Of a stretch of DNA of 64,000 bases, positions 1 through 64,000 are shown piece after piece. The notes beneath the pieces were generated by a model. It saw only the letters and a list, made by a program, of their open reading frames with translations. It searched no databases and was not told the DNA's origin. The DNA is from Roseateles oligotrophus (GTDB lineage: Bacteria; Pseudomonadota; Gammaproteobacteria; Burkholderiales; Burkholderiaceae_C), in assembly GCF_025717515.1 (NCBI RefSeq), contig NZ_JAJIRN010000013.1, positions 62,001-126,000 of the forward strand. The letters are read 5' to 3'. A program made the position numbers and the translations under genes. The first letter of the stretch is position 1; each line of letters begins with the position of its first letter.

Positions 1-1
1 G

Positions 2-310
2 TTTGGCTTCGTCGTCTTCCTGATGCCGGTGTGCGCCACCATCATCTATCTCGGCACCCCCTTCTTCTTGCAAGCCTTGCGATCGGGCGAGATATCGACC
101 AATGCCGGCGGCCTGATCCTGTGGCCTGTCTATGCCTTGATCCCGCTCGGTTTTGGGCTGTTGATGCTGCAAGGCTTCAGCGAGTTGATCAAGCGCCTGG
201 CATTTCTGCAGGGGCTGATTGACGACCCGACGCTGAAGCCGGTTGCCAAGACGGCCGAAGAAGAGCTGGCCGAGGCGATCCGCTTGGCCGCCGAACAAAA
301 GAAAAACTAA
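2..310 (+). CDS. dctQ: TRAP transporter small permease (DctQ), 5' partial
   Basis: This is the C-terminal part of the small, four-helix membrane subunit of a tripartite ATP-independent periplasmic (TRAP) transporter; the gene begins before the window. The visible part has a hydrophobic segment with an IYLGTPFF stretch, a second one reading LILWPVYALIPLGFGLLML, and a charged cytoplasmic tail rich in Glu, Ala and Lys. It ends 12 bases before the large permease gene, which has a purine-rich ribosome site (AAGGGAG) in the gap, so the two are co-transcribed. The family assignment rests mainly on this linkage and on the helix pattern. The binding protein is not in the visible upstream sequence; a candidate lies at 8671-9753. 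Confidence 0.85.
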   Translation, partial: FGFVVFLMPVCATIIYLGTPFFLQALRSGEISTNAGGLILWPVYALIPLGFGLLMLQGFSELIKRLAFLQGLIDDPTLKPVAKTAEEELAEAIRLAAEQKKN

Positions 311-322
311 GGGAGCCCGGGA

Positions 323-2077
323 ATGGAATTTTTAACCCAAAATTTGGCCCCCATCATGTTCGCGGGACTGATCGTCTTCTTGCTGATGGGCTTTCCGGTG
401 GCATTCAGCCTCGGCGCCTGCGGCCTGTTCTTTGGTTTCGTCGGCATTGAACTGAATGTCTTGCCGGCTTCGCTGATGCAAGCACTGCCACTGCGTATCT
501 TCGGCATCATGAAGAATGACACGCTGCTGGCCATCCCCTTCTTCACCTTGATGGGTTTGATACTCGAGCGCTCTGGCATGGCGGAGGACTTGCTGGACAC
601 CATCGGGCAGTTGTTCGGCCCCATCCGCGGAGGCCTGGCTTTCGCGGTGATTTTTGTCGGCGCCTTGCTGGCCGCCACCACCGGCGTGGTCGCCGCCTCG
701 GTGATCTCGATGGGCTTGATCTCGCTGCCCATCATGCTGCGTTATGGCTACGACAGACGGATTGCTTCCGGGGTGATTGCGGCCTCCGGCACCTTGGCTC
801 AAATCATTCCGCCATCCTTGGTCTTGATCATCTTGGCCGACCAATTGGGCAAGAGCGTTGGCGATATGTACAAGGGCGCCTTTCTGCCGGGCTTCATCCT
901 GACCGGCCTCTACGTTGCCTACATCATCGGGATTGCCATTTTCAAACCCAAATGGGTCCCGGCCTTGCCACTGGAAGCGCGGTCCATCCGAGAAAGCAAT
1001 GGCGATTCCGGCCTGCGCTCCCTGGGCCTATTGACCCTCGCCTCGCTTGCAATTTCCGTCTACTTCGCTCAGAACTACGCCCAAATCACCAGTTACTTCA
1101 AGGGTGAGGTCATCACCAGCATGCCCACCGATGAAACCATTGTGGTGGCGATGTCGGTCGGCGTTGGCGTAGCCTTCATTGGCTCGGTGGTGAACAAGCT
1201 GCTGGGTCTGAACCTGTTGTCAAAGATGGCCGAGCAGGTGACCTTTGTGTTGATCCCGCCGCTCGCATTGATCTTCCTGGTATTGGGAACGATTTTTCTG
1301 GGCATCGCCACGCCGACAGAAGGTGGCGCGATGGGCGCTTTGGGTGCTTTCCTGATGGCCGCAGCGCGCGGTCGAATCAGCTACAAACTGCTGACTCAAG
1401 CTCTGACCTCAACCACCAAGCTGTCTTGCTTTGTGGTCTTTATCTTGGTCGGCTCGACCATCTTCAGCCTGTCATTTCAAGGCGTGGATGGCCCGAAATG
1501 GGTTGAGCATCTATTGAGCAGCCTGCCCGGGGGGCAGATCGGATTCCTGATCTTCGTGAATATCCTGATCTTTGTGCTGGCCTTCTTCCTCGACTTCTTC
1601 GAGTTGTCCTTCATCGTCGTGCCCTTGCTGGCGCCGGTGGCCGAAAAACTGGGCATCGACCTGATTTGGTTCGGCGTGCTCTTGGGCGTCAATATGCAAA
1701 CCTCCTTCATGCATCCGCCGTTTGGCTTCGCACTGTTCTACCTGCGCAGCGTGGCTCCCTTGACGGAATACATCGACAAGCTCACCGGCAAGAAAATTGC
1801 CCCCGTCACGACCGGGCAAATCTACTGGGGTGCCGTCCCATTTGTGATCATTCAGGTCATCATGGTCGGCTTGATCATTGCCTTCCCCAATCTGGTATCG
1901 GGCGGCTTAGGCAAGGTGGCCGAGGTAGACAGCAGCAATGTCGTGATCGAAGCGCAACCGCAGTCGGACAAGGCCGATGCCACCGAGATGGACGGCAACA
2001 AGCTGTTCGGCCCGGCCGACCCACCGGCCTCGGCGGTAGATCCCTTGGAAGCTGCAGCACAGGACAGCAAGAAGTAG
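323..2077 (+). CDS. dctM: TRAP transporter large permease (DctM)
   Basis: The 584-residue large membrane subunit of a TRAP transporter moves a substrate (typically an organic or keto acid) into the cytoplasm using the sodium gradient. The N-terminus (MGFPVAFSLG, LLAIPFFTLMGLILERSGMA, and the TTGVVAASVISMG loop) matches the DctM family. It is longer than the usual ~430 residues: there is an inserted region around residues 215-270 and a hydrophilic tail of about 60 residues after the last helix. Long DctM proteins of this kind occur in the systems that use TakP-like binding proteins (family knowledge), which fits the DctP at 8671-9753. A strong terminator follows at 2101-2133. Confidence 0.93.
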   Translation: MEFLTQNLAPIMFAGLIVFLLMGFPVAFSLGACGLFFGFVGIELNVLPASLMQALPLRIFGIMKNDTLLAIPFFTLMGLILERSGMAEDLLDTIGQLFGPIRGGLAFAVIFVGALLAATTGVVAASVISMGLISLPIMLRYGYDRRIASGVIAASGTLAQIIPPSLVLIILADQLGKSVGDMYKGAFLPGFILTGLYVAYIIGIAIFKPKWVPALPLEARSIRESNGDSGLRSLGLLTLASLAISVYFAQNYAQITSYFKGEVITSMPTDETIVVAMSVGVGVAFIGSVVNKLLGLNLLSKMAEQVTFVLIPPLALIFLVLGTIFLGIATPTEGGAMGALGAFLMAAARGRISYKLLTQALTSTTKLSCFVVFILVGSTIFSLSFQGVDGPKWVEHLLSSLPGGQIGFLIFVNILIFVLAFFLDFFELSFIVVPLLAPVAEKLGIDLIWFGVLLGVNMQTSFMHPPFGFALFYLRSVAPLTEYIDKLTGKKIAPVTTGQIYWGAVPFVIIQVIMVGLIIAFPNLVSGGLGKVAEVDSSNVVIEAQPQSDKADATEMDGNKLFGPADPPASAVDPLEAAAQDSKK

Positions 2078-2100
2078 TTCCGGGAAGGCGTTGACTCACA

Positions 2101-2133
2101 AAAAGGCCGCAGCAGACTGCGGCCTTTTTTTTT
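2101..2133 (+). terminator. Rho-independent terminator after dctQM
   Basis: A perfect 12-bp stem (2101-2112 with 2117-2128), four-base loop CAGA, followed by a run of T. It lies 23 bases after the dctM stop and closes the TRAP operon. Confidence 0.9.
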
Positions 2134-2317
2134 CGCCTGAGTGACACGCGAACAAGCTAGCCCAGAGTGCGCCATGGGCATTGGCGACCAGCCCTTGATT
2201 CAATACTGAGCGCTAAGGGAATCTGACATACTGAAACCCTCAAGCTCTTTCAACTCACCGCTCACCAAACAAGCCCCATCCCTTCGATTGCTTTTCGGGT
2301 TTAAGGTTGACTAGTTC

Positions 2318-5008
2318 ATGACGAATTCAGTCGCTCACATGAGCGGCCACGAGGCATCCGTCCCTGGACCGCAACCCCTGCGCCAACGCTTGGTATTGCG
2401 CCTCCAAAGCCTGTCGATCGCGCTGATCGTCAGTGTGCTGTTGAGCACGGTAATCACCGTCGTGCTCAGCATATTCGCCTGGTTTTTCTATCAATCCGAA
2501 CGCGCAGCACGGATCGAGCAGTTGCACCGCACGATTGAACTACAGGCCAAACAACTCGTCATTGCCTTGCAGCAGCCTGTATGGGGTTACGACGAGACAC
2601 AAATTCATAGCCTGTTGCTGAGCGGGATGAACAACGTCAACCTGCTGGGGATAGAGGTCAGAAGCCAGATCAAAACGGGCCAGGAGCAAGGCCAGCGCCT
2701 CTACCAGATTGGGCGCGATGAGCAGGGTATCGCCCGGCCAGACGCGGCCCTCGCCCCAACGCCGGAGCTATTGACCGAACAGCACCCCATCCTGATTGAT
2801 GGCAAGGAAATCGCCAAAGTCAGCCTCTTTGCGTCCTACCGCTTTGTGCATCAGGAATTGCGGGAACGCCGCAACGGCATCTTCGCAGGCATCATCGTGC
2901 TGGATCTGACCCTGGTTGGCGCCGTCTACCTTTTACTCCGCTCGCTGATGCTCTTGCCGATCAAGCGTATCGAGCTGTTCGCCGCAGCGATTCGCTCCGG
3001 TGCAGGCGAAACCGACAGACGCTCCGAGCCCATCTTCTTCGGCGAATTAAAAGCCCTTGACCAATCGATTCGGGCCATGACCACCCTGCTGGATAGGCGG
3101 TTGCAGGAAACTCGCGCGGTCGAGGAGCGGCTGAAGATGGCCACGCGGGCGGCCAGTCTGGGGATTTGGGACTGGAATATCCAGACCAATGTGCAGCTCT
3201 GGGATGACGCGATGTACTCGATGTACCGTCTGTCGCGCACCAGCTTTGATGGCAGCTACCAGTCCTGGTTGGACACCTTGCTGCCCGAAGATCGCCAAGC
3301 GACGATGGCCGCTTTCGACAAGGCCTTGGCCGGTGACTATGAGTACGAAGGCGAATTCCGTATCACCCGGCCCGACGGCTCGCTACGCCATCTGCGCAGC
3401 GCGGCGCTGATCTTCCGCGATGCCGACGGCAGGGCGATTCGCATGGTCGGCGTCAGCCAAGACATCAGCGAGCGCAAGACCGCCGAGATCGAACTGGAAC
3501 AGCACCGCCATCACTTGCAAGACTTGGTGTTGGCTCGCACCAGCGAGTTGTCGGTGGCGATGGACGCTGCATATGCCGCCAACCGCGCCAAGAGCATTTT
3601 CCTCGCCACCATGAGCCACGAGTTGCGTACCCCCTTGAACTCGGTCATCGGTTTCTCACGCATGATGGCCGAATCAAGATCGATGTCGCCCGATGACAAG
3701 CGCAATCTCGAACTCATCCATCTCTCCGGCAAACATCTATTGCACCTGATCAATGACATTCTGGAACTCTCCAAAATCGAAGCCGGACGCACCCAGCTGC
3801 GGCCGACTCTGACCGGACTGCCGCAAATACTCCGCGAAGTCTGCGATCTGATAGGAGTGCGGGCCCGTGAAAAAGGCCTGACGCTTAGCCTGAGAACCGA
3901 GGGCCTCCCGGCGCACATCCGTATCGACCCCGACAAGCTCCGTCAGGTGCTGTTGAACTTGTTGTCCAACGCCGTCAAATTTGTTGAACAGGGCTCGATC
4001 GAATTGAGCGTGAGCTTCAGCCCAGCGGGCGATGGCCATGGCCTGCTGAAATTTGACGTTATTGATACCGGTTTCGGCATTTCTGCAGCGGACATCGAGC
4101 ACATCTTCGAACCCTTTGTGCAAGTCCAAGGCCCGCATAGCAGCGAAGGCACCGGGCTAGGCCTGTCCATTTCGCGCCAGTTCGTGCGCCTGATGGGCGG
4201 CGAGCTGAGCGTGCAATCGCAAGCAGGTCTGGGGTCAACCTTCAGTTTTACCTTGCCGGTCGAGCTGGGCGAGCTGAATCCGGGCCCCGCGCCGGCCGCA
4301 TGGCCACTCAACTCGCTGGACTCGCCGACCGCCCTCACCCTCGCCAGGCCGCCGCATTTCGGACAAGGCAGGCGTGTGTTGCTGGTCGATGATCTCGATG
4401 AAGGACGGCGCCTGTTGCGCGCCATTCTGGAACCACTGGACTTCAAACTGAGCGAGGCCGCCGATGGCCGGCAGGCACTTGAGGCCGTCGCTTTGGAATG
4501 CCCGGACCTCGTCTTGATGGACCTGCACATGCCGGGCATGAACGGCCTGGAAGTGATCCGCGAAATCCGCCGCGATGCGCAACTGCAGGCTCAGCCCCGC
4601 ATCGTGATGGTGACCGCTACGGCCTTCGATGAACAGCGCATGAATGCCTTGGCCGCAGGGGCCGATGACTTTTTAGTCAAGCCGCTCGACCAGGACGCAC
4701 TGTTCGCGGTTTTGGAGGACCAGTTAGGCCTGCAAGCAAGCTCGAACGAACACCAACTGATTGCGAGCAGCCGGCGCAGCCTAAGCTCCGGCGACTTGGC
4801 GAGGCTGGCGCCGGAGCAACGCCAGCAGCTGCGGCGAGGCCTGCAAGAACTCGACCGGGCACAGGTGGACGGCCTGCTCCAAGAGTTGGCGGCCCGAAGC
4901 CCAGCCGATGCGGATCTGTCTTCCATGATCAGTGAAATGCTGGCCCACTATCAGCACCCCGAACTCTGCGCGCTGATCGATGCGTTGGAACAACAAGGCA
5001 CTGCATGA
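2318..5008 (+). CDS. Membrane hybrid histidine kinase with PAS and receiver domains
   Basis: This 896-residue inner-membrane sensor kinase has transmembrane helices at about residues 32-56 and 188-208 enclosing a ~130-residue periplasmic sensor, a linker, a PAS domain (about 265-390, ending DISERK), a HisKA dimerisation domain with phosphoacceptor H434 in FLATMSHELRTPLN, and a HATPase domain (NLLSNAVKF, DTGFGIS, GTGLGLSIS). A receiver domain follows with phosphoacceptor D735 in LVLMDLHMPG. The last ~100 residues are helical but lack an obvious HPt histidine. Its last four bases overlap the next gene (ATGA), which encodes another receiver-kinase, so the two are made together and probably exchange phosphate. 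The ligand is unknown. No DNA-binding output domain is present. Confidence 0.93.
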   Translation: MTNSVAHMSGHEASVPGPQPLRQRLVLRLQSLSIALIVSVLLSTVITVVLSIFAWFFYQSERAARIEQLHRTIELQAKQLVIALQQPVWGYDETQIHSLLLSGMNNVNLLGIEVRSQIKTGQEQGQRLYQIGRDEQGIARPDAALAPTPELLTEQHPILIDGKEIAKVSLFASYRFVHQELRERRNGIFAGIIVLDLTLVGAVYLLLRSLMLLPIKRIELFAAAIRSGAGETDRRSEPIFFGELKALDQSIRAMTTLLDRRLQETRAVEERLKMATRAASLGIWDWNIQTNVQLWDDAMYSMYRLSRTSFDGSYQSWLDTLLPEDRQATMAAFDKALAGDYEYEGEFRITRPDGSLRHLRSAALIFRDADGRAIRMVGVSQDISERKTAEIELEQHRHHLQDLVLARTSELSVAMDAAYAANRAKSIFLATMSHELRTPLNSVIGFSRMMAESRSMSPDDKRNLELIHLSGKHLLHLINDILELSKIEAGRTQLRPTLTGLPQILREVCDLIGVRAREKGLTLSLRTEGLPAHIRIDPDKLRQVLLNLLSNAVKFVEQGSIELSVSFSPAGDGHGLLKFDVIDTGFGISAADIEHIFEPFVQVQGPHSSEGTGLGLSISRQFVRLMGGELSVQSQAGLGSTFSFTLPVELGELNPGPAPAAWPLNSLDSPTALTLARPPHFGQGRRVLLVDDLDEGRRLLRAILEPLDFKLSEAADGRQALEAVALECPDLVLMDLHMPGMNGLEVIREIRRDAQLQAQPRIVMVTATAFDEQRMNALAAGADDFLVKPLDQDALFAVLEDQLGLQASSNEHQLIASSRRSLSSGDLARLAPEQRQQLRRGLQELDRAQVDGLLQELAARSPADADLSSMISEMLAHYQHPELCALIDALEQQGTA

Positions 5009-6267
5009 CGGATACAAATCGAAGCTCCGAGGGCGAGGTGCTGGTGGTCGAGGACACTCAGGCATCACTCAAACTACTGTCTGACCTGCTACGCGCGGCC
5101 GGCTACCAAGTACGCGAAGCTCCCAATGGCGAATTGGCCCTGTGGAGTGCCAACGCCCGCCCACCGGAGCTGATCCTGCTTGATGTCAGGATGCCAGGCA
5201 TAGACGGGTTGGAGGTCTGCCGCCGCCTGAAGCAAAACCCCAGCCTCTGCGAGGTTCCGGTGCTCTTTCTCTCCGCTCAGCATGATGCCGAGGACAAGCT
5301 TGCCGGATTCAAGGCAGGCGCCGTCGACTTCATTGCCAAACCCTACCAGGCCGAGGAGGTGTTGGCTCGTACCCGCACCCACCTGCAACTGGCCCGCACC
5401 CGCAAGGCCTTGCAGAGCCGCAATCAGGAACTCGGTACCGCACTGCAAGCCCTGAACGAAGCTCGCGAAGAAGCCCGCCGGACCGAAAGCATGGCTGCCC
5501 TCGGGTCGATGGTGGCGGGCATTGCCCATGAGATGAACACCCCGATCGGCAACAGTTTGCTGGTTGCCAGTGCGCTGGCCGGCCAAGCCCGTGATATGGC
5601 CCGCGATGTGGCCCGCCTCATGAGCGAGCAACAGCCGCCGGCGTCGACGCCTATTCCAAAAGCTTTCGTGGACTTCATTGCCGACACCCAAGACGGCTGC
5701 AGCCTGGTATTGCGAAACCTTGAGCGTTCCGCCCAGTTGATCGCCACCTTCAAAAAACTGGCTGCATCACCGCTCAATCTGCGGCGCAAGAATTTCGAAT
5801 TGGATCACTACCTGGTCGAGTTGCTGGACGCAAAGCAGAGCCAACTCGAGAAGCATCACGTCAGCCTTCGCTTGAATCTGCAGCCAGGATTGCATATGGA
5901 CAGCTACCCGGAAGCGCTGGGCGAGGTCATCACAGAATTGCTCGGCAACGCAATTTTTCACGCGTTCGGCTCGGCTGGCGGGCAGATTGAAATCTCGGCC
6001 CTAACCAGCGATGAGATCGACCCGCTCAGTCCACTGAGCATCCTTGTTCGCGACAACGGCGCCGGCATTGCCAGCGAGCATCTTGATCGTGTATTCGTCC
6101 CCTTCTTCACCACCAAGATAGGTCAGGGACGTAACGGCCTGGGCCTCAACATCGTGCAAAACCTGCTTAGAAACGTGTTGGGCGGAGGCATTAGGGTAGA
6201 AGCCTCCATGGGGCAAGGGAGTTGCTTCGCGATGCAAATCCCGCGTCAAGCGCCACCAGTTGGCTAG
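5005..6267 (+). CDS. Receiver domain-histidine kinase fusion (soluble)
   Basis: A 420-residue cytoplasmic protein with an N-terminal receiver domain (phosphoacceptor D60 in LILLDVRMPG, conserved Lys in FIAKPY), a coiled-coil linker rich in Ala, Arg and Glu (about 125-165), a HisKA-like segment with H175 in GIAHEMNTPIGN, and a C-terminal ATPase domain (LGNAIFHAF, RDNGAGIAS, GRNGLGLNIVQNLL). No membrane helix is seen. The start overlaps the end of the hybrid kinase gene by four bases. The H-E-M-N-T-P form of the phosphoacceptor motif is typical of kinases that follow a receiver. It is likely the downstream relay partner of the preceding kinase; the final output regulator is not encoded here. 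Confidence 0.9.
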   Translation: MTDTNRSSEGEVLVVEDTQASLKLLSDLLRAAGYQVREAPNGELALWSANARPPELILLDVRMPGIDGLEVCRRLKQNPSLCEVPVLFLSAQHDAEDKLAGFKAGAVDFIAKPYQAEEVLARTRTHLQLARTRKALQSRNQELGTALQALNEAREEARRTESMAALGSMVAGIAHEMNTPIGNSLLVASALAGQARDMARDVARLMSEQQPPASTPIPKAFVDFIADTQDGCSLVLRNLERSAQLIATFKKLAASPLNLRRKNFELDHYLVELLDAKQSQLEKHHVSLRLNLQPGLHMDSYPEALGEVITELLGNAIFHAFGSAGGQIEISALTSDEIDPLSPLSILVRDNGAGIASEHLDRVFVPFFTTKIGQGRNGLGLNIVQNLLRNVLGGGIRVEASMGQGSCFAMQIPRQAPPVG

Positions 6268-6372
6268 TCCTTCGGCTAATGAGCTAGCAAGCTTTTGACC
6301 GCAAGCCTGAGCACTTTCGTTTCGTGCAAAAACGCAGCAGGTCGCAGCCTCCGGAAAGCCTTGCTCCATTTG

Positions 6373-7140
6373 CTAGCGAGTCAGTTTTTTCTCCAAACTC
6401 TCTATTCGCTTCGTTCGGAACAGTTCTTCGTAGCCCTTGTTGAACTCGTTCATCAACTCCTGTGCATTCGGAGCTTTCTTGGAAACAACAAAAAAGATCG
6501 GCACGCTCCAGAACATCTGATTTTGAATCTCCAGTTGCCGGGCTGTTTCCAAGTCAAGCTCGGTCGCGATTAAAAACCGAGCGACCGACGCCTCCAATGG
6601 AAATAGATCAATTCTCTTCAGTGCGAGCATTTTCAGCCCACTGACATCGCCAACAGTAATTTCGGATGCAATCAGCTTTTGCGACTGCATGTCCGCAAGC
6701 GCCTGAGAGTAGAAATTACCTCGCGTAAAACCGATTCGCTTGTGCGCGAGATCAGCGAGTGAGGCCCACGCAACTGGTTTATCGATGTGTTGAACAAACA
6801 CCATGCGATAAACATAGATCGGCTTGCTGGAGTACAGCAGTGCCGCATCTCGTTCATCGTTGTGAGCCCAGCCGAAACTTGCCTCGTAAGTTCCGTTCAT
6901 GGTCCCGACGATGGCCCGATTATTGGGAACCCATTCGATCGAAATATCCAAATTCCGGGCTTTGAGCGCCTCGGCCACAATCTCGGTCAGAGCGCCGCCA
7001 CCAAGCGCTGCTTGCACTTTGAAAGGTGGGTATTCGCCAATAGCGACGCGCACCGTTTCAGCGCGCGTCGGCGTTGCGAATACGAACGAGGCCAGGAACA
7101 GCATTGATCCGAGCCAGTGCCAGCGTGTGTTTACTGCCAT
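6373..7140 (-). CDS. Periplasmic solute-binding protein family 3 (orphan)
   Basis: A 255-residue exported protein with a Sec signal peptide (hydrophobic core LGSMLFLASFVFA, cleavage expected after TRA) followed by the start of a family-3 binding domain (VRVAIGEYPPFKV). Such proteins bind amino acids for ABC uptake or act as ligand presenters to sensor kinases. No ABC permease or ATPase is nearby, whereas a sensor kinase pair ends about 100 bases away on the opposite strand, so a sensory role is possible (inference). The start ATG at 7138-7140 lacks a clear Shine-Dalgarno sequence. The bases upstream (7141-7268) are markedly A+T-rich relative to the rest of the window. Confidence 0.8.
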   Translation of the reverse strand: MAVNTRWHWLGSMLFLASFVFATPTRAETVRVAIGEYPPFKVQAALGGGALTEIVAEALKARNLDISIEWVPNNRAIVGTMNGTYEASFGWAHNDERDAALLYSSKPIYVYRMVFVQHIDKPVAWASLADLAHKRIGFTRGNFYSQALADMQSQKLIASEITVGDVSGLKMLALKRIDLFPLEASVARFLIATELDLETARQLEIQNQMFWSVPIFFVVSKKAPNAQELMNEFNKGYEELFRTKRIESLEKKLTR

Positions 7141-7268
7141 GAAATTTCAATTAAGCGCCAAAAATCCAAAATCAGAAAAAAATAAACAAAATCAAAAAAA
7201 TATTCCCTACATTCAGAAAACACTCACTCAGCCATTAAATTAAAAACAGATCCGTAATCCGGCAAATA

Positions 7269-8306
7269 TCAGAACAAGTGACGAACACCAAAATTAAGCA
7301 ATCGCTCCGTCGCGCCGACTTTATAGGCCAACTTTCCGGCGTTTGAATTTGATTCATTTGCGACACGAGCCAAGGACGTGTAGAAATTTGTACGCTTGGA
7401 CAAATAGTAGGTATAGCCCACACCGAACTGGCGCCCTCTTCCCTCAGCTAAGCCGTTATCAACTCCAGTGACCGAAGCGATAACATCACCTGAACCAGTG
7501 GGTATCGTCAAACCAATCATCGACATAGTCAAATCAGTTTTTCCATTCGGCAAAAAATTGTCATTCGCGGTCACCGATCCGTAGGCTGCGGCAATTTTTG
7601 CCAGACCAAAATCATATGCGCCGCCTATGAAATAATATTCCAACTGATTGAGAAGCAGGTCTTTCTCGCCGTTGTAGGCGAGCACTGCATAAAACGGACC
7701 CTTGGTGTAACTAGCCGACAAGCCGAGTTGGCTCATTTTTCCAGCACTACCGGTTTGCTCGCCAAAAGTATAGGCAACCGTCCCAACCAGACCACCAACA
7801 TTACTGCTAATGTAGTTAATCGTATTATCTGTACGCGGATTTGTGACGTAAAAAGGCCGCCCCAAGCCTGACGCACTGGTACTCTCACCCGCCGTGCCGC
7901 CGATAATACTCGTCCTGAATGGATCAACCGAATCAACGGCCGTGTGGAGTGGTTTATTTTGACGGCCAAGCCTAAGAGCCCCAAAACCGCCCTCCAGACC
8001 GACCCATACGCCGCGACCAAAAGCCAAACCTCCCTGGGCGGCCTTGCCTGTGTCGGCATTCAAACCCATTTCGAGTTGAAAAATGACAGACAAACCGCCA
8101 CCTATATTCTCTGAACCCTTGAAACCCAGGCGAGAACCGGATTGCACGCCACTGTCTATAGTGGTCTTGGTCCCCGGCCCACCGGCGCCATTATTTTCAT
8201 GATTGATCGCCATATCAAGCACACCGTAGACCGTGACGGCAGACTGGGCCTGCGCAAGGCCTCCGACGAAAAACATGAATGCCAATGTCAGGCCTTGTTT
8301 GAGCAT
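7269..8306 (-). CDS. General porin, Gram-negative trimeric type
   Basis: A 345-residue outer-membrane porin of the family common in Burkholderiales. It has a signal peptide (MLKQGLTLAFMFFVGGLAQA), the mature start QSAVTVYGVLDM, the GSRLGFKGSENIGGGL segment, loop-3-like FGALRLGRQ, and a C-terminal strand ending in Phe (LNFGVRHLF), as needed for BAM-mediated insertion. The start at 8304-8306 was chosen because the signal peptide begins there and GGAG lies 7 bases upstream; an in-frame start further upstream (8375) adds an unlikely N-terminus. Its codon use looks less G+C-rich than neighbouring housekeeping genes, which is common for porins. The substrate is not predictable. Confidence 0.92.
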   Translation of the reverse strand: MLKQGLTLAFMFFVGGLAQAQSAVTVYGVLDMAINHENNGAGGPGTKTTIDSGVQSGSRLGFKGSENIGGGLSVIFQLEMGLNADTGKAAQGGLAFGRGVWVGLEGGFGALRLGRQNKPLHTAVDSVDPFRTSIIGGTAGESTSASGLGRPFYVTNPRTDNTINYISSNVGGLVGTVAYTFGEQTGSAGKMSQLGLSASYTKGPFYAVLAYNGEKDLLLNQLEYYFIGGAYDFGLAKIAAAYGSVTANDNFLPNGKTDLTMSMIGLTIPTGSGDVIASVTGVDNGLAEGRGRQFGVGYTYYLSKRTNFYTSLARVANESNSNAGKLAYKVGATERLLNFGVRHLF

Positions 8307-8607
8307 CTTTAGTCTCCAACGAAACAACTGAAAGCTGTCCAGATCCGCTTTGGCAATACACGAATAGAGGCCCATGAGGCCACCATCGCCAACTATTGCT
8401 CGTCGAACTCAACCTAACAAGCTAGGCCAGATGCGCAAGGTCGGGGAGGGAAATTTCATGTCTGTCAGGGAGCGAGTATTCCGCGTGCTTGCCAGGAGCA
8501 CAAGAAAAATGTTTTCACCAAACAATGCAGGCCGCGCCCTGGCAAACCGATTCAAAACCGGCGATTCAACATCAACCTGCCAGGGTCTTGGATGTGGTTC
8601 GAGCTCA
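8307..8607. other. Non-coding gap upstream of the porin
   Basis: About 300 bases between the porin start and the terminator of the dctP gene. It should hold the porin promoter on the minus strand, but I could not pick a convincing -35/-10 pair. An open frame here on the plus strand (8374-8670) has no recognisable domain, no ribosome site and a low-complexity composition; I do not call it a gene. Confidence 0.5.
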
Positions 8608-8640
8608 AAAAAAACCCGTCAGGCCAGCCGACGGGTTTTC
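8607..8640 (-). terminator. Rho-independent terminator after dctP
   Basis: A nine-base perfect stem (8611-8619 with 8631-8639) whose loop contains a further GGC/GCC pairing. Read on the minus strand it is followed by a T run (A run at 8607-8614). It lies about 30 bases past the dctP stop. Confidence 0.85.
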
Positions 8641-8670
8641 GTGAATCCAGCCAGATGCTTGGGCGTTTGA

Positions 8671-9753
8671 TCAGAGCTTTTGCGCCTGCATGAAGTCATC
8701 AAAACCGGCTTCCGCAAAACGGAACCAGAGGTTTTGATCGCGACGGAAGGCCGAGTAGTCTTCGTAGACCTTCTTCCAGTTCGGATTCTTGGCCGACAAC
8801 TCACTGTAGATGGCCATCGATTCCTTGAAGGCCGCGTCCATCACGTCCTTCGGGAAGCGGAACAGCTTGGTGCCGCCTTGCACCAGTTGCCGCAGAGCCG
8901 GCGGGTTACGGGCATCGTATTTGGCCTGCATATCGTTGTGCGCCACGGCCGCCGCAGCCTCAACAATCGCCTTGTACTCGGGCGTCAAGGCCTCGAAGGA
9001 CTTGGTGTTGATGAAGAAGTCCAGTTGTGGGCCGCCCTCCCACCAGCCAGGGTAGTAGTAGTTGGGCGCCACTTTATTGAAGCCCAGCTTTTGATCGTCA
9101 TAAGGACCGACCCATTCGGCCGCATCGATCGTGCCCTTTTCCAACGCCTGATAAATCTCGCCGCCCGGGATGTTCTGCGGCACGCCGCCCATGCGCTCCA
9201 AGACGCGGCCGGCGAAACCGCCGATACGCATCTTCATGCCCTTGATATCGGCCACGCTCTTGACTTCCTTGCGATACCAGCCGCCCATTTGCGCACCGGT
9301 ATTGCCGCCGAGGAAGTTGATGATGTTGTACTGCTTGTAGAACTCGCGCATCAGCTTCAAGCCGTTGCCTTCAAGCATCCAGGCCGTCATCTGGCGGCTG
9401 TTGAGGCCAAACGGAATGGCGCAACCAATCGCGAAGGTTTCATCCTTGCCGTGGAAATAGTAAGGCGCCGTATGGGCCATTTCCACCGTACCTTCTTTGA
9501 CCGCATCAACCACGCCGAAGGCGGGCATCAACTCGCCACCTGCATGGGTGGATATCTGGAATTTACCCCCCGTCATTTCGCCAACCTTCTTTGCGAAGAC
9601 ATCGGCAGCACCAAAAATGGTATCTAGGGACTTGGGAAAGCTCGAGGCGAGACGCCAGCGGATATTCGCCTGGGCATGCACGACAGCCGGTGCGACACCG
9701 GCGGCAAACACGCCGGCCAGACCGGCCTGTCGAACAAAGTTTCTACGCTCCAT
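8671..9753 (-). CDS. dctP: TRAP transporter solute-binding protein (DctP/TakP-like)
   Basis: A 360-residue periplasmic binding protein of the TRAP family. The N-terminus MERRNFVRQAG...AVVHAQ is a signal peptide with an RR pair near the start, of the kind often predicted as Tat-dependent in this family. Motifs such as GGEIYQALEKGTIDAAEWVGPYDD and YYYPGWWEGG are characteristic of the alpha-keto-acid (TakP) branch: the Arg in MKMRIGGFAGRV and the EW pair would contact the carboxylate (family knowledge). The start at 9751-9753 was chosen because AGGAG lies 8 bases upstream and the signal peptide begins there. No dctQM genes adjoin it; those at 2-2077 are the nearest. It is transcribed alone, ending in a terminator at 8607-8640. 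Confidence 0.92.
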   Translation of the reverse strand: MERRNFVRQAGLAGVFAAGVAPAVVHAQANIRWRLASSFPKSLDTIFGAADVFAKKVGEMTGGKFQISTHAGGELMPAFGVVDAVKEGTVEMAHTAPYYFHGKDETFAIGCAIPFGLNSRQMTAWMLEGNGLKLMREFYKQYNIINFLGGNTGAQMGGWYRKEVKSVADIKGMKMRIGGFAGRVLERMGGVPQNIPGGEIYQALEKGTIDAAEWVGPYDDQKLGFNKVAPNYYYPGWWEGGPQLDFFINTKSFEALTPEYKAIVEAAAAVAHNDMQAKYDARNPPALRQLVQGGTKLFRFPKDVMDAAFKESMAIYSELSAKNPNWKKVYEDYSAFRRDQNLWFRFAEAGFDDFMQAQKL

Positions 9754-9910
9754 CTTGGGACTCCTAATTGAGGGACTGCACAAATTGCAGCCCGATTCTA
9801 GGAGAGCACAAATACAGTGCCGACAGGGGCAAACCCGTGCAAATGATGCCTCATTTTGGAATGTCGATGCCAAACTTAGCGCCGACTTACGGCAAGCTGA
9901 AAAGCCGCTT

Positions 9911-9931
9911 AAAACCGGCCTTAGCTGCCGG
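9911..9931 (-). terminator. Possible terminator overlapping the pmbA stop codon
   Basis: On the minus strand CCGGC and GCCGG form a short GC-rich stem around the pmbA stop codon, followed by only four T. The short T tract makes this a weak call. Confidence 0.35.
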
Positions 9932-11336
9932 CCAACTTCATCCTTGAGATCAAGACCGAACCTATCGTTTTGCCACCCATGGTGTAGCGGTCGCAGCCGA
10001 TGCCGATGATGTTCTGGAACATCTCGCTCAGGTTGCCGGCGATGGTGACTTCATGGACGGGATAGGCAATTTCGCCGTCCTCAACCCAATAGCCACTGGC
10101 GCCACGCGAATAGTCGCCGTTGACATAGTTGACGCCCTGCCCCATCAACTCGGTCACGAACAGGCCCCGACCCAGACGCTTAAGCATGGTTGTTAGCTTG
10201 TCGCCGGGCGCCGTCAGGCGGCTGCTCATCTGCAGATTGTGCGAGCCGCCGGCATGACCGGTGGTGCGCATCCCGAGCTTGCGGGCCGAGTAGGTGGAAA
10301 GAAAGTAACCCTGCAACACACCGGCCTCGACCACGCTGCGCGCCTTGGTCGTGACGCCCTCATCATCAAAGGGCGAACTGCCCTTGCCCTTGAGCTCGTG
10401 CGGGTTCTCGTTGATGTCGATATGCGAGGCCAAGACGCTCTTGCCCAGACTGTCTAACAAGAAACTTGCACGGCGGTACAGCGCACCGCCGCTGGTGGCC
10501 TGCACGACCGCGCCCAGCAAACCGGCGGCGACCGTGCTCTCGAACAAAACCGGCACCTCGGCGGTGGCAACTCGGCGCGACTTCAGTCGCGACAAAGCCC
10601 GTTCGGCGGCGTAGCGGCCGATGCTCTCCGGCGTGGCCAGATCGGCCGCGCTGCGCATCGAGCTGTACCAGGAGTCGCGCTGCATCTGCGCGCCCCGCCC
10701 GGCGATCGGGGCGACCGAAATCGAGTGGCGCGAGCTGGCGTAACCTCCGCGAAAACCACGGCTATTGCCCATGTAGAAATGCGATTGCTGGGCCGACACC
10801 GCCGCGCCCTCGCTGTTTGCGATGCGCTTGTCGGTGGCAAAAGCGGCCGCCTCGCAGCGCAGGGCGATCTCGGCCGCCGCTTGCGCGTCGATCGCCCAGG
10901 GGTGGAACAAATCAAGCTCGGGCCGCGCCGACGCGTCGAGCGATAGGTCCTCCACATCGGGCAGGCCGGCGACCGGGTCTTCCGCCGTGAAGCGAGCGAT
11001 ATCAAAGGCCGCGCGGACGGTGTCCTGCAAGGCCTTGCGCGAGAAGTCCGAGGTGCTGGCATTACCGCGGCGCTGGCCGACATAGACCGAGATGCCCAGC
11101 GACTTGTCGCGGTTGCGCTCGACGTTTTCGATCTCGCCCATGCGGGTCGAGACCGACAGGCCGCAGCCCTCCGACACCTCGGCACCGGCGTCCGACGCGC
11201 CGAGCTGTTTGGCCTCGGCCAGCACGTCCTCGATCAACTGCTGGAATTGTTCGGCCCGGTAGGCAAAGCCGCTGACAGATTCATGCGTGCCATGCGATGC
11301 GGTAGGAGGCGAGGAAGACTTTGCTTGCTTTGACAT
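9921..11336 (-). CDS. pmbA: PmbA/TldE-type metalloprotease subunit
   Basis: A 471-residue member of the TldD/PmbA (TldE) family. In enterobacteria TldE forms a heterodimer with TldD that processes microcin B17 and degrades unfolded peptides and the CcdA antitoxin (family knowledge); TldE itself lacks the zinc-binding motif. Family features visible are the N-terminal DAGAEVSEGCGLSVSTR region, SPFDDEGVTTKARSVVEAGVLQGY, and the C-terminal ELMGQGVNYVNGDYSRGASGYWVEDGEIAYPVHEVTIAGNL-type block (read here only as short matches). It is divergent from darP, an arrangement common in Burkholderiales. No tldD is in the window. Confidence 0.95.
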   Translation of the reverse strand: MSKQAKSSSPPTASHGTHESVSGFAYRAEQFQQLIEDVLAEAKQLGASDAGAEVSEGCGLSVSTRMGEIENVERNRDKSLGISVYVGQRRGNASTSDFSRKALQDTVRAAFDIARFTAEDPVAGLPDVEDLSLDASARPELDLFHPWAIDAQAAAEIALRCEAAAFATDKRIANSEGAAVSAQQSHFYMGNSRGFRGGYASSRHSISVAPIAGRGAQMQRDSWYSSMRSAADLATPESIGRYAAERALSRLKSRRVATAEVPVLFESTVAAGLLGAVVQATSGGALYRRASFLLDSLGKSVLASHIDINENPHELKGKGSSPFDDEGVTTKARSVVEAGVLQGYFLSTYSARKLGMRTTGHAGGSHNLQMSSRLTAPGDKLTTMLKRLGRGLFVTELMGQGVNYVNGDYSRGASGYWVEDGEIAYPVHEVTIAGNLSEMFQNIIGIGCDRYTMGGKTIGSVLISRMKLAGS

Positions 11337-11565
11337 GGATGAGTGTGCCGAATAGGGTCAGGTAATTGAGGGCTGAACGAGGAGCAGCCGGCCTAGGTGC
11401 TGCGGGCAGGCGAGTGGCCTGCCTACGATTATTTGGAGAACTAAGGGACAATCATACGAGCCGCGCGCGCAAGCTGCGCGCCCAACAAGCTCTCAAAGCT
11501 CTGCAAGCTGCCGAATAATTTCGGCCCGGCCCAGAGCACTTGCCGAACACTGCCCAAGAACCACC

Positions 11566-12135
11566 ATGCGAACACAAGAAGAAAACACGACCGAAGATGA
11601 CGACTTCGACGGCCCCAGCAAGAGCCAGCTCAAGCGCGAAATGACCGATCTGCAAAAGCTCGGCAAAGAGCTGATGACACTGCCCGCCAGCCGTATCGCC
11701 CCGCTGAACCTGCCCGAAATCTTGGCCGACGCGCTCAAGGACGCCAAGAAGATCACCGCCCACGAGGGCCTGCGCCGCCAGATGCAATACATCGGCAAGC
11801 TGATGCGCCGGGTCGACCCCGAGCCGCTGCGCCAGGCGGTGGCCGACTTCAAACTCGGCTTCGCCAAGGACAGCTTGGCCTTGCACCTGAGCGAGCGCTG
11901 GCGCGAGCGCCTGCTGGCCGACGATGCGGCCATGCAGGACTTCATTCAAGAGCACGAAGGCATCGATGTGCAGCAGTTGCGCAGCCTCGTGCGCGCCGCC
12001 CGCAAGGATGCAGCACTCGCGCCCGAGCAGCGTTCGGGCCGCGCCTACCGCGATCTGTTCCAGTTCATCAAGGCCGAAGAATTGCGAATCTCGCCCAAGG
12101 CAGAAGCGGTGGAGGAAGAAGATGACGGTGAGTGA
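11566..12135 (+). CDS. darP: Ribosome-associated protein DarP (YjgA, DUF615)
   Basis: A 189-residue protein of the DUF615 family, called YjgA or DarP in E. coli, where it associates with late 50S ribosomal subunit precursors and aids peptidyl-transferase-centre maturation (family knowledge). The motif run PSKSQLKREMTDLQKLGKEL near residues 15-35, and RRQMQYIGKLMRRVD near 65-80, are hallmarks. The N-terminus is acidic (EENTTEDDD) and the C-terminus ends in acidic residues. It is divergent from pmbA, and its last 14 bases overlap the start of mog, so the two are translationally linked. Confidence 0.95.
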   Translation: MRTQEENTTEDDDFDGPSKSQLKREMTDLQKLGKELMTLPASRIAPLNLPEILADALKDAKKITAHEGLRRQMQYIGKLMRRVDPEPLRQAVADFKLGFAKDSLALHLSERWRERLLADDAAMQDFIQEHEGIDVQQLRSLVRAARKDAALAPEQRSGRAYRDLFQFIKAEELRISPKAEAVEEEDDGE

Positions 12136-12748
12136 TGCATCCGAAGCGGTGCCTGAGTCGGTACGCATCGGCATCGTCTCCATCAGTGACCGCGCCTCAA
12201 CCGGCGTTTACGAGGACAAAGGCCTGCCGGCCCTGCAGGCTTGGCTGAGCAGCTCGCTGCACAACCCGATCTTGTTCGAAGCGCGCCTGATCCCGGATGA
12301 ACGGCCCTTGATCGCGCAAACACTGCGCGATCTGGTCGACGTCACCGGCTGCGACCTGGTCTTGACCACCGGCGGCACCGGGCCCGCGCTGCGCGACGTG
12401 ACGCCCGAGGCAACGCTGGATGTGGCCGACAAGGAAATGCCCGGCTTCGGCGAGCAGATGCGGCAAATATCGCTGCGCTTTGTGCCGACGGCGATCTTGT
12501 CGCGCCAAGTTGCGGTGATCAGGAAGAAGGCCTTGATCATCAATCTGCCGGGTCAGCCCAAGGCGATTGCCGAAACCTTGGCCGGCCTGAAAGATGCCGA
12601 GGGCAAGCAAATCGTCGACGGCATTTTTGCCGCTGTGCCTTATTGCATCGACCTGATCGGCGGGCCCTATTTGGAGACCCGCGACGAGATCGTGCGCGGT
12701 TTCCGCCCGAAGTCGGCGCAGCGCCCGGCCCTAGGCCAAGCCGCTTAG
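12122..12748 (+). CDS. mog: Molybdopterin adenylyltransferase (Mog/MogA)
   Basis: A 208-residue enzyme that activates molybdopterin by adenylation before molybdate insertion. The MoCF-biosynthesis fold is shown by IGIVSISDRASTGVYEDKG near residue 16, the TTGGTGPALRDVTPEA active-site segment near residue 83, and the NLPGQPKAI motif near residue 141. A longer open frame runs upstream, but the start at 12122 was chosen because homology begins right there; it overlaps darP by 14 bases. A role as MoaB-type protein is less likely given length and motif order. Confidence 0.93.
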   Translation: MTVSDASEAVPESVRIGIVSISDRASTGVYEDKGLPALQAWLSSSLHNPILFEARLIPDERPLIAQTLRDLVDVTGCDLVLTTGGTGPALRDVTPEATLDVADKEMPGFGEQMRQISLRFVPTAILSRQVAVIRKKALIINLPGQPKAIAETLAGLKDAEGKQIVDGIFAAVPYCIDLIGGPYLETRDEIVRGFRPKSAQRPALGQAA

Positions 12749-12768
12749 GCTTTTTCCAGTTTTTTGGG

Positions 12769-13536
12769 CTATTTGACCAAACGGCTCAAACCAGCGGCAT
12801 CGAAGGCCTCGTCCTGCTGCGCGTCCACTGGCACGCAGTCACCGACCTTGGAGTTGGTCGCCGCCGACAGCTTGCACACCGCCTGCCAGAGCAAGGCGAT
12901 TTGATGGTCGTGGCCGGCCGCGTTGTCGATCAAGCCGCGCATCGCCTGCGCCACCGGGTCATCACCCAGGCTGACGCCGTAGGCCGAGAAGCGCTCGGCT
13001 GCGGCAGGTTTGGCTTCGCTTTTCGCTTCAATGATGCGCGCCGGGTTACCCACGGCGGTCGCACCCGCCGGCACTGGCTTGGTCACCACCGCGCCCGAGC
13101 CAATGCGCGCGCCGGCGCCGACCGTGAAGCCGCCCAGCACGCAGGCATTGGCGCCGACGATCACGCCGGCCTCCAGCGTTGGGTGGCGTTTGGCGCCCTT
13201 GACGAGGGCGGTGCCGCCCAAGGTCACGCCTTGATAGATCGTGCAGCCCTCGCCGATTTCCGCCATCTCGCCGATCACGATCCCCATGCCATGGTCGATG
13301 AAGACCTTGCGCGAGATTTGCGCTCCGGGGTGGATCTCGATGCCGGTGAAAAAGCGCGTCAGATGCGAGATGAAACGGCCCAGCCACTTGAAACCATGTT
13401 GCCAGCACCAATGCGCGCGTCTATGCAGGATCAGGGCGTGCAAGCCCGGATAGCAGGTGAGCACCACCCAGCCCGAAGTGGCGGCGGGGTCGCGTTCAAG
13501 AATGCAGGCAATGTCTTCGCGCAGGCGTTGGAACAT
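12769..13536 (-). CDS. cysE: Serine O-acetyltransferase (CysE)
   Basis: A 255-residue cytoplasmic enzyme transferring acetyl from acetyl-CoA to L-serine, the first step of cysteine synthesis. The N-terminal helical region ([19 protein letters not shown]) leads into [14 protein letters not shown], a CysE hallmark, then a left-handed beta-helix of hexapeptide repeats with active-site His residues in GIEIHPGA and [12 protein letters not shown]. The C-terminal tail is extended (about 75 residues after the last hexapeptide). The ATG at 13534-13536 is preferred to an upstream TTG. It lies directly downstream of the trmJ-type gene on the same strand (54-base gap). The gene converges with mog. Confidence 0.95.
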
Positions 13537-13590
13537 GGGGGAGGCTTGGGTCAAAAAGCTAGATTGGGTCGGCCAGTTTAGCGGCGCACT

Positions 13591-14328
13591 TCAATCTTCG
13601 CTGTCGGGCTTGGACTTCGGGCCAACAGGCTCGACCATCGCGCGGGCAATACCGCGGAAGATATGCACCTCGTCCAGGCTCAGTTGGACGCGGTTGAACA
13701 GTTGAGTGAGTCTGGGCATCAGCTTCCTCGGCACCTGCGGGTCCAAATAGCCAATCGACTCCAACGAGGCTTGCAGATGGTCAAGCATGCCCTTCACCGC
13801 CTGGACATCGGCCAATTTAGGGTCGGGCGTGCGCGCTGTCACCGCAAAACCACCGAGCGCCTGGCGCCAGTCATAGGCCAGCAACTGCACCGCCTGGGCC
13901 AGATTCAAGGAACCGTAGTCGGGATGAGTGGGAATCGACAGCACGGCGTGGCAGCGGTAGACATCCTCGTTGCTCATGCCGAAACGCTCGCAGCCGAACA
14001 CCAAACCGAGTTTGTGCTCGGAGGCCGCCAGTTCGGTAAAAAGCGAGCGGGGCTCGCGCAGCGGCGGGCCGAAGTCACGCGGCGTCATCGCTGTCGCGCA
14101 GGCAAAGGTGACGCCGTCCAGCGCTTCTTCTAGCGTCTCAACGATGCGCGCGCTCTCCAGAATGTCGTTTGCACTGCTGGCCATGGAGATGGCGTCCTGT
14201 TGGGTCAGCACATCGGCGTAACGTGGCCGCACCAGCACCAACTCCGAAAACCCCATCACCTTCATGGCGCGTGCTGCGGAGCCGACATTGCCGGGGTGGC
14301 TGGTTTGAATCAGGACGAATCGTGTCAT
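13591..14328 (-). CDS. trmJ: SPOUT RNA methyltransferase, TrmJ type
   Basis: A 245-residue protein of the SpoU/TrmH superfamily; length and motifs match TrmJ (YfhQ), which 2'-O-methylates tRNA position 32. Visible SAM-knot motifs are VLIQTSHPGNVGSAARAMKVMG at the N-terminus (read as FVLIQTSHPGNVGSAARAMK), LVFGCERFGMSNEDVYRC in the middle, and the C-terminal SLNLAQAVQLLAYDWRQA block. A C-terminal helical extension follows. It is divergent from suhB, whose predicted promoter overlaps its own upstream region, and is followed on the same strand by cysE. Confidence 0.92.
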   Translation of the reverse strand: MTRFVLIQTSHPGNVGSAARAMKVMGFSELVLVRPRYADVLTQQDAISMASSANDILESARIVETLEEALDGVTFACATAMTPRDFGPPLREPRSLFTELAASEHKLGLVFGCERFGMSNEDVYRCHAVLSIPTHPDYGSLNLAQAVQLLAYDWRQALGGFAVTARTPDPKLADVQAVKGMLDHLQASLESIGYLDPQVPRKLMPRLTQLFNRVQLSLDEVHIFRGIARAMVEPVGPKSKPDSED

Positions 14329-14365
14329 ATCAACGCTGTGCGCTCAGGTCAAAAGCTTCGCGCAT

Positions 14366-14395
14366 TTGGAGGAAATGGCTTCGCTCGGCTAAAAT
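14366..14395 (+). promoter_or_regulatory. Predicted sigma-70 promoter of suhB
   Basis: A -35-like TTGGAG (14366-14371) and -10-like TAAAAT (14390-14395) are separated by 18 bases, about 90 bases ahead of the suhB start. By-eye assignment only. Confidence 0.45.
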
Positions 14396-14485
14396 GCGGG
14401 ATTATCCTTAGTCCGGACCAAATCGCCGGCTGGGGTGCCGCTCTTTTTTTCCGCCAGTCCACCTCACAAAGTCAAGGTTCTACGC

Positions 14486-15430
14486 ATGACGCAGCAGTCT
14501 TCCCTCCATCCCATGCTCAATGTCGCCATCAAGGCGGCGCGCGCGGCCGGTGCCATCATCAACCGCGCCTCTATGGATCTCGACATCCTGAAGATCAACA
14601 CGAAGGCACCCAATGACTTCGTGACCGAGGTGGACCAAGCTGCTGAAAACATCATTATTGAAACCCTGCTCGGCGCTTACCCCGACCACGGCATCCTGGC
14701 CGAAGAGTCGGGCCGCGAGCATGGCAACAAGACCTCCGAGTTCGTCTGGATCATCGATCCGCTAGATGGCACCACCAATTTCATTCATGGCCTGCCGATG
14801 TACTGCGTGTCGATCGCACTCGCGCATCGCGGCGTGATTCAGCAGGCCGTCGTCTATGACCCGACCCGCAACGACTTGTTCTATGCCACCAAGGGCCGCG
14901 GCGCCTTCATGAACGACCGCCGCCTGCGCGTGTCCAAGCGCACCCGCATGAGCGACGCCTTGATTGGCACCGGCTTCCCCTTCCGCCGCGGCGACAACTT
15001 CAAGCGCTATATGAAGATGTTCGAAGAGGTGATGGTCGAGTGCGCCGGCCTGCGCCGCCCGGGCGCCGCAGCGCTGGACCTTTGCTATGTGGCGGCCGGC
15101 TATTACGACGCCTTCTTCGAGACCGGCCTGCAGCCCTGGGATGTGGCGGCCGGCTCCTTGATCATCACCGAGGCTGGTGGCCTGGTCGGCAACTTCACCG
15201 GCGAGTCCGACTATCTGCATCAGCGTGAAGTGGTGGCGGGCAGCCCGAAGATTTATGGGCAACTTGTCACCATCCTGGCGCCTTACACCCGCGTGATCAA
15301 GGCCGAAGAAGAAGTGGAAGCCGGCACGGATACCGGCAACGCCTCGGGCCCCGCAGCCGCTTTGGCCGCTGCCGCTGCCGAGCCCAAGAAGCGAGCCTCG
15401 GTGCGCATCCGGAAGTCGAATGAGGCTTAA
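14486..15430 (+). CDS. suhB: Inositol-1-monophosphatase family protein (SuhB)
   Basis: A 314-residue Mg-dependent sugar phosphatase of the inositol monophosphatase family; SuhB also assists rRNA transcription antitermination in enterobacteria. Metal-binding motifs are present: EESG near residue 70 and [15 protein letters not shown] near residues 88-102, with the second motif [15 protein letters not shown] near residues 219-233. The core ends around residue 265; the remaining ~50 residues are an Ala/Glu-rich spacer with a basic tail ([11 protein letters not shown]), longer than in E. coli SuhB (267). The start at 14486 was chosen over an upstream GTG because homology begins near there; ATG at 14513 is an alternative. 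A terminator follows at 15461-15485. Confidence 0.93.
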
Positions 15431-15460
15431 GCCGATTAAACTCCGGCCCAAGCCCGCCTC

Positions 15461-15485
15461 AAAGCCCTCAGCCGAGGGCTTTTTC
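15461..15485 (+). terminator. Rho-independent terminator after suhB
   Basis: A nine-base perfect stem (15461-15469 with 15474-15482), loop AGCC, ending in a T run, 31 bases after the suhB stop. Confidence 0.85.
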
Positions 15486-15490
15486 AATGT

Positions 15491-15590
15491 GGGCTCACGA
15501 AAAATCGCTCCAGCGTCGTTCTTCCGCCTTGCCGTACTCAGCGTACTGTCTGCGGCGTCTAGCCTAGCTGGAGCAATTTTGCGTGAGCCC
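15491..15590. repeat. ~100-bp palindromic intergenic element, copy A
   Basis: Arms at 15491-15514 and 15567-15590 are inverted repeats matching at about 22 of 24 positions. The 52-base centre holds a smaller imperfect palindrome around CCGC, GTAC, GTAC, GCGG and carries CGTCGTT near its left end and CTAGCCT near its right end. The same landmarks in the same order occur at 41042-41157 (copy B). It sits between the suhB terminator and the mutS start and could fold into a long hairpin in RNA. Confidence 0.75.
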
Positions 15591-15613
15591 TCTTAAAGCT
15601 GCAGCCAAAGTCG

Positions 15614-18211
15614 ATGAGCCAAGTTCAGGATTTCTCCGCCCATACGCCCGTGATGGCGCAATACCTCCGCATCAAGGCCGAGCACCCGGACGAGTTGGTG
15701 TTCTTCCGCATGGGGGACTTCTACGAGGTCTTCTTTGACGATGCCCGCAAGGCCAATGCGCTGCTGGACATCACGCTGACCGCGCGCGGCCAGAGCGCCG
15801 GGCAACCGGTGGTGATGGCCGGCATTCCGGTCAATGCCTTGGAGAGTTATCTGGCCAAGCTGATCAAGCTGGGCGAGGCGGTGGCGATTGCGGAGCAGGT
15901 CGGCGATGTGGCGACGAGCAAAGGCCCGGTCGAGCGCAAGGTGGTGCGCGTGGTCACGCCCGGCACGGTCACCGACAGCGAGCTGCTGGCCGACAAGCAG
16001 GATTCCGTCTTGCTGGCCGTGGTGGCGCAGGGCAAGACCTTCGGTCTGGCTTGGCTGTCGATGACGCAAGGGCAATTGGGTCTGGCCGAATGCACGGACA
16101 AAGAACTGCCCTCCTGGCTGGCGCGCCTGAGCCCCGCCGAGGTCTTGGTGGACCGCGAGAAGCAGCCGGCCGCCGTCTTGGCCGCCCATGTGCCCATCAC
16201 CAACCGGCCAAGCTGGCAGTTCGACACCGCCTTGGGCGCGCGCAAGCTCTGCGAGCAACTGGCGGTCGCCAGCCTGGCCGGCTTCAATGCGCAACAACTA
16301 GTCGCTGCTCAAGCGGCTGCCGCTGCCTTGCTCAGTTATGCCGAACACACGCAGGGCCGCGCCTTGGCACATGTGAAGAGCTTGAGCGTGCAGCGCAGCG
16401 GCGATTTGCTGGACCTGCCGCCCGCCACCCAACGCAATCTGGAGCTCACCGTCACCTTGCGCGGCGAGACCACACCCACCCTGCTATCGCTGCTGGACAG
16501 CTGCCGCACCGGCATGGGCAGCCGCGCGCTGCGCCACTGGCTGCTGCACCCCAAGCGCGAGCGGGCCGAGGCGCTGGCGCGGCATGGTGCGATCGATGCG
16601 TTCTTGCAAGGTTCACCCGATGCCTTGCGCGAAGCGCTGCGCCAGGTCTCGGATGTAGAACGCATCGCGGCACGCATCGCCCTGCGCCAGGTGCGCCCGC
16701 GCGAGCTGACCGGCCTGCGCGCGACCTTGCAGGTCTTGCCCGAGCTGCAGCGTTTGGTGCCTGCCGGCAGCGCCTTGCTGGACGAGTTGGCCACCGGCCT
16801 CCTGGCCTCGCCACATATCGAGGAATTGCTGAGCCGCGCGATCGCGGAAGAGCCGGCCGTGCTGGTGCGCGACGGCGGCGTGATTGCCGATGGCTTCGAC
16901 GCAGAGCTGGACGAGTTGCGCGCCATTCAGGGCAATTGCGATGCCTTCTTGATCGATATGGAAACGCGCGAACGCGCACGCACCGGCATCCCGAATCTGC
17001 GCGTGCAGTTCAACCGCGTGCATGGATTTTTCATCGAGGTCACGCAAGGCCAGGTCGACAAGGTGCCGCTGGACTACCAGCGCCGCCAGACGTTGAAAAA
17101 CGCCGAGCGCTACATCACGCCCGAGCTGAAGGCCTTCGAGGACAAGGCCTTGTCGGCGCAGGAGCGTGCCTTGTCGCGCGAAAAGCTCTTGTTCGAAATG
17201 GTGCTGGACCAGCTGATCGACGAGCTGCAGCCGCTGACTCGCCTGGGCCGTGCGCTGGCCAGCCTGGATGCTCTGGCCGCCTTGGCCGAACGCGCGGCCA
17301 CGCTGCGCTGGTGCCGGCCGGAGTTCGTCAACCAGCCGGCGATCGACATCACGGCCGGCCGCCATCCGGTGGTCGAGTCACGCCTGCGCGAAACGGGCGC
17401 CGGCGAATTCATGGCCAATGATTGCCGGCTCGACGCACGCACCCGGATGCTGATGATTACCGGCCCGAATATGGGCGGCAAGAGCACGTTCATGCGACAG
17501 GTTGCCTTGATCAGCCTGCTGGCCGCGATTGGCTCCTACGTCCCGGCCGACGCCTGCCGGCTAGGTCCCATGGACGCGATCCACACCCGTATCGGCGCGG
17601 CCGATGACCTCGCTAACGCGCAGTCCACCTTCATGCTGGAGATGACCGAGGGCGCGGCGATCCTGCACAGCGCCACCGATCAGTCCCTGGTCTTGATGGA
17701 TGAGATCGGGCGCGGCACCTCGACCTTTGACGGCCTCGCCCTAGCCGGCGCGATTGCCAGCCATTTGCATGACAAGAGCCGCTCTTTCACGCTGTTTGCG
17801 ACCCATTATTTCGAGCTGACCGAGTTCCCGAGCAAGCACCGCGAGGCGATCAACTGCCATGTCGGCGCGGTCGAGAGCGGCGACTCCATCGTCTTTTTGC
17901 ACGAGATTCAGCCCGGGCCGGCCAGCCGCAGCTACGGCGTGCAGGTGGCGAGGCTGGCGGGCATGCCGGCCAGCCTGGTGCGCCAAGCGCGCGCGACCTT
18001 GGAGGCGTTGGAAGCCAAGGCCGGCGAAGGCCGTGCGCAAATCGATCTGTTCGCGCCACCACCGGCCGCGGCTATGGCCACGGCCGTCACCGAAGCGACA
18101 AGCGCTTTGCATTTGGCGATGGATGATGTTGACCCCGACACCTTGAGCCCGCGCGAAGCGCTGACCCTGGTCTATCAATTGAAGAGTCTGAGTCGAAAAG
18201 AGTCCTCCTGA
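15614..18211 (+). CDS. mutS: DNA mismatch repair ATPase MutS
   Basis: An 865-residue mismatch-recognition protein. The mismatch-binding domain is at the N-terminus with the Phe-X-Glu wedge region in [15 protein letters not shown] (about residues 34-48). The core and clamp domains follow, and the ATPase domain carries Walker [10 protein letters not shown] at residues 617-625, the STFMLEM segment and Walker [17 protein letters not shown], ending in a helix-turn-helix. Length is typical (E. coli 853). It starts just after the palindromic element; no clear Shine-Dalgarno is seen before the ATG. Four bases separate it from the following hydrolase gene. Confidence 0.98.
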
Positions 18212-18215
18212 GTTC

Positions 18216-19059
18216 ATGAGCAAGGCCATCGTCTTTTCACACGCCAATGGCTTCGGCGCCGGCTGCTACCGGATCTTGTTCGAAGCCTGGCGCAAGGCCG
18301 GCTGGAGCGTCCATGCGCTGCCCATCATCGGCCATGACCCGGCCTACCCGGTCACCAGCAACTGGCCGCATCTGCGCCAGCAGTTGATTGACTTCATCGA
18401 GCAAGAAGTCAAGCCGCAGATGGCAAGTCCGGGCCCGGTGATGCTGGTCGGTCATTCACTCGGCGGCATGTTGAGCCTGCTGGTGGCCAGCCGCAGACCC
18501 GATTTGGTGCAGGGTCTGGTCTTGCTGGATGCCCCCTTGGTGGCCGGTTGGCGCGCGCGCGGCTTGCAATTGGTCAAGGCGACGGGCTTGATTTCCCGCG
18601 TTTCACCAGGGCGGGTGTCGCGCCAGCGCCGGCATGAATGGCCGAACAAGTCGGCGGTGCACGCACACTTCGCCGCCAAACATAAATTCGCCCGCTGGGA
18701 CCCGCGTGTCTTGCAGGACTATGTCGAAAGCGGCTTCGAAGACGGTGGCGACGGGACGACCCGGCTGCGCTTCAGGCGCGAGCAAGAAACCCGCATCTAC
18801 GACACCCTGCCCCATCACCTGGGCCGTTTGATTGGGCGCTATCCGCCGCATTGCCCGGTCGGTTTTGTCGCGGGCACCGAGTCCGAGGAACTGCGCCAAG
18901 CCGGCTCGGCCGCCTCCAAGGCGCTGGCCAAAAATCATTTCGCCTGGATGGAGGGTTCGCACCTCTTTCCCTTCGAGCGGCCCGACGCCACCGCCGCTTT
19001 GGTACTGCAAATGCTTGAAGCGATGCAAGCGGATCGCAAGAGCAGCGTTTCCACCCCTC

Positions 19060-19064
<5 letters not shown>
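18216..19064 (+). CDS. Alpha/beta-fold hydrolase
   Basis: A 282-residue alpha/beta hydrolase of unknown substrate. The oxyanion region is near the N-terminus (VFSHANGFGAGCYR) and the nucleophile elbow is GHSLGG with catalytic S81. An acid is expected near VGFVAGTESEELR and the catalytic His near residue 250 (MEGSHLFPFERP). It follows mutS by four bases, so it is co-transcribed with it. A mutS-hydrolase neighbourhood recurs in Burkholderiales but no functional link is known to me. Its stop codon overlaps the -10 hexamer of the pyrG promoter. Confidence 0.88.
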
Positions 19065-20751
<1,687 letters not shown>

Positions 20752-20764
20752 AGGAATCTAGCCC

Positions 20765-21622
20765 ATGAAGCTTTGCGGTTTTGAGGTCGGCATCGACCGA
20801 CCCTTGTTCCTGATTGCCGGCACCTGCTCGATCGAGGGACTGGAAATGTCCATGGAGGTCGCGGGTCGGCTCAAAGAAGCCTGCTCGGCACTGGGCATTC
20901 CACTCATCTACAAGGGCTCTTTCGACAAGGCCAACCGCTCATCGGGCTCAACCAAGCGCGGCGTCGGCATCGACGCGGGCCTGAAGATCCTGGACGAGGT
21001 GCGCAAGCAACTGCAGTTACCCATCATCACCGATGTGCATGAAGAGTCACAGGTGAATGAGGTGGCCAGCGTCGTCGATGTGCTGCAAACGCCGGCTTTC
21101 CTGTGCCGCCAGACCGACTTCATCCGGGCGGTCGCCAAGTCAGGCAAACCGGTCAACATCAAGAAGGGCCAGTTCCTGGCCCCTTGGGACATGAAGAACG
21201 TCATCGACAAGGCCCGTGATGCTGCGCGCGAGGCCGGTCTGTCCGAGGACCGCTTCTTGGCCTGCGAGCGCGGTGCCAGCTTTGGCTACAACAATTTGGT
21301 TGCCGATATGTGCAGCCTGGCCGAGATGCGCAAGACCGGCGCGCCGGTTGTTTTCGATGTCACCCACTCGGTGCAAAAGCCCGGCGGCCAAGGCACCAGC
21401 AGTGGCGGCGCTCGCGAGATGGTCCCCGTGCTGGCCCGCGCCGGTGTTGGTGCAGGCGTGGCCGGGCTCTTCATGGAAACCCATCCGCGCCCGAATGAGG
21501 CTTGGTCCGACGGCCCCAATGCCGTACCGCTCAAGCATATGCGCGCGCTGCTGGAGCAGTTGGTGGCTATCGACCGCGTCGTCAAATCGCAGCCCCTGCT
21601 TGAGGATGACTTCAGCAGCTGA
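20765..21622 (+). CDS. kdsA: 3-deoxy-8-phosphooctulonate (KDO-8-P) synthase
   Basis: A 285-residue enzyme condensing phosphoenolpyruvate with arabinose-5-phosphate to make KDO-8-phosphate for lipopolysaccharide core. It shows the family's [10 protein letters not shown] start, [40 protein letters not shown] (seen as adjacent short matches), [12 protein letters not shown], and the C-terminal METHP motif. A lipid-A-bearing Gram-negative host follows from this. It is cotranscribed with pyrG. Confidence 0.98.
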
Positions 21623-21716
21623 TTGATTGCCGAGGCGCAATCTTGTTCAGCGCAGGTAACTGCCTGCTGGCATGATTCGCCCGAACATATTTTTTTGAAA
21701 CTTTCGGAGACTTTGA

Positions 21717-23000
<1,284 letters not shown>

Positions 23001-23045
23001 ACAGCCTCAGTCACGCCGAGCTTCCCGCTCGGCTAAACTGCCGCC

Positions 23046-23315
23046 GTGAAAGTCATCAGCATCATCCTCGCCGCGTTCTTGCTGGCCATCCAGGCCCAAC
23101 TCTGGTTGGGCAAGGGTAGCCTGCCGCGCGGCGTGCAATTGCGCTCGGTGCTGGCCAAGGCTCAAGGCGAGAACGAGCAAGCACGTCTGCGCAACGCGCA
23201 ACTCGAGGCCGAGTTGCGCGACCTACGCGAAGGCCTGGAGATGGTCGAAGAAAAAGCCCGCTTCGAGCTGGGCATGATCAAGCCCGACGAAATCTTCGTC
23301 CAAGTTCGTCGCTGA
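23046..23315 (+). CDS. ftsB: Cell division protein FtsB
   Basis: An 89-residue bitopic septal protein that complexes with FtsQ and FtsL. It has an N-terminal membrane helix (ISIILAAFLLAIQAQLW) and a periplasmic leucine-zipper coiled coil of about 30 residues (ENEQARLRNAQLEAELRDL), ending with the conserved EEKARFELGMIKPDEIFVQV block. The start codon is GTG. Position directly after eno is the conserved location in proteobacteria. Confidence 0.96.
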   Translation: MKVISIILAAFLLAIQAQLWLGKGSLPRGVQLRSVLAKAQGENEQARLRNAQLEAELRDLREGLEMVEEKARFELGMIKPDEIFVQVRR

Positions 23316-23336
23316 AGCGCGACCCTATTGAACACC

Positions 23337-23978
23337 ATGGACGCGCTATTACAGCCGCTGCAAGCCTTGCTCTTGCCCGCCTTCGAGCTGCTCGGCAGCC
23401 CCATCACCTGGATCGAGATCATTGCCTTCGCCTTGGCGGTCTGGATGGTGCTTTGCAATATGCGCGTGCATATGCTGGCCTGGCCGCTGGCCATCATCAG
23501 CTCCTTGCTTTACTTCGTCCTCTTCTGGAGCGGCAAGCTCTACGGCGAAGCCTCGCTGCAGCTGTTGTTTGCTGCCTTGGCTCTCTGGGGTTGGTGGCAA
23601 TGGCTGCGCGGCAAAGGTGAAGACGGCAAGGCCTTGCGGGTGCGGCGCCTCAGCCCACAGGGGCTGGCCATGGCCGTGCTCGCGACGCTGTTGGCTTGGC
23701 CGGCGCTGGGCTTTTTTCTGCAACATCAAACCGACTCCCAAGTGCCGTTCTGGGACGCCTTCCCGACCGTGGCCAGCCTCCTGGGCCAATGGCTGCTGGC
23801 ACGCAAATACCAGGAAAACTGGAGCGTCTGGGTGTTGGTGAATGTCGTCAGCGTGGCGCTGTTTGCCTACAAAGGCTACTGGCTGACGGTCTTGCTGTAC
23901 GCGGTCTTCATCCCGATGTCGGTGGCCGGCTGGCGGGCCTGGGCGCAGCGCCTCTCGCAAGCACCGGCCGCGGCCTGA
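23337..23978 (+). CDS. pnuC: PnuC-family nicotinamide riboside/nucleoside transporter
   Basis: A 213-residue inner-membrane protein of the PnuC family, facilitators that import nicotinamide riboside or related vitamins, with uptake driven by phosphorylation inside the cell. The first helix carries WIEIIAFALAVWMVLCNM, and the aromatic ALWGWWQWLRG motif (helix 3) is the family substrate-site signature. About seven helices can be counted. The ATG at 23337 is preferred to a TTG nine bases upstream. The next gene encodes a NadR-kinase-like protein, which supports nicotinamide riboside rather than thiamine or riboflavin as substrate. Confidence 0.9.
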   Translation: MDALLQPLQALLLPAFELLGSPITWIEIIAFALAVWMVLCNMRVHMLAWPLAIISSLLYFVLFWSGKLYGEASLQLLFAALALWGWWQWLRGKGEDGKALRVRRLSPQGLAMAVLATLLAWPALGFFLQHQTDSQVPFWDAFPTVASLLGQWLLARKYQENWSVWVLVNVVSVALFAYKGYWLTVLLYAVFIPMSVAGWRAWAQRLSQAPAAA

Positions 23979-23987
23979 ACGGCTGCC

Positions 23988-24674
23988 ATGGCCGGGCTGT
24001 TGATCGCCATCGTCGGCGCCGAAAGCAGCGGCAAGTCGGTGCTGGCGCAAGACCTGACCCTCAGATTGGCCGAGGCTACCGGTCTGCGCTGCACGCTGGT
24101 GCCGGAGCTGCTGCGCGGCTGGTGCGAAGCCGCCGGCCGCACCCCGCGTGCGGATGAGCAGCAAGGCATTGCGGCCGAGCAAACGGCCCGAATAGACGCA
24201 GCGGCGCTGCTCAACGACATCGTACTTTGCGATACCACGGCCCTGATGACTGCGGTCTACAGCCAGTTTCTTTTCGAGGACAGCAGCTTGTTGCTCGCTG
24301 GCCAGAATTTTCACAGGCGTTGCGCCTTGACGCTGCTGACCGCCCTGGATCTGCCCTGGGTGGCCGACGGTTTGCAGCGCGACGGCCCGCAGGTCAGAGG
24401 CCCGGTCGATGCGGCGATCAGGCGCGCGCTCTCGAGCGCGCGCCTGGGCTGGTCGGTGGTTGCCGGCGCCGGCTCCGCGCGGGTCGATGCGGCGCTCAAC
24501 GCAATCACCCCGCTCTTGAAGGCCAGGCCCATGCCCAGAGCCGGCTTATTCAGTCGCCTGGCCGACAGGCAGGACGCGCTGCCCGAGTGGCGCTGGGCCT
24601 GCGAGAACTGCGACGTACCCGAATGCGAGCACCAGGATCTGCGCCGCAAAGCCGGGCTACTGCCCCAGGCATAG
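23988..24674 (+). CDS. NadR-like ATPase/kinase (predicted ribosylnicotinamide kinase)
   Basis: A 228-residue P-loop protein resembling the C-terminal kinase domain of NadR (AAA_28 type). Walker A is GAESSGKS at residues 10-17; later landmarks are ELLRGWCEAAGRTPRADEQ and LCDTTALMTAVYSQFLF, where the aspartate would sit in the Walker B position. The adenylyltransferase and helix-turn-helix parts of E. coli NadR are absent, and the C-terminal ~45 residues contain a Cys/His-bearing ENCDVPECEHQ segment, which looks like a small metal site. It follows pnuC by nine bases, so phosphorylation of imported nicotinamide riboside is the likely role. Its last 18 bases overlap the converging pfk gene. Confidence 0.82.
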   Translation: MAGLLIAIVGAESSGKSVLAQDLTLRLAEATGLRCTLVPELLRGWCEAAGRTPRADEQQGIAAEQTARIDAAALLNDIVLCDTTALMTAVYSQFLFEDSSLLLAGQNFHRRCALTLLTALDLPWVADGLQRDGPQVRGPVDAAIRRALSSARLGWSVVAGAGSARVDAALNAITPLLKARPMPRAGLFSRLADRQDALPEWRWACENCDVPECEHQDLRRKAGLLPQA

Positions 24675-25721
24675 GCCTAGGCCCTGCGCCGTCAACAACA
24701 GCGGATGGTTCAGTGGAACCAAGCGGTTACGCCCCGCCACTTCGGCCAAGGCCACATCGCGCATCTCCGAGCCTTGCAAGACCACCATACGGCCAAAGCG
24801 CGCGTCTTTGATCAATTGGGCTGCGGCCCAACCGAATTGAGTCGCCAGAATACGGTCGAAGGCGGTCGGCGAGCCGCCGCGCTGCACATGGCCCAGCATT
24901 GTTGAGCGCACCTCGCTGTTCAACCGGCTCTGCAACTGATGGGCCAAAGCCGCGCCAACCCCGCCGAGGCGAAGCGGGTCAGGGCTATCGACCAGGGTCT
25001 GGCTGACGACCATGCTCTCGTTGCGCGGATGCGCTCCTTCTGCAATGCAGATCAAGGTGTGGCCGGCGCCCTCTTGCTCGCGGCGCCGGCAAACCTCGGC
25101 CACCGCCGCCACGCTATACGGCAGCTCGGGAATCAGGATCACATCGGCCGCGCCGGCAATGCCGCCCTCCAGCGCAATCCAGCCGGCATAACGCCCCATC
25201 GTTTCGGCAATCATCACCCGGCCATGGCTGCGTGCGGTGGTCTCCAGGCGATCAAGCGCTTCAGCCACGATGCTGACGGCGCTGTCGAAGCCAAAGCTGC
25301 GATCGGTCAGGCATAAATCGTTATCAATGGTCTTGGGCACGCCGACAATCGGCAGACCCAAGCGACTGAGCTTGTCGGCGATGGCCATTGAGCCGTCACC
25401 GCCAATCACGACCAAGGCGTCCAGGCCCAGCTCCTGCACATAAGCAATCAGCCGAGCGGATACATCGGCCCCGCCCTCGGCGAAATAGTGAAACGGGTCA
25501 CAACGATTGTGGGTGCCCAGAATGGTGCCGCCTTGGGCCAAGATGCCGCCGACCACGGCCTCGTCCAGCGGCAGCAACTGCCGGTCCAGCAGCCCCAGAA
25601 AGCCCCGCCGAATACCGGTGACATGGGCGCCGCATTGCTTAATCAGAGCCAGCGTCACGGCGCGAATCACCGCATTCAAGCCCGGGCAATCGCCGCCGCC
25701 GGTGAGGATGCCAATATGCAT
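24657..25721 (-). CDS. pfkA: 6-phosphofructokinase
   Basis: A 354-residue group-A phosphofructokinase that phosphorylates fructose-6-phosphate. Motifs: LTGGGDCPGLNAVIRAV at residues 7-23, phosphoryl-donor loop GGDGS at 107-111, catalytic PKTIDND at 129-135, ETMGRYAGWIAL, and VLGHVQRGGSPTAFDR-type effector/substrate site. Gly at 110 with Ser 111 suggests ATP rather than pyrophosphate as donor, while Lys130 is a feature of the actinobacterial/PPi-like clade, so the donor needs testing. The start has AGGAAGG upstream. It converges with and overlaps the NadR-like gene by 18 bases. The window also carries Entner-Doudoroff genes. Confidence 0.92.
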   Translation of the reverse strand: MHIGILTGGGDCPGLNAVIRAVTLALIKQCGAHVTGIRRGFLGLLDRQLLPLDEAVVGGILAQGGTILGTHNRCDPFHYFAEGGADVSARLIAYVQELGLDALVVIGGDGSMAIADKLSRLGLPIVGVPKTIDNDLCLTDRSFGFDSAVSIVAEALDRLETTARSHGRVMIAETMGRYAGWIALEGGIAGAADVILIPELPYSVAAVAEVCRRREQEGAGHTLICIAEGAHPRNESMVVSQTLVDSPDPLRLGGVGAALAHQLQSRLNSEVRSTMLGHVQRGGSPTAFDRILATQFGWAAAQLIKDARFGRMVVLQGSEMRDVALAEVAGRNRLVPLNHPLLLTAQGLGLCLGQ

Positions 25722-25827
25722 GGTCCTAGCCTTCCTGTCCGCTTATTTGCTCAACACCAGCTCGGCCCCGAAATCGAGCAAAAACAAACCCACCATCCGA
25801 ATTGAACAGCATCATCTTTACTCCCAG

Positions 25828-25932
25828 CTAGGCCAAATAGGCCGCAATCAGGGCCAGGCTACCCCGCCCCACCATCATCAAAAAGACAATGATGGCCAAT
25901 GCAAACGCCGGGCTATCCGCAATTCCGACCAT
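25828..25932 (-). CDS. Possible 34-residue membrane protein
   Basis: A short frame starting at ATG 25930-25932 with GGAG seven bases upstream, on the same strand and about 40 bases downstream of the large membrane protein gene. The product is mostly one hydrophobic helix (FALAIIVFLMMV, then GRGSLALIAAYLA). The ribosome site and helix make it plausible; the size makes it uncertain. A further 29-codon frame with its own GGGAG lies just downstream (near 25725-25814) but shows nothing recognisable. Confidence 0.35.
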   Translation of the reverse strand: MVGIADSPAFALAIIVFLMMVGRGSLALIAAYLA

Positions 25933-25969
25933 GCTGAACTCCGAAAAATTTCGGCTCAGTCTAATGGCA

Positions 25970-28900
25970 TCAACGCGCCAGCAATAGATAGTCAAACAAC
26001 TGCGCGCCACCGGCCCCGCCCAAGGGCACCAGCAAAGCCTTCAACAAGGGCTGCTCGAACAGCGGCGCAAATGCTCCGGTCTGGTTGTTTTCTACCGCGG
26101 CGATCAGGCGCTTGAAAGGCTCCACCAATACCGCCAATTCGGTCTGGCTACCTGCCAACCAACGCAGGTCCGCATTCATGCTGGCCAGCGCCCGTTTGCG
26201 CGTGTTCTCGGCGGCTATTTTCAATAGAGACGCCAACACGATCAACCAGATCAGATACAGACTGATGGCCACCGCGATGGCCGGTGTCAGCGACCAGTTG
26301 TCGAACAAGCGGCTGCGCGCCACCACCAGCAGAGCCAGCACGACGAAGGGCCCGATCACCAAACGCGACACATACTCGGTGCGCCGCGCCACCACCTGCA
26401 CATCCAACCAGTCGTCCAACAAGCAGTGCAGCGCGCCCGCTTGGCGAGCTGCACTGCCTGACAAGTCCGACGCACTCAGTTGTCGTTCTTCCAGCGCGGC
26501 CGGGAACAGAAGCTGCCACAGCGGTGCATGCAACTCGCCCAACTGCTGCGCGAAATGAGCGATCGTGGCCAAGGGGTAAGCCGATCGCCCGCAATTGAGG
26601 TGGCCGATGAAGCGAAATGCCAGCATCGTGGCATCCGCCACCGCCACCACCAACAAGGGCAGCAGCAGCAAGGCGGCATACAAGGTGGCTCGCACCAATT
26701 GCCGGTGCTCGGCACCACGCACCGGCACCTCGGGCACTTGCCCCTGACTCAGCCCCAGGAACAGCAAGGTGACCCCAATCACGCTGAGCAAATACCAGAC
26801 AATCGTGCGCGCGGCGCGCGGCCGGCTGTCGCCTCGCTCTCCGTACTGCGTCCACAAGCTCAGAAAATCACTGCTGACGCCGCAGGGTCGCTTCCACGTC
26901 GAGATGCTGATGTGCTCGAACCAGCCCTTGAACATGCCTCGCACACCGATGCGCGAAACCAGCGGCGCCTTGGGCAGAGGCAGTTGCAGCCATGCCGAGT
27001 CCTGACGCATGCGCCTGAGGGTGTCGGACCAGGCGACATCCAAGGTCCACAGAATCGCCATCAGGGCCAATAGATGGATCAGTTGCGAGGGCCACGCGCT
27101 GACGCCTTGCAGCCAGGTGACAGGCTCGCAGTCCAGGCAGACCTTGTGCTCGGCACCGGGCCACGCAACCCACACCCAGACGCAGGCGATCAACACCAGC
27201 ACGGCCGCGTGAAGCTTGTCGGTGCCGGCCTCTTGCTGCGCTTCAGCAGCCAATGCGCTGCGCTGCTGGGCCAGCAGACTCGGCAAGACCGCCAGCATCG
27301 CAGCAAAGGCCGCCAGGGCTGCCAAAAGCAGACTCTGGCCAAAGCTCATTTGCTGTGGCCGTACCAATTCGATCAAGGAACACAAGACATAGGCAGCCAA
27401 GGCCGAATGCAAGGCCACCAAAACCACCGCCGGCAGCGTCATCGGCAAGGCATCGGCCGGCAAAGGTCGACGCAAATAGGCATTTCGCGCTTGACCGATG
27501 GCCGGGGTTGACGGCCACACCAACAGAGCAAGCAACATAAGAGCGGCGGCCAGCGCAGCCAGTATCAAGTGCGCCGAGCCTGTATCGTCGGGCCTGTTCA
27601 TCAATGCATAACCACTCAAGGGCACGGCACCATTGCGCCCGATTTCGTACAGAGAAGGGTTCTGGAGCGCTTCTTTGGCGGCCAGCTTTTCTTCGTCCAG
27701 GCATTCGACGCTGCGACAGCCCGCCCGCCGCGCCGCCAGGTAGCTGGCGGTTTGATAGACGTCACGCAGCGGCGGCGTACCGGCCTGCAAGTCAACGATG
27801 CCTGGCTTGGCTTGATGAAACTCCAGCGGCAGGCTGGTAGCGACGATCAGATTGCGGGTGAACGCCTGCACGCGCGGATGCAGATAGCGGGCATCCATAT
27901 CGGTGGTGAAAAACACCTTGTCCGAAAAGGTGTCGTGCAAGGCTTGCATGACCAGCAGTTTGTCATGCACATCATTGGCCAGAATACCGATCGCACCGAT
28001 GGGGCCGCCGCTACCCGGGGCTTCGCTGGCTTTCAAGGAGGTCGCCAGGCGGCGCAGATAGTCAAGCTGATCGCGGCTCTCCGGCCACTCCAAGGCGCTG
28101 GTCTTGTTGCCGGCTGTGGCGGCCCGATCACCACTCTCGCGCCCTGCATCACGTGTGGTCACCCCGTCGATGCCGCGAAAGAAATAGACCGGCTCAAAGC
28201 TCAGCTTGGGAAATTCTTTCAGCCGGTGCTGCAACTCGCTGACCAAGGCCTGGGAGTAGATCGAATCGCGCTCTGCCACGACCACCACCCGGCGCGGCTC
28301 ATTGGCCGGCAAGCGAAGTTGCAACTCGCCCACCAGACGTTTGATCAACTCGTTGTCGGTGCTGATGGTGCGTTCAAAATCGATCTTGACCGGTGGTCGG
28401 TCACCCAGCATGCGGTTGAACTTTTCGTTCAAAAAGAAGTCCAACTCCTGCTTGCGCAACTCGTCCAGCATATTGCTCGATGCGGTGGACGCCGAATTGA
28501 ATATCTTCGCGCCAGCCAACAAGCGGTAGCCCTGCAACGCCGGGCGTGGGTCGGCGAGCGGGGGGCAGCTCAGCCCGGACTCGGGCCTTGAGGCCCGAAG
28601 CTCCCTGGAAGCAAACGCAGCATCCGCAGCCTCTACTGCCTCGACAGCACCCGCGCCTTCCACTGTATTGACCTTGTTCACCGCACCGGCAACGCTGCCA
28701 GGCGACGACCTGCAATCACAGTTGCCCACCCTTTCACCCATTGCTTCAAAAATCGGTCGCGAGTCCTTGGCGTAGACCTCGCTGGCCCGGCGCAAATCAC
28801 TCAGCGCCGTGCGCAATGCGTCAGTGGACGAGGGGCCGATGATGGCGAGCCGCGGCACGGTACGGTTTGGCTTCACGCAGGGCGCGCGGCTGGCCACCAG

Positions 28901-29737
28901 TTCGGGGCCGAACATCGCGTCGACCATGCGCGCCAGTCCGTCCAGCTTGGAGTCGGGCAGCGCGGACTCATCCACCCACAGCAGGGCTACCTGCTCGAAG
29001 CGCCGCAGCGGGCCGGTCGTGTCCGCCTCGCGGTGGCGATTGCGTTTGGCCAGCATCTCGTAGGGCACGGTGAACTTTGCTTTTTCGGAAGGCTTGGCCG
29101 CACCCGCTCTACGAAACTCCTTGCATACGGGAGGATCGTTGATGATTTCAGCAAGCGACCCCGAGGCCGCCGGCTCGGACGCAAGAACACCCGAGGGGCG
29201 GCGCGCGGCGCGCGCAGCATCACAGTCATTGGTCAGGCGCTGAATGTCAAATTCAAGCAGGCCGATGCGTTCGGCATTGTCGGGCACATAACCCTGCGCC
29301 TGCAGGCCTGCCAGAACCGCATAGCGCGTCCGTCGGCGCGCCTCTTCGGCACCCACAAAAGGATTACCCGGCACCAGGGCCAGCAAAACCAGCGACTCGC
29401 TGACATCTTTGTCGCCGTCGCGGTCGAGTCGGTCGCGCAGCACCTCGGGGCGACGGATTCCCTCCCAGTTGCTTCGACAGGCCGCGATGCCTGCAGTTTT
29501 GACGACCCGGTCGCAACGCTCGGCCCGCTCGACCTCATAGCGCCGCAAAGCGGCAAAGGGATCTTCCCAAAGTCTGGCATCGACCTCCATCTCGGCGCTC
29601 AGCGAGCTTTGAGCACGCTCTTTTTCGGCCGGCCGGAGTTGCTCGAATGCATGCGGCACCAACTGGGTACTGCCCACAAATGCCACCAGCACCGCCACGC
29701 TGGCCCAGGGTATGCCGCCGCCTTTGGAGTCTGCCAT
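25970..29737 (-). CDS. Large multi-domain membrane protein of unknown function
   Basis: A 1255-residue protein that I do not recognise. It has one N-terminal membrane helix (about 9-28), then some 690 residues predicted to lie outside the cytoplasm, then about nine membrane helices between ~718 and ~1220. The outer part contains segments that look like a type-1 periplasmic-binding fold: LAIIGPSSTDALRTAL (~296), VVVVAERDSIYSQALVSEL (~482), and IGAIGILANDVHDKLLVMQ (~579) with FFTTDMDARYL after it. Several Cys pairs (VGNCDCRSS) and an Ala/Glu/Val-rich spacer (~385-405) are present. The start ATG at 29735-29737 has GGGAG upstream and places the first helix near the N-terminus. Neighbours (pfkA, hslO) give no functional hint. 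G+C content resembles its surroundings. Confidence 0.85.
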   Translation of the reverse strand: MADSKGGGIPWASVAVLVAFVGSTQLVPHAFEQLRPAEKERAQSSLSAEMEVDARLWEDPFAALRRYEVERAERCDRVVKTAGIAACRSNWEGIRRPEVLRDRLDRDGDKDVSESLVLLALVPGNPFVGAEEARRRTRYAVLAGLQAQGYVPDNAERIGLLEFDIQRLTNDCDAARAARRPSGVLASEPAASGSLAEIINDPPVCKEFRRAGAAKPSEKAKFTVPYEMLAKRNRHREADTTGPLRRFEQVALLWVDESALPDSKLDGLARMVDAMFGPELVASRAPCVKPNRTVPRLAIIGPSSTDALRTALSDLRRASEVYAKDSRPIFEAMGERVGNCDCRSSPGSVAGAVNKVNTVEGAGAVEAVEAADAAFASRELRASRPESGLSCPPLADPRPALQGYRLLAGAKIFNSASTASSNMLDELRKQELDFFLNEKFNRMLGDRPPVKIDFERTISTDNELIKRLVGELQLRLPANEPRRVVVVAERDSIYSQALVSELQHRLKEFPKLSFEPVYFFRGIDGVTTRDAGRESGDRAATAGNKTSALEWPESRDQLDYLRRLATSLKASEAPGSGGPIGAIGILANDVHDKLLVMQALHDTFSDKVFFTTDMDARYLHPRVQAFTRNLIVATSLPLEFHQAKPGIVDLQAGTPPLRDVYQTASYLAARRAGCRSVECLDEEKLAAKEALQNPSLYEIGRNGAVPLSGYALMNRPDDTGSAHLILAALAAALMLLALLVWPSTPAIGQARNAYLRRPLPADALPMTLPAVVLVALHSALAAYVLCSLIELVRPQQMSFGQSLLLAALAAFAAMLAVLPSLLAQQRSALAAEAQQEAGTDKLHAAVLVLIACVWVWVAWPGAEHKVCLDCEPVTWLQGVSAWPSQLIHLLALMAILWTLDVAWSDTLRRMRQDSAWLQLPLPKAPLVSRIGVRGMFKGWFEHISISTWKRPCGVSSDFLSLWTQYGERGDSRPRAARTIVWYLLSVIGVTLLFLGLSQGQVPEVPVRGAEHRQLVRATLYAALLLLPLLVVAVADATMLAFRFIGHLNCGRSAYPLATIAHFAQQLGELHAPLWQLLFPAALEERQLSASDLSGSAARQAGALHCLLDDWLDVQVVARRTEYVSRLVIGPFVVLALLVVARSRLFDNWSLTPAIAVAISLYLIWLIVLASLLKIAAENTRKRALASMNADLRWLAGSQTELAVLVEPFKRLIAAVENNQTGAFAPLFEQPLLKALLVPLGGAGGAQLFDYLLLAR

Positions 29738-29918
29738 CGCGCTCTCCCGGACCGTGTCTCCGGTCGGTGGGTGGGCAAGGCACTGAGGCGAGCCTTGCAA
29801 GCCCGCCAAGGTGGCAGCTCAGGCCGGCTGCGTCAATCCCTCGGACAGCGACTTCAGACAAAGGCACGACAAATGAGGCGGCGACACCACAGTCGGCATC
29901 ACTGCCAGGTCAAGCCAC

Positions 29919-30881
29919 TCACTGCACCGTGCCGCTGCCGCCCGCTTGCGCAAGATCCGACGCAAACAACTCGCCGACATCAACCGCGTCGTAATGGTAT
30001 TGCCGGCCGCAGAATTCGCAGCCAATCTCGACATTGCCGCGCTCGGCCAACACCGAATCCAACTCCTCGCGACCCAGGCCCTTGAGCATCTGCCCGACGC
30101 GTTCGGGCGAACAGTTGCAGGCAAATTTGGGCGCTAGGGGCTCGAAACGGCGCACCGACTCTTCCCAGAACAAGCGCCGCAACACGGTCTCGGCGTCCAG
30201 GCCCAACAACTCATCGGCGGTCAAGGTGGAGGCCAGGATGCTGATGCGATTGAAGGCGTCGGACAGGCCGATGTCGTCTTCGTTACGCGCGCCCTGCCCC
30301 TCCAAGTTGCCTTCACCCTGCATAGGCAGGCGCTGAATCAACAAGCCGGCGGCGATTTCGTCGTTGGCGAACAGAATCATCTTGGTGTCCAACTGCTCGG
30401 ACTGCAGCATGTAATGTTCCAGCACCTCCGAGAGCTTTTGCAGCGGCTCTTTTTGGTCGCCATGCAAGGGCACCACGCCTTGATAGGGTTGCTGACCCGG
30501 CAGGCGATCCTTGGGGTCGAGCGTGATCGCGCAACGGCCCTGGCCGTGCACATTCAGCATCGCCTCTAACTGCGCACCTGCAGGCACCTCGCCGACCAGC
30601 TTGGCGGTGGCGCGAAAGCTCAAATCCGGTTGCACCTCGGCGACGGCCAACTTGACCGGGCCGTCGCCAAACACCTGCAGCACCAAAGCGCCATTGAACT
30701 TGATATTGGACTGCATCAAGACCGCCGCGGCCGCCATTTCGCCGAGCAGCGCACGCAGTTCGGGCGGATGCGCGCCTACGCCCGCGCGGCGCTGCAAGAC
30801 CTCGCGCCAACTGTCGGTCAAACGCACCAGCATGCCGCGTACCGGCAGACCTTCGAATAAAAATTTATGCAGTTCACTCAT
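29919..30881 (-). CDS. hslO: Redox-regulated chaperone Hsp33
   Basis: A 320-residue holdase chaperone activated by oxidation. The N-terminal chaperone core ([40 protein letters not shown] as short neighbouring matches) is followed by the C-terminal redox switch with four zinc-binding cysteines: C-X-C in [10 protein letters not shown] (about residues 253-255) and C-X-X-C in [13 protein letters not shown] (about 286-289). Length is near the family norm (E. coli 292) with a short extra tail. Its start overlaps the end of the gamma-carbonic anhydrase gene by eight bases. Confidence 0.97.
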
Positions 30882-31413
30882 GGGAATTCGGAGTTAGTTT
30901 CTTCAGGCCTTGCGCATAGCGCCGGCCATTCTGGATGTAATGGGCGGCACTGGCCTTGAGCCCTTCAATTTGCTCGGCGGTCAATGGGCGCACGACCTTG
31001 GCCGGGCTGCCGACAATCAAGGAGCCGTCCGGGAATTCCTTGCCCTCGGTCACCAAGGCACCCGCGCCGACCAGGCAATTTTTACCGATGCGAGCGCCGT
31101 TCAGCACGATCGCTCCTATGCCGATCAAGGAATAGTCACCGACCGTGCAGCCATGCAGCATGCATTGATGGCCGACCGTCACGCCCTGCCCCAAGACCAG
31201 CGGGAAGCCGTGATCGGCATGCAGGACCGAGCCGTCCTGGATATTCGTGCCGGCACCTATCGTCAGCTGTTCGCTGTCGCCGCGCAGCACCGCCTTGAAC
31301 CAGACCGACACCTCAGGCCCTAAGCTGACACGGCCGATGAGCTCGGCGCTCTCCGCCACCCAGGCCGAGTCGGCAAGCTCGGGCACAAATTCATCCAACT
31401 GATAGACGGCCAT
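30874..31413 (-). CDS. Gamma-class carbonic anhydrase-like protein
   Basis: A 179-residue left-handed beta-helix protein of the YrdA/PaaY gamma-carbonic anhydrase family. Hexapeptide repeats run through most of the chain ([23 protein letters not shown], then [11 protein letters not shown] and [16 protein letters not shown]), with zinc-ligand His residues in VLHADHG, TVGHQ and LHGC. Catalytic activity in this branch is often unproven. The ATG at 31411-31413 was chosen over an upstream TTG. It is the first gene of a two-gene unit with hslO and is divergent from the DUF455 gene, with only 63 bases between starts. Confidence 0.93.
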
Positions 31414-31476
31414 TCGAGCCCCTGGCAAAAAGGAGCGATTTTAAGTGCTTGAGCATGGGCATCGATAATTGCATCC

Positions 31477-32277
31477 ATGGAAACTCGCACGCTCGCACTG
31501 AAGGTTTTATGTTTGCAAGATCCGGCCGAGAAGGTCGCCGCCGCCCAGGAGCTCTATGCCCAGGTGCTGGCCGGGCAAAGGCTTGATGAAGAATTGCTGA
31601 TTGAGCGCCCCGAGGGCGTGCCGGGCCGGCCGAGTCGGCCGCGGCTGATGTCGGCGCTGCAGGTCCCCAATCGTTCACCGTTCACGGTGGAAGGCCGTGC
31701 GGCCTTGCTGCACGCCATCGCACACATCGAGTTCAACGCGATCAATCTGGCGCTGGACGTGGTCTGGCGCTTTGCCGGCATGCCGCGCCAGTTCTATCTG
31801 GACTGGCTCAGAATCGCCGCCGAAGAGGCGCTGCACTTCAATTTGCTGCACGGGCATTTGCAAACGCTGGGTCATGTGTACGGCGACTTCGACGCCCATG
31901 ACGGCCTGTGGACGATGGCCGAACGCACCGCCGGCGACGTGCTGGCCCGCATGGCCCTGGTGCCTCGCACCTTGGAGGCGCGCGGCTTGGACGCCACCCC
32001 GCCGCTGCAGGCCAAGCTGGCCCGAGCCGGCGACAAGCGGGCGGTGGAGATTCTTGAAGTGATTCTGCGTGACGAGGTCGGCCATGTGCTGATCGGCAAT
32101 CATTGGTATCGCTATCTCTGTGAGCAGCAAGGGCTGGATCCGATAGCTCTTTACCCGGATTTGGTGCTTCGCTACGAGGCGCCGCGCCTGCGCCCGCCCT
32201 TCAACCGCAGTGCACGCGAGGCGGCCGGCTTCAGCGCCGAGGAGTTGGACTATCTGGATGCTTGGGCGCGCACTTGA
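31477..32277 (+). CDS. DUF455 family ferritin-like protein
   Basis: A 266-residue protein of the DUF455 family, which has a ferritin-like four-helix architecture. Conserved Glu/His pairs typical of a di-metal site are visible: AIAHIEFNAINLALD, EEALHFNLLHGHL and ILRDEVGHVLIGNHWY, supplying E-X-X-H-like ligands. The N-terminus REL-type segment LQDPAEKVAAA and PGRPSRPRL loop are also family features. The reaction is unknown. It is divergent from the gamma-carbonic anhydrase gene and is followed by an EamA exporter. Confidence 0.88.
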   Translation: METRTLALKVLCLQDPAEKVAAAQELYAQVLAGQRLDEELLIERPEGVPGRPSRPRLMSALQVPNRSPFTVEGRAALLHAIAHIEFNAINLALDVVWRFAGMPRQFYLDWLRIAAEEALHFNLLHGHLQTLGHVYGDFDAHDGLWTMAERTAGDVLARMALVPRTLEARGLDATPPLQAKLARAGDKRAVEILEVILRDEVGHVLIGNHWYRYLCEQQGLDPIALYPDLVLRYEAPRLRPPFNRSAREAAGFSAEELDYLDAWART

Positions 32278-32324
32278 GCCTGTCCTCGATAATCAAAGGC
32301 TGTGCCTAAAGAAAATCGTCCCCG

Positions 32325-33242
32325 ATGTCCCGCGTCCAAGCCAATTTACTCCTTATCGTTATCGCCCTGATCTGGGGTTCGGCTTTTGTGGCGCAAAGCC
32401 ATGGCATGCAGCATCTCGGGCCGATGGCCTTCACCGGCGTGCGCTTCTTGATCGGAGCGCTGATGGTGGCGCCCTTGATGTGGTTTGAATGGCGCGGCCT
32501 GGCGCGAAAAGGCCGGCCGCTGCGGCGGATTGACGGCGCCAAGATTGCCGGTCTGGGCAGCCTCTTGCTGCTGGGGGCGGCGATGCAGCAGATCGGCATC
32601 AAGAGCACGACGGTGACCAATGCCGGTTTTTTGACCGCCCTCTATGTGCCGCTGGTGCCGGTGCTGGGCTGGTTGCTGTGGCGGCATTTGCCGCATTGGT
32701 CGGTCTGGCCGGCGGCGCTGGCTTGCCTTGCGGGTGCGTTTTTGCTGTCGGGCGCGGAGCGTCTGACGATCGGCCCCGGCGATTTGTGGGTGATTTGCTC
32801 GGCCCTGCCCTGGGCTTTTCATGTGGTGCTGGTGGGGCGCGTGGCGGACCGGATGGAAGCGCCCTTCCTGGTCGCCGGGGGGCAGTTCGCGGTCTGCGGC
32901 CTGCTCGCATTGGCTTGGGCGATGGTCTATGAGCCGCTGAGTTGGGCCGCGCTGGAGGCGGCCGCCTGGCCCTTGATGTACACCGGCGTGATGTCGGTAG
33001 GCGTGGCTTTCACGGCACAAGTCGTTGCCCAGCGTTACGCGCATGCGGCCGACGCGGCCATCATCTTGTCGTCCGAAACCCTGTTCGCCGCGCTGTTTGG
33101 CTACTACCTGATGGGCGACCGCCTCGGCCCCGCGGGCCTGCTCGGCTGTGGCTTGATCTTCGCCAGCATGCTGGCGGTGCAGTTGATCCCCGCGCTGGTA
33201 ATGCTGCACAGCAGCATTAATTCACGGCTCACGCAAAATTAA
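32325..33242 (+). CDS. EamA/DMT-family transporter
   Basis: A 305-residue inner-membrane protein with ten predicted helices in two EamA repeats. The first repeat opens with LLIVIALIWGSAFVAQ and the FTGVRFLIGALMVAPLMW segment; the second closes with AAIILSSETLFAALFGYYLMGDRL, the family's signature end. Members export metabolites or amino acids; substrate cannot be read here. Confidence 0.92.
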   Translation: MSRVQANLLLIVIALIWGSAFVAQSHGMQHLGPMAFTGVRFLIGALMVAPLMWFEWRGLARKGRPLRRIDGAKIAGLGSLLLLGAAMQQIGIKSTTVTNAGFLTALYVPLVPVLGWLLWRHLPHWSVWPAALACLAGAFLLSGAERLTIGPGDLWVICSALPWAFHVVLVGRVADRMEAPFLVAGGQFAVCGLLALAWAMVYEPLSWAALEAAAWPLMYTGVMSVGVAFTAQVVAQRYAHAADAAIILSSETLFAALFGYYLMGDRLGPAGLLGCGLIFASMLAVQLIPALVMLHSSINSRLTQN

Positions 33243-33274
33243 GGGTTTTCCCGTATTTTTGTCATAGGGTTTTC
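33242..33274. repeat. Direct repeat AGGGTTTTC, two copies
   Basis: AGGGTTTTC occurs at 33242-33250 and 33266-33274, 24 bases start to start (a little over two helical turns), about 90 bases ahead of the small membrane protein gene. The spacing suits a dimeric or tandem-binding regulator, but the regulator is unknown. Confidence 0.5.
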
Positions 33275-33362
33275 ACTAATCCCAGCGATACTGACGGCGT
33301 TGGTGCACAAGAGGCTAGGCCTTAGCACCGGTTCAGAACCCCATCGTCGAGAAGAAAACCAA

Positions 33363-33563
33363 ATGTTCGCTTTCATTTCCAATTTCCTGGTCAAGCCCAC
33401 TCAATCTTTCATCGCCAAGGCTCCTGGCACCCTGGCCTTTGGGAACAATACTGCAGGCGGCTTCGCTGAGCAGCCGCGCGCCATCACCATGGAGCAAGTG
33501 ACCATGGCCGCCTTGGTGATCCTGTCCGGCCTGACGCTGGCCAACTCGATTCTGGGCGCCTAA
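33363..33563 (+). CDS. Small membrane protein, unknown
   Basis: A 66-residue protein starting MFAFISNFLVKPTQSFIAK, with a polar middle (NNTAGGFAEQPRAITMEQ) and a C-terminal hydrophobic helix (TMAALVILSGLTLANSILGA). GAGAAG precedes the ATG. I do not recognise the family. The gene is isolated between an EamA permease (same strand, 120 bases away) and the converging TPR lipoprotein gene 15 bases downstream, and has the paired AGGGTTTTC elements upstream, suggesting its own regulated promoter. Confidence 0.7.
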   Translation: MFAFISNFLVKPTQSFIAKAPGTLAFGNNTAGGFAEQPRAITMEQVTMAALVILSGLTLANSILGA

Positions 33564-33578
33564 GCGACTCACATCGGT

Positions 33579-35300
33579 TCAACGCGCCAACAAGGCTGCA
33601 TCGGCATCGCGCCAAGCCAGCGTCAACTGGGTCTGTAGCGCCCGAGCATCCGCCTCTCGCCCCTGCGCACGCAAGGCCTTGGTCAAGCCGGCAAGGGCCC
33701 AGCCGCTGCCCGGCTGAGTGAGCAAATCCGCGCGAAAAGTTTGTTCGGCCTCGCCTGCCAGGCCGGCGCGTAGCTGCATATCGCCGAGCACCAATCGGGC
33801 CCCGGCCGCCAACATCGGCGGCTCGCTGTCGTAGGCACGCTGAGACGCCGCAACAGCCTGAGCCTGCGCCTTCAGCGCTTCGTCGGTGCGACCTTCGGCC
33901 AGCGCGATTTCGGCCCGCAGTCGACCTGTGGCGGCCTGAGCTATCTCACGCAAGGTGCGGTCGAAGCCGTTCGGTTTGGCATGCGCCTTGGCGACGTCGG
34001 ACGCGCCGGCCTCGGCCCGCGCGAGCGCGGCACGTGCTTCAGCGAGCCGCCGCGTGCGTGCATAAGCCACGCCATGAGCTTGCTGTCCCAAGGTTTGGGC
34101 CAAGCCCATGTTGCCGCTCGGCAAGGGCTCGGCCAAGACGGCATCCCAGCGCTCGAGGCGCAGCAAGGCCATCAAGGCCAGACTGCGTCGGTATTCGGTG
34201 TAACTGCCCTCCTCATCCTTGGCGATGCGCTCGGCGACACCGCGCGCGGCCTGCAGGCTGGCGTCGCCGCGACCTTGCATCAGGGCTGCAAACCAGAGGA
34301 AATGCTGATCATGGTTGCGCCAATCCTTGCTGACCGTGAAGCCTTGCGCTTTTTGCACATCGAAGAGCGTCAAATCGGCGGCTAGCGCCTGCTCGTTGAC
34401 CTGGGCCGCGTCACCATATCTGCCGACACGGACATAGATATGCGAGGGCATGTGCAGCAGATGCGGTGAGGCGGGGGCCAAAGCACCCAAGCGATCGGCG
34501 GCCGCCACCGCGCGCTGCGCGCTGGTCGCCGAATCGGCGGCATGCACCAGGTAATGGTTGAGGCCGGTATGTTGAGGGTGGCGCTGCAAGCCGTGCTCCA
34601 GCAGCGTCGTCACCTCGCCCATGCGGCCACCGGCCGCGCCGGTTTTGTCATTCCACCAATCCACCGTCGTGGCGATCATCTCGGCCTCGGCATAGAGCGC
34701 CAAGATCTCGGCATCGTCGGGCGCGGCCAGCTGCATTTGGCGCATCTTGGCCGCATAGGCCAGATCCAGCGGATGAGGCGGCTCGTAGTCTTCGCCCGAC
34801 TCCCCAGCGCCCTTGCTGCCGCAAACCTCGGCCGTCAGCGGCGCGGTCTCACGCGCTTGGGATGCATGACCGTAGCGTAACGCAAAGGCGTCGATCAGGG
34901 TTCGGTCACGAGTCGTCAGCGTAGCGGCATGGCGCAGCGCGTAGTCCAGATAACGCAGCGCCTCGCCGGCCTGCGCTCTGCCGTGATTGTTGATATTGGG
35001 GCCCAGTTGCCAGGCCACACCCCAGGCGCACATGGCGCAGGCCGGGTCTTGCGCGAGTGCGGCCTTGAACATGCGCACCGCCTCGACCTCATTGAAGGCA
35101 TAGGCCTGCAGCACGCCCTGCGTGAACCGGCGCTGGACCTCGGGCGACGCCGAAACCGGCGGCAATTGCAAGTCGCCAAAGCCATTCAGCACCGGCGCGC
35201 GGGCGCCCAAATCGGGCTGCAGCGGCCCCAGTGCACAGGCGGCAAGCAGCGAAACGAGGGCTGCACCTAGCGTGCTGCGGCTGAGCTTAAGGGTCATCAT
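33579..35300 (-). CDS. TPR-repeat lipoprotein
   Basis: A 573-residue protein with a lipoprotein signal (LVSLLAAC, lipidated Cys22) and tetratricopeptide-like helical repeats throughout, including AYAFNEVEAVRMFKAALAQDPACAMCAWGVAW near the N-terminus (two short matches) and LRAGLAGEAEQTFRADLL near the C-terminus. The MCAWG and LLHMPSHIYVRVGRYGDA motifs recur in a broad family of uncharacterised TPR proteins. The start at 35298-35300 was chosen because the signal peptide begins there; further in-frame codons upstream would add an Arg/Leu-rich unlikely N-terminus. It is likely anchored in an envelope membrane; function unknown. Confidence 0.85.
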   Translation of the reverse strand: MMTLKLSRSTLGAALVSLLAACALGPLQPDLGARAPVLNGFGDLQLPPVSASPEVQRRFTQGVLQAYAFNEVEAVRMFKAALAQDPACAMCAWGVAWQLGPNINNHGRAQAGEALRYLDYALRHAATLTTRDRTLIDAFALRYGHASQARETAPLTAEVCGSKGAGESGEDYEPPHPLDLAYAAKMRQMQLAAPDDAEILALYAEAEMIATTVDWWNDKTGAAGGRMGEVTTLLEHGLQRHPQHTGLNHYLVHAADSATSAQRAVAAADRLGALAPASPHLLHMPSHIYVRVGRYGDAAQVNEQALAADLTLFDVQKAQGFTVSKDWRNHDQHFLWFAALMQGRGDASLQAARGVAERIAKDEEGSYTEYRRSLALMALLRLERWDAVLAEPLPSGNMGLAQTLGQQAHGVAYARTRRLAEARAALARAEAGASDVAKAHAKPNGFDRTLREIAQAATGRLRAEIALAEGRTDEALKAQAQAVAASQRAYDSEPPMLAAGARLVLGDMQLRAGLAGEAEQTFRADLLTQPGSGWALAGLTKALRAQGREADARALQTQLTLAWRDADAALLAR

Positions 35301-35435
35301 CTGTCGTGCTCCCGGCGGGTCAAGCTCGGCAGCGTAGCAGGCTTGGCCGCTGAGCAGATTGAATTTGGTCATGAGGCTCAGACCTAAGTCCAGACGTACA
35401 GCGAGTGGGTCTGGCGCGCAAATCAGCCGAAGCGT

Positions 35436-35463
35436 AAGCACAAGCACAAGCACAAGCACAAGC
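35436..35463. repeat. Hexamer tandem repeat AAGCAC, ~4.7 copies
   Basis: Twenty-eight bases of perfect AAGCAC repeat abut the stop codon of the Lrp-type gene (35464-35466). Simple repeats of this kind can change length by slippage; here only the 3' untranslated end, or a stop-codon-proximal shift, would be affected. Confidence 0.9.
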
Positions 35464-35943
35464 CTAGAGATTGAACGCCGTCGTCCGTTTGATCGTCCTC
35501 AGCACCAGCATCGAATTGGAGCGCGCCACCTCGGGCAGTTGCATCAGCACATCGGTGTGAAAGCGCTCCAGATCCTCGGCATCCTTGTAGGCGAAGCGGA
35601 TCACATAGTCATTGGTGCCGGCCACATAAAAGCAGTCGAGAATATCCGGGCTGGCCAGCACCGCCCCCTCGAATGCGGCCAAGGCCGCCGTCGTCATGCG
35701 CTCCAGGTTGATGATGGTGTAGCTGATGCCTTGCTTGCCGACCGCGCGCGGGTTGACCAGGGCCACATATTGGGCAATCACGCCGGCATCCTCCAGATGC
35801 TTGACGCGCCGCAGGCAGGCCGATGGCGACAGATGCACGCGCTGCGCCAGCTCCACATTGGGTAGCCGGCCATCCTTCTGCAACTCGTTCAGGATATTGC
35901 GATCAATCGCATCCAATTTCACTTCAGAACTCATATTTCGCAT
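35464..35943 (-). CDS. Lrp/AsnC-family transcriptional regulator
   Basis: A 159-residue regulator with an N-terminal winged helix-turn-helix (LDAIDRNILNELQKDGRLPNVELAQRVHLSPSACLRRVKHLEDAG, seen as contiguous family blocks) and a C-terminal RAM ligand-binding domain (CFYVAGTNDYVIRFAYKDAEDLERF). Such proteins sense amino acids and control nearby catabolic genes. It is divergent from the omega-amino-acid aminotransferase gene, so that gene and the polyamine cluster are probable targets (inference). Two starts are possible, 35943 and 35934 (MSSEVKLD); neither has a strong ribosome site, and the shorter fits family length better. Confidence 0.93.
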   Translation of the reverse strand: MRNMSSEVKLDAIDRNILNELQKDGRLPNVELAQRVHLSPSACLRRVKHLEDAGVIAQYVALVNPRAVGKQGISYTIINLERMTTAALAAFEGAVLASPDILDCFYVAGTNDYVIRFAYKDAEDLERFHTDVLMQLPEVARSNSMLVLRTIKRTTAFNL

Positions 35944-36031
35944 ATCCGACCAGAAGATGTCGAAATTATGACGTCGAATTGCAAAACATCGGGTTTACGC
36001 CCATCCAAAGCGCTCACCTATTGCGTCGCCG

Positions 36032-36044
36032 CTTGACTAGACTG
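36032..36044 (+). promoter_or_regulatory. CTTGACTAGACTG motif ahead of the aminotransferase gene
   Basis: The 13-base string matches 12 of 13 positions of a string at 42668-42680 ahead of the potF-like gene. TAGACT could be a -10 hexamer, but no good -35 is seen at the right spacing in either place. Confidence 0.4.
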
Positions 36045-36091
36045 TTAGGCATTCGGGGCCCTGCCCCATGCACTCAAACAAGGCCGCAAAA

Positions 36092-37411
36092 ATGTCCACC
36101 CAACTCGACGCAAAACTCGACGCCTATTGGATGCCGTTCACGGCCAACCGCCAGTTCAAGCAGGCCCCGCGCATGCTCACCGGTGCCGACGGCATGTATT
36201 TCACCGACGACAAGGGCCGCAGGGTCTTGGACGGCATTGCCGGCCTGTGGTGCGTCAACGCCGGCCACAATCGCCCCCGCATCGTCGAGGCAATTCAGAA
36301 GCAGGCGGCCGAGTTGGACTTTGCGCCGCCATTCCAGATGGCTCACCCCAAGGCCTTCGAGTTGGCCGAACGTCTGGTCGAGCTGACCCCGGCCGGCCTC
36401 AACAAGGCCTTCTTTACCAACTCCGGCTCGGAGGCGGTGGAGACGGCGCTGAAGATGGCGATCGCCTACCACCGCGTGCGCGGCGAAGGCGCACGCACCC
36501 GCTTGATCGGCCGCGAGCGCGGCTATCACGGCGTCAATTTCGGCGGCATCTCGGTCGGCGGCATGGTCGGCAACCGCAAGATGTTCGGCTCCATGTTGGC
36601 CGGCGTTGACCATATCAAACATACCCATGACCCGGCACGCAATGCCTTCTCGGTCGGCCAACCGGCCCATGGCGCCGAGTTTGCCAATGACCTGGAGAAC
36701 CTCATTGCGCTGCACGATGCTTCGACGATTGCGGCGGTGATCGTAGAGCCGATTGCGGGCTCCACCGGCGTGCTGATTCCGCCGCAAGGCTATCTGCAGC
36801 GGCTGCGCGAGATCTGCGACAAGCACGGCATCTTGTTGATTTTCGACGAGGTCATCACCGGCTTTGGCCGCACCGGCAATCCGTTTGCTGCGCAGACCTT
36901 CGGCGTCACGCCGGACCTGATGACGGTGGCCAAGGGCTTGACCAATGGCTGCGTGCCTATGGGCGCGGTATTCGCCAAGCAGTTCATCCACGACGCCTTC
37001 ATGCAGGGGCCGGAGCACCTGATCGAGTTCTTTCACGGCTACACCTACTCGGCCCACCCGCTGGCCTGCGCGGCCGCCTTGGGCACCTTGGACACTTATG
37101 CAGAGGATGGCTTGCTCACTCGCGCGACCGAGATGCAGGGCTATTTCGCCGAGGCGCTGCATTCATTGAAGGGCGAGCCGAATGTGATCGACATCCGCAA
37201 TCTCGGTCTGGTCGGCGGCTGCGAGTTGGCGCCGCTCCCGGGCGAGCCGGGCAAGCGCGGCTTCTCGGTTTTTCTGGACTGCTGGGAAAAAGGTGTGTTG
37301 GTGCGAACCACCGGCGACACGGTCGCTTTGAGCCCACCGTTGATCATTGAACGCAGCCATATCGACCACATCATCGACACCCTGCGCAGCGCCTTGAAAC
37401 GCGTGGCTTGA
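36092..37411 (+). CDS. Omega-amino acid (beta-alanine):pyruvate aminotransferase
   Basis: A 439-residue class-III PLP aminotransferase. The N-terminal LDAYWMPFTANRQFK and GIAGLWCVNAGHNRP motifs are characteristic of beta-alanine:pyruvate transaminases. PLP site: GSEAVETALKMA, RERGYHGVNFGG, the Asp in IFDEVITGFGRTG, and Schiff-base K281 in VAKGLTNG. Likely substrates are beta-alanine, GABA or other omega-amino acids with pyruvate as acceptor. The ATG at 36092 was chosen because AAGG lies 9 bases upstream; 36068 is an alternative. It opens the polyamine cluster and is divergent from the Lrp-type gene. Confidence 0.92.
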   Translation: MSTQLDAKLDAYWMPFTANRQFKQAPRMLTGADGMYFTDDKGRRVLDGIAGLWCVNAGHNRPRIVEAIQKQAAELDFAPPFQMAHPKAFELAERLVELTPAGLNKAFFTNSGSEAVETALKMAIAYHRVRGEGARTRLIGRERGYHGVNFGGISVGGMVGNRKMFGSMLAGVDHIKHTHDPARNAFSVGQPAHGAEFANDLENLIALHDASTIAAVIVEPIAGSTGVLIPPQGYLQRLREICDKHGILLIFDEVITGFGRTGNPFAAQTFGVTPDLMTVAKGLTNGCVPMGAVFAKQFIHDAFMQGPEHLIEFFHGYTYSAHPLACAAALGTLDTYAEDGLLTRATEMQGYFAEALHSLKGEPNVIDIRNLGLVGGCELAPLPGEPGKRGFSVFLDCWEKGVLVRTTGDTVALSPPLIIERSHIDHIIDTLRSALKRVA

Positions 37412-37454
37412 GTTCGGTGCCATCAACTCAACAAGGACTGCCTAGCGCCTAGCC

Positions 37455-38765
37455 ATGAGTCTGCTCAGCATCGACCGCGAACTCGCACGCAACAGCTATT
37501 ACGCGGCCACAGCGCCGCGTATGGAAAGCTTCCCGGCGCTGAACGATGCAGTCACGGCCGATGTGGCCATAGTCGGCAGCGGTCTGGCCGGTTTGTCGGC
37601 GGCGATCGAGTTGGCGGAGCACGGTTTGTCGGTCGTGCTGCTGGAAGCCGGCCAGGTGGGCGGCGGCGCCTCGGGGCGCAATGGCGGCCAAGCCTTGGCC
37701 GGGTTGGCCTGCGATCAAGCGACGATAGAAGCACAGCTCGGGCTGGATGAAGCCAAACGCATTTGGGTGATGAGCCTGGAGGCCATCCAATTGATTCGCC
37801 GGCGCAGCGAGCAATTCGGGATCGATTGTGAATGGCAGAGCGGCTATTTGAGCCTGGCCACCAATGCGCGCAAGGCCCGGGAGTTGCAAGCCGGCGTCGA
37901 GGCCATGGCCCAGAAATATGGCTTTCAGCAGCGCTGGATTGCGGGCAATGAGTTGCCGGACTGGATCAGCAGCCCACGCTTTGCCGCCGGCTGCTTTGAT
38001 GGCGAATCCGGCCATCTGCACCCGCTCAAATATTGCCTGGGCCTGAGCCAAGCGGCCAAGAACTTGGGCGTGCGCATCTTCGAGCACAGCGCGGTGACGA
38101 AGTTGGTGCATGGGCAGCAAGTGCGCTTGAGCACTGCGCAGGGCTCGGTACGCGCGGGGCAAGTGCTGCTGGCCGGCAATGTCTATCTGCAAGAAATAGC
38201 CCCCGACCTGGCGCCAACTTTGTGCCAGCGCATCATGCCGGTCGGTACCTATATCGCCTGCACCGAGCCGCTGGACGCGGCGCGGCTGAAGGCATTGATC
38301 CCCTCGCGCGCGGCGGTCTGCGACACCAATTTCGCGCTCGATTACTTTCGCCCTACCGCCGATCAACGCCTGCTCTATGGCGGCCGCGTCAGCTACAGCA
38401 CCGCCACGCCGCGCGATCTCAAGCAGAGCATGCAGCAACGGCTGTTGGCGACATTTCCGCAGTTGCAGGGCGTGTCGATGGACTACGCCTGGGGCGGTTT
38501 CGTCGACATCTCGATGAACCGCGCGCCCGACTTCGGCCGCCTGGGGCCGAATGCTAACGTCTACTACCTGCAGGGCTTCTCGGGCCATGGCCTGGCGCTG
38601 ACCGGCTTGGCCGGCCGCGTAGTGGCCGAGGCCATGCAAGGTGACGCCGGCCGTTTTGACTGCTTCGCCAAGCTGCGCCACCGCCCCTTTCCGGGTGGCA
38701 AACTGATGCGCACGCCCGCACTGGTGTTGGGCATGGCCTATTACCGATTGAGGGATATGTTTTGA
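37455..38765 (+). CDS. puuB: Gamma-glutamylputrescine oxidase-like FAD enzyme (PuuB)
   Basis: A 436-residue DadA/glycine-oxidase-type flavoprotein. The FAD Rossmann motif is VAIVGSGLAGLSAAIELAEHG near residue 36 (read in parts), followed by LLEAGQVGGGASGRNGGQ, which is typical of PuuB/OrdL proteins. The C-terminal GLGPNANVYYLQGFSGHG-type segment closes the FAD site. In the Puu pathway the enzyme oxidises gamma-glutamylputrescine to gamma-glutamyl-aminobutyraldehyde. Neighbouring puuD- and puuA-like genes support this over a generic amine oxidase. The start of puuD overlaps its stop codon. Confidence 0.92.
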   Translation: MSLLSIDRELARNSYYAATAPRMESFPALNDAVTADVAIVGSGLAGLSAAIELAEHGLSVVLLEAGQVGGGASGRNGGQALAGLACDQATIEAQLGLDEAKRIWVMSLEAIQLIRRRSEQFGIDCEWQSGYLSLATNARKARELQAGVEAMAQKYGFQQRWIAGNELPDWISSPRFAAGCFDGESGHLHPLKYCLGLSQAAKNLGVRIFEHSAVTKLVHGQQVRLSTAQGSVRAGQVLLAGNVYLQEIAPDLAPTLCQRIMPVGTYIACTEPLDAARLKALIPSRAAVCDTNFALDYFRPTADQRLLYGGRVSYSTATPRDLKQSMQQRLLATFPQLQGVSMDYAWGGFVDISMNRAPDFGRLGPNANVYYLQGFSGHGLALTGLAGRVVAEAMQGDAGRFDCFAKLRHRPFPGGKLMRTPALVLGMAYYRLRDMF

Positions 38766-39580
38766 ATCGATCCGAAGCAAAACCCATCGTGCTGGTGCCG
38801 GCCTGCAATGTGGCCATCAATAGCCATCCCTTTCATGTGGCCGGCAAGAAATACCTCGACGCGGTGCGCCTGGCCGGCTGCCTGCCCTTGGTCGTGCCCT
38901 CCACGGCGCTGGATGATCTGGATCAGTTGCTGGACATGGCCGACGGTATTTTCCTGACCGGCTCACCCTCGAACGTGCACCCCAGCCATTTCGATGAGGC
39001 GGTGCACAACCCCGCCCTGCCGCTGGACCCCGAACGCGACGCGCTAACGCTGCCGCTGATTCGCCTTGCGGTGGCTCGCGGCCTGCCGCTGTTTGCGGTC
39101 TGCCGGGGCTTTCAGGAAACCAATGTGGCTTTAGGCGGCAGCTTGCATCAGGCGGTGCAGGAACAGCCCGGCCTGCATGACCACAGGGCGCCCGAAGGCC
39201 AGCCGCCTCCCATCGCCTATGCAGACACCCACCCGGTGCAGGTCATGCCGGGCGGCCAGCTCGAGGCGCTGCTCGGCCACTCACATATCCAGGTCAATTC
39301 ACTCCATGGTCAAGGCGTCAAGACCCTGGCGCCGGGCCTGCGCATCGAAGCGGTGGCGCCCGATGGCCTGGTGGAAGCCTTCAGCGTGATCGCAGACGCC
39401 AGCCGATTTGCGCTCTGCGTGCAATGGCATCCCGAGTGGCAGGCGGCGCAGAACCCGCACTCGATGGCGCTGCTGCGGGCCTTCGGCCAAGCCTGCCGCG
39501 AGTACCACGGCAAGCGCGATCAGGTTCATCCGCTGCCTGCCCTGTTGAAAAACGACTCGCTGCGCGACCCGGAGACCTAG
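38762..39580 (+). CDS. puuD: Gamma-glutamyl-GABA hydrolase-like class-I amidotransferase (PuuD)
   Basis: A 272-residue member of the peptidase C26 family that hydrolyses gamma-glutamyl-GABA to glutamate and GABA. The nucleophile is C114 in FAVCRGFQETNVALGG; the catalytic His/Glu pair is in CVQWHPEWQ. The N-terminus IVLVPACN and the FLTGSPSNVHPSHF motif match PuuD. The start is a TTG that overlaps the puuB stop (TTGA); no in-frame ATG precedes the conserved region, so translational coupling is likely. Confidence 0.92.
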   Translation: MNRSEAKPIVLVPACNVAINSHPFHVAGKKYLDAVRLAGCLPLVVPSTALDDLDQLLDMADGIFLTGSPSNVHPSHFDEAVHNPALPLDPERDALTLPLIRLAVARGLPLFAVCRGFQETNVALGGSLHQAVQEQPGLHDHRAPEGQPPPIAYADTHPVQVMPGGQLEALLGHSHIQVNSLHGQGVKTLAPGLRIEAVAPDGLVEAFSVIADASRFALCVQWHPEWQAAQNPHSMALLRAFGQACREYHGKRDQVHPLPALLKNDSLRDPET

Positions 39581-39667
39581 CGCCCCATTTCGACGGCTCT
39601 TTTGTACTGGCCCTCCCCGTGCCCAAGGCAAATGCCGCGCGGGGTTCAAGAATAGACGGAGATAAAA

Positions 39668-41035
39668 ATGGTCGATAGAAAAAACTTCACCTTCAGTGAG
39701 CTGGAAAACTGGTTCCGCGAGCAGCGCGTGACCGAGATCGAATGCCTGGTGCCGGACTTGACCGGCGTGGCGCGCGGCAAGATCTTGCCGCGGCAAAAGT
39801 TCACCGAGGACCGCGGCATGCGCCTGCCCGAGGCGGTGGTGGCGATGGGCGTGACCGGCGAGTTCCCCGAAGAAGGCCCCTACTACGACGTCATCAGCCC
39901 GAATGACCGCGACATGCATCTGCGCGCCGACCCGACCACCGCGCGGCTGGTGCCTTGGGCGATCGACCCGACCGCGCAGATCATTCACGACTGCTATGAC
40001 AGGCACGGTGTGCTGGTGCCGTTCGCGCCGCGCTCGGTGCTGCGCCGGGTCTGCGGCTTGTTCGAAGCCGAGGGCTGGGACCCGGTCGTCGCGCCCGAGC
40101 TGGAGTTCTATCTCGTCGCCCGCAACACCGACCCGAACCAGCCGCTCAAGCCCCCGGTCGGCCGCTCGGGCCGCGCCGAAACCTCGCGCCAGGCCTACTC
40201 GATCGACGCCGTCAACGAGTTCGATCCGCTCTTCGAGGATGTCTATGACTACTGCGAAAAGATGGAGCTCAATGTCGACACCCTGATCCATGAGGTCGGT
40301 GCCGGGCAGATGGAAATCAACTTCTTCCATGCCCATCCGCTGGGCTTGGCGGACGAGGTGTTCTTCTTCAAGCGCACGGTGCGCGAGGCGGCCTTGCGCC
40401 ACGATATGTTCGCCACCTTCATGGCCAAACCGATCGCGGGCGAGCCCGGCAGCGCCATGCATGTGCACCAAAGCGTGATCAACAAGGCCACAGGACGCAA
40501 CCTCTTCAGCAACGAGGACGGCAGCCCCAGCCAGGAATTTTTCTGGTACATCGGCGGGCTGCAGAAATACATTCCGGCCGCAATGGCGCTGTTTGCACCC
40601 TATGTCAACAGCTACCGCCGGCTGGCCCGCTTCACCGCCGCGCCGATCAATATCCAATGGGGCACCGACAACCGCACCGTCGGCATCCGCTCACCGCTGG
40701 CCGACCCCAGCGCACGTCGCATCGAGAACCGCGTGATCGGCGCTGACGCCAACCCCTATGTCGCCTTGGCCGCGACCTTGGCCTGCGGCTATCTGGGCAT
40801 CAAGAACAAGATAGCACCCGCGCCCGAGTGCATGGGTGACGCCTATCTGGGCGACTTCCAGTTGCCCCGCAGCCTTGGCGAAGCGCTGAACCTCCTGCGT
40901 GAAGAGAAGGAGTTAGCGGCGATCCTGGGCGAGTCCTTTGTGACCGTCTATTCGGAGGTCAAGGAGATCGAGTATGCGGAGTACATGAAGGTGATCTCAC
41001 CCTGGGAGCGCGAGCATCTGCTGCTGCACGTCTGA
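39668..41035 (+). CDS. puuA: Gamma-glutamylputrescine synthetase-like (PuuA)
   Basis: A 455-residue glutamine-synthetase-fold ligase that joins glutamate to putrescine using ATP. The N-terminal VTEIECLVPDLTGVARGKILPRQKF (adjacent short matches) with the G-V-A-R-G-K segment is a PuuA/GlnA-like signature; catalytic blocks are PELEFYLV, GAGQMEINF, HVHQSV and the RRIENRVIGADANPYVALAA end of the nucleotide site. GGAG precedes the ATG. It lacks the adenylylation-loop context of GlnA and sits with puuB/puuD, so polyamine rather than ammonia is the likely acceptor. Confidence 0.93.
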   Translation: MVDRKNFTFSELENWFREQRVTEIECLVPDLTGVARGKILPRQKFTEDRGMRLPEAVVAMGVTGEFPEEGPYYDVISPNDRDMHLRADPTTARLVPWAIDPTAQIIHDCYDRHGVLVPFAPRSVLRRVCGLFEAEGWDPVVAPELEFYLVARNTDPNQPLKPPVGRSGRAETSRQAYSIDAVNEFDPLFEDVYDYCEKMELNVDTLIHEVGAGQMEINFFHAHPLGLADEVFFFKRTVREAALRHDMFATFMAKPIAGEPGSAMHVHQSVINKATGRNLFSNEDGSPSQEFFWYIGGLQKYIPAAMALFAPYVNSYRRLARFTAAPINIQWGTDNRTVGIRSPLADPSARRIENRVIGADANPYVALAATLACGYLGIKNKIAPAPECMGDAYLGDFQLPRSLGEALNLLREEKELAAILGESFVTVYSEVKEIEYAEYMKVISPWEREHLLLHV

Positions 41036-41041
41036 CTTTTT

Positions 41042-41157
41042 ACTGCGCGGCCGCCATGCGTCGTTGGCCAGATGCTCGGAATCCTCACGTACAGGAAGTA
41101 CGTTCCGGTTCCTGCGCTCCGTCCGCCTAGCCTGACAGCCGCTCGCTACAAAAGTCC
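41042..41157. repeat. ~115-bp palindromic intergenic element, copy B
   Basis: Outer arms beginning GACTTTTT (41034-41041 and on) and ending CTACAAAAGTC form an imperfect inverted repeat. Inside are CGTCGTTGG, a central GTAC-AGGAA-GTAC palindrome and CCTAGCCTGAC. These landmarks, in the same order and spacing class, match copy A at 15491-15590. It separates puuA from the spuC-like gene and may fold as a hairpin that attenuates or insulates read-through. Confidence 0.7.
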
Positions 41158-41199
41158 TGAACCTCCGACCTCACTACCCTTCCATTTCAAGGAATAAGC

Positions 41200-42615
41200 A
41201 TGAGCTCCTCCAAAGCCCCGACGCAGCCGGCCAAACGCAGCACCCAAGAATGGCAGGCCGCCGATGCCCGCCATTTCCTCCACCCATTCACCGATTTCAA
41301 GAGCCTGGCCCAAAAGGGCTCGCGCATCATCACCAAGGCCGACAACATCTACCTCTGGGACAGCGAGGGCAAGAAGATTCTCGACGGCATGAGCGGCCTG
41401 TGGTGCGTCAATGTCGGCTATGGCCAGCAAAGCCTGATCGACGCGGCCGCCAAGCAGATGGCCGAGCTGCCCTTCTACAACGCCTTCTTTCAGACCGCCA
41501 CCATGCCCGCGATCGAGCTGGCCGAGGTCTTGGCCGAGATCAGCCCGCCCGGCTTCGACCATGTGTTCTTCACCGGCTCGGGCTCCGAAGGTAACGACAC
41601 GATTGTGCGGATGGTGCGCCGCTATTGGGACTTGAAGGGGCAGCCCGAACGTCAGGTCATCATCGGGCGAATCAATGGCTATCACGGCTCGACCATGGCG
41701 GGGGCCTCGCTGGGCGGCATGAGCGGCATGCATGCTCAGGGCGGCTTGCCCATCCCCAACATCACCCACATCGAGCAACCTCATTGGTTCGAACTGGGCC
41801 AGGACATGAGCCGCGAGGCCTTTGGATGCAAGGCGGCCGGCTGGCTGGAGGAGAAGATTCTGGCCTTGGGCGCGGACAAGGTCGCGGCCTTCATTGGCGA
41901 GCCGGTGCAAGGGGCCGGCGGCGTGATCGTGCCGCCCTCGACCTACTGGCCCGAGATCCAGCGCATCTGCGACAAATACGGCATTCTCTTGGTCAGCGAC
42001 GAGGTGATTTGCGGTTTCGGGCGCACCGGCAACTGGTTCGGCTGCGAGACCATGGGCTTCAAGCCCGACCTGATGACCTTTGCCAAGGGCGTCAGCTCCG
42101 GCTACATCCCGCTCGGCGGTGTGCTGGTGGGCGACCGGGTCGCCAAGGTCTTGATCGAGGAAGGCGGCGAGTTCAACCACGGCTTCACCTACTCCGGCCA
42201 CCCGACCGCCTGCGCGGTGGCGCTGGCCAACTTGAAGTTGCTGCGCGAGCAGCACGTGGTCGAGCATGTGCGGGAAGACATCGGCCCCTATCTGGCGCAA
42301 CGCTTCGCCGAGCTGAACGAGCACCCGCTGGTGGGCGAAACGCAGAGCTGCGGCATGATGGCCGCGCTGCAGCTGGTCAATGGCAAAAGCGCGCAAAAAC
42401 CGACCGGCACGGCCTTCGCCGGCGAGCTGGAGGTCGGCATGATCTGCCGCAAATACTGTTTCGCTAACGGCCTGATCATGCGGGCGGTGGGCGACCGGAT
42501 GATCGTGGCGCCGCCGCTGGTGATGACGAGGCCGCAGATCGACGAAATGATGACCTTGATCCGCCTCTGCCTGGACCAGACCTTGGACGAGTTGACGCAG
42601 CGTGGCCTGCTTTGA
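41200..42615 (+). CDS. spuC: Class-III aminotransferase, putrescine:pyruvate type (SpuC-like)
   Basis: A 471-residue PLP aminotransferase. Landmarks are HFLHPFTDFKSLAQKGSR and GMSGLWCVNVGYGQ at the N-terminus, GSGSEGNDTIVRMVRRYW, INGYHGSTMAGASLGGM, the Asp in VSDEVICGFGRTGNWFG, and Schiff-base K296 in FAKGVSSGYIPLGG. This set matches putrescine/diamine:pyruvate aminotransferases such as SpuC (family knowledge), which makes 4-aminobutyraldehyde directly, bypassing glutamylation. AAGGAA precedes the ATG. It follows the palindromic element and precedes the transport genes. Confidence 0.92.
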   Translation: MSSSKAPTQPAKRSTQEWQAADARHFLHPFTDFKSLAQKGSRIITKADNIYLWDSEGKKILDGMSGLWCVNVGYGQQSLIDAAAKQMAELPFYNAFFQTATMPAIELAEVLAEISPPGFDHVFFTGSGSEGNDTIVRMVRRYWDLKGQPERQVIIGRINGYHGSTMAGASLGGMSGMHAQGGLPIPNITHIEQPHWFELGQDMSREAFGCKAAGWLEEKILALGADKVAAFIGEPVQGAGGVIVPPSTYWPEIQRICDKYGILLVSDEVICGFGRTGNWFGCETMGFKPDLMTFAKGVSSGYIPLGGVLVGDRVAKVLIEEGGEFNHGFTYSGHPTACAVALANLKLLREQHVVEHVREDIGPYLAQRFAELNEHPLVGETQSCGMMAALQLVNGKSAQKPTGTAFAGELEVGMICRKYCFANGLIMRAVGDRMIVAPPLVMTRPQIDEMMTLIRLCLDQTLDELTQRGLL

Positions 42616-42667
42616 CGTGACTTGCCCACCACATCTGCGGGTTTTGGCGTATGGGCAGCGCGCGTGC

Positions 42668-42680
42668 CTTGCCTAGACTG
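42668..42680 (+). promoter_or_regulatory. CTTGCCTAGACTG motif ahead of the potF-like gene
   Basis: Near-identical (12 of 13) to the string at 36032-36044. Here it is part of a TTGCC-six bases-GGCAA inverted repeat, which could be an operator. It lies about 50 bases ahead of the potF-like start. Confidence 0.4.
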
Positions 42681-42730
42681 GCAATAGACAGTCGTTCAAT
42701 TTTCATTTGATTTTGCCGGGGATGATTTCC

Positions 42731-43849
42731 ATGAAACTGACCAAGCTTCGCACCGTCACCTCTCTTCTGGCCGCCTCCGCGTGCCTTTTATTTGGACATG
42801 CTGTGCAGGCCCAGGAGGAAGAAAAAATCCTCAATGTCTACAACTGGTCCGACTACATCGCCGAAGACACGATCAAGAACTTCGAAAAAGAGACCGGCAT
42901 CAAGGTGCGTTATGACAATTTCGACAATAACGAAATCGTCCACGCCAAGCTGGTCGCCGGCAAGACCGGTTACGACGTCGTCGTGCCGTCCAGTTACTGG
43001 GCCAAGCTGCAGGCCGATGGCGGGCTGCTGCGCAAGATCGACAAGTCGCAAATCCCCAACTACAAGAACCTCGACCCCGATGTGCAGGCGCAGTTGGCCA
43101 AGCTGGATCCGGGCAATGAGTTCTTCGTCAACTGGCTGTGGGGTTTCACCACCCTCGGTATCAATGTGGACAAGGTCAAGGCTGCCTTGGGAGATACGCC
43201 CATGCCCGACAACGCCTGGGACCTGCTGTTCAAACCCGAGTACGTTTCCAAGCTCAAGAGCTGCGGCGTCAGCCTGCTCGACTCCGCCACCGAGGTCGTG
43301 CCCGCGGCGCTGCATTACCTGGGCAAGCCGCCCTACACCAAGTCGATTGGCGACTTTGCCGCCGTGCCCGGTCTGCTGAAAGCGATCCGCCCCAGCGTGA
43401 CCCTGTTCAGCAGTTCCGGCTATATCAATGACTTGGCCAATGGCTCGATCTGCCTGGCCTTGGGCTTCTCCGGCGACATCAATATCGCCCGCCAACGCGC
43501 CATCGACGGCAAGACCGGCCAGAAGATCGAAGCGCTGATCCCCAAGACCGGCGGCATCATCTTCATGGACGTGATGGTGATCCCGGCCGACGCGCCGCGC
43601 CCAGGCAATGCGCATAAATTCATCAACTACATCCTGCGCCCCGAGGTGCACGCCTCCTTGAGCAACAAGGTCTTCTACGCCAACCCGAACAAGGAATCGA
43701 AGAAGTTCGTCAAGCCCGAGGTCGCCAACAACCCGAGCGTTTTCTTGAGCGACGCCGACCTGAAGAAGATGGCCGCGCCCGACGCCATCAACAACGACAT
43801 CCGGCGCCAGATGACGCGCATCTACACCTCGTTCAAAACGGGTCTGTAA
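42731..43849 (+). CDS. potF: Polyamine ABC transporter binding protein (PotF-like)
   Basis: A 372-residue periplasmic binding protein for putrescine or spermidine. The signal peptide (LLAASACLLFGHAVQAQ) precedes ILNVYNWSDYIAEDTIKNFEKETGIKV, the polyamine-binding-protein signature (matched in parts: VYNWSDYIAEDT). Acidic and aromatic residues that hold polyamine amines are at expected places (NWLWGFTTLGIN, DSATEVVPAALHYLG). The ATG at 42731 was chosen because GGGG lies ~9 bases upstream; ATG 42722 is possible. It starts a tight potFGHI run, with 2 bases before the ATPase gene. Confidence 0.94.
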   Translation: MKLTKLRTVTSLLAASACLLFGHAVQAQEEEKILNVYNWSDYIAEDTIKNFEKETGIKVRYDNFDNNEIVHAKLVAGKTGYDVVVPSSYWAKLQADGGLLRKIDKSQIPNYKNLDPDVQAQLAKLDPGNEFFVNWLWGFTTLGINVDKVKAALGDTPMPDNAWDLLFKPEYVSKLKSCGVSLLDSATEVVPAALHYLGKPPYTKSIGDFAAVPGLLKAIRPSVTLFSSSGYINDLANGSICLALGFSGDINIARQRAIDGKTGQKIEALIPKTGGIIFMDVMVIPADAPRPGNAHKFINYILRPEVHASLSNKVFYANPNKESKKFVKPEVANNPSVFLSDADLKKMAAPDAINNDIRRQMTRIYTSFKTGL

Positions 43850-43851
43850 GC

Positions 43852-44955
43852 ATGAGCAGCGCCGCTCCGTCCACAAGCTATCTGCAAATCGACAATGTCG
43901 TGAAGGACTTCGGCGGCGGCGCAGTCGCCGTGGACCGTGTCTCCATCGACATTGCCAAGGGTGAAATCTTCGCCTTGCTCGGTTCGTCCGGCTGTGGCAA
44001 AACCACCCTCTTGCGCATGCTGGCGGGCTTCGAGACGCCGACCAGCGGGCGCATCATCTTGAACGGGCAAGATCTGGCCGGCCTGCCGCCCTATGCGCGG
44101 CCGATCAATATGATGTTCCAGAGCTATGCGCTGTTCCCGCATCTGACCGTGTGGGACAACATCGCCTTCGGCCTGAAGCGCGACGGACTGCCCAAAGACG
44201 AGATCGCCGCCCGTGTCGAGGCGATGCTCAAGCTGGTGCAGTTGGGCAAATTCGCCAAACGCAAGCCACATCAACTGTCGGGTGGCCAGCAGCAGCGCGT
44301 GGCGCTGGCGCGCAGCCTCGCCAAGAAGCCGCAACTGCTGTTGCTGGACGAACCGCTGGGCGCTCTGGACAAAAAACTGCGCGAGCAGACGCAAATCGAA
44401 TTGGTCAACATCATCGAGGGCGTCGGCGTCACCTGCGTGATGGTCACCCATGACCAGGAAGAGGCGATGACGATGGCCACCCGCATCGCGGTGATGAGCG
44501 AGGGCCGCATCATGCAGATTGGCGCGCCCGCCGATGTCTACGAAACCCCGTCAACCCGCTTCGTCGCCGATTTCATCGGCAACGTCAACATGATGGAAGG
44601 CACGCTGACGGTCGATGAGCCCGATCATGTGGTGATAGCCTGCGCGGACTGCAAACATTATGTCGGTCACGGCATCACCGGCAGCGCCGGCATGGCGGTA
44701 GGCGTGGCGCTGCGGCCGGAGAAGATCCGGCTGAGCTGCGACAAACCCGAGGGCGAGTTCAATCAGGTCCTGGCCAAGGTGCGCGAGCTGTCCTATTTCG
44801 GCGCTTTCACCGTCTATCACCTGCAACTGCCCAGCGGCCAGATGATCAAGGTCAGTGAAAGTAATCTGGCACGCCACCGGGCCGATCCGCTGACCTGGGA
44901 TCAGCAGGTCTGGGCCTCCTGGTCGCCCACGGCGCAAGTCGTGCTGACCCATTGA
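43852..44955 (+). CDS. potG: Polyamine ABC transporter ATP-binding protein (PotG-like)
   Basis: A 367-residue ABC ATPase driving polyamine import. Walker A GSSGCGKTT near residue 44, Q-loop MMFQSYALFPH, signature LSGGQQQRVALARSL, Walker B LLLLDEPLGALDKKLR and switch His VTHDQEEAM are all present. A C-terminal TOBE domain with GVALRPEKIRL follows (about 280-360). Two bases separate it from the binding-protein gene and 13 from the first permease gene. Confidence 0.95.
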   Translation: MSSAAPSTSYLQIDNVVKDFGGGAVAVDRVSIDIAKGEIFALLGSSGCGKTTLLRMLAGFETPTSGRIILNGQDLAGLPPYARPINMMFQSYALFPHLTVWDNIAFGLKRDGLPKDEIAARVEAMLKLVQLGKFAKRKPHQLSGGQQQRVALARSLAKKPQLLLLDEPLGALDKKLREQTQIELVNIIEGVGVTCVMVTHDQEEAMTMATRIAVMSEGRIMQIGAPADVYETPSTRFVADFIGNVNMMEGTLTVDEPDHVVIACADCKHYVGHGITGSAGMAVGVALRPEKIRLSCDKPEGEFNQVLAKVRELSYFGAFTVYHLQLPSGQMIKVSESNLARHRADPLTWDQQVWASWSPTAQVVLTH

Positions 44956-44968
44956 GGCCGGGCCAGCG

Positions 44969-45907
44969 ATGCAGCGCCCCATGTTTTTCAAGCGTCTGTT
45001 GACCGGCCGCAGCGCGGTCATCGCCCTGCCCTATGCCTGGCTGCTGGCTTTCTTCGCCCTGCCTTTCTTGATCGTTTTGAAGATCAGTGTCTCCGAGATG
45101 GAGACCGTGCACTTCAAGGATCTGATCAGTTACGCCGACGGCATCTGGCGCCTCGCCATCAAGACCAGCAACTACATCTTCATCACCGAAGACGAGCTCT
45201 ACATCAAAGCCTATCTGGCCAGCCTGAAGTACGCGGCCATCACCACCGTCGGCTGTCTCTTCATCGGCTACCCCTTTGCCTACTTCATGGCGCGCGCCAA
45301 AGCCGCTATCCAACCGGCCCTGCTGATGTTGGTGATGTTGCCGTTCTGGACCAGCTTCTTGCTGCGCGTCTACGCCTGGAAGGGCTTGCTGGGCGAACAT
45401 GGTTGGGTGTCGGAGGCCATCATCGGCCTGGGCCTGGACAATCTGCTGCTGGCGGCCGGCATGATCCCGGTGGCGGGCAAGCTGATGAACTCGCCGTTCT
45501 CTTTGGTCATCGGCATGGTCTACACCTACCTGCCCTTCATGATCCTGCCGCTCTATGCCAATCTGGCCAAGCTCGATCTGCGTTTGCTGGAGGCCGCCAG
45601 CGACCTCGGGGCGACGCCTTGGCAGGCTTTTTGGCGCATCACGGTGCCATTGTCAAAGGCCGGCATCATCGCCGGCTCGATGCTGGTCTTCATCCCCTGT
45701 GTCGGCGAGTTCGTGATCCCCGAGTTGCTGGGCGGGCCGCAGACCTTGATGATTGGCCGCGTGCTGTGGGACGAGTTCTTCAGCAATAACGATTGGCCGA
45801 TGGCTTCCGCCGTGGCCGTGGTGATGGTGCTCTTGATCATCGTGCCGCTGGCCTTGTTCAATAAATACCAGGCCGAAAGTCAAGCCAATGCGGGAGCCAA
45901 GTCATGA
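44969..45907 (+). CDS. potH: Polyamine ABC transporter permease (PotH-like)
   Basis: A 312-residue inner-membrane permease with six helices. The first helix is VIALPYAWLLAFFALPFLIVLKI; the coupling EAA-loop is LRLLEAASDLGATPWQAFWRITVPLSKAG, near residues 200-228 (short matches). The long first periplasmic loop (about residues 45-80) is usual for PotH. Its last four bases overlap the PotI-like gene. Confidence 0.94.
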   Translation: MQRPMFFKRLLTGRSAVIALPYAWLLAFFALPFLIVLKISVSEMETVHFKDLISYADGIWRLAIKTSNYIFITEDELYIKAYLASLKYAAITTVGCLFIGYPFAYFMARAKAAIQPALLMLVMLPFWTSFLLRVYAWKGLLGEHGWVSEAIIGLGLDNLLLAAGMIPVAGKLMNSPFSLVIGMVYTYLPFMILPLYANLAKLDLRLLEAASDLGATPWQAFWRITVPLSKAGIIAGSMLVFIPCVGEFVIPELLGGPQTLMIGRVLWDEFFSNNDWPMASAVAVVMVLLIIVPLALFNKYQAESQANAGAKS

Positions 45908-46800
45908 GCGCCCAAACGGCTAACACCAAGGTCACCCGTGCCTTGCTTGGCCCCAAGGCGACCCAATGGTTCGGGCGCCTCTGGTTGCTGCTGGGCTTTG
46001 CCTTTCTCTTCCTGCCCATATTCGCGCTGATCGTCTACTCCTTCAATGACTCCAAGCTGCCCTCGGTCTGGGGCGGCTTCACCTTCAAGTGGTACCTTGA
46101 CCTGAGCGGCGACACCGAGATGTTGACCGGCCTCAGGCTCTCGCTGGAGATCGCCTTCGCCACCGCCTGCGCCTCGGTGCTGCTGGGTACGTTCGCCGCC
46201 TTCGCCCTGGTCAAATACAAGCGCTTCAGCGGGCGGACCTTGTTTGCCGGCATGATCAACGCGCCGCTGGTGATGCCCGAGGTGATCGTCGGCCTGTCGC
46301 TGCTCTTGATGCTGGTGACGCTGCAGCGGGCGATGGAGGCCAGCCTGGGGTGGAGCCTGCCCAAGGGCGTGCTGACGATCTGGTTCGGCCATTTGCTGCT
46401 CGGCATGGCCTACGCCACGGTGGTGATTCAAGCGCGCTTGTCGGAGCTGAACCCGCAGTTGGAAGAGGCCGCGATGGACCTCGGCGCCCGTCCCTTGCAG
46501 GTGTTTTTGCTGGTCACGCTGCCGATGATCACGCAGTCGATTTTCTCGGCCTGGCTGTTGACCTTCACGCTGTCTTTGGACGATGTGGTGCTGTCGGCAT
46601 TCTTGAGCGGGCCGGGCTCGACCACGCTGCCCTTGGTGATCTTCAACCGCGCAAGGCTGGGCGTTAGCCCCAGCATCAATGCTGTCGCCACCGTCATCAT
46701 CGTGGTGGTGGCAATGGGCGTGGTGCTGGCAAGTTACTTGATTGCACGCGCCGAACGCAGACGCAGCGAAGAAATGGCCGCAGCCCAAAGGGGCGGATGA
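45904..46800 (+). CDS. potI: Polyamine ABC transporter permease (PotI-like)
   Basis: A 298-residue permease with six helices and the EAA-loop LEEAAMDLGARPLQVFLLVTLPM. The N-terminal FLFLPIFALIVYSFNDSKLPSVWGGF (read in parts) and the C-terminal SLDDVVLSAFLSGPGSTTLPL motif match PotI. It overlaps potH by four bases. The C-terminus ends in a basic tail. The DUF3138 porin gene follows after 37 bases. Confidence 0.94.
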   Translation: MSAQTANTKVTRALLGPKATQWFGRLWLLLGFAFLFLPIFALIVYSFNDSKLPSVWGGFTFKWYLDLSGDTEMLTGLRLSLEIAFATACASVLLGTFAAFALVKYKRFSGRTLFAGMINAPLVMPEVIVGLSLLLMLVTLQRAMEASLGWSLPKGVLTIWFGHLLLGMAYATVVIQARLSELNPQLEEAAMDLGARPLQVFLLVTLPMITQSIFSAWLLTFTLSLDDVVLSAFLSGPGSTTLPLVIFNRARLGVSPSINAVATVIIVVVAMGVVLASYLIARAERRRSEEMAAAQRGG

Positions 46801-46837
46801 ATGTGCTGAATGAACTCGATACAAACCGGAGAACTTG

Positions 46838-48226
46838 ATGAAATTCCCAATACTTGCAGCAATGACTCTGGCAATTGCAAGCGCCTATCCAAGCGCCGCG
46901 TTTTCACAGTCGAACGAAGAACTTCTCAAGGAACTACGGGCCTTGCGCGACCGGGTCAACCAGTTGGAGGAGCGACTCAAGACCAAAGAGGCCAGTGAAG
47001 CCAAGCCCGCCGCCGCTCAATGGGGCATGACGCCGCAGCAGGCGCAGGACTTCAATCGCATCGCCGTAAAGACCGAGGCGCTGGAAGACAATACGGAAGC
47101 GATGGGGCTGAAGAGTCTGAAGATCAGCGGCTATATGGACCCCAGCTACATCTACAACCGCAATCAAAACCGGGCCGGGTTTCAGTTTCTGAACAATGTG
47201 GCCAATGCCACCAGCGGGGGTTACCACTACGACAACTCCTATATCGGCACGGTCGCATTGGACCTGCTCAAGGAGACCGAAGGCGGCACGCGCTGGCACC
47301 TGACCTTGTCTCCCAACCGCGGCACCGATGCGGTGATTGGCAATGGCGGGCTGGTCCAGGAAGCCAGCGTATCGATCCCCTTGGGTGATTTGCAAACCAG
47401 GTTGATTGCCGGCCATATGCCGGACTGGTCGGGCTATGAAATGCTGCAACCGACGCTCAACAAGCTCGTCACCCATAACCTGTTATTTGATTTCACCTTG
47501 CCGACCGCCTACACCGGCGCCGGCGTCGAACTGACGCGCGGCAAATGGATCACCAAGGCGATCTTGGCGAATTTGAACTCGTCGATGCAGCCTGCGGGCG
47601 AGAAGTCGCCGGTGATTGCCTACCGGGTCGACTACGCCAAGGGCGAGTTCGATGGCTTCGGCTTCGCCGGCGTGCATGGCAAGGCCGCCAACGGTGTGGG
47701 TGGCACCGGCAGCACCATGCTGAATCTGTTTGAGGTCGATGGCTACTACATTCGAGGCGATTTGACCCTGCAGGGCCAGCTCAGTTATGGCGGCCAGAAG
47801 CAGGCCTCGATCACGCCCAACCCGGACAGCGGCGCCTTGCGTGATTCCGAGTGGATGGGTTTCTCCGGCTTGGCGGCCTACAAATTCAGCCCGCGCTTCG
47901 AAACGATCGCCCGCTTTGATTACCTGAAGAACAGCAAGAACGGCGGCGGACTGCTGGGCTTCGGCGCCGACCCTCGCAACGGCATCGGCCCCACCATCAC
48001 CGGCCGCGACGCAGACACCGGCGATCTGCTATTCGGTGACACCGAGCGCGGCGCCACCCGGACCGCGCTGTCCCTTGGCATCAACTACCTCTACGACCTC
48101 AACACCACCTTCAAGCTGGAATATCGCTATGACCGCGCCGACCGCTCGGTGTTCGAGTTACTCAAGGACGGCGGCTTCTCCAAGAGCAACAACCTGCTCG
48201 GTGCCTCGGTGGTCGTGAAGTTCTAA
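46838..48226 (+). CDS. DUF3138-type outer-membrane porin
   Basis: A 462-residue predicted outer-membrane protein. A signal peptide (AAMTLAIASAYPSAAFS) is followed by a coiled coil (ELLKELRALRDRVNQLEERL), then a beta-barrel region rich in alternating aromatic strands, ending in Phe (SVVVKF) as in BAM substrates. The layout matches the DUF3138 family of putative porins found in Burkholderiales. GGAGA lies before the ATG at 46838 (a TTG three bases earlier is not needed). Placed between the Pot permeases and PuuC, it is likely the outer-membrane channel for the polyamines used by this cluster (inference). Confidence 0.87.
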   Translation: MKFPILAAMTLAIASAYPSAAFSQSNEELLKELRALRDRVNQLEERLKTKEASEAKPAAAQWGMTPQQAQDFNRIAVKTEALEDNTEAMGLKSLKISGYMDPSYIYNRNQNRAGFQFLNNVANATSGGYHYDNSYIGTVALDLLKETEGGTRWHLTLSPNRGTDAVIGNGGLVQEASVSIPLGDLQTRLIAGHMPDWSGYEMLQPTLNKLVTHNLLFDFTLPTAYTGAGVELTRGKWITKAILANLNSSMQPAGEKSPVIAYRVDYAKGEFDGFGFAGVHGKAANGVGGTGSTMLNLFEVDGYYIRGDLTLQGQLSYGGQKQASITPNPDSGALRDSEWMGFSGLAAYKFSPRFETIARFDYLKNSKNGGGLLGFGADPRNGIGPTITGRDADTGDLLFGDTERGATRTALSLGINYLYDLNTTFKLEYRYDRADRSVFELLKDGGFSKSNNLLGASVVVKF

Positions 48227-48246
48227 ATAATCGAAAAAGGCAGATC

Positions 48247-49737
48247 ATGAGCAAGCCCTCCATCAACTGGCATGAGCGCGCCGCCGTCTTGAAGATCGAT
48301 GGTCGGCCCTTGATTGGCGGGCGCCGCGTCGAGGGCCTCAGCGGTGAGCAGTTCGACTGCATCTCGCCGATCAATGGCAAGAGCCTGGGTTCGGTGACGC
48401 GGGGCCAGGCCGCCGATATCGACGCTGCGGTGGCCTCCGCACGGGCCGCTTTTGACGATGGGCGTTGGGCTCGTAAACCGCCGGCCTCGCGCAAGCGCGT
48501 GTTGCTCAAATTCGCCGAGCTGATTCTGGCCGCCAAGGAGGAGTTGGCCCTGCTCGAAACGCTGGACATGGGCAAACCGATTCAGTATTCGCTGTCGGTT
48601 GATGTACCGGCGGCGGCGCGCTGCATCGCCTGGTACGCCGAAGCCGTCGACAAGATCTACGACGAGATCGCGCCGACCGGCCCCAACGCCTTGGCCTTGA
48701 TCCAGCGCGAAGCGATGGGCGTGATCGGCGCCATCGTGCCCTGGAACTATCCGATGATCATGTCGGCCTGGAAGCTCGGGCCGGCGCTCGCCGCCGGCAA
48801 TTCGGTGGTGCTGAAACCCAGCGAAAAATCCCCATTGACCGCACTGCGTCTGGCCGAGTTGGCTTTGCAGGCCGGGCTGCCCGAAGGTGTGTTCAATGTG
48901 GTGCCGGGTTTCGGCCATGAGGCCGGCGAGGCGCTGGCCCTGCATAGGGATGTGGACGCGATCGGCTTCACCGGCTCGACAAGGGTCGGCCGCAAGATGC
49001 TCGAATACGCGGGCCGCTCCAACCTGAAACGGGTCTATAACGAGCTCGGCGGCAAGTCCGCGTTTTTGGTCTTCCCGGACTTTGACGACCTCAAACGCGC
49101 CGCGCAGACCGTGGCCGGCAGCATGTTCTTCAACCAGGGCGAGTCCTGCAATGCACCGTCGCGCGTATTGGTACACGCAGACATTGCCGATGAATTCATG
49201 GCCATGGTGGCGGCCGAGGCACCCAAGTACACAGTGGGCGACCCTTTGGACGAAGCCACCGTCATGGGTGCTTTGGTGGACGAGGGCCAATTGCGCACCG
49301 TGATGGGCTATATCGAATCGGGGGTGGCCGACGGCGCCCGCGTGCTCGCGGGGGCCAAACAAACGCGCCAGGCCAGCGGCGGCTACTTTGTCGAGCCGAC
49401 GGTTTTTGAAGCGCAGCCGCAGATGAAGATCGCGCGCGAAGAAATCTTCGGCCCGGTGATGAGCATGATGCGTTTCAAGGACGAAGCGGATGCGGTCGCA
49501 ATTGCCAACGATAGCCCCTACGGCCTGCAAGCCAGCGTCTGGAGCAGCCATATCGACCGGGCGCACCGCGTAGCCCGTGCGCTGCGCGCCGGCACCGTCC
49601 ATGTCAATCAATACGACGAGGACGATATGACGGTGCCGTTTGGAGGCTACAAGCAAAGCGGCAATGGGCGAGACAAGTCTTTGCACGCCTTTGACAAATA
49701 CACCGAGCTGAAGACAACCTGGCTGCGGATCAACTAG
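48247..49737 (+). CDS. puuC: Gamma-glutamyl-aminobutyraldehyde dehydrogenase-like (PuuC)
   Basis: A 496-residue NAD(P)-dependent aldehyde dehydrogenase. NAD-site VPWNYPMIMSAWKLGPALA and GSTRVGRKMLEYA are present; the general-base E266 is in YNELGGKS and the nucleophile C301 is in NQGESCNAPSR. The C-terminal VPFGGYKQSGNGRDKSLHAFDKYTELKTTW block (in parts) is characteristic of PuuC. It would oxidise gamma-glutamyl-aminobutyraldehyde, or the 4-aminobutyraldehyde from the SpuC-like enzyme. AAGG precedes the ATG, 20 bases after the porin gene. Confidence 0.94.
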   Translation: MSKPSINWHERAAVLKIDGRPLIGGRRVEGLSGEQFDCISPINGKSLGSVTRGQAADIDAAVASARAAFDDGRWARKPPASRKRVLLKFAELILAAKEELALLETLDMGKPIQYSLSVDVPAAARCIAWYAEAVDKIYDEIAPTGPNALALIQREAMGVIGAIVPWNYPMIMSAWKLGPALAAGNSVVLKPSEKSPLTALRLAELALQAGLPEGVFNVVPGFGHEAGEALALHRDVDAIGFTGSTRVGRKMLEYAGRSNLKRVYNELGGKSAFLVFPDFDDLKRAAQTVAGSMFFNQGESCNAPSRVLVHADIADEFMAMVAAEAPKYTVGDPLDEATVMGALVDEGQLRTVMGYIESGVADGARVLAGAKQTRQASGGYFVEPTVFEAQPQMKIAREEIFGPVMSMMRFKDEADAVAIANDSPYGLQASVWSSHIDRAHRVARALRAGTVHVNQYDEDDMTVPFGGYKQSGNGRDKSLHAFDKYTELKTTWLRIN

Positions 49738-49790
49738 CGCGGCCCTGTTGCCCGCAAGCAATTGACGGCGAAAGCGGTGTTTTTGAGGGT

Positions 49791-49818
49791 TTGGCTTCGG
49801 CCATCAAAGCTCTAAGAT
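49791..49818 (+). promoter_or_regulatory. Predicted promoter of the EAL-protein gene
   Basis: TTGGCT (49791-49796) and TAAGAT (49813-49818) are separated by 16 bases, about 30 bases ahead of the start codon. By-eye call. Confidence 0.4.
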
Positions 49819-49846
49819 ACACCGACACAGTCACGCCATAGCCCCC

Positions 49847-51961
49847 ATGCCGTTCTTGCTCCCGCGTCTTCGAATCGGCCCACGCCTGGCGCTGGTTTTT
49901 TCGGTCCTGCTGGTCTTGCTTATGCTGGTGGCCGGCATGGCGATCAGCCGCTTTGCTCACTTTTCCAGCGCCTTGACGACGTTGGTGTCCGAACAGGCGC
50001 TGACCTTGGAGTTGATCAATGACATCAGCGCCGGGTCCGAAGATGCTGCGCGCAAGTTATTGGTCTTGATCAGTACCAAGCGGGACAACCGGGTGCGCGC
50101 CTATACGGAAATCGACTCGGCCAATCAGCGCCTGAACAAGTCAATGCTGCAGCTCGACGAGCGGCTCCCGGCCGGCCCACGGCGAGAGGCTTTTGTGCTC
50201 ATGCGCGGCCGCCTTGAGCAATACCGTGAGCATTACGGCGAAAACGTTGATTTGCTGGAGGCCGACGATTTTGAAGAGGCGCGGCGCATGTTGGGCGGCG
50301 AGACCGAAGCCAGCCTGAGCAGCCTGGCTGAGGCCATCCGTGATCTTTCCAGCGCCGCGCAGGTTGCCGCTTTTGATGAAGCAACCCGGCTGCGCGAGCA
50401 GATTGGGCGCGACCGCAATGCGGTGCTGCTCGCCTGTTTGTTGGCTCTGATCTTGGGTTTGGGGCTGGCTGCGGCGGTCACAAGCGGTATCACAGGCCCC
50501 TTGTCCAATACCGAAGCCGGTGCTGGCTTGATCGCCTCGGGCAACTATGCGCACCGCATCTCGGTGAATGCCAACGACGAAGTTGGTCGGGTATCCAGCG
50601 CCGTCAACACCTTGGCTCAGGCGGTCGGCGACCGCGAGCGCCAATTGCAGCACCAAGCCAATACCGACCTGCTGACCGGTCTGGCGCAGCGCGGCCATTT
50701 CATCCGTCAAGGTGATGAAAAGTTGTCGAAATTGCCGCAGGGCCAGGACTCTGCTGTGCTGCTTTGTCTGGATGTGGACAGGCTCAAGGCCATCAACAAC
50801 ATCCTCGGTTTCGAGGCCGGCGACGCGGTACTGGTGGGAGCGGCCGGCAAGCTGCAAGCGCTGTTCAATACCAAACGCTGCCTGGGCCTGGGCCGTTTGG
50901 CCGGCGGCACCTTTGTGGCCTTGCTGCGCTTGCCAGGCTCGAATAACGCACTGGAGGCGCAGACCGTCGCGAATGAGGTGCTGCAAGCCGTTCAACACAT
51001 TGTGTGCTGGCAAGGCCAGACCTTGGATCTATCCATCTCGATCGGCATGGCCCTGTTCCCCGAGCATGGTCAGGGTTGCGAAGCCTTGTTGCGCTTGGCC
51101 GAACAAGCGATGTTCGAGAGCAAGCGCATGCGCTCGCATGCCTCACTGTATGTACCGACGCTGGAGGCTGCGCGCAAACAGCAGTTGAGCCTGCTGTCCG
51201 ATTTGCAAGAGGCGGTGGCGCAAAACCAATTGCGGCAATTCCTGCAGCCCAAGGTGTCGGCGCTGGACGGAAGCCTGCGCGGTGTTGAGGCCTTGGTGCG
51301 ATGGCAGCACCCGGTCCGCGGTTGGTTGCCGCCGAACGAGTTTGTGCCCTTTGCCGAACATACCGGCCGCATCCGCCAGATCACCCAATGGATGTTGGAG
51401 CGCGCCGTGCGTACCCTATCGACTTGGCACGCCCAGGGTTTGCAACTGAGTCTGGCGGTCAATGTGTCAACGCTGGACCTGCAAGACCCCGGCCTTGTAG
51501 GGAGGGTCGCATCGCTGCTGAAAGAGGCCGAGCTGCCGGCGCATCTGCTGCATCTGGAACTGACCGAGTCGGGCCTGATGGCGGCCGGACCGGAGCCGAT
51601 ACAGGTGATGCATTCTCTGCACGAATTGGGCGTCAAGTTATCGATCGACGACTTCGGCACCGGCCAATCATCCTTGGCCTATTTGCAAATGTTGCCCGTG
51701 CATGAACTGAAAATTGACCGCAGCTTTGTCGACGGCGTCAACTTTGATGCGCGCCGCCAGGAACTGCTGGGCTCGATCGTCAAACTGGGTCATAGCTTGC
51801 GTTTGACCGTGACCGCCGAAGGCGTCGAGACCGAGGCCGAAATGGCCATATTGCGCAATGCCGGCTGTGACCTGGTGCAGGGCTACCTGGTCGCCAAGCC
51901 TATGGACACGCCGGCGTTCGAACAGTGGCGCGAGCAATATAGGCCGGCTGCCTCCGGCTAA
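49847..51961 (+). CDS. Membrane c-di-GMP phosphodiesterase with degenerate GGDEF
   Basis: A 704-residue inner-membrane protein. Two helices (about 15-38 and 187-210) flank a helical periplasmic sensor, followed by HAMP (to ~265), a GGDEF domain (~270-430) and an EAL domain (~440-700). The diguanylate-cyclase signature reads AGGTF (G353-G354-T355-F356), lacking the two acidic residues, so synthesis is unlikely. EAL residues look intact: E481 in VEALVRW, NVS, LELTESG, IDDFGTG, LKIDRSF and TAEGVET. The product should degrade c-di-GMP under control of the periplasmic sensor and perhaps GTP binding in the GGDEF. Its last 4 bases overlap the converging NHL gene. Confidence 0.92.
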   Translation: MPFLLPRLRIGPRLALVFSVLLVLLMLVAGMAISRFAHFSSALTTLVSEQALTLELINDISAGSEDAARKLLVLISTKRDNRVRAYTEIDSANQRLNKSMLQLDERLPAGPRREAFVLMRGRLEQYREHYGENVDLLEADDFEEARRMLGGETEASLSSLAEAIRDLSSAAQVAAFDEATRLREQIGRDRNAVLLACLLALILGLGLAAAVTSGITGPLSNTEAGAGLIASGNYAHRISVNANDEVGRVSSAVNTLAQAVGDRERQLQHQANTDLLTGLAQRGHFIRQGDEKLSKLPQGQDSAVLLCLDVDRLKAINNILGFEAGDAVLVGAAGKLQALFNTKRCLGLGRLAGGTFVALLRLPGSNNALEAQTVANEVLQAVQHIVCWQGQTLDLSISIGMALFPEHGQGCEALLRLAEQAMFESKRMRSHASLYVPTLEAARKQQLSLLSDLQEAVAQNQLRQFLQPKVSALDGSLRGVEALVRWQHPVRGWLPPNEFVPFAEHTGRIRQITQWMLERAVRTLSTWHAQGLQLSLAVNVSTLDLQDPGLVGRVASLLKEAELPAHLLHLELTESGLMAAGPEPIQVMHSLHELGVKLSIDDFGTGQSSLAYLQMLPVHELKIDRSFVDGVNFDARRQELLGSIVKLGHSLRLTVTAEGVETEAEMAILRNAGCDLVQGYLVAKPMDTPAFEQWREQYRPAASG

Positions 51962-54126
51962 TTCAAGCGCAAAAGCACATCACGCCCCAGCCTTGCCTGG
52001 TTGCCGGCAAAGTCCTGGGCCGAGATTCGCAAGACATAGTCGCCCGGCGGCAAATGGCTGGTGCGAAAAATACCTGAGTTGCTGTCGCCGTCGCGCACCT
52101 GATTATTGAGTACATAACGGAACCTGGTGACGGCGCTGCCGTGCACGGTGACGCCGCTGCGGCTCGCATAGATGGTTTTGACCGCCGTGTCGTCGAGCGG
52201 CAGGCGTTTGAAATCCAGATTCATGCGAACCTGCTCGAAACCCGGTGCCGGACTACCGTCATTGCGCAGCAGTTGATAACCCAAGGACTGCAGACCCAGG
52301 CGACGATGGGTCTGGTTGTCATCGACCTGATCCCAGGCATCCACCACCAGTTGCAGGCCCGATTCATGGCGGGGCAGCAGCAAACGCCCCGCGCGCTTTT
52401 CCTGCCAGCGTTTGCGGCCATCGGCCCCAAAAAACTCCACCGCGTCGATATGGGGCTCGGCGTGATCGGCAAAGTCGACAAAGCCGAGTTGCAGCGGGTT
52501 GCGCTTATAGCCGTTAAGACCTAACTCCACATGCACATGGGCCATCGGATTGATCGTACCCAGCACATCGCCAGCCACAAAGCGTGTGCCTCGCCGCACC
52601 CGTATGCGTTCGAGCCGGCCGAATTCATCATTCAGCGCCAAGAAGCGCTCGGTATCCAGCAAGCGACCACTGGCACTGCGGCCGACCCGCATATGGATAT
52701 AGGCGAGCGTGTCCAGCGACAAGCCTTCGCTGGTCTGGCCCATCGCCCAGGTGGCGAGCGGGCTGCTGACCTTGGCGTCCGCCATGGCCAACACCAGGGC
52801 ACCGGCGGCGCCGCCGACATCCAGACCCTCATGCAAATGATCCCGGCTGTCGCCGCCATGTCGGCCGCGCACCTCGCCCGGCGTGCCGACCACCTCATGC
52901 GCTTGCATTTGAGGCTTCAAGGGCCAACGCCCGCCGGTGTCGGGCAGGGCCAAATCGGCTGCCGGGCCGATGTCGGCGCTCGATACGGCATCACCCTCGC
53001 CCGCCGCCACCGTTTGCAGCTGGTGCAGTCGATAGCCGGCCGCATCACTCAGGTGCAGCACCCCCTGGCTCGAGAGGGCCAGGCCGCTGGGCCTGGCGAA
53101 CTGAGCGCTCGGGCCGCCGCTCAGCCTATGCACTTCTCCGCTGGCCGACACCTGCAATACCGCGCCATGCCGCATCACGCCGAGGTAGATGACCCCGTCA
53201 TGCGTGACGGCAATGCTGAGCGGGCGGCGCAATAGCTCTTTTTCATTTTCCTGATTGCCGCGCACCAAGGTGCTGACCGAGCCGTCCGGCGTGACCCGTT
53301 TGAGCGCGTCGTTACGCGTATCGGCCACCCAGAGCATGCCCGCCGCATCCAAGGCCAGTGCCGTCGGATTATCAAAACGAGCCGCGCTGCCTTGGCCGTC
53401 TTTGTCGCCAGGGAACTTGGCTCCGGCCAGCGTGCTGACCTGCCCGTCCGGGCGGATGACGCGGATGCGATCGTTATAGGTATCGGCCACGTAGACAAGG
53501 CCCTTGGCGTCAACGGCAACGCCGAGTGGCCCATTGAACAAGGCCTGCGAGGCGGCGCCGTCGCGGTGGCCGGGGCGGCCGGTGCCGGCCAGGGTTGTGA
53601 CCTGCCCGCGCGGGCTGATCTTGCGGATCGCGTGATTACCGGTGTCGGCAACATAGAGATTGCCGGCGGCGTCCAAGGCCAAACCGGACGGTGTATTCAG
53701 CGCCGCAGCCGCACCCAGGCCATCCTTGAAACCCTCCTCGCCACCAGCCAAGGTGGCGACGATGCCGGCAGGGCTGATGCTGCGAATGCGGTTGCTGGCG
53801 CCGCCATCGGCCACGTACAGCGTGCCCGAGGGGCTGAGCGCCAGGCCATAAGGGTCGGCGAAACGAGCTTGTGCGGCCGGCCCGTCTTGTACCCCCGCAT
53901 GGCCGTCGCCGGCGAGCAGGCTGATGCGCGCAGCGCCGCCGAAAAGCGTTGCCGCGGGTTTGGCCATGGGCGGCAGCGCTCGCGCCGCGACCGTCGAGGA
54001 GGCGGCGCTTGCTGGCTGCTCCACCGCGGCAAAGCCAGGCGAGCGCTGCGGCAACAGTCGCGCCGACGCCAGCAACAGCATACAAACAGCGATCAGGCCC
54101 AGTCCAAGGGAGAATTCTCGACTCAT
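51958..54126 (-). CDS. Exported NHL-repeat protein with M23-like domain
   Basis: A 722-residue protein with an N-terminal membrane/signal segment (LGLIAVCMLLLASARLL). Residues ~60-370 hold at least five NHL beta-propeller repeats (for example GLALSPSGTLYVADGGASNRIRSIS, GNLYVADTGNHAIRKIS and LVYVADTYNDRIRVI, each matched in part). Around residues 420-540 is a LytM/M23-like fold: HLHEGLDVGGA resembles the metal-binding H-x-G-x-D strand and AHVHVELGLNG the H-x-H strand. The C-terminus has a beta-rich domain. Whether it keeps endopeptidase activity is unclear. It converges with the EAL-protein gene by 4 bases and diverges from the ABC ATPase gene. Confidence 0.78.
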   Translation of the reverse strand: MSREFSLGLGLIAVCMLLLASARLLPQRSPGFAAVEQPASAASSTVAARALPPMAKPAATLFGGAARISLLAGDGHAGVQDGPAAQARFADPYGLALSPSGTLYVADGGASNRIRSISPAGIVATLAGGEEGFKDGLGAAAALNTPSGLALDAAGNLYVADTGNHAIRKISPRGQVTTLAGTGRPGHRDGAASQALFNGPLGVAVDAKGLVYVADTYNDRIRVIRPDGQVSTLAGAKFPGDKDGQGSAARFDNPTALALDAAGMLWVADTRNDALKRVTPDGSVSTLVRGNQENEKELLRRPLSIAVTHDGVIYLGVMRHGAVLQVSASGEVHRLSGGPSAQFARPSGLALSSQGVLHLSDAAGYRLHQLQTVAAGEGDAVSSADIGPAADLALPDTGGRWPLKPQMQAHEVVGTPGEVRGRHGGDSRDHLHEGLDVGGAAGALVLAMADAKVSSPLATWAMGQTSEGLSLDTLAYIHMRVGRSASGRLLDTERFLALNDEFGRLERIRVRRGTRFVAGDVLGTINPMAHVHVELGLNGYKRNPLQLGFVDFADHAEPHIDAVEFFGADGRKRWQEKRAGRLLLPRHESGLQLVVDAWDQVDDNQTHRRLGLQSLGYQLLRNDGSPAPGFEQVRMNLDFKRLPLDDTAVKTIYASRSGVTVHGSAVTRFRYVLNNQVRDGDSNSGIFRTSHLPPGDYVLRISAQDFAGNQARLGRDVLLRLN

Positions 54127-54260
54127 GCGTTGTGGCTCAAGGGCAGGGTTTCAAGCCGAGCAAGCCGAGCTTTCTGCAGCCTGTCGCAAAGCCCGCGCCT
54201 TTGGGCTCAAGTCCCAATATTGTGCAGGCATTGTTACGGCGCCACCCCAAAGGACTCTCC

Positions 54261-55130
54261 ATGCTCAAGCTAAACCATGTCAGCAAAACCTTCGACAACA
54301 AGGTCCGGGCGGTCAATGAGGTGTCGCTGAACCTGAGCCAGGGCGTGGTCGGCTTGATTGGCCACAACGGCGCCGGCAAGACCACGCTGATGCAGATGAT
54401 TGCCACGTTGACGCGGCCCAGCAGCGGCGAAATCCTGTTCCAGGGCCAGGATATCGTCAAAAAGCCCGAGCACATCCGCCGCCGGCTAGGGTTTTTGCCG
54501 CAGGATTTTGGCGTCTACCCCAACCTCAGTGCCTTGGAATTCATGCAATATTTCGCCGCCTTGAAGGGCGTGCGCGACCCCGCCCGGATTCGCCATCTGC
54601 TCGAACTGGTGAACCTGCAAGAGCACGCCAAACGCCCCGCCGCGACCTTTTCGGGTGGAATGCGACGGCGCCTGGGGATTGCGCAAGCCTTGTTGAACGA
54701 CCCGGATATCTTGATCGTTGATGAACCCACGGCCGGCCTCGACCCCGAGGAGCGCCTGCGCTTTCGCAATCTGCTCGCCGAGTTGGGTTTCAAGAAGCTG
54801 GTCATCATGTCCACCCACATCGTCTCCGATGTCGAGAGCATTGCCGGTCAGTTGGCCATCATGAAAAACGGGCAATTGATCTCCATGGAAACCCCCGACG
54901 CGATCCTGGCCGGCGCGCGCGGCCAGATCTGGCAGGCCAGCATCGACAGCGCTGACTTCGAAGACTTGCGCAGCAAAACCCATGTCTTGCACGCCCAGCG
55001 CCAGGGCGACCAGGTGACGGTGCGCATCGCCCACCCGCATGCACCTTGCCAAGGCGCTCTGCACGCCGAGCCCAGCCTGGAAGAGGCGCTGATGGCCGGC
55101 CGCTACGCCGCCTTGGAGCTGGCGGCATGA
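54261..55130 (+). CDS. ABC transporter ATP-binding protein (ABC-2 type)
   Basis: A 289-residue ABC ATPase of the drug/polysaccharide export type. Walker A GHNGAGKTT near residue 37, Q-loop LPQDFGVYPN, signature FSGGMRRRLGIAQ, Walker B ILIVDEPTAGLDPEER and the switch His in IMSTHIVSDVESIA. A longer frame runs upstream in the shadow of the NHL gene, but homology begins at ATG 54261 with AAAGGA upstream. Its stop overlaps the permease start (ATGA). Confidence 0.93.
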   Translation: MLKLNHVSKTFDNKVRAVNEVSLNLSQGVVGLIGHNGAGKTTLMQMIATLTRPSSGEILFQGQDIVKKPEHIRRRLGFLPQDFGVYPNLSALEFMQYFAALKGVRDPARIRHLLELVNLQEHAKRPAATFSGGMRRRLGIAQALLNDPDILIVDEPTAGLDPEERLRFRNLLAELGFKKLVIMSTHIVSDVESIAGQLAIMKNGQLISMETPDAILAGARGQIWQASIDSADFEDLRSKTHVLHAQRQGDQVTVRIAHPHAPCQGALHAEPSLEEALMAGRYAALELAA

Positions 55131-56695
55131 ACAGGCAGATGTTCGCCATGCTGGCGCTGACCGAGTTGCGCCTGCGCGCGCGCCGAACGAGCAGTCTGGT
55201 CGCGCTGGCGGCGATGTTGGGTCTGGCCTGGTTGGTGATCGCCGCGCCGGTGGACGATACAACTTTGCTGGTGCTGAAAGACGCCCGCGTGCTGAACACC
55301 AGTGCCGCCTTGGCCTTGAGCAGTGCGGCGGAGCTGGGCTCACTGCTGGTACTGTTTGGCTTCTTCCTGCTGCGCGGCCGCGCCGGTGATGATATCCGCA
55401 GCGGCCTGGGCGGCGTGATCGCCGCCTCACCGGTCTCGAACACTTTGTTCTTGCTTACCCGCAGCGTAGCCGGCATGGCCTATCTGAGCGGCCTGGTGCT
55501 CGCCTTCATGGCCTCAACCCTGCTCTTTCAAGTCACGCAAGGCGTCGGCCCGGTCGAGCTTGGCGTCTACTTGCAGAGCTATGCGCTGGTGTTGCTGCCG
55601 ACTTTGGTCTTCACCGCCAGTTGCGCCACGCTGTTTGACAGCGTTAGTGTGCTGATGGGCAAGGCCGGTGACCTGATCTATTTCTTCATCTGGGCCGGTC
55701 TGCTGGGCCTGCTGGCCAGCGTCGACAAAAGTGGCGGTCAAGCGGTTTCGTATTGGACGCTGCTGGACTTCAGCGGTGCGCTGACGAGCGTGATTCAGTT
55801 GAGCGTGCAGCTGGGCAGCACCGACTTTAATTTGGGACTCAGCAGCTTCGATCCCAAGCTGGCCCCGGTCACGATGCAACAACTGCCTTGGTCGACCTCG
55901 CTGCTGCTGATGCGCTCGCTCACCTTGGCCTTGGCCTTGACCCCGCTGCTCTTGGCCACGCTTTGCTTTCACCGCTATTCACCCGACCGGGTGAAGGTCA
56001 GCGCGGCTGCAGCAAGGCGCTCGCCCTTGGCCGTCATCAATACCTTGCTGCGCCCATTGAGCCGCTTGGCCCAGCCCTTGTTTCGGCTGGCCGCCTGGCT
56101 GCCCGGCATGGCCGGGCAAGTGCTGGCCGATACCGCCTTGACCTTGGCGAGCTCGCCGCTGTCGATGGCCTTGTTGCTCTTGTCGCTGGCGGCCGCCATC
56201 GCTCTGCCGCCGCAGCTGCTGGGTGGGCTGTTGATCCCTGTCTCGGTATTTTGGGGTGTATTGATCAGCGACCTGAGCAGCCGAGACTTCCAGGCCAACA
56301 CCGAATTTCTGAGCGGAACCATGCCCGGAGGAGCCGCCCGCCGCCACCTGCGCCAACTCGCCGCCGCCTGCCTTTTGGGCTTGCTGTTCATGGGCTTGAT
56401 TGCGCTGCGCTGGGCGGCCGCGGGTGAATGGCTGCGTTGCCTGGCCTTGATCTCTGGTGTACTGAGCATGAGCGCGCTGGCCAGCCTTTTGGGCGTGCTG
56501 ACCGGCAACCCACGTTGCTTCCTGGGCTTCTACCTGGGAGGCTTGTACATCGCCTTGAATGCACGCGATTTAGCTCCGGCCGACGCGTTCGGCTTCAACG
56601 GTTCGGCCAACGCTTTCTCGATCGGCGGCTACCTTGTTGTGGCCGCTGTGACCGGCTTGACGGCTTATGCCTGGCAAGTTCGACGCGCCCGCTGA
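55127..56695 (+). CDS. ABC-2 transporter membrane protein
   Basis: A 522-residue inner-membrane protein with about twelve predicted helices, larger than a usual six-helix ABC-2 permease, suggesting two permease halves joined in one chain. Helical stretches are seen from SSLVALAAMLGLAWLVI near the N-terminus to YLVVAAVTGLTAYAW at the end. The start overlaps the ATPase gene by four bases, so they form one exporter. Substrate is not predictable. Confidence 0.85.
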   Translation: MNRQMFAMLALTELRLRARRTSSLVALAAMLGLAWLVIAAPVDDTTLLVLKDARVLNTSAALALSSAAELGSLLVLFGFFLLRGRAGDDIRSGLGGVIAASPVSNTLFLLTRSVAGMAYLSGLVLAFMASTLLFQVTQGVGPVELGVYLQSYALVLLPTLVFTASCATLFDSVSVLMGKAGDLIYFFIWAGLLGLLASVDKSGGQAVSYWTLLDFSGALTSVIQLSVQLGSTDFNLGLSSFDPKLAPVTMQQLPWSTSLLLMRSLTLALALTPLLLATLCFHRYSPDRVKVSAAAARRSPLAVINTLLRPLSRLAQPLFRLAAWLPGMAGQVLADTALTLASSPLSMALLLLSLAAAIALPPQLLGGLLIPVSVFWGVLISDLSSRDFQANTEFLSGTMPGGAARRHLRQLAAACLLGLLFMGLIALRWAAAGEWLRCLALISGVLSMSALASLLGVLTGNPRCFLGFYLGGLYIALNARDLAPADAFGFNGSANAFSIGGYLVVAAVTGLTAYAWQVRRAR

Positions 56696-56813
56696 GGGAG
56701 GCCGCAAATGCGGAGCGCTCAAATGAGGCCCAAAGACACCCAGTTCGATTGACTGGCCGCGGTCTATTTCGGCGAAACTGAGCGGGCACAATCACCGCTC
56801 ATCAAGGCCAAGC

Positions 56814-59573
56814 ATGGAATGGTTCGCTCTCAATCAGGACGTCAAGGCCATGGAGGCCGGGCTGAACGATTTGGTCGGCGTGCAACGCTTGGACCTGCTG
56901 ATCCCCATGGCCTGGCAATTGCGCCAACGTGACAGCCACCGCGCATTGATCCTGGCCGCTGAAGCAGAGTCGCTGCTTTCGAACTCGCAGCACCTGGATG
57001 AGCTCGACAAAGAAGGCCAGCGCGCCCGCTTGCGCCTGCTCAGCGCCGAGGTCAGTTGGCTGTATGGGCAGCTCGAGACGGCCGAGCAATTGGCCGAATC
57101 AGCCTTGGCCTTCTTCGAGCAGATTGGCGACCATGTCGGTCTAGGGGACGCTCGCTCCAACTTGGCTGTCGTGTGTCAAGAGCGTGGGGACACAAGGCGC
57201 GGCGATGAGTTTTTGAATTCCGCAATAGAGGACTACCGCATCTGCGGCGATGGCGAACGACTGGCCGCAGCCCAAGCACGCGACTTGGCGCTGACCGCAT
57301 TTCGCGATGCCCCCGCCACGGCGGCATGCCTTTGCGAGCTGTTTGATGGGCAACGCATCCAAACGCTTGGTTTGGCCGCCAGCGCTTGTTTGGCCAGCTC
57401 GCAAGCCATCCTGGCCAGTCTGACGGGCGCGCTCAGCGCCGGCAGCCAGTTCTTTGTGCAGTCCTTCAACGCAGCAACCGAGACCGGCCAGTTACGCCTG
57501 GCCATCTATGCTGCGGGCAATGCGGCCGACGCATTGGCCTCGCTGGGCGATATGGACGCGGCCTTGGAATGGGGTGAGCGCGGCTTGAGCGCGGCCCGCA
57601 GCGCCGGTTGGCCGGCGCCACTGGCTTTGGCCTTGATGCAGACCGGCAACATCCAGCGCCTGCTGGGCCGCCATACCGACGCAAGGTCCACGCTCAATGA
57701 AGCCCTGCTGGTGCTGCAAGACCTGCCTGCCTCGCAAGGCCATATGCTGACTCAGCTGTATTTGGGCGACCTGGCGCTCGAAACCGGCTCGCCCGATGTG
57801 GCGCTGGTTCATTTCTGCAGGGCCGAGGAAAAAGCCACATCGGGGCGCAGTGCCGCCTATCTTTACCGCTCGTGGAGCGGCCAAGCGGTGGCGCTTTGCC
57901 GGCTGGGTCAGGCCGAAGAAGCCTTGAACAAGGTGACTGCGGCACTGAAGCTGGCACGCCAGCAAGGCGGCACCGATGATCAGGTGAAGATCTTGCGGGT
58001 CTTTGCCGAGCTGTACCAGACCTATGTCTTGCCCGCGCCCGCAGACATGAGCGAAGCCAACCCGGTCTTGCACTACCTGAAACAAGCGCTGGCTGTTGCC
58101 GCCGGTATTGAGGCCTATGTCGTGCCCTCCGAGTTGCTCAACGAGTTGGCCAATGCCTATGCTGCCAGCGGGGATGAGCAACAGGCGCTGACCTATGGAC
58201 AGGCCGCAGCCCAAGCACGCAGCAATAAAAGACTCGAACAGGCCCGCAATCGTGCGGAGTCCTTGCTGGTGCGCCAGGACAGCGAGCGCGCGCGCGCCGA
58301 GGCAAGGAGCCAGCGTGAACTGGCCGAGGCACAGGCACAGCGAGCCCAGGCCTTGGAAGAAGCCAGCGCCACACTGCAGGTGCTGAGTCAGATCGGGCTT
58401 GAGTTGACCGGCAATCTGAAGGCCGAAGCAATTTTCTCCACCTTCCATCGCCATCTTGAGCAACTGATGGACGTGTGTGCCTTCTTCGTCTATTTGCTTG
58501 ATGCAGGCGGAGACAGCCTGAGCGCGGCCTTCGCGAGCTCGGGTGCGGCCGAATTCAAGGCCCCGCGAATCCCTCTGAATCACCCCGACTCCTACACCGC
58601 CCAATGCGCCCGCGAAGGGCTGCAACTCGGCACGGGTCGAGCCAACAAATCGCTTCATCCCGAATCCTTGCTAGGGCCGATCGAGATGCTCAGCATGCTG
58701 TTCACACCGCTATTTATCGGCGAGCGTTTGCTGGGTGTGATGTCGGTGCAGGCCATAAATGCCGATGCCTACGGCGAACGCGAAGCGGCCATTTGCCGAA
58801 CGCTTTGCTCCTACGGTGCAATTGCACTCGAAAACGCCGGCGCCTACGCGCTGGCCGAAGCCGCCCAACAGCGAGCCAATCAGGCCCTGCTCGAGCTGGA
58901 ATTGGCCCAAGCCAAGCTGGCCGATCGGGCCGAGTGGCTGGCCGGCGAGGTCGCCAAGGCCACGCAAGAGGTGCTGGCGCGTGAACGCGAAACCGTCGTG
59001 CGTCTGTCCAAAGCGGCCGAGTACCGTGACCCGGAAACCGGTGCGCACATCCTGCGCATGGCCCATTATTCGGAGCTGATTGCCCAAGGTCTTGGTTTGC
59101 CGGATGCCGATCGGCAACTGCTGCTGGAGGCCGCTCCGATGCACGACATCGGCAAGGTCGGCATCACCGACTCCATCTTGCTCAAGCCGGGCCGTTTGAC
59201 GCCGGAAGAGTTCGAAGTGATGAAACGACATGCCCAGATCGGACATGAAATTCTGAAAGACAGCTCATCAATGGTCTTGCAGACGGGCGCGGCGATTGCA
59301 CTCGGTCATCATGAAAAATTCGACGGCAGCGGCTATCCGCAAGGCCTGATCGGCGAAGCAATCCCGATCTTCAGCCGCATCGTCGCGGTGGCCGACGTGT
59401 TTGACGCGCTGACCTCGGAGCGGCCCTATAAAAAAGCCTGGTCGCTGGAACAAGCGGCCGAGCATTTAAGAAGCCATAGCGGCACCCATTTTGATCCGCG
59501 CTGTGTGGACTGCTTCTTCGCTCGCTGGGACGAAGTGCTGGCGATTCGGCAACGTTTCAAGGACGAGGAATAG
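56814..59573 (+). CDS. TPR-GAF-HD-GYP phosphodiesterase
   Basis: A 919-residue cytoplasmic protein without a membrane helix. Residues ~1-470 are tetratricopeptide-like helices, ~475-520 a coiled coil (RARAEARSQRELAEAQAQRAQ, in part), ~515-680 a GAF domain, ~690-730 another coiled coil, and ~730-919 an HD-GYP domain. The HD pair is H777-D778 in MHDIGKVGI; HHEKFDGSGYPQGL is the GYP segment, and VADVFDALTSERPYKKAW completes the site. It should hydrolyse c-di-GMP, with the TPR part binding a partner protein. It lies 118 bases after the ABC-2 permease. Confidence 0.94.
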   Translation: MEWFALNQDVKAMEAGLNDLVGVQRLDLLIPMAWQLRQRDSHRALILAAEAESLLSNSQHLDELDKEGQRARLRLLSAEVSWLYGQLETAEQLAESALAFFEQIGDHVGLGDARSNLAVVCQERGDTRRGDEFLNSAIEDYRICGDGERLAAAQARDLALTAFRDAPATAACLCELFDGQRIQTLGLAASACLASSQAILASLTGALSAGSQFFVQSFNAATETGQLRLAIYAAGNAADALASLGDMDAALEWGERGLSAARSAGWPAPLALALMQTGNIQRLLGRHTDARSTLNEALLVLQDLPASQGHMLTQLYLGDLALETGSPDVALVHFCRAEEKATSGRSAAYLYRSWSGQAVALCRLGQAEEALNKVTAALKLARQQGGTDDQVKILRVFAELYQTYVLPAPADMSEANPVLHYLKQALAVAAGIEAYVVPSELLNELANAYAASGDEQQALTYGQAAAQARSNKRLEQARNRAESLLVRQDSERARAEARSQRELAEAQAQRAQALEEASATLQVLSQIGLELTGNLKAEAIFSTFHRHLEQLMDVCAFFVYLLDAGGDSLSAAFASSGAAEFKAPRIPLNHPDSYTAQCAREGLQLGTGRANKSLHPESLLGPIEMLSMLFTPLFIGERLLGVMSVQAINADAYGEREAAICRTLCSYGAIALENAGAYALAEAAQQRANQALLELELAQAKLADRAEWLAGEVAKATQEVLARERETVVRLSKAAEYRDPETGAHILRMAHYSELIAQGLGLPDADRQLLLEAAPMHDIGKVGITDSILLKPGRLTPEEFEVMKRHAQIGHEILKDSSSMVLQTGAAIALGHHEKFDGSGYPQGLIGEAIPIFSRIVAVADVFDALTSERPYKKAWSLEQAAEHLRSHSGTHFDPRCVDCFFARWDEVLAIRQRFKDEE

Positions 59574-59585
59574 GCATTCCTCAGC

Positions 59586-59622
59586 GCGCATCAAGTGCGC
59601 ATCAAGGGCGCATCAAGGGCGC
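59586..59622. repeat. 11-bp tandem repeat GCGCATCAAG(T/G), ~3.4 copies
   Basis: Three full copies and a part copy of an 11-base unit lie between the HD-GYP stop (59573) and the stop codon of the converging small Trp-rich gene (59613). The last copies extend into that gene's final codons. Confidence 0.85.
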
Positions 59623-59861
59623 TTCTTTTTCGGATCGCCCTGCCGCATCGCTACGATATTCTTCTCCCGCCGCGCGGCCTTGCGGTCTTCCATGCGCTGC
59701 ATCGCCTTGCGCCGGGTCAGGCCGCTTGAATCGGCCCAGGCCCACCACAGCACAGCCGCACCGAACGGGGCCAGCACCAGCAGCCAGTTCCAGTCCGCGA
59801 CCGGCGCGACGCCCAACAGCTTCAGAAGCAGCGTCAGTACGCCGATAGCAACAAACCACAT
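59613..59861 (-). CDS. Small Trp-rich membrane protein
   Basis: An 82-residue protein starting MWFVAIGVLTLLLKLLGVAPVADWNWLL, with two hydrophobic helices (the second LAPFGAAVLWWAWADSSG) and a strongly basic tail (RRKAMQRMEDRKAARREKN, then KKKR). It matches the small Trp-rich protein family seen in Burkholderiales (family knowledge). The ATG at 59859-59861 has GGAG 9 bases upstream; a GTG 33 bases earlier is less likely. Function unknown. It is divergent from the cytochrome c gene. Confidence 0.85.
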   Translation of the reverse strand: MWFVAIGVLTLLLKLLGVAPVADWNWLLVLAPFGAAVLWWAWADSSGLTRRKAMQRMEDRKAARREKNIVAMRQGDPKKKRP

Positions 59862-59998
59862 GAATAGTTCTCCGATTGAATGCCCGGTCAACACCGGCTT
59901 GGCCTCTAGAATGAGTCAAGTTTGGCCTTGGCAAACTGTAGTTCACATTCAAGCCTGGACCGGCCGTCAGTATTTTTGTTTGTAACCGAAAGGACCTC

Positions 59999-60319
59999 AT
60001 GAAATTCTCCACGACTTTTCTACCCGCTTTGACCGCCTTGGCAGCCATCGCCTTGGCGCCGTCGGCCTTCGCCAACGCCGAATTGGCGCAAAAGAAGAAC
60101 TGCATGGCCTGCCATGCCGTCGACAAGAAGATTGTCGGCCCGGCCTATAAGGACGTGGCGGCCAAATACGCCAAGGACAAGGAAGCCGTCGCCAAACTGG
60201 CCGACAAGATCGTCAAGGGTGGCTCCGGCGTCTGGGGCCCGGTGCCTATGCCGGCCAATGCTCAAGTGTCGGCCGATGAAGCCAAGACCCTGGCTGCCTG
60301 GGTGCTGGCTGCCAAGTGA
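59999..60319 (+). CDS. Periplasmic cytochrome c (c551/c552-type)
   Basis: A 106-residue monohaem cytochrome c. A signal peptide (LPALTALAAIALAPSAFA) is followed by the haem-binding C-M-A-C-H at residues 35-39 and the axial Met84 in WGPVPMPAN, which with LAAWVLAAK at the end fits class-I small cytochromes such as c551. It would shuttle electrons in the periplasm to a terminal oxidase or reductase. AAAGGA precedes the ATG and a terminator follows. Confidence 0.95.
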   Translation: MKFSTTFLPALTALAAIALAPSAFANAELAQKKNCMACHAVDKKIVGPAYKDVAAKYAKDKEAVAKLADKIVKGGSGVWGPVPMPANAQVSADEAKTLAAWVLAAK

Positions 60320-60341
60320 GTTCGGTGATCTGAAGAAAACC

Positions 60342-60369
60342 GAGCCCGGCCTAAGGCCGGGTTTTTTTT
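60342..60369 (+). terminator. Rho-independent terminator after cytochrome c
   Basis: A seven-base GC stem (60345-60351 with 60355-60361), loop TAA, then eight T. It closes the single-gene transcript. Confidence 0.9.
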
Positions 60370-60402
60370 CGCAATCGAATGGAACCAGGCCGGATTGAAC
60401 CC

Positions 60403-61314
60403 ATGCCCAGCAGTTCTTTGAGGTCGACCCCATGGCGGGCCTACGCCGCCCTTGCCCTCAGCACCAGCCTGGTGGGGAGTTATGTGGGCCTGTCCAAGCT
60501 GCTCTTGCTGGTGTTCCCGGTGTTCTTGCTGGCCTGGCTGCGCTTCGGCATCGCTGCGCTGCTGATGCGGTCCTGGCTCAAGCGCGGGCCGACCGAGCCG
60601 GCGCTGGATGGCCGCACGCGCTGGCTGCTGTTTTTCGAGTCCTTCATCGGCAACTTTCTGTTCTCGATCTGCCTGCTGTTTGGCCTGCGCCACAGCTCGG
60701 CCATCGTCGCCGGCGTGATACTGGCCGGCATTCCAGCCGCCGTCGCCTTGCTCAGCTGGATTTTTCTGCGCGAAAAAATCGGCGCGCGCGGCTGGCTGGC
60801 CGTCTTGCTCGGCGTGGCCGGCATCAGCCTGGTGGCGCTGAGCCGCAGCCCCTCGCAAGGGGCCGAGCTTGCCACACCGCTGGGGGCGGGCCTGCTGCTC
60901 GCGGCCACGTTTTGCGAGGCCAGTTATGTGGTGATAGGCAAACGCCTGACGGCGCAGATCTCCGCGCGCCGCATCAGTGCCTTGATCAATTTATGGGGCC
61001 TGATCTTGGTCACACCCTTGGGCCTGTGGCAGGCCTGGGGCTTTGATTTCGCCGGACCCCGCGTGGCCGACTGGGGCTTGCTGGCCTTTTACGCGGCGGC
61101 GGCCAGCATGGTCAGCGTCTGGCTGTGGATGACGGGGCTGCGCCAGGTGCCGGCCGCCCGAGCCGGCGTCTTCATGGTGTTTTTACCCATCGCCACCGGC
61201 TTGATCGGCTTGGCGCTGGGAGAACGACTCGGCTTGGTGCAGGCCGGCGCCTACGCCTTGGCCTTGGCCGGCGTACTGCTGGCAACTTGGCCGGTGCGAC
61301 AGAGCGTTAGCTGA
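60403..61314 (+). CDS. EamA/DMT-family transporter
   Basis: A 303-residue inner-membrane protein with ten predicted helices. The first repeat includes YAALALSTSLVGSYVGLSKLLL and FLLAWLRFGIAALLMRSWL; the second ends RAGVFMVFLPIATGLIGLALGERL, the EamA signature. ATG 60403 is preferred because the earlier ATG (60379) lies only ten bases after the terminator T run. Substrate unknown. Confidence 0.9.
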   Translation: MPSSSLRSTPWRAYAALALSTSLVGSYVGLSKLLLLVFPVFLLAWLRFGIAALLMRSWLKRGPTEPALDGRTRWLLFFESFIGNFLFSICLLFGLRHSSAIVAGVILAGIPAAVALLSWIFLREKIGARGWLAVLLGVAGISLVALSRSPSQGAELATPLGAGLLLAATFCEASYVVIGKRLTAQISARRISALINLWGLILVTPLGLWQAWGFDFAGPRVADWGLLAFYAAAASMVSVWLWMTGLRQVPAARAGVFMVFLPIATGLIGLALGERLGLVQAGAYALALAGVLLATWPVRQSVS

Positions 61315-61329
61315 GCTAAAGTCTCGGCC

Positions 61330-61977
61330 ATGCAAATCGATTTTGTCTCGGACGTTTCCTGCCCCTGGTGCGCCATCGGCCTCAAGTCACTGGAGCAGGC
61401 ACTGCTCAAGCTGCCCGAGCTCAAGGTCGAGCTGCATTTCCAGCCCTTCGAGCTGAACCCGCAAATGGCTGCCGAAGGTGAGGAAATCAACGCTCACTTG
61501 GCGCGCAAATACGGCGCGTCGCCGGCCCAGCTGGAGCAAACCCGTGAGGCGATTCGCCAGCGCGGCGCGGAACTTGGTTTTGCCTTCACCAAGGGTGCAC
61601 GCGACCGCATCTACAACACCTTTGACGCGCACAGACTCTTGCACTGGGCCGGCCAGCAAAACCCAGATTTGCAGCAGCGCTTGAAGCTGGCCCTGCTGAA
61701 GGCTTATTTCACCGAGGGCAAAAACCCGGGTTCGCACGCGGTGCTGCTGGAGGCCGCAGTTGGCGTTGGCCTCGACGCCCAAGCGGCAGCCCGGCTCTTG
61801 GCCTCGAACGATTTAGCCGACGAGGTGCGCGAGGCCGAGGCTTTTTGGCAGGCACAGGGCATCAGCTCGGTGCCTGCCGTCATCATCAACCGGCGCCATT
61901 TGATTTCGGGCGGACAGCCGCCCGATGTCTTCGAGCAAGCCTTGCGGCAAATCGCTGCGGAGTCCGCTGCGGATTGA
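61330..61977 (+). CDS. DsbA/FrnE-family oxidoreductase
   Basis: A 215-residue thioredoxin-fold protein of the FrnE branch of the DsbA family. The active-site C11-P-W-C14 lies at the very N-terminus (DFVSDVSCPWCAIG), there is no signal peptide, and helical insert segments follow (YGASPAQLEQTREAIRQRGAELG). The cis-proline segment is GISSVPAVIINRRHLISGGQ. FrnE-like proteins are cytoplasmic disulphide isomerases or polyketide-type isomerases. It lies 15 bases after the EamA gene on the same strand. Confidence 0.93.
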   Translation: MQIDFVSDVSCPWCAIGLKSLEQALLKLPELKVELHFQPFELNPQMAAEGEEINAHLARKYGASPAQLEQTREAIRQRGAELGFAFTKGARDRIYNTFDAHRLLHWAGQQNPDLQQRLKLALLKAYFTEGKNPGSHAVLLEAAVGVGLDAQAAARLLASNDLADEVREAEAFWQAQGISSVPAVIINRRHLISGGQPPDVFEQALRQIAAESAAD

Positions 61978-61997
61978 TTTCACTTGGAGGCGTCGAC

Positions 61998-62429
61998 ATG
62001 AGCAAATGGGCGCAACACGGCAGCTACTCGCTGCATTGGCAAGGCGATGTGTTGATGGCGGTTTATGGCGGCGCCTGGAACGAAGTTGCGGCCAGGAATC
62101 TGCACCGCGCGGCACTGGCCTTGTGGCGAGAGCGCGGGAGCGGGGACAAAACAAGGCATTGGGGGCTACTCAGCGACGCCCGCGATTGGGACGGCGGCAC
62201 GCCCGAAGCCCTAGAGGCCTGGTGGGCGTTTTTTGCCGATGGCGTCAATCACGGCATGGTCGCTGTGACCGATGTTCTGCCCTCGCGATTTCATGCGGCC
62301 ATGGTACGCAAGCTGGCCGAACGAGCCGTGCAAATAGCGCCTTATCGCAACAGTGCCTGCGTCGAAGAAGGCCTTGCCTGGCTGGCGCAGCAAGGCCTCA
62401 ACATCGCCGACGCCGAACCTAAGCCTTAG
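61998..62429 (+). CDS. Unrecognised 143-residue protein
   Basis: A 143-residue soluble protein starting MSKWAQHGSYSLHWQGDVLM. A longer frame exists upstream, but ATG 61998 has TTGGAGG a few bases ahead and lies just past the FrnE stop. The product has a beta-rich beginning, an aromatic/acidic middle (DARDWDGGTPEALEAWWAFF) and a helical end. The alternating pattern weakly recalls small STAS/SpoIIAA-like domains, but I cannot assign a family. It overlaps the converging eda gene by four bases. Confidence 0.75.
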   Translation: MSKWAQHGSYSLHWQGDVLMAVYGGAWNEVAARNLHRAALALWRERGSGDKTRHWGLLSDARDWDGGTPEALEAWWAFFADGVNHGMVAVTDVLPSRFHAAMVRKLAERAVQIAPYRNSACVEEGLAWLAQQGLNIADAEPKP

Positions 62430-63058
62430 CGCTTGATTGCGGCGGCTTCAGCAGCCAGCCGGGTGATGCGTGCCCAGTCGCCCGCATCGACCGCATCTTG
62501 CGGCGTCAACCAAGAGCCCCCACAAACCTTGACGTTAGGCAGGCTCAAGAATTGCGGCGCGGTTTCCAGCGTGATGCCGCCGGTGGGGCAAAACGCCACA
62601 TCGGCGAACGGGCCGCCCAGCGCCTTGAGCAGATTGATGCCACCCACCGCCACGGCCGGGAACAGCTTCAAAAAACTGTAGCCGGCGGCATTCGCCTGCA
62701 TCACTTCGCTGGCGGTCGACACGCCCGGCAACAAAGGCAGGCCCTGCTCGATGCAGGCCGCGCCGATCGCGTCGGTGAAGCCCGGGCTGACCCCGAACTG
62801 GCAGCCGGCATTGCGCGCCGCCCGCACATCTTCAACCGTGCGCAGCGTGCCGGCGCCAACGATGGCCTCGGGCACCGCGCGTGCCATTGCCTCCATTGCC
62901 TGCAAGGCACAAGAAGTGCGCAGCGTCACCTCCAGCACGCGCACGCCGCCGGCCACCAGGGCCTGCGCCAGGGGCACGGCGTCTTCCAGACGCTGGATCA
63001 CGATGACCGGGATCACCGGGCCGTAACTGGCCAAACTCAGGGTGTTCAAAATGCTCAT
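62426..63058 (-). CDS. eda: 2-keto-3-deoxy-6-phosphogluconate (KDPG) aldolase
   Basis: A 210-residue class-I aldolase of the Entner-Doudoroff pathway, splitting KDPG to pyruvate and glyceraldehyde-3-phosphate. It shows GPVIPVIVIQRLEDAVPLAQAL near the start, VLEVTLRT with the catalytic Glu, GAGTLRTVEDVRAARNAG, SPGFTDAI, and the Schiff-base Lys in FLKLFPAVAVGG. The ATG at 63056-63058 was chosen over an upstream TTG. It lies just downstream of edd on the same strand, as expected for a two-gene unit. Confidence 0.96.
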   Translation of the reverse strand: MSILNTLSLASYGPVIPVIVIQRLEDAVPLAQALVAGGVRVLEVTLRTSCALQAMEAMARAVPEAIVGAGTLRTVEDVRAARNAGCQFGVSPGFTDAIGAACIEQGLPLLPGVSTASEVMQANAAGYSFLKLFPAVAVGGINLLKALGGPFADVAFCPTGGITLETAPQFLSLPNVKVCGGSWLTPQDAVDAGDWARITRLAAEAAAIKR

Positions 63059-63096
63059 GCTTGCTGCTTTCTTTGGTGAATCTTCAGAGCCGGGAC

Positions 63097-64000
63097 TCAA
63101 AGCCAGCTGATGGCGCCTTCTTCGGCGCTCTTGACATTGCGGCGCAGGCCGGCAAACAGCTCACGGCCCAGGCCATGGCCGTTCTCCTCCACCTGCTCGG
63201 GCGTGATGGTGGCCAGTTCACGCGCCGCCCATTCGGCCGCCGGCACCAGGGCCAGCAAATCGCCGTTGACGGCGTCCATGCGCACCACATCGCCGTCGCG
63301 CAGCTTGGCCAGCGGCCCGCCGGCCAAGGCCTCGGGCGAAACATGGATGGCGGCCGGAATCTTGCCCGAGGCGCCACTCATGCGGCCATCGGTCACCAAG
63401 GCGACCTTGAAGCCCTTGCCCTGCAGAACAGCCAGCGGTGGTGTCAGCTTGTGCAGCTCGGGCATGCCGTTAGCCTGCGGGCCCTGAAAGCGCACGACGA
63501 CAACCACATCGCGCTCCAACTCGCCCGCCTTGAAGGCGGCCAACATCGAATCCTGGCAGCTAAAGATGCGCACCGGCGCTTCGACAATATGGCGGTCATC
63601 CGGCACGGCCGAGGTCTTGATCACCGCGCGGCCGAGGTTGCCGTCCAGCAGCTTCAGGCCGCCGGTGGGGCTGAACGGCGCGGCAGCGGTGCGCACCACC
63701 GCCTCGTCGCCACTGGCCGGGGCCAGGTCTTGCCAGACCACGCCTCCCCCTTCGCCCAGGCTTGGCAAACGCGCAAACGGACGCAGCGAATCGCCGGCCA
63801 CGCTCGTCACGTCGGCATACATCAGGCCGGCGTCCATCAACTCGCGGATCACAAAAGCGGGGCCGCCAGCGTCCTGGAACTGGTTCACATCGGCGGCGCC
63901 GTTCGGGTAGACGCGTGACAGCAGCGGTGTCATGCCGGACAACTCCGAGAAGTCGCTCCAGTCAATGATGATGCCGGCCGCCCGCGCCACCGCCACCCAG
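63097..64000 (-). CDS. edd: Phosphogluconate dehydratase, 3' part (Edd)
   Basis: The C-terminal ~300 residues of the IlvD/Edd dehydratase that converts 6-phosphogluconate to KDPG; the gene continues beyond the window. Visible parts are [25 protein letters not shown], the [16 protein letters not shown] segment, and the conserved [25 protein letters not shown] block (matched in parts), characteristic of Edd rather than IlvD. The iron-sulphur cysteines lie in the missing or adjoining N-terminal part. It is followed 38 bases on by eda. Confidence 0.95.

Follow-up and report, generated by a model that had tools for sequence, protein, structure and literature searches.

In the bacterium Roseateles oligotrophus, the gene for a TRAP-type substrate-binding receptor (dctP) and the genes for a pair of TRAP membrane subunits (dctQ and dctM) lie on opposite strands, 6,593 nt apart from stop codon to stop codon. 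Four genes of other kinds lie between them. This arrangement raises the question of whether the two halves form a single transporter and whether the genes in between belong to it. The window, which is the whole 64,000-nucleotide stretch that was analysed, covers bases 62001-126000 of a 128-kb contig. It very probably holds a single TakP-type TRAP transporter, whose convergent receptor and membrane units were ancestrally adjacent and have been split by an insert of about 6.5 kb with four unrelated genes. An event of this sort is ordinary genome change and matters little in itself; it explains the odd gap, and the four intervening genes are not to be read as transporter parts. The features of the locus, in window coordinates, are as follows.

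1 to 310, forward strand: 3' part of dctQ, the small TRAP membrane subunit (PF04290, 70.1 bits, cut-off 28.3)
323 to 2077, forward strand: dctM, the large TRAP membrane subunit, long form, 584 aa (PF06808, 317.2 bits over the whole profile, cut-off 23.8)
2105 to 2124, forward strand: core stem of the dctQM intrinsic terminator (fold -21.3 kcal/mol, z -4.49), with a counterpart in the G150 spacer
2151 to 2172, forward strand: left copy of an imperfect 22-nt direct repeat, equal to the right copy in 20 of 22 columns
2318 to 5008, forward strand: inserted membrane hybrid histidine kinase (PAS, HisKA, HATPase and receiver domains, by Pfam)
5005 to 6267, forward strand: inserted receiver-HATPase_c protein (by Pfam)
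6373 to 7140, reverse strand: inserted protein weakly resembling SBP_bac_3, family 3 of the solute-binding proteins (PF00497, 23.6 bits, below the 26.4 cut-off)
7269 to 8375, reverse strand: inserted outer-membrane porin, Porin_4 (PF13609, 171 bits)
8416 to 8436, forward strand: right copy of the imperfect direct repeat, paired with 2151 to 2172
8615 to 8635, reverse strand: core stem of the dctP intrinsic terminator (fold -21.3 kcal/mol, z -3.45), also with a G150 counterpart
8671 to 9753, reverse strand: dctP, TakP-like substrate-binding protein, 360 aa (PF03480, 208.4 bits, cut-off 23.4)
9921 to 11336, reverse strand: pmbA-like gene, the right neighbour of dctP, which it also adjoins in the 14 genus loci fetched whole

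The matches of DctP, DctQ and DctM to their Pfam families all exceed the cut-offs, and the three proteins are thus members of the TRAP type. The dctQ gene starts with GTG 284 nt upstream of the window and is complete on the contig (197 aa, L005:11718-12311), and the two kinase-pair genes overlap by 4 nt. An earlier sequence-only reading had described a dctQM without an adjacent dctP, a lone TakP-like dctP 6.6 kb away on the minus strand, and a kinase pair, an orphan binding protein and a porin between them; the names, order and coordinates all hold. It had also named a dctP directly upstream of dctQ as the observation that would overturn its proposal of one transporter. None is found there: the frame directly before dctQ is, by its look, one that we take to be GatB/YqeY-like, and the contig carries no DctP match at E <= 0.001 other than that of the window.

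The pairing of the two halves follows from a count of the subunits across the genome. Pfam-family matches number four for DctP, four for DctQ and four for DctM, with TAXI-type receptors outside the count. Three of these sets are contiguous and on a single strand, in the order P-Q-M on contigs C54 and C12 and Q-M-P on contig C53, so that the fourth P and the fourth QM, which are those of the window, are partners by elimination. A spare DctP-type receptor elsewhere that might serve the window's membrane pair was considered and rejected, as the other three all sit in contiguous sets (TAXI receptors being outside this search). The evidence that the subunits belong together is genetic rather than physical, and combines this one-to-one count with the adjacency of the two halves in congeners.

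That adjacency is consistent across the genus. Among 18 genomes searched, including the window's own, 16 of the 17 congeners carry matches to dctM and dctP tail to tail on the same contig, with a gap of 14-243 nt by match ends, which bears out the synteny that the sequence-only reading had proposed to look for. The 17th congener (G163, 79% complete) has DctP and no DctM match at 1e-30. Among the 16, the DctM match of G154 is split into two overlapping pieces, and in G158 dctP is adjoined only by a dctM fragment at the contig end. Loci were fetched from 15 congeners (all except G159 and G163), 14 of them whole. By tblastn the order HI0933, yqeY, dctQ, dctM, then dctP, pmbA, yjgA is found in all 14 whole loci, with yqeY next to dctQ and pmbA next to dctP in every case; these four neighbour names are our presumptive assignments. 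At the level of the family, a sample of 150 genomes has DctP at 1e-60 in 133 and DctM at 1e-100 in 89. When 94 family DctM loci (the window's own excluded) are tabulated against the DctP matches listed, 59 face a listed dctP in the tail-to-tail order, 55 of them at less than 3 kb and the other four at 6.4, 7.7, 9.5 and 45.2 kb. The classical arrangement with dctP upstream on the same strand accounts for nine of the 94 loci; the listed dctP is on the same contig at a distance of 0.26-4.0 Mb in five and on a different contig in 11, and 10 have no listed dctP. These departures from the tail-to-tail order, and the larger number of genomes with the DctP than with a close DctM at these thresholds, count against the single-transporter reading.

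The boundaries of the intervening DNA can be seen by comparison with the nearest relative, G150, whose DctP is 100% identical after rounding (not quite letter for letter, given 827.2 vs 829.2 bits) and whose DctM is 94% identical. The spacer between dctM and dctP in G150 is about 0.15 kb and contains only two facing terminators. The window retains both terminators at the corresponding places, with the block of about 6.5 kb between them, and alignment to G150 and G156 ends at 2036-2041 and restarts at 8664-8671. A consensus terminator scan listed neither terminator and folding found both; the scan probably missed them as the stems run into the T tract. The listed matches to the block's DNA in the 17 congeners span 45-221 nt and are scattered elsewhere, and none exceeds 221 nt among the matches listed, with up to 16 candidates scored per genome. 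It is therefore most likely that the 6.5 kb was gained in the lineage of the window, loss from every congener being the less simple account. Together with the synteny, the terminators kept on both sides of the insert support the suggestion, made from the sequence alone, of a single transporter rearranged by insertion.

The route of entry is less apparent. The direct repeat near the block's edges is barely beyond chance, its score being reached by 6 of 500 shuffles, and the 10-base core of the repeat is absent from loci L077-L109, so it does not amount to a clear target-site duplication and at this marginal strength yields no clear insertion mechanism. The GC content of the block is uneven, at 0.600 and 0.595 for the kinase-pair genes, 0.517 for the binding protein and 0.505 for the porin, with 0.617 for the window, which suggests that the block may have arrived in more than one piece.

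Two other accounts of the gap do without a split transporter. The window's dctQM and dctP might be unrelated, with the membrane pair using another receptor and DctP being a lone orphan. Such loci do exist in the family, as a lone dctP lies beside pmbA in G028 and G096, with no QM match within the 19.5 kb fetched, and P and QM are far apart in G143 and G058. However, no receptor or membrane set of these Pfam families is left over in the genome (TAXI again outside the search), and the same two genes are side by side in the nearest relatives, which makes this account highly improbable. The block might instead have been wrongly joined into the contig during assembly. Its absence from the matches listed in congeners and the lower GC of its last two genes (0.505-0.517 vs 0.617) would fit such an artefact, yet the block is flanked by the two facing terminators, the contig around it is 128 kb long and comes from an assembly with a rated completeness of 100% and contamination of 0.05%, and other genomes have inserts of similar size at this junction; an assembly error is very unlikely here. 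The split of one convergent transporter locus by an insertion remains the preferred explanation.

A different question is whether the block, being sensory in part, has a role in controlling the transporter. The kinase pair, binding protein and porin could form a regulon with the TRAP genes, with the block acting as sensor of the substrate and regulator of dctP and dctQM. The two are close neighbours in this genome, and the available part of PMC5812351 reviews two-component control beside a transporter of the related TTT type (bctDE). The wider family offers a comparison, since seven other genomes hold inserts at the dctM/dctP junction (27 genes called, of which 20 were scanned against Pfam). 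One of them, in G116, encodes a 2CSK_N-type kinase, an NMT1-type binding protein and an ABC ATPase with a permease, as well as, by eye, a receiver protein, and is the single insert that resembles the window's block, which favours a regulon and counts against reading the sensory content as incidental. Even so, the G116 kinase has a 2CSK_N domain that the window's kinase lacks, and the scanned genes of the other six inserts are of other kinds: MarR, outer-membrane efflux and AcrB-type (RND pump) genes in G129, an EAL protein in G145, an EamA-type protein in G082, a protein with weak ferredoxin matches in G011, proton-antiporter or NADH-dehydrogenase-like genes in G027, and a Na+/H+ antiporter, TctA/TctC and sugar-type enzymes in G097. 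A kinase thus occurs in one of the seven inserts among the genes scanned, and the sensory character that had been put forward as a trait of the block is not shared by inserts whose genes are mostly unrelated, so the sensory content of the window's block looks incidental. DNA that enters a convergent spacer flanked by terminators does no harm, which suffices to account for what is seen. Neither protein of the kinase pair has a Pfam match to a DNA-binding domain, and all 17 congeners have a DctP match, yet no listed match to the block's DNA exceeds the short length given above. On balance, we give the regulon little credence.

The hybrid kinase matches, at 1e-150, none of the 398 other genomes in a family set of 399, a soft count given that two candidates per genome were scored among those shown, and in the best 80 of its 340 named relatives (among which its own genome may be absent) the best segment is 28-42% identical. 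The SBP_bac_3-like protein has relatives at 1e-20 in 13 other genomes of 399 in the family, at 27-32% identity, and its best match in the PDB is weak (E 0.0021). The porin is without a match at 1e-70 in the 199 further genomes of a family set of 200, with up to 10 candidates scored in the genomes shown. On plasmids (at least 5000 records), the listed matches of the receiver-HATPase protein are generic kinases, all below 60% identity and the best ten at 36-39%. A conserved sensory block was considered as a candidate and rejected, the DNA matches to it listed in the 17 congeners being short.

The likeness of the window's DctP to TakP allows a function to be predicted. DctP matches TakP (PDB 2hzk) with E 2e-129 over residues 1-358 of 360, has by eye an RR-type signal peptide, and aligns in its C-terminal swapped-helix region up to TakP residue 359. 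In the available part of the TakP report, the ligands of Na+ and pyruvate are given as Tyr100, Gln156, Arg177, Glu214, Trp215 and Glu240 (PMC1839085). The equivalents in the window's DctP are Tyr99, Gln155, Arg176, Glu213, Trp214 and Glu239, identical in all six cases. All six residues are also kept in 25 of 26 DctPs compared, the remaining one having Phe at the Trp position. Since the ligand residues are kept, the best guess is that the substrate would be a small alpha-keto acid, taken up with sodium. In the mechanism we propose, the receptor gene and the membrane genes are two convergent transcription units, ancestrally adjacent, and some 6.5 kb with four unrelated genes entered the spacer between the facing terminators. 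Both units are intact, each with its own upstream region and terminator, and the halves probably still work together: DctP would be exported, would bind an alpha-keto acid and Na+ as a probable dimer, and would hand the alpha-keto acid to DctQM for import with sodium.

Known systems resemble the locus in some respects and differ in others. TakP (SmoM) of Rhodobacter sphaeroides (2hzk/2hzl) shares with the window's DctP the full-length match, the RR-type signal and the six ligand residues. Homologues of dctQ and dctM lie immediately downstream of the receptor gene in R. sphaeroides, according to the part of PMC1839085 available, whereas the window's dctP is convergent and 6.6 kb off. Contiguous dctPQM systems likewise have all three subunits, but in the window P and QM are two convergent units with four inserted genes between them. 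In the TTT orphan receptors, such as the Bordetella Bug proteins (PMC5812351, as far as available), the receptor gene also lacks directly adjacent membrane genes; the window's DctP, in contrast, is a TRAP receptor, and it is no true orphan because QM lies 6.6 kb away and is adjacent in 16 of 17 congeners. A limited search of the literature did not find the convergent P/QM arrangement described.

The membrane subunits of this locus fall into two length classes. In a comparison of 26 chosen, non-random loci (14 of this genus and 12 of other genera, with G154, G158, G028, G096, G143 and G058 left out), the classes differ in the stretch that aligns to positions 218-312 of the window's DctM. Fourteen loci have 84-95 residues there and belong to the long class; the other 12 encode a short DctM of 504-535 aa in which 20 residues align there, or about 75 fewer. 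The sequence-only reading had argued that the long DctM fits a TakP-like partner. This argument is weakened, and a long DctM is no mark of such a partner, as the 12 short forms also stand beside a TakP-like DctP. The DctP tree has a clade of 12 (support 95/91) that comprises 11 of the 12 short-class loci and the long-class G119; short inner branches link this clade to that of the window, which has six long-class loci, and short-class G066 falls outside the clade of 12. In the DctM tree, very long branches separate the two classes. With a conserved DctP beside divergent DctM and DctQ, it seems that one membrane pair was swapped for another and the receptor kept, so the simplest reading of these alignments and trees is that dctQM was replaced beside a dctP that remained. 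An alternative explanation of the class pattern is that old paralogues were lost differentially. More tentatively, at somewhat less than even confidence, TakP-type receptors and their membrane parts may evolve as exchangeable modules, with a nearly unchanged receptor and two very different DctQM pairs at one syntenic locus of one genus; one receptor surface may then dock partners that share about half their residues. This by-product is worth more than the insertion itself: within the genus, similar TakP-like receptors naturally stand beside either a long or a short DctQM, and such pairs could test how strict the matching between receptor and membrane parts is. Within this genus, the short class is found at eight of the 14 loci, where DctP is 81-89%, DctM 52-55% and DctQ 44-49% identical to the window's.

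The locus between yqeY and pmbA holds a DctM of the short class (504-535 aa) in 8 of the 14 compared genus members (loci L077, L078 and L101-L106), which were set against L097, L098, L100 and the window. This short DctM is 52-55% identical to the long DctM of the window, and in the same eight genus members the DctQ beside it shares 44-49% and the DctP beside it 81-89% identity with the respective window protein. Judged from sequence comparison, the membrane subunit genes dctQM seem to have been exchanged at this locus and dctP retained.

The receptor gene and the membrane pair can also lie far apart. Close dctP and dctQM are on separate contigs in G143 (L085, L086) and approximately 4 Mb apart in contig coordinates in G058 (L087, L088); in both genomes, no DctP match at 1e-8 was found within the fetched 19.5 kb around dctQM. 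In G028 (L080) and G096 (L082), dctP adjoins pmbA; the 19.5 kb fetched at each locus contain neither a dctQ nor a dctM match, and from its surroundings dctP of these two genomes is possibly a true orphan receptor.

Differing, mostly unrelated inserts occupy the dctM-dctP junction in seven other family genomes:

Inserts at the dctM-dctP junction (locus, coordinates)
L094, 4140-9135
L201, 4690-11040
L202, 1120-8690
L203, 3955-13430
L204, 4940-7110
L205, 4035-6285
L206, 3655-5440

An eighth genome, G128, has a distance of 45 kb from dctM to dctP (locus fetched in part only). In the window, the inserted genes are flanked by an imperfect 22-nt direct repeat (2151-2172 and 8416-8436), which is marginal against shuffles and whose 10-base core has no further occurrence within the 64 kb.

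The DctM match in G154 (L099) is split into two segments that overlap slightly (query 1-418 and 416-573), a pattern resembling a frameshift within dctM, either in the gene or by assembly. TakP-like dctP occurs in tandem copies at relatives' loci L079 and L096 and, among the matches listed, in G034, G077, G053, G134, G047, G099, G044, G132, G085, G138 and G097.
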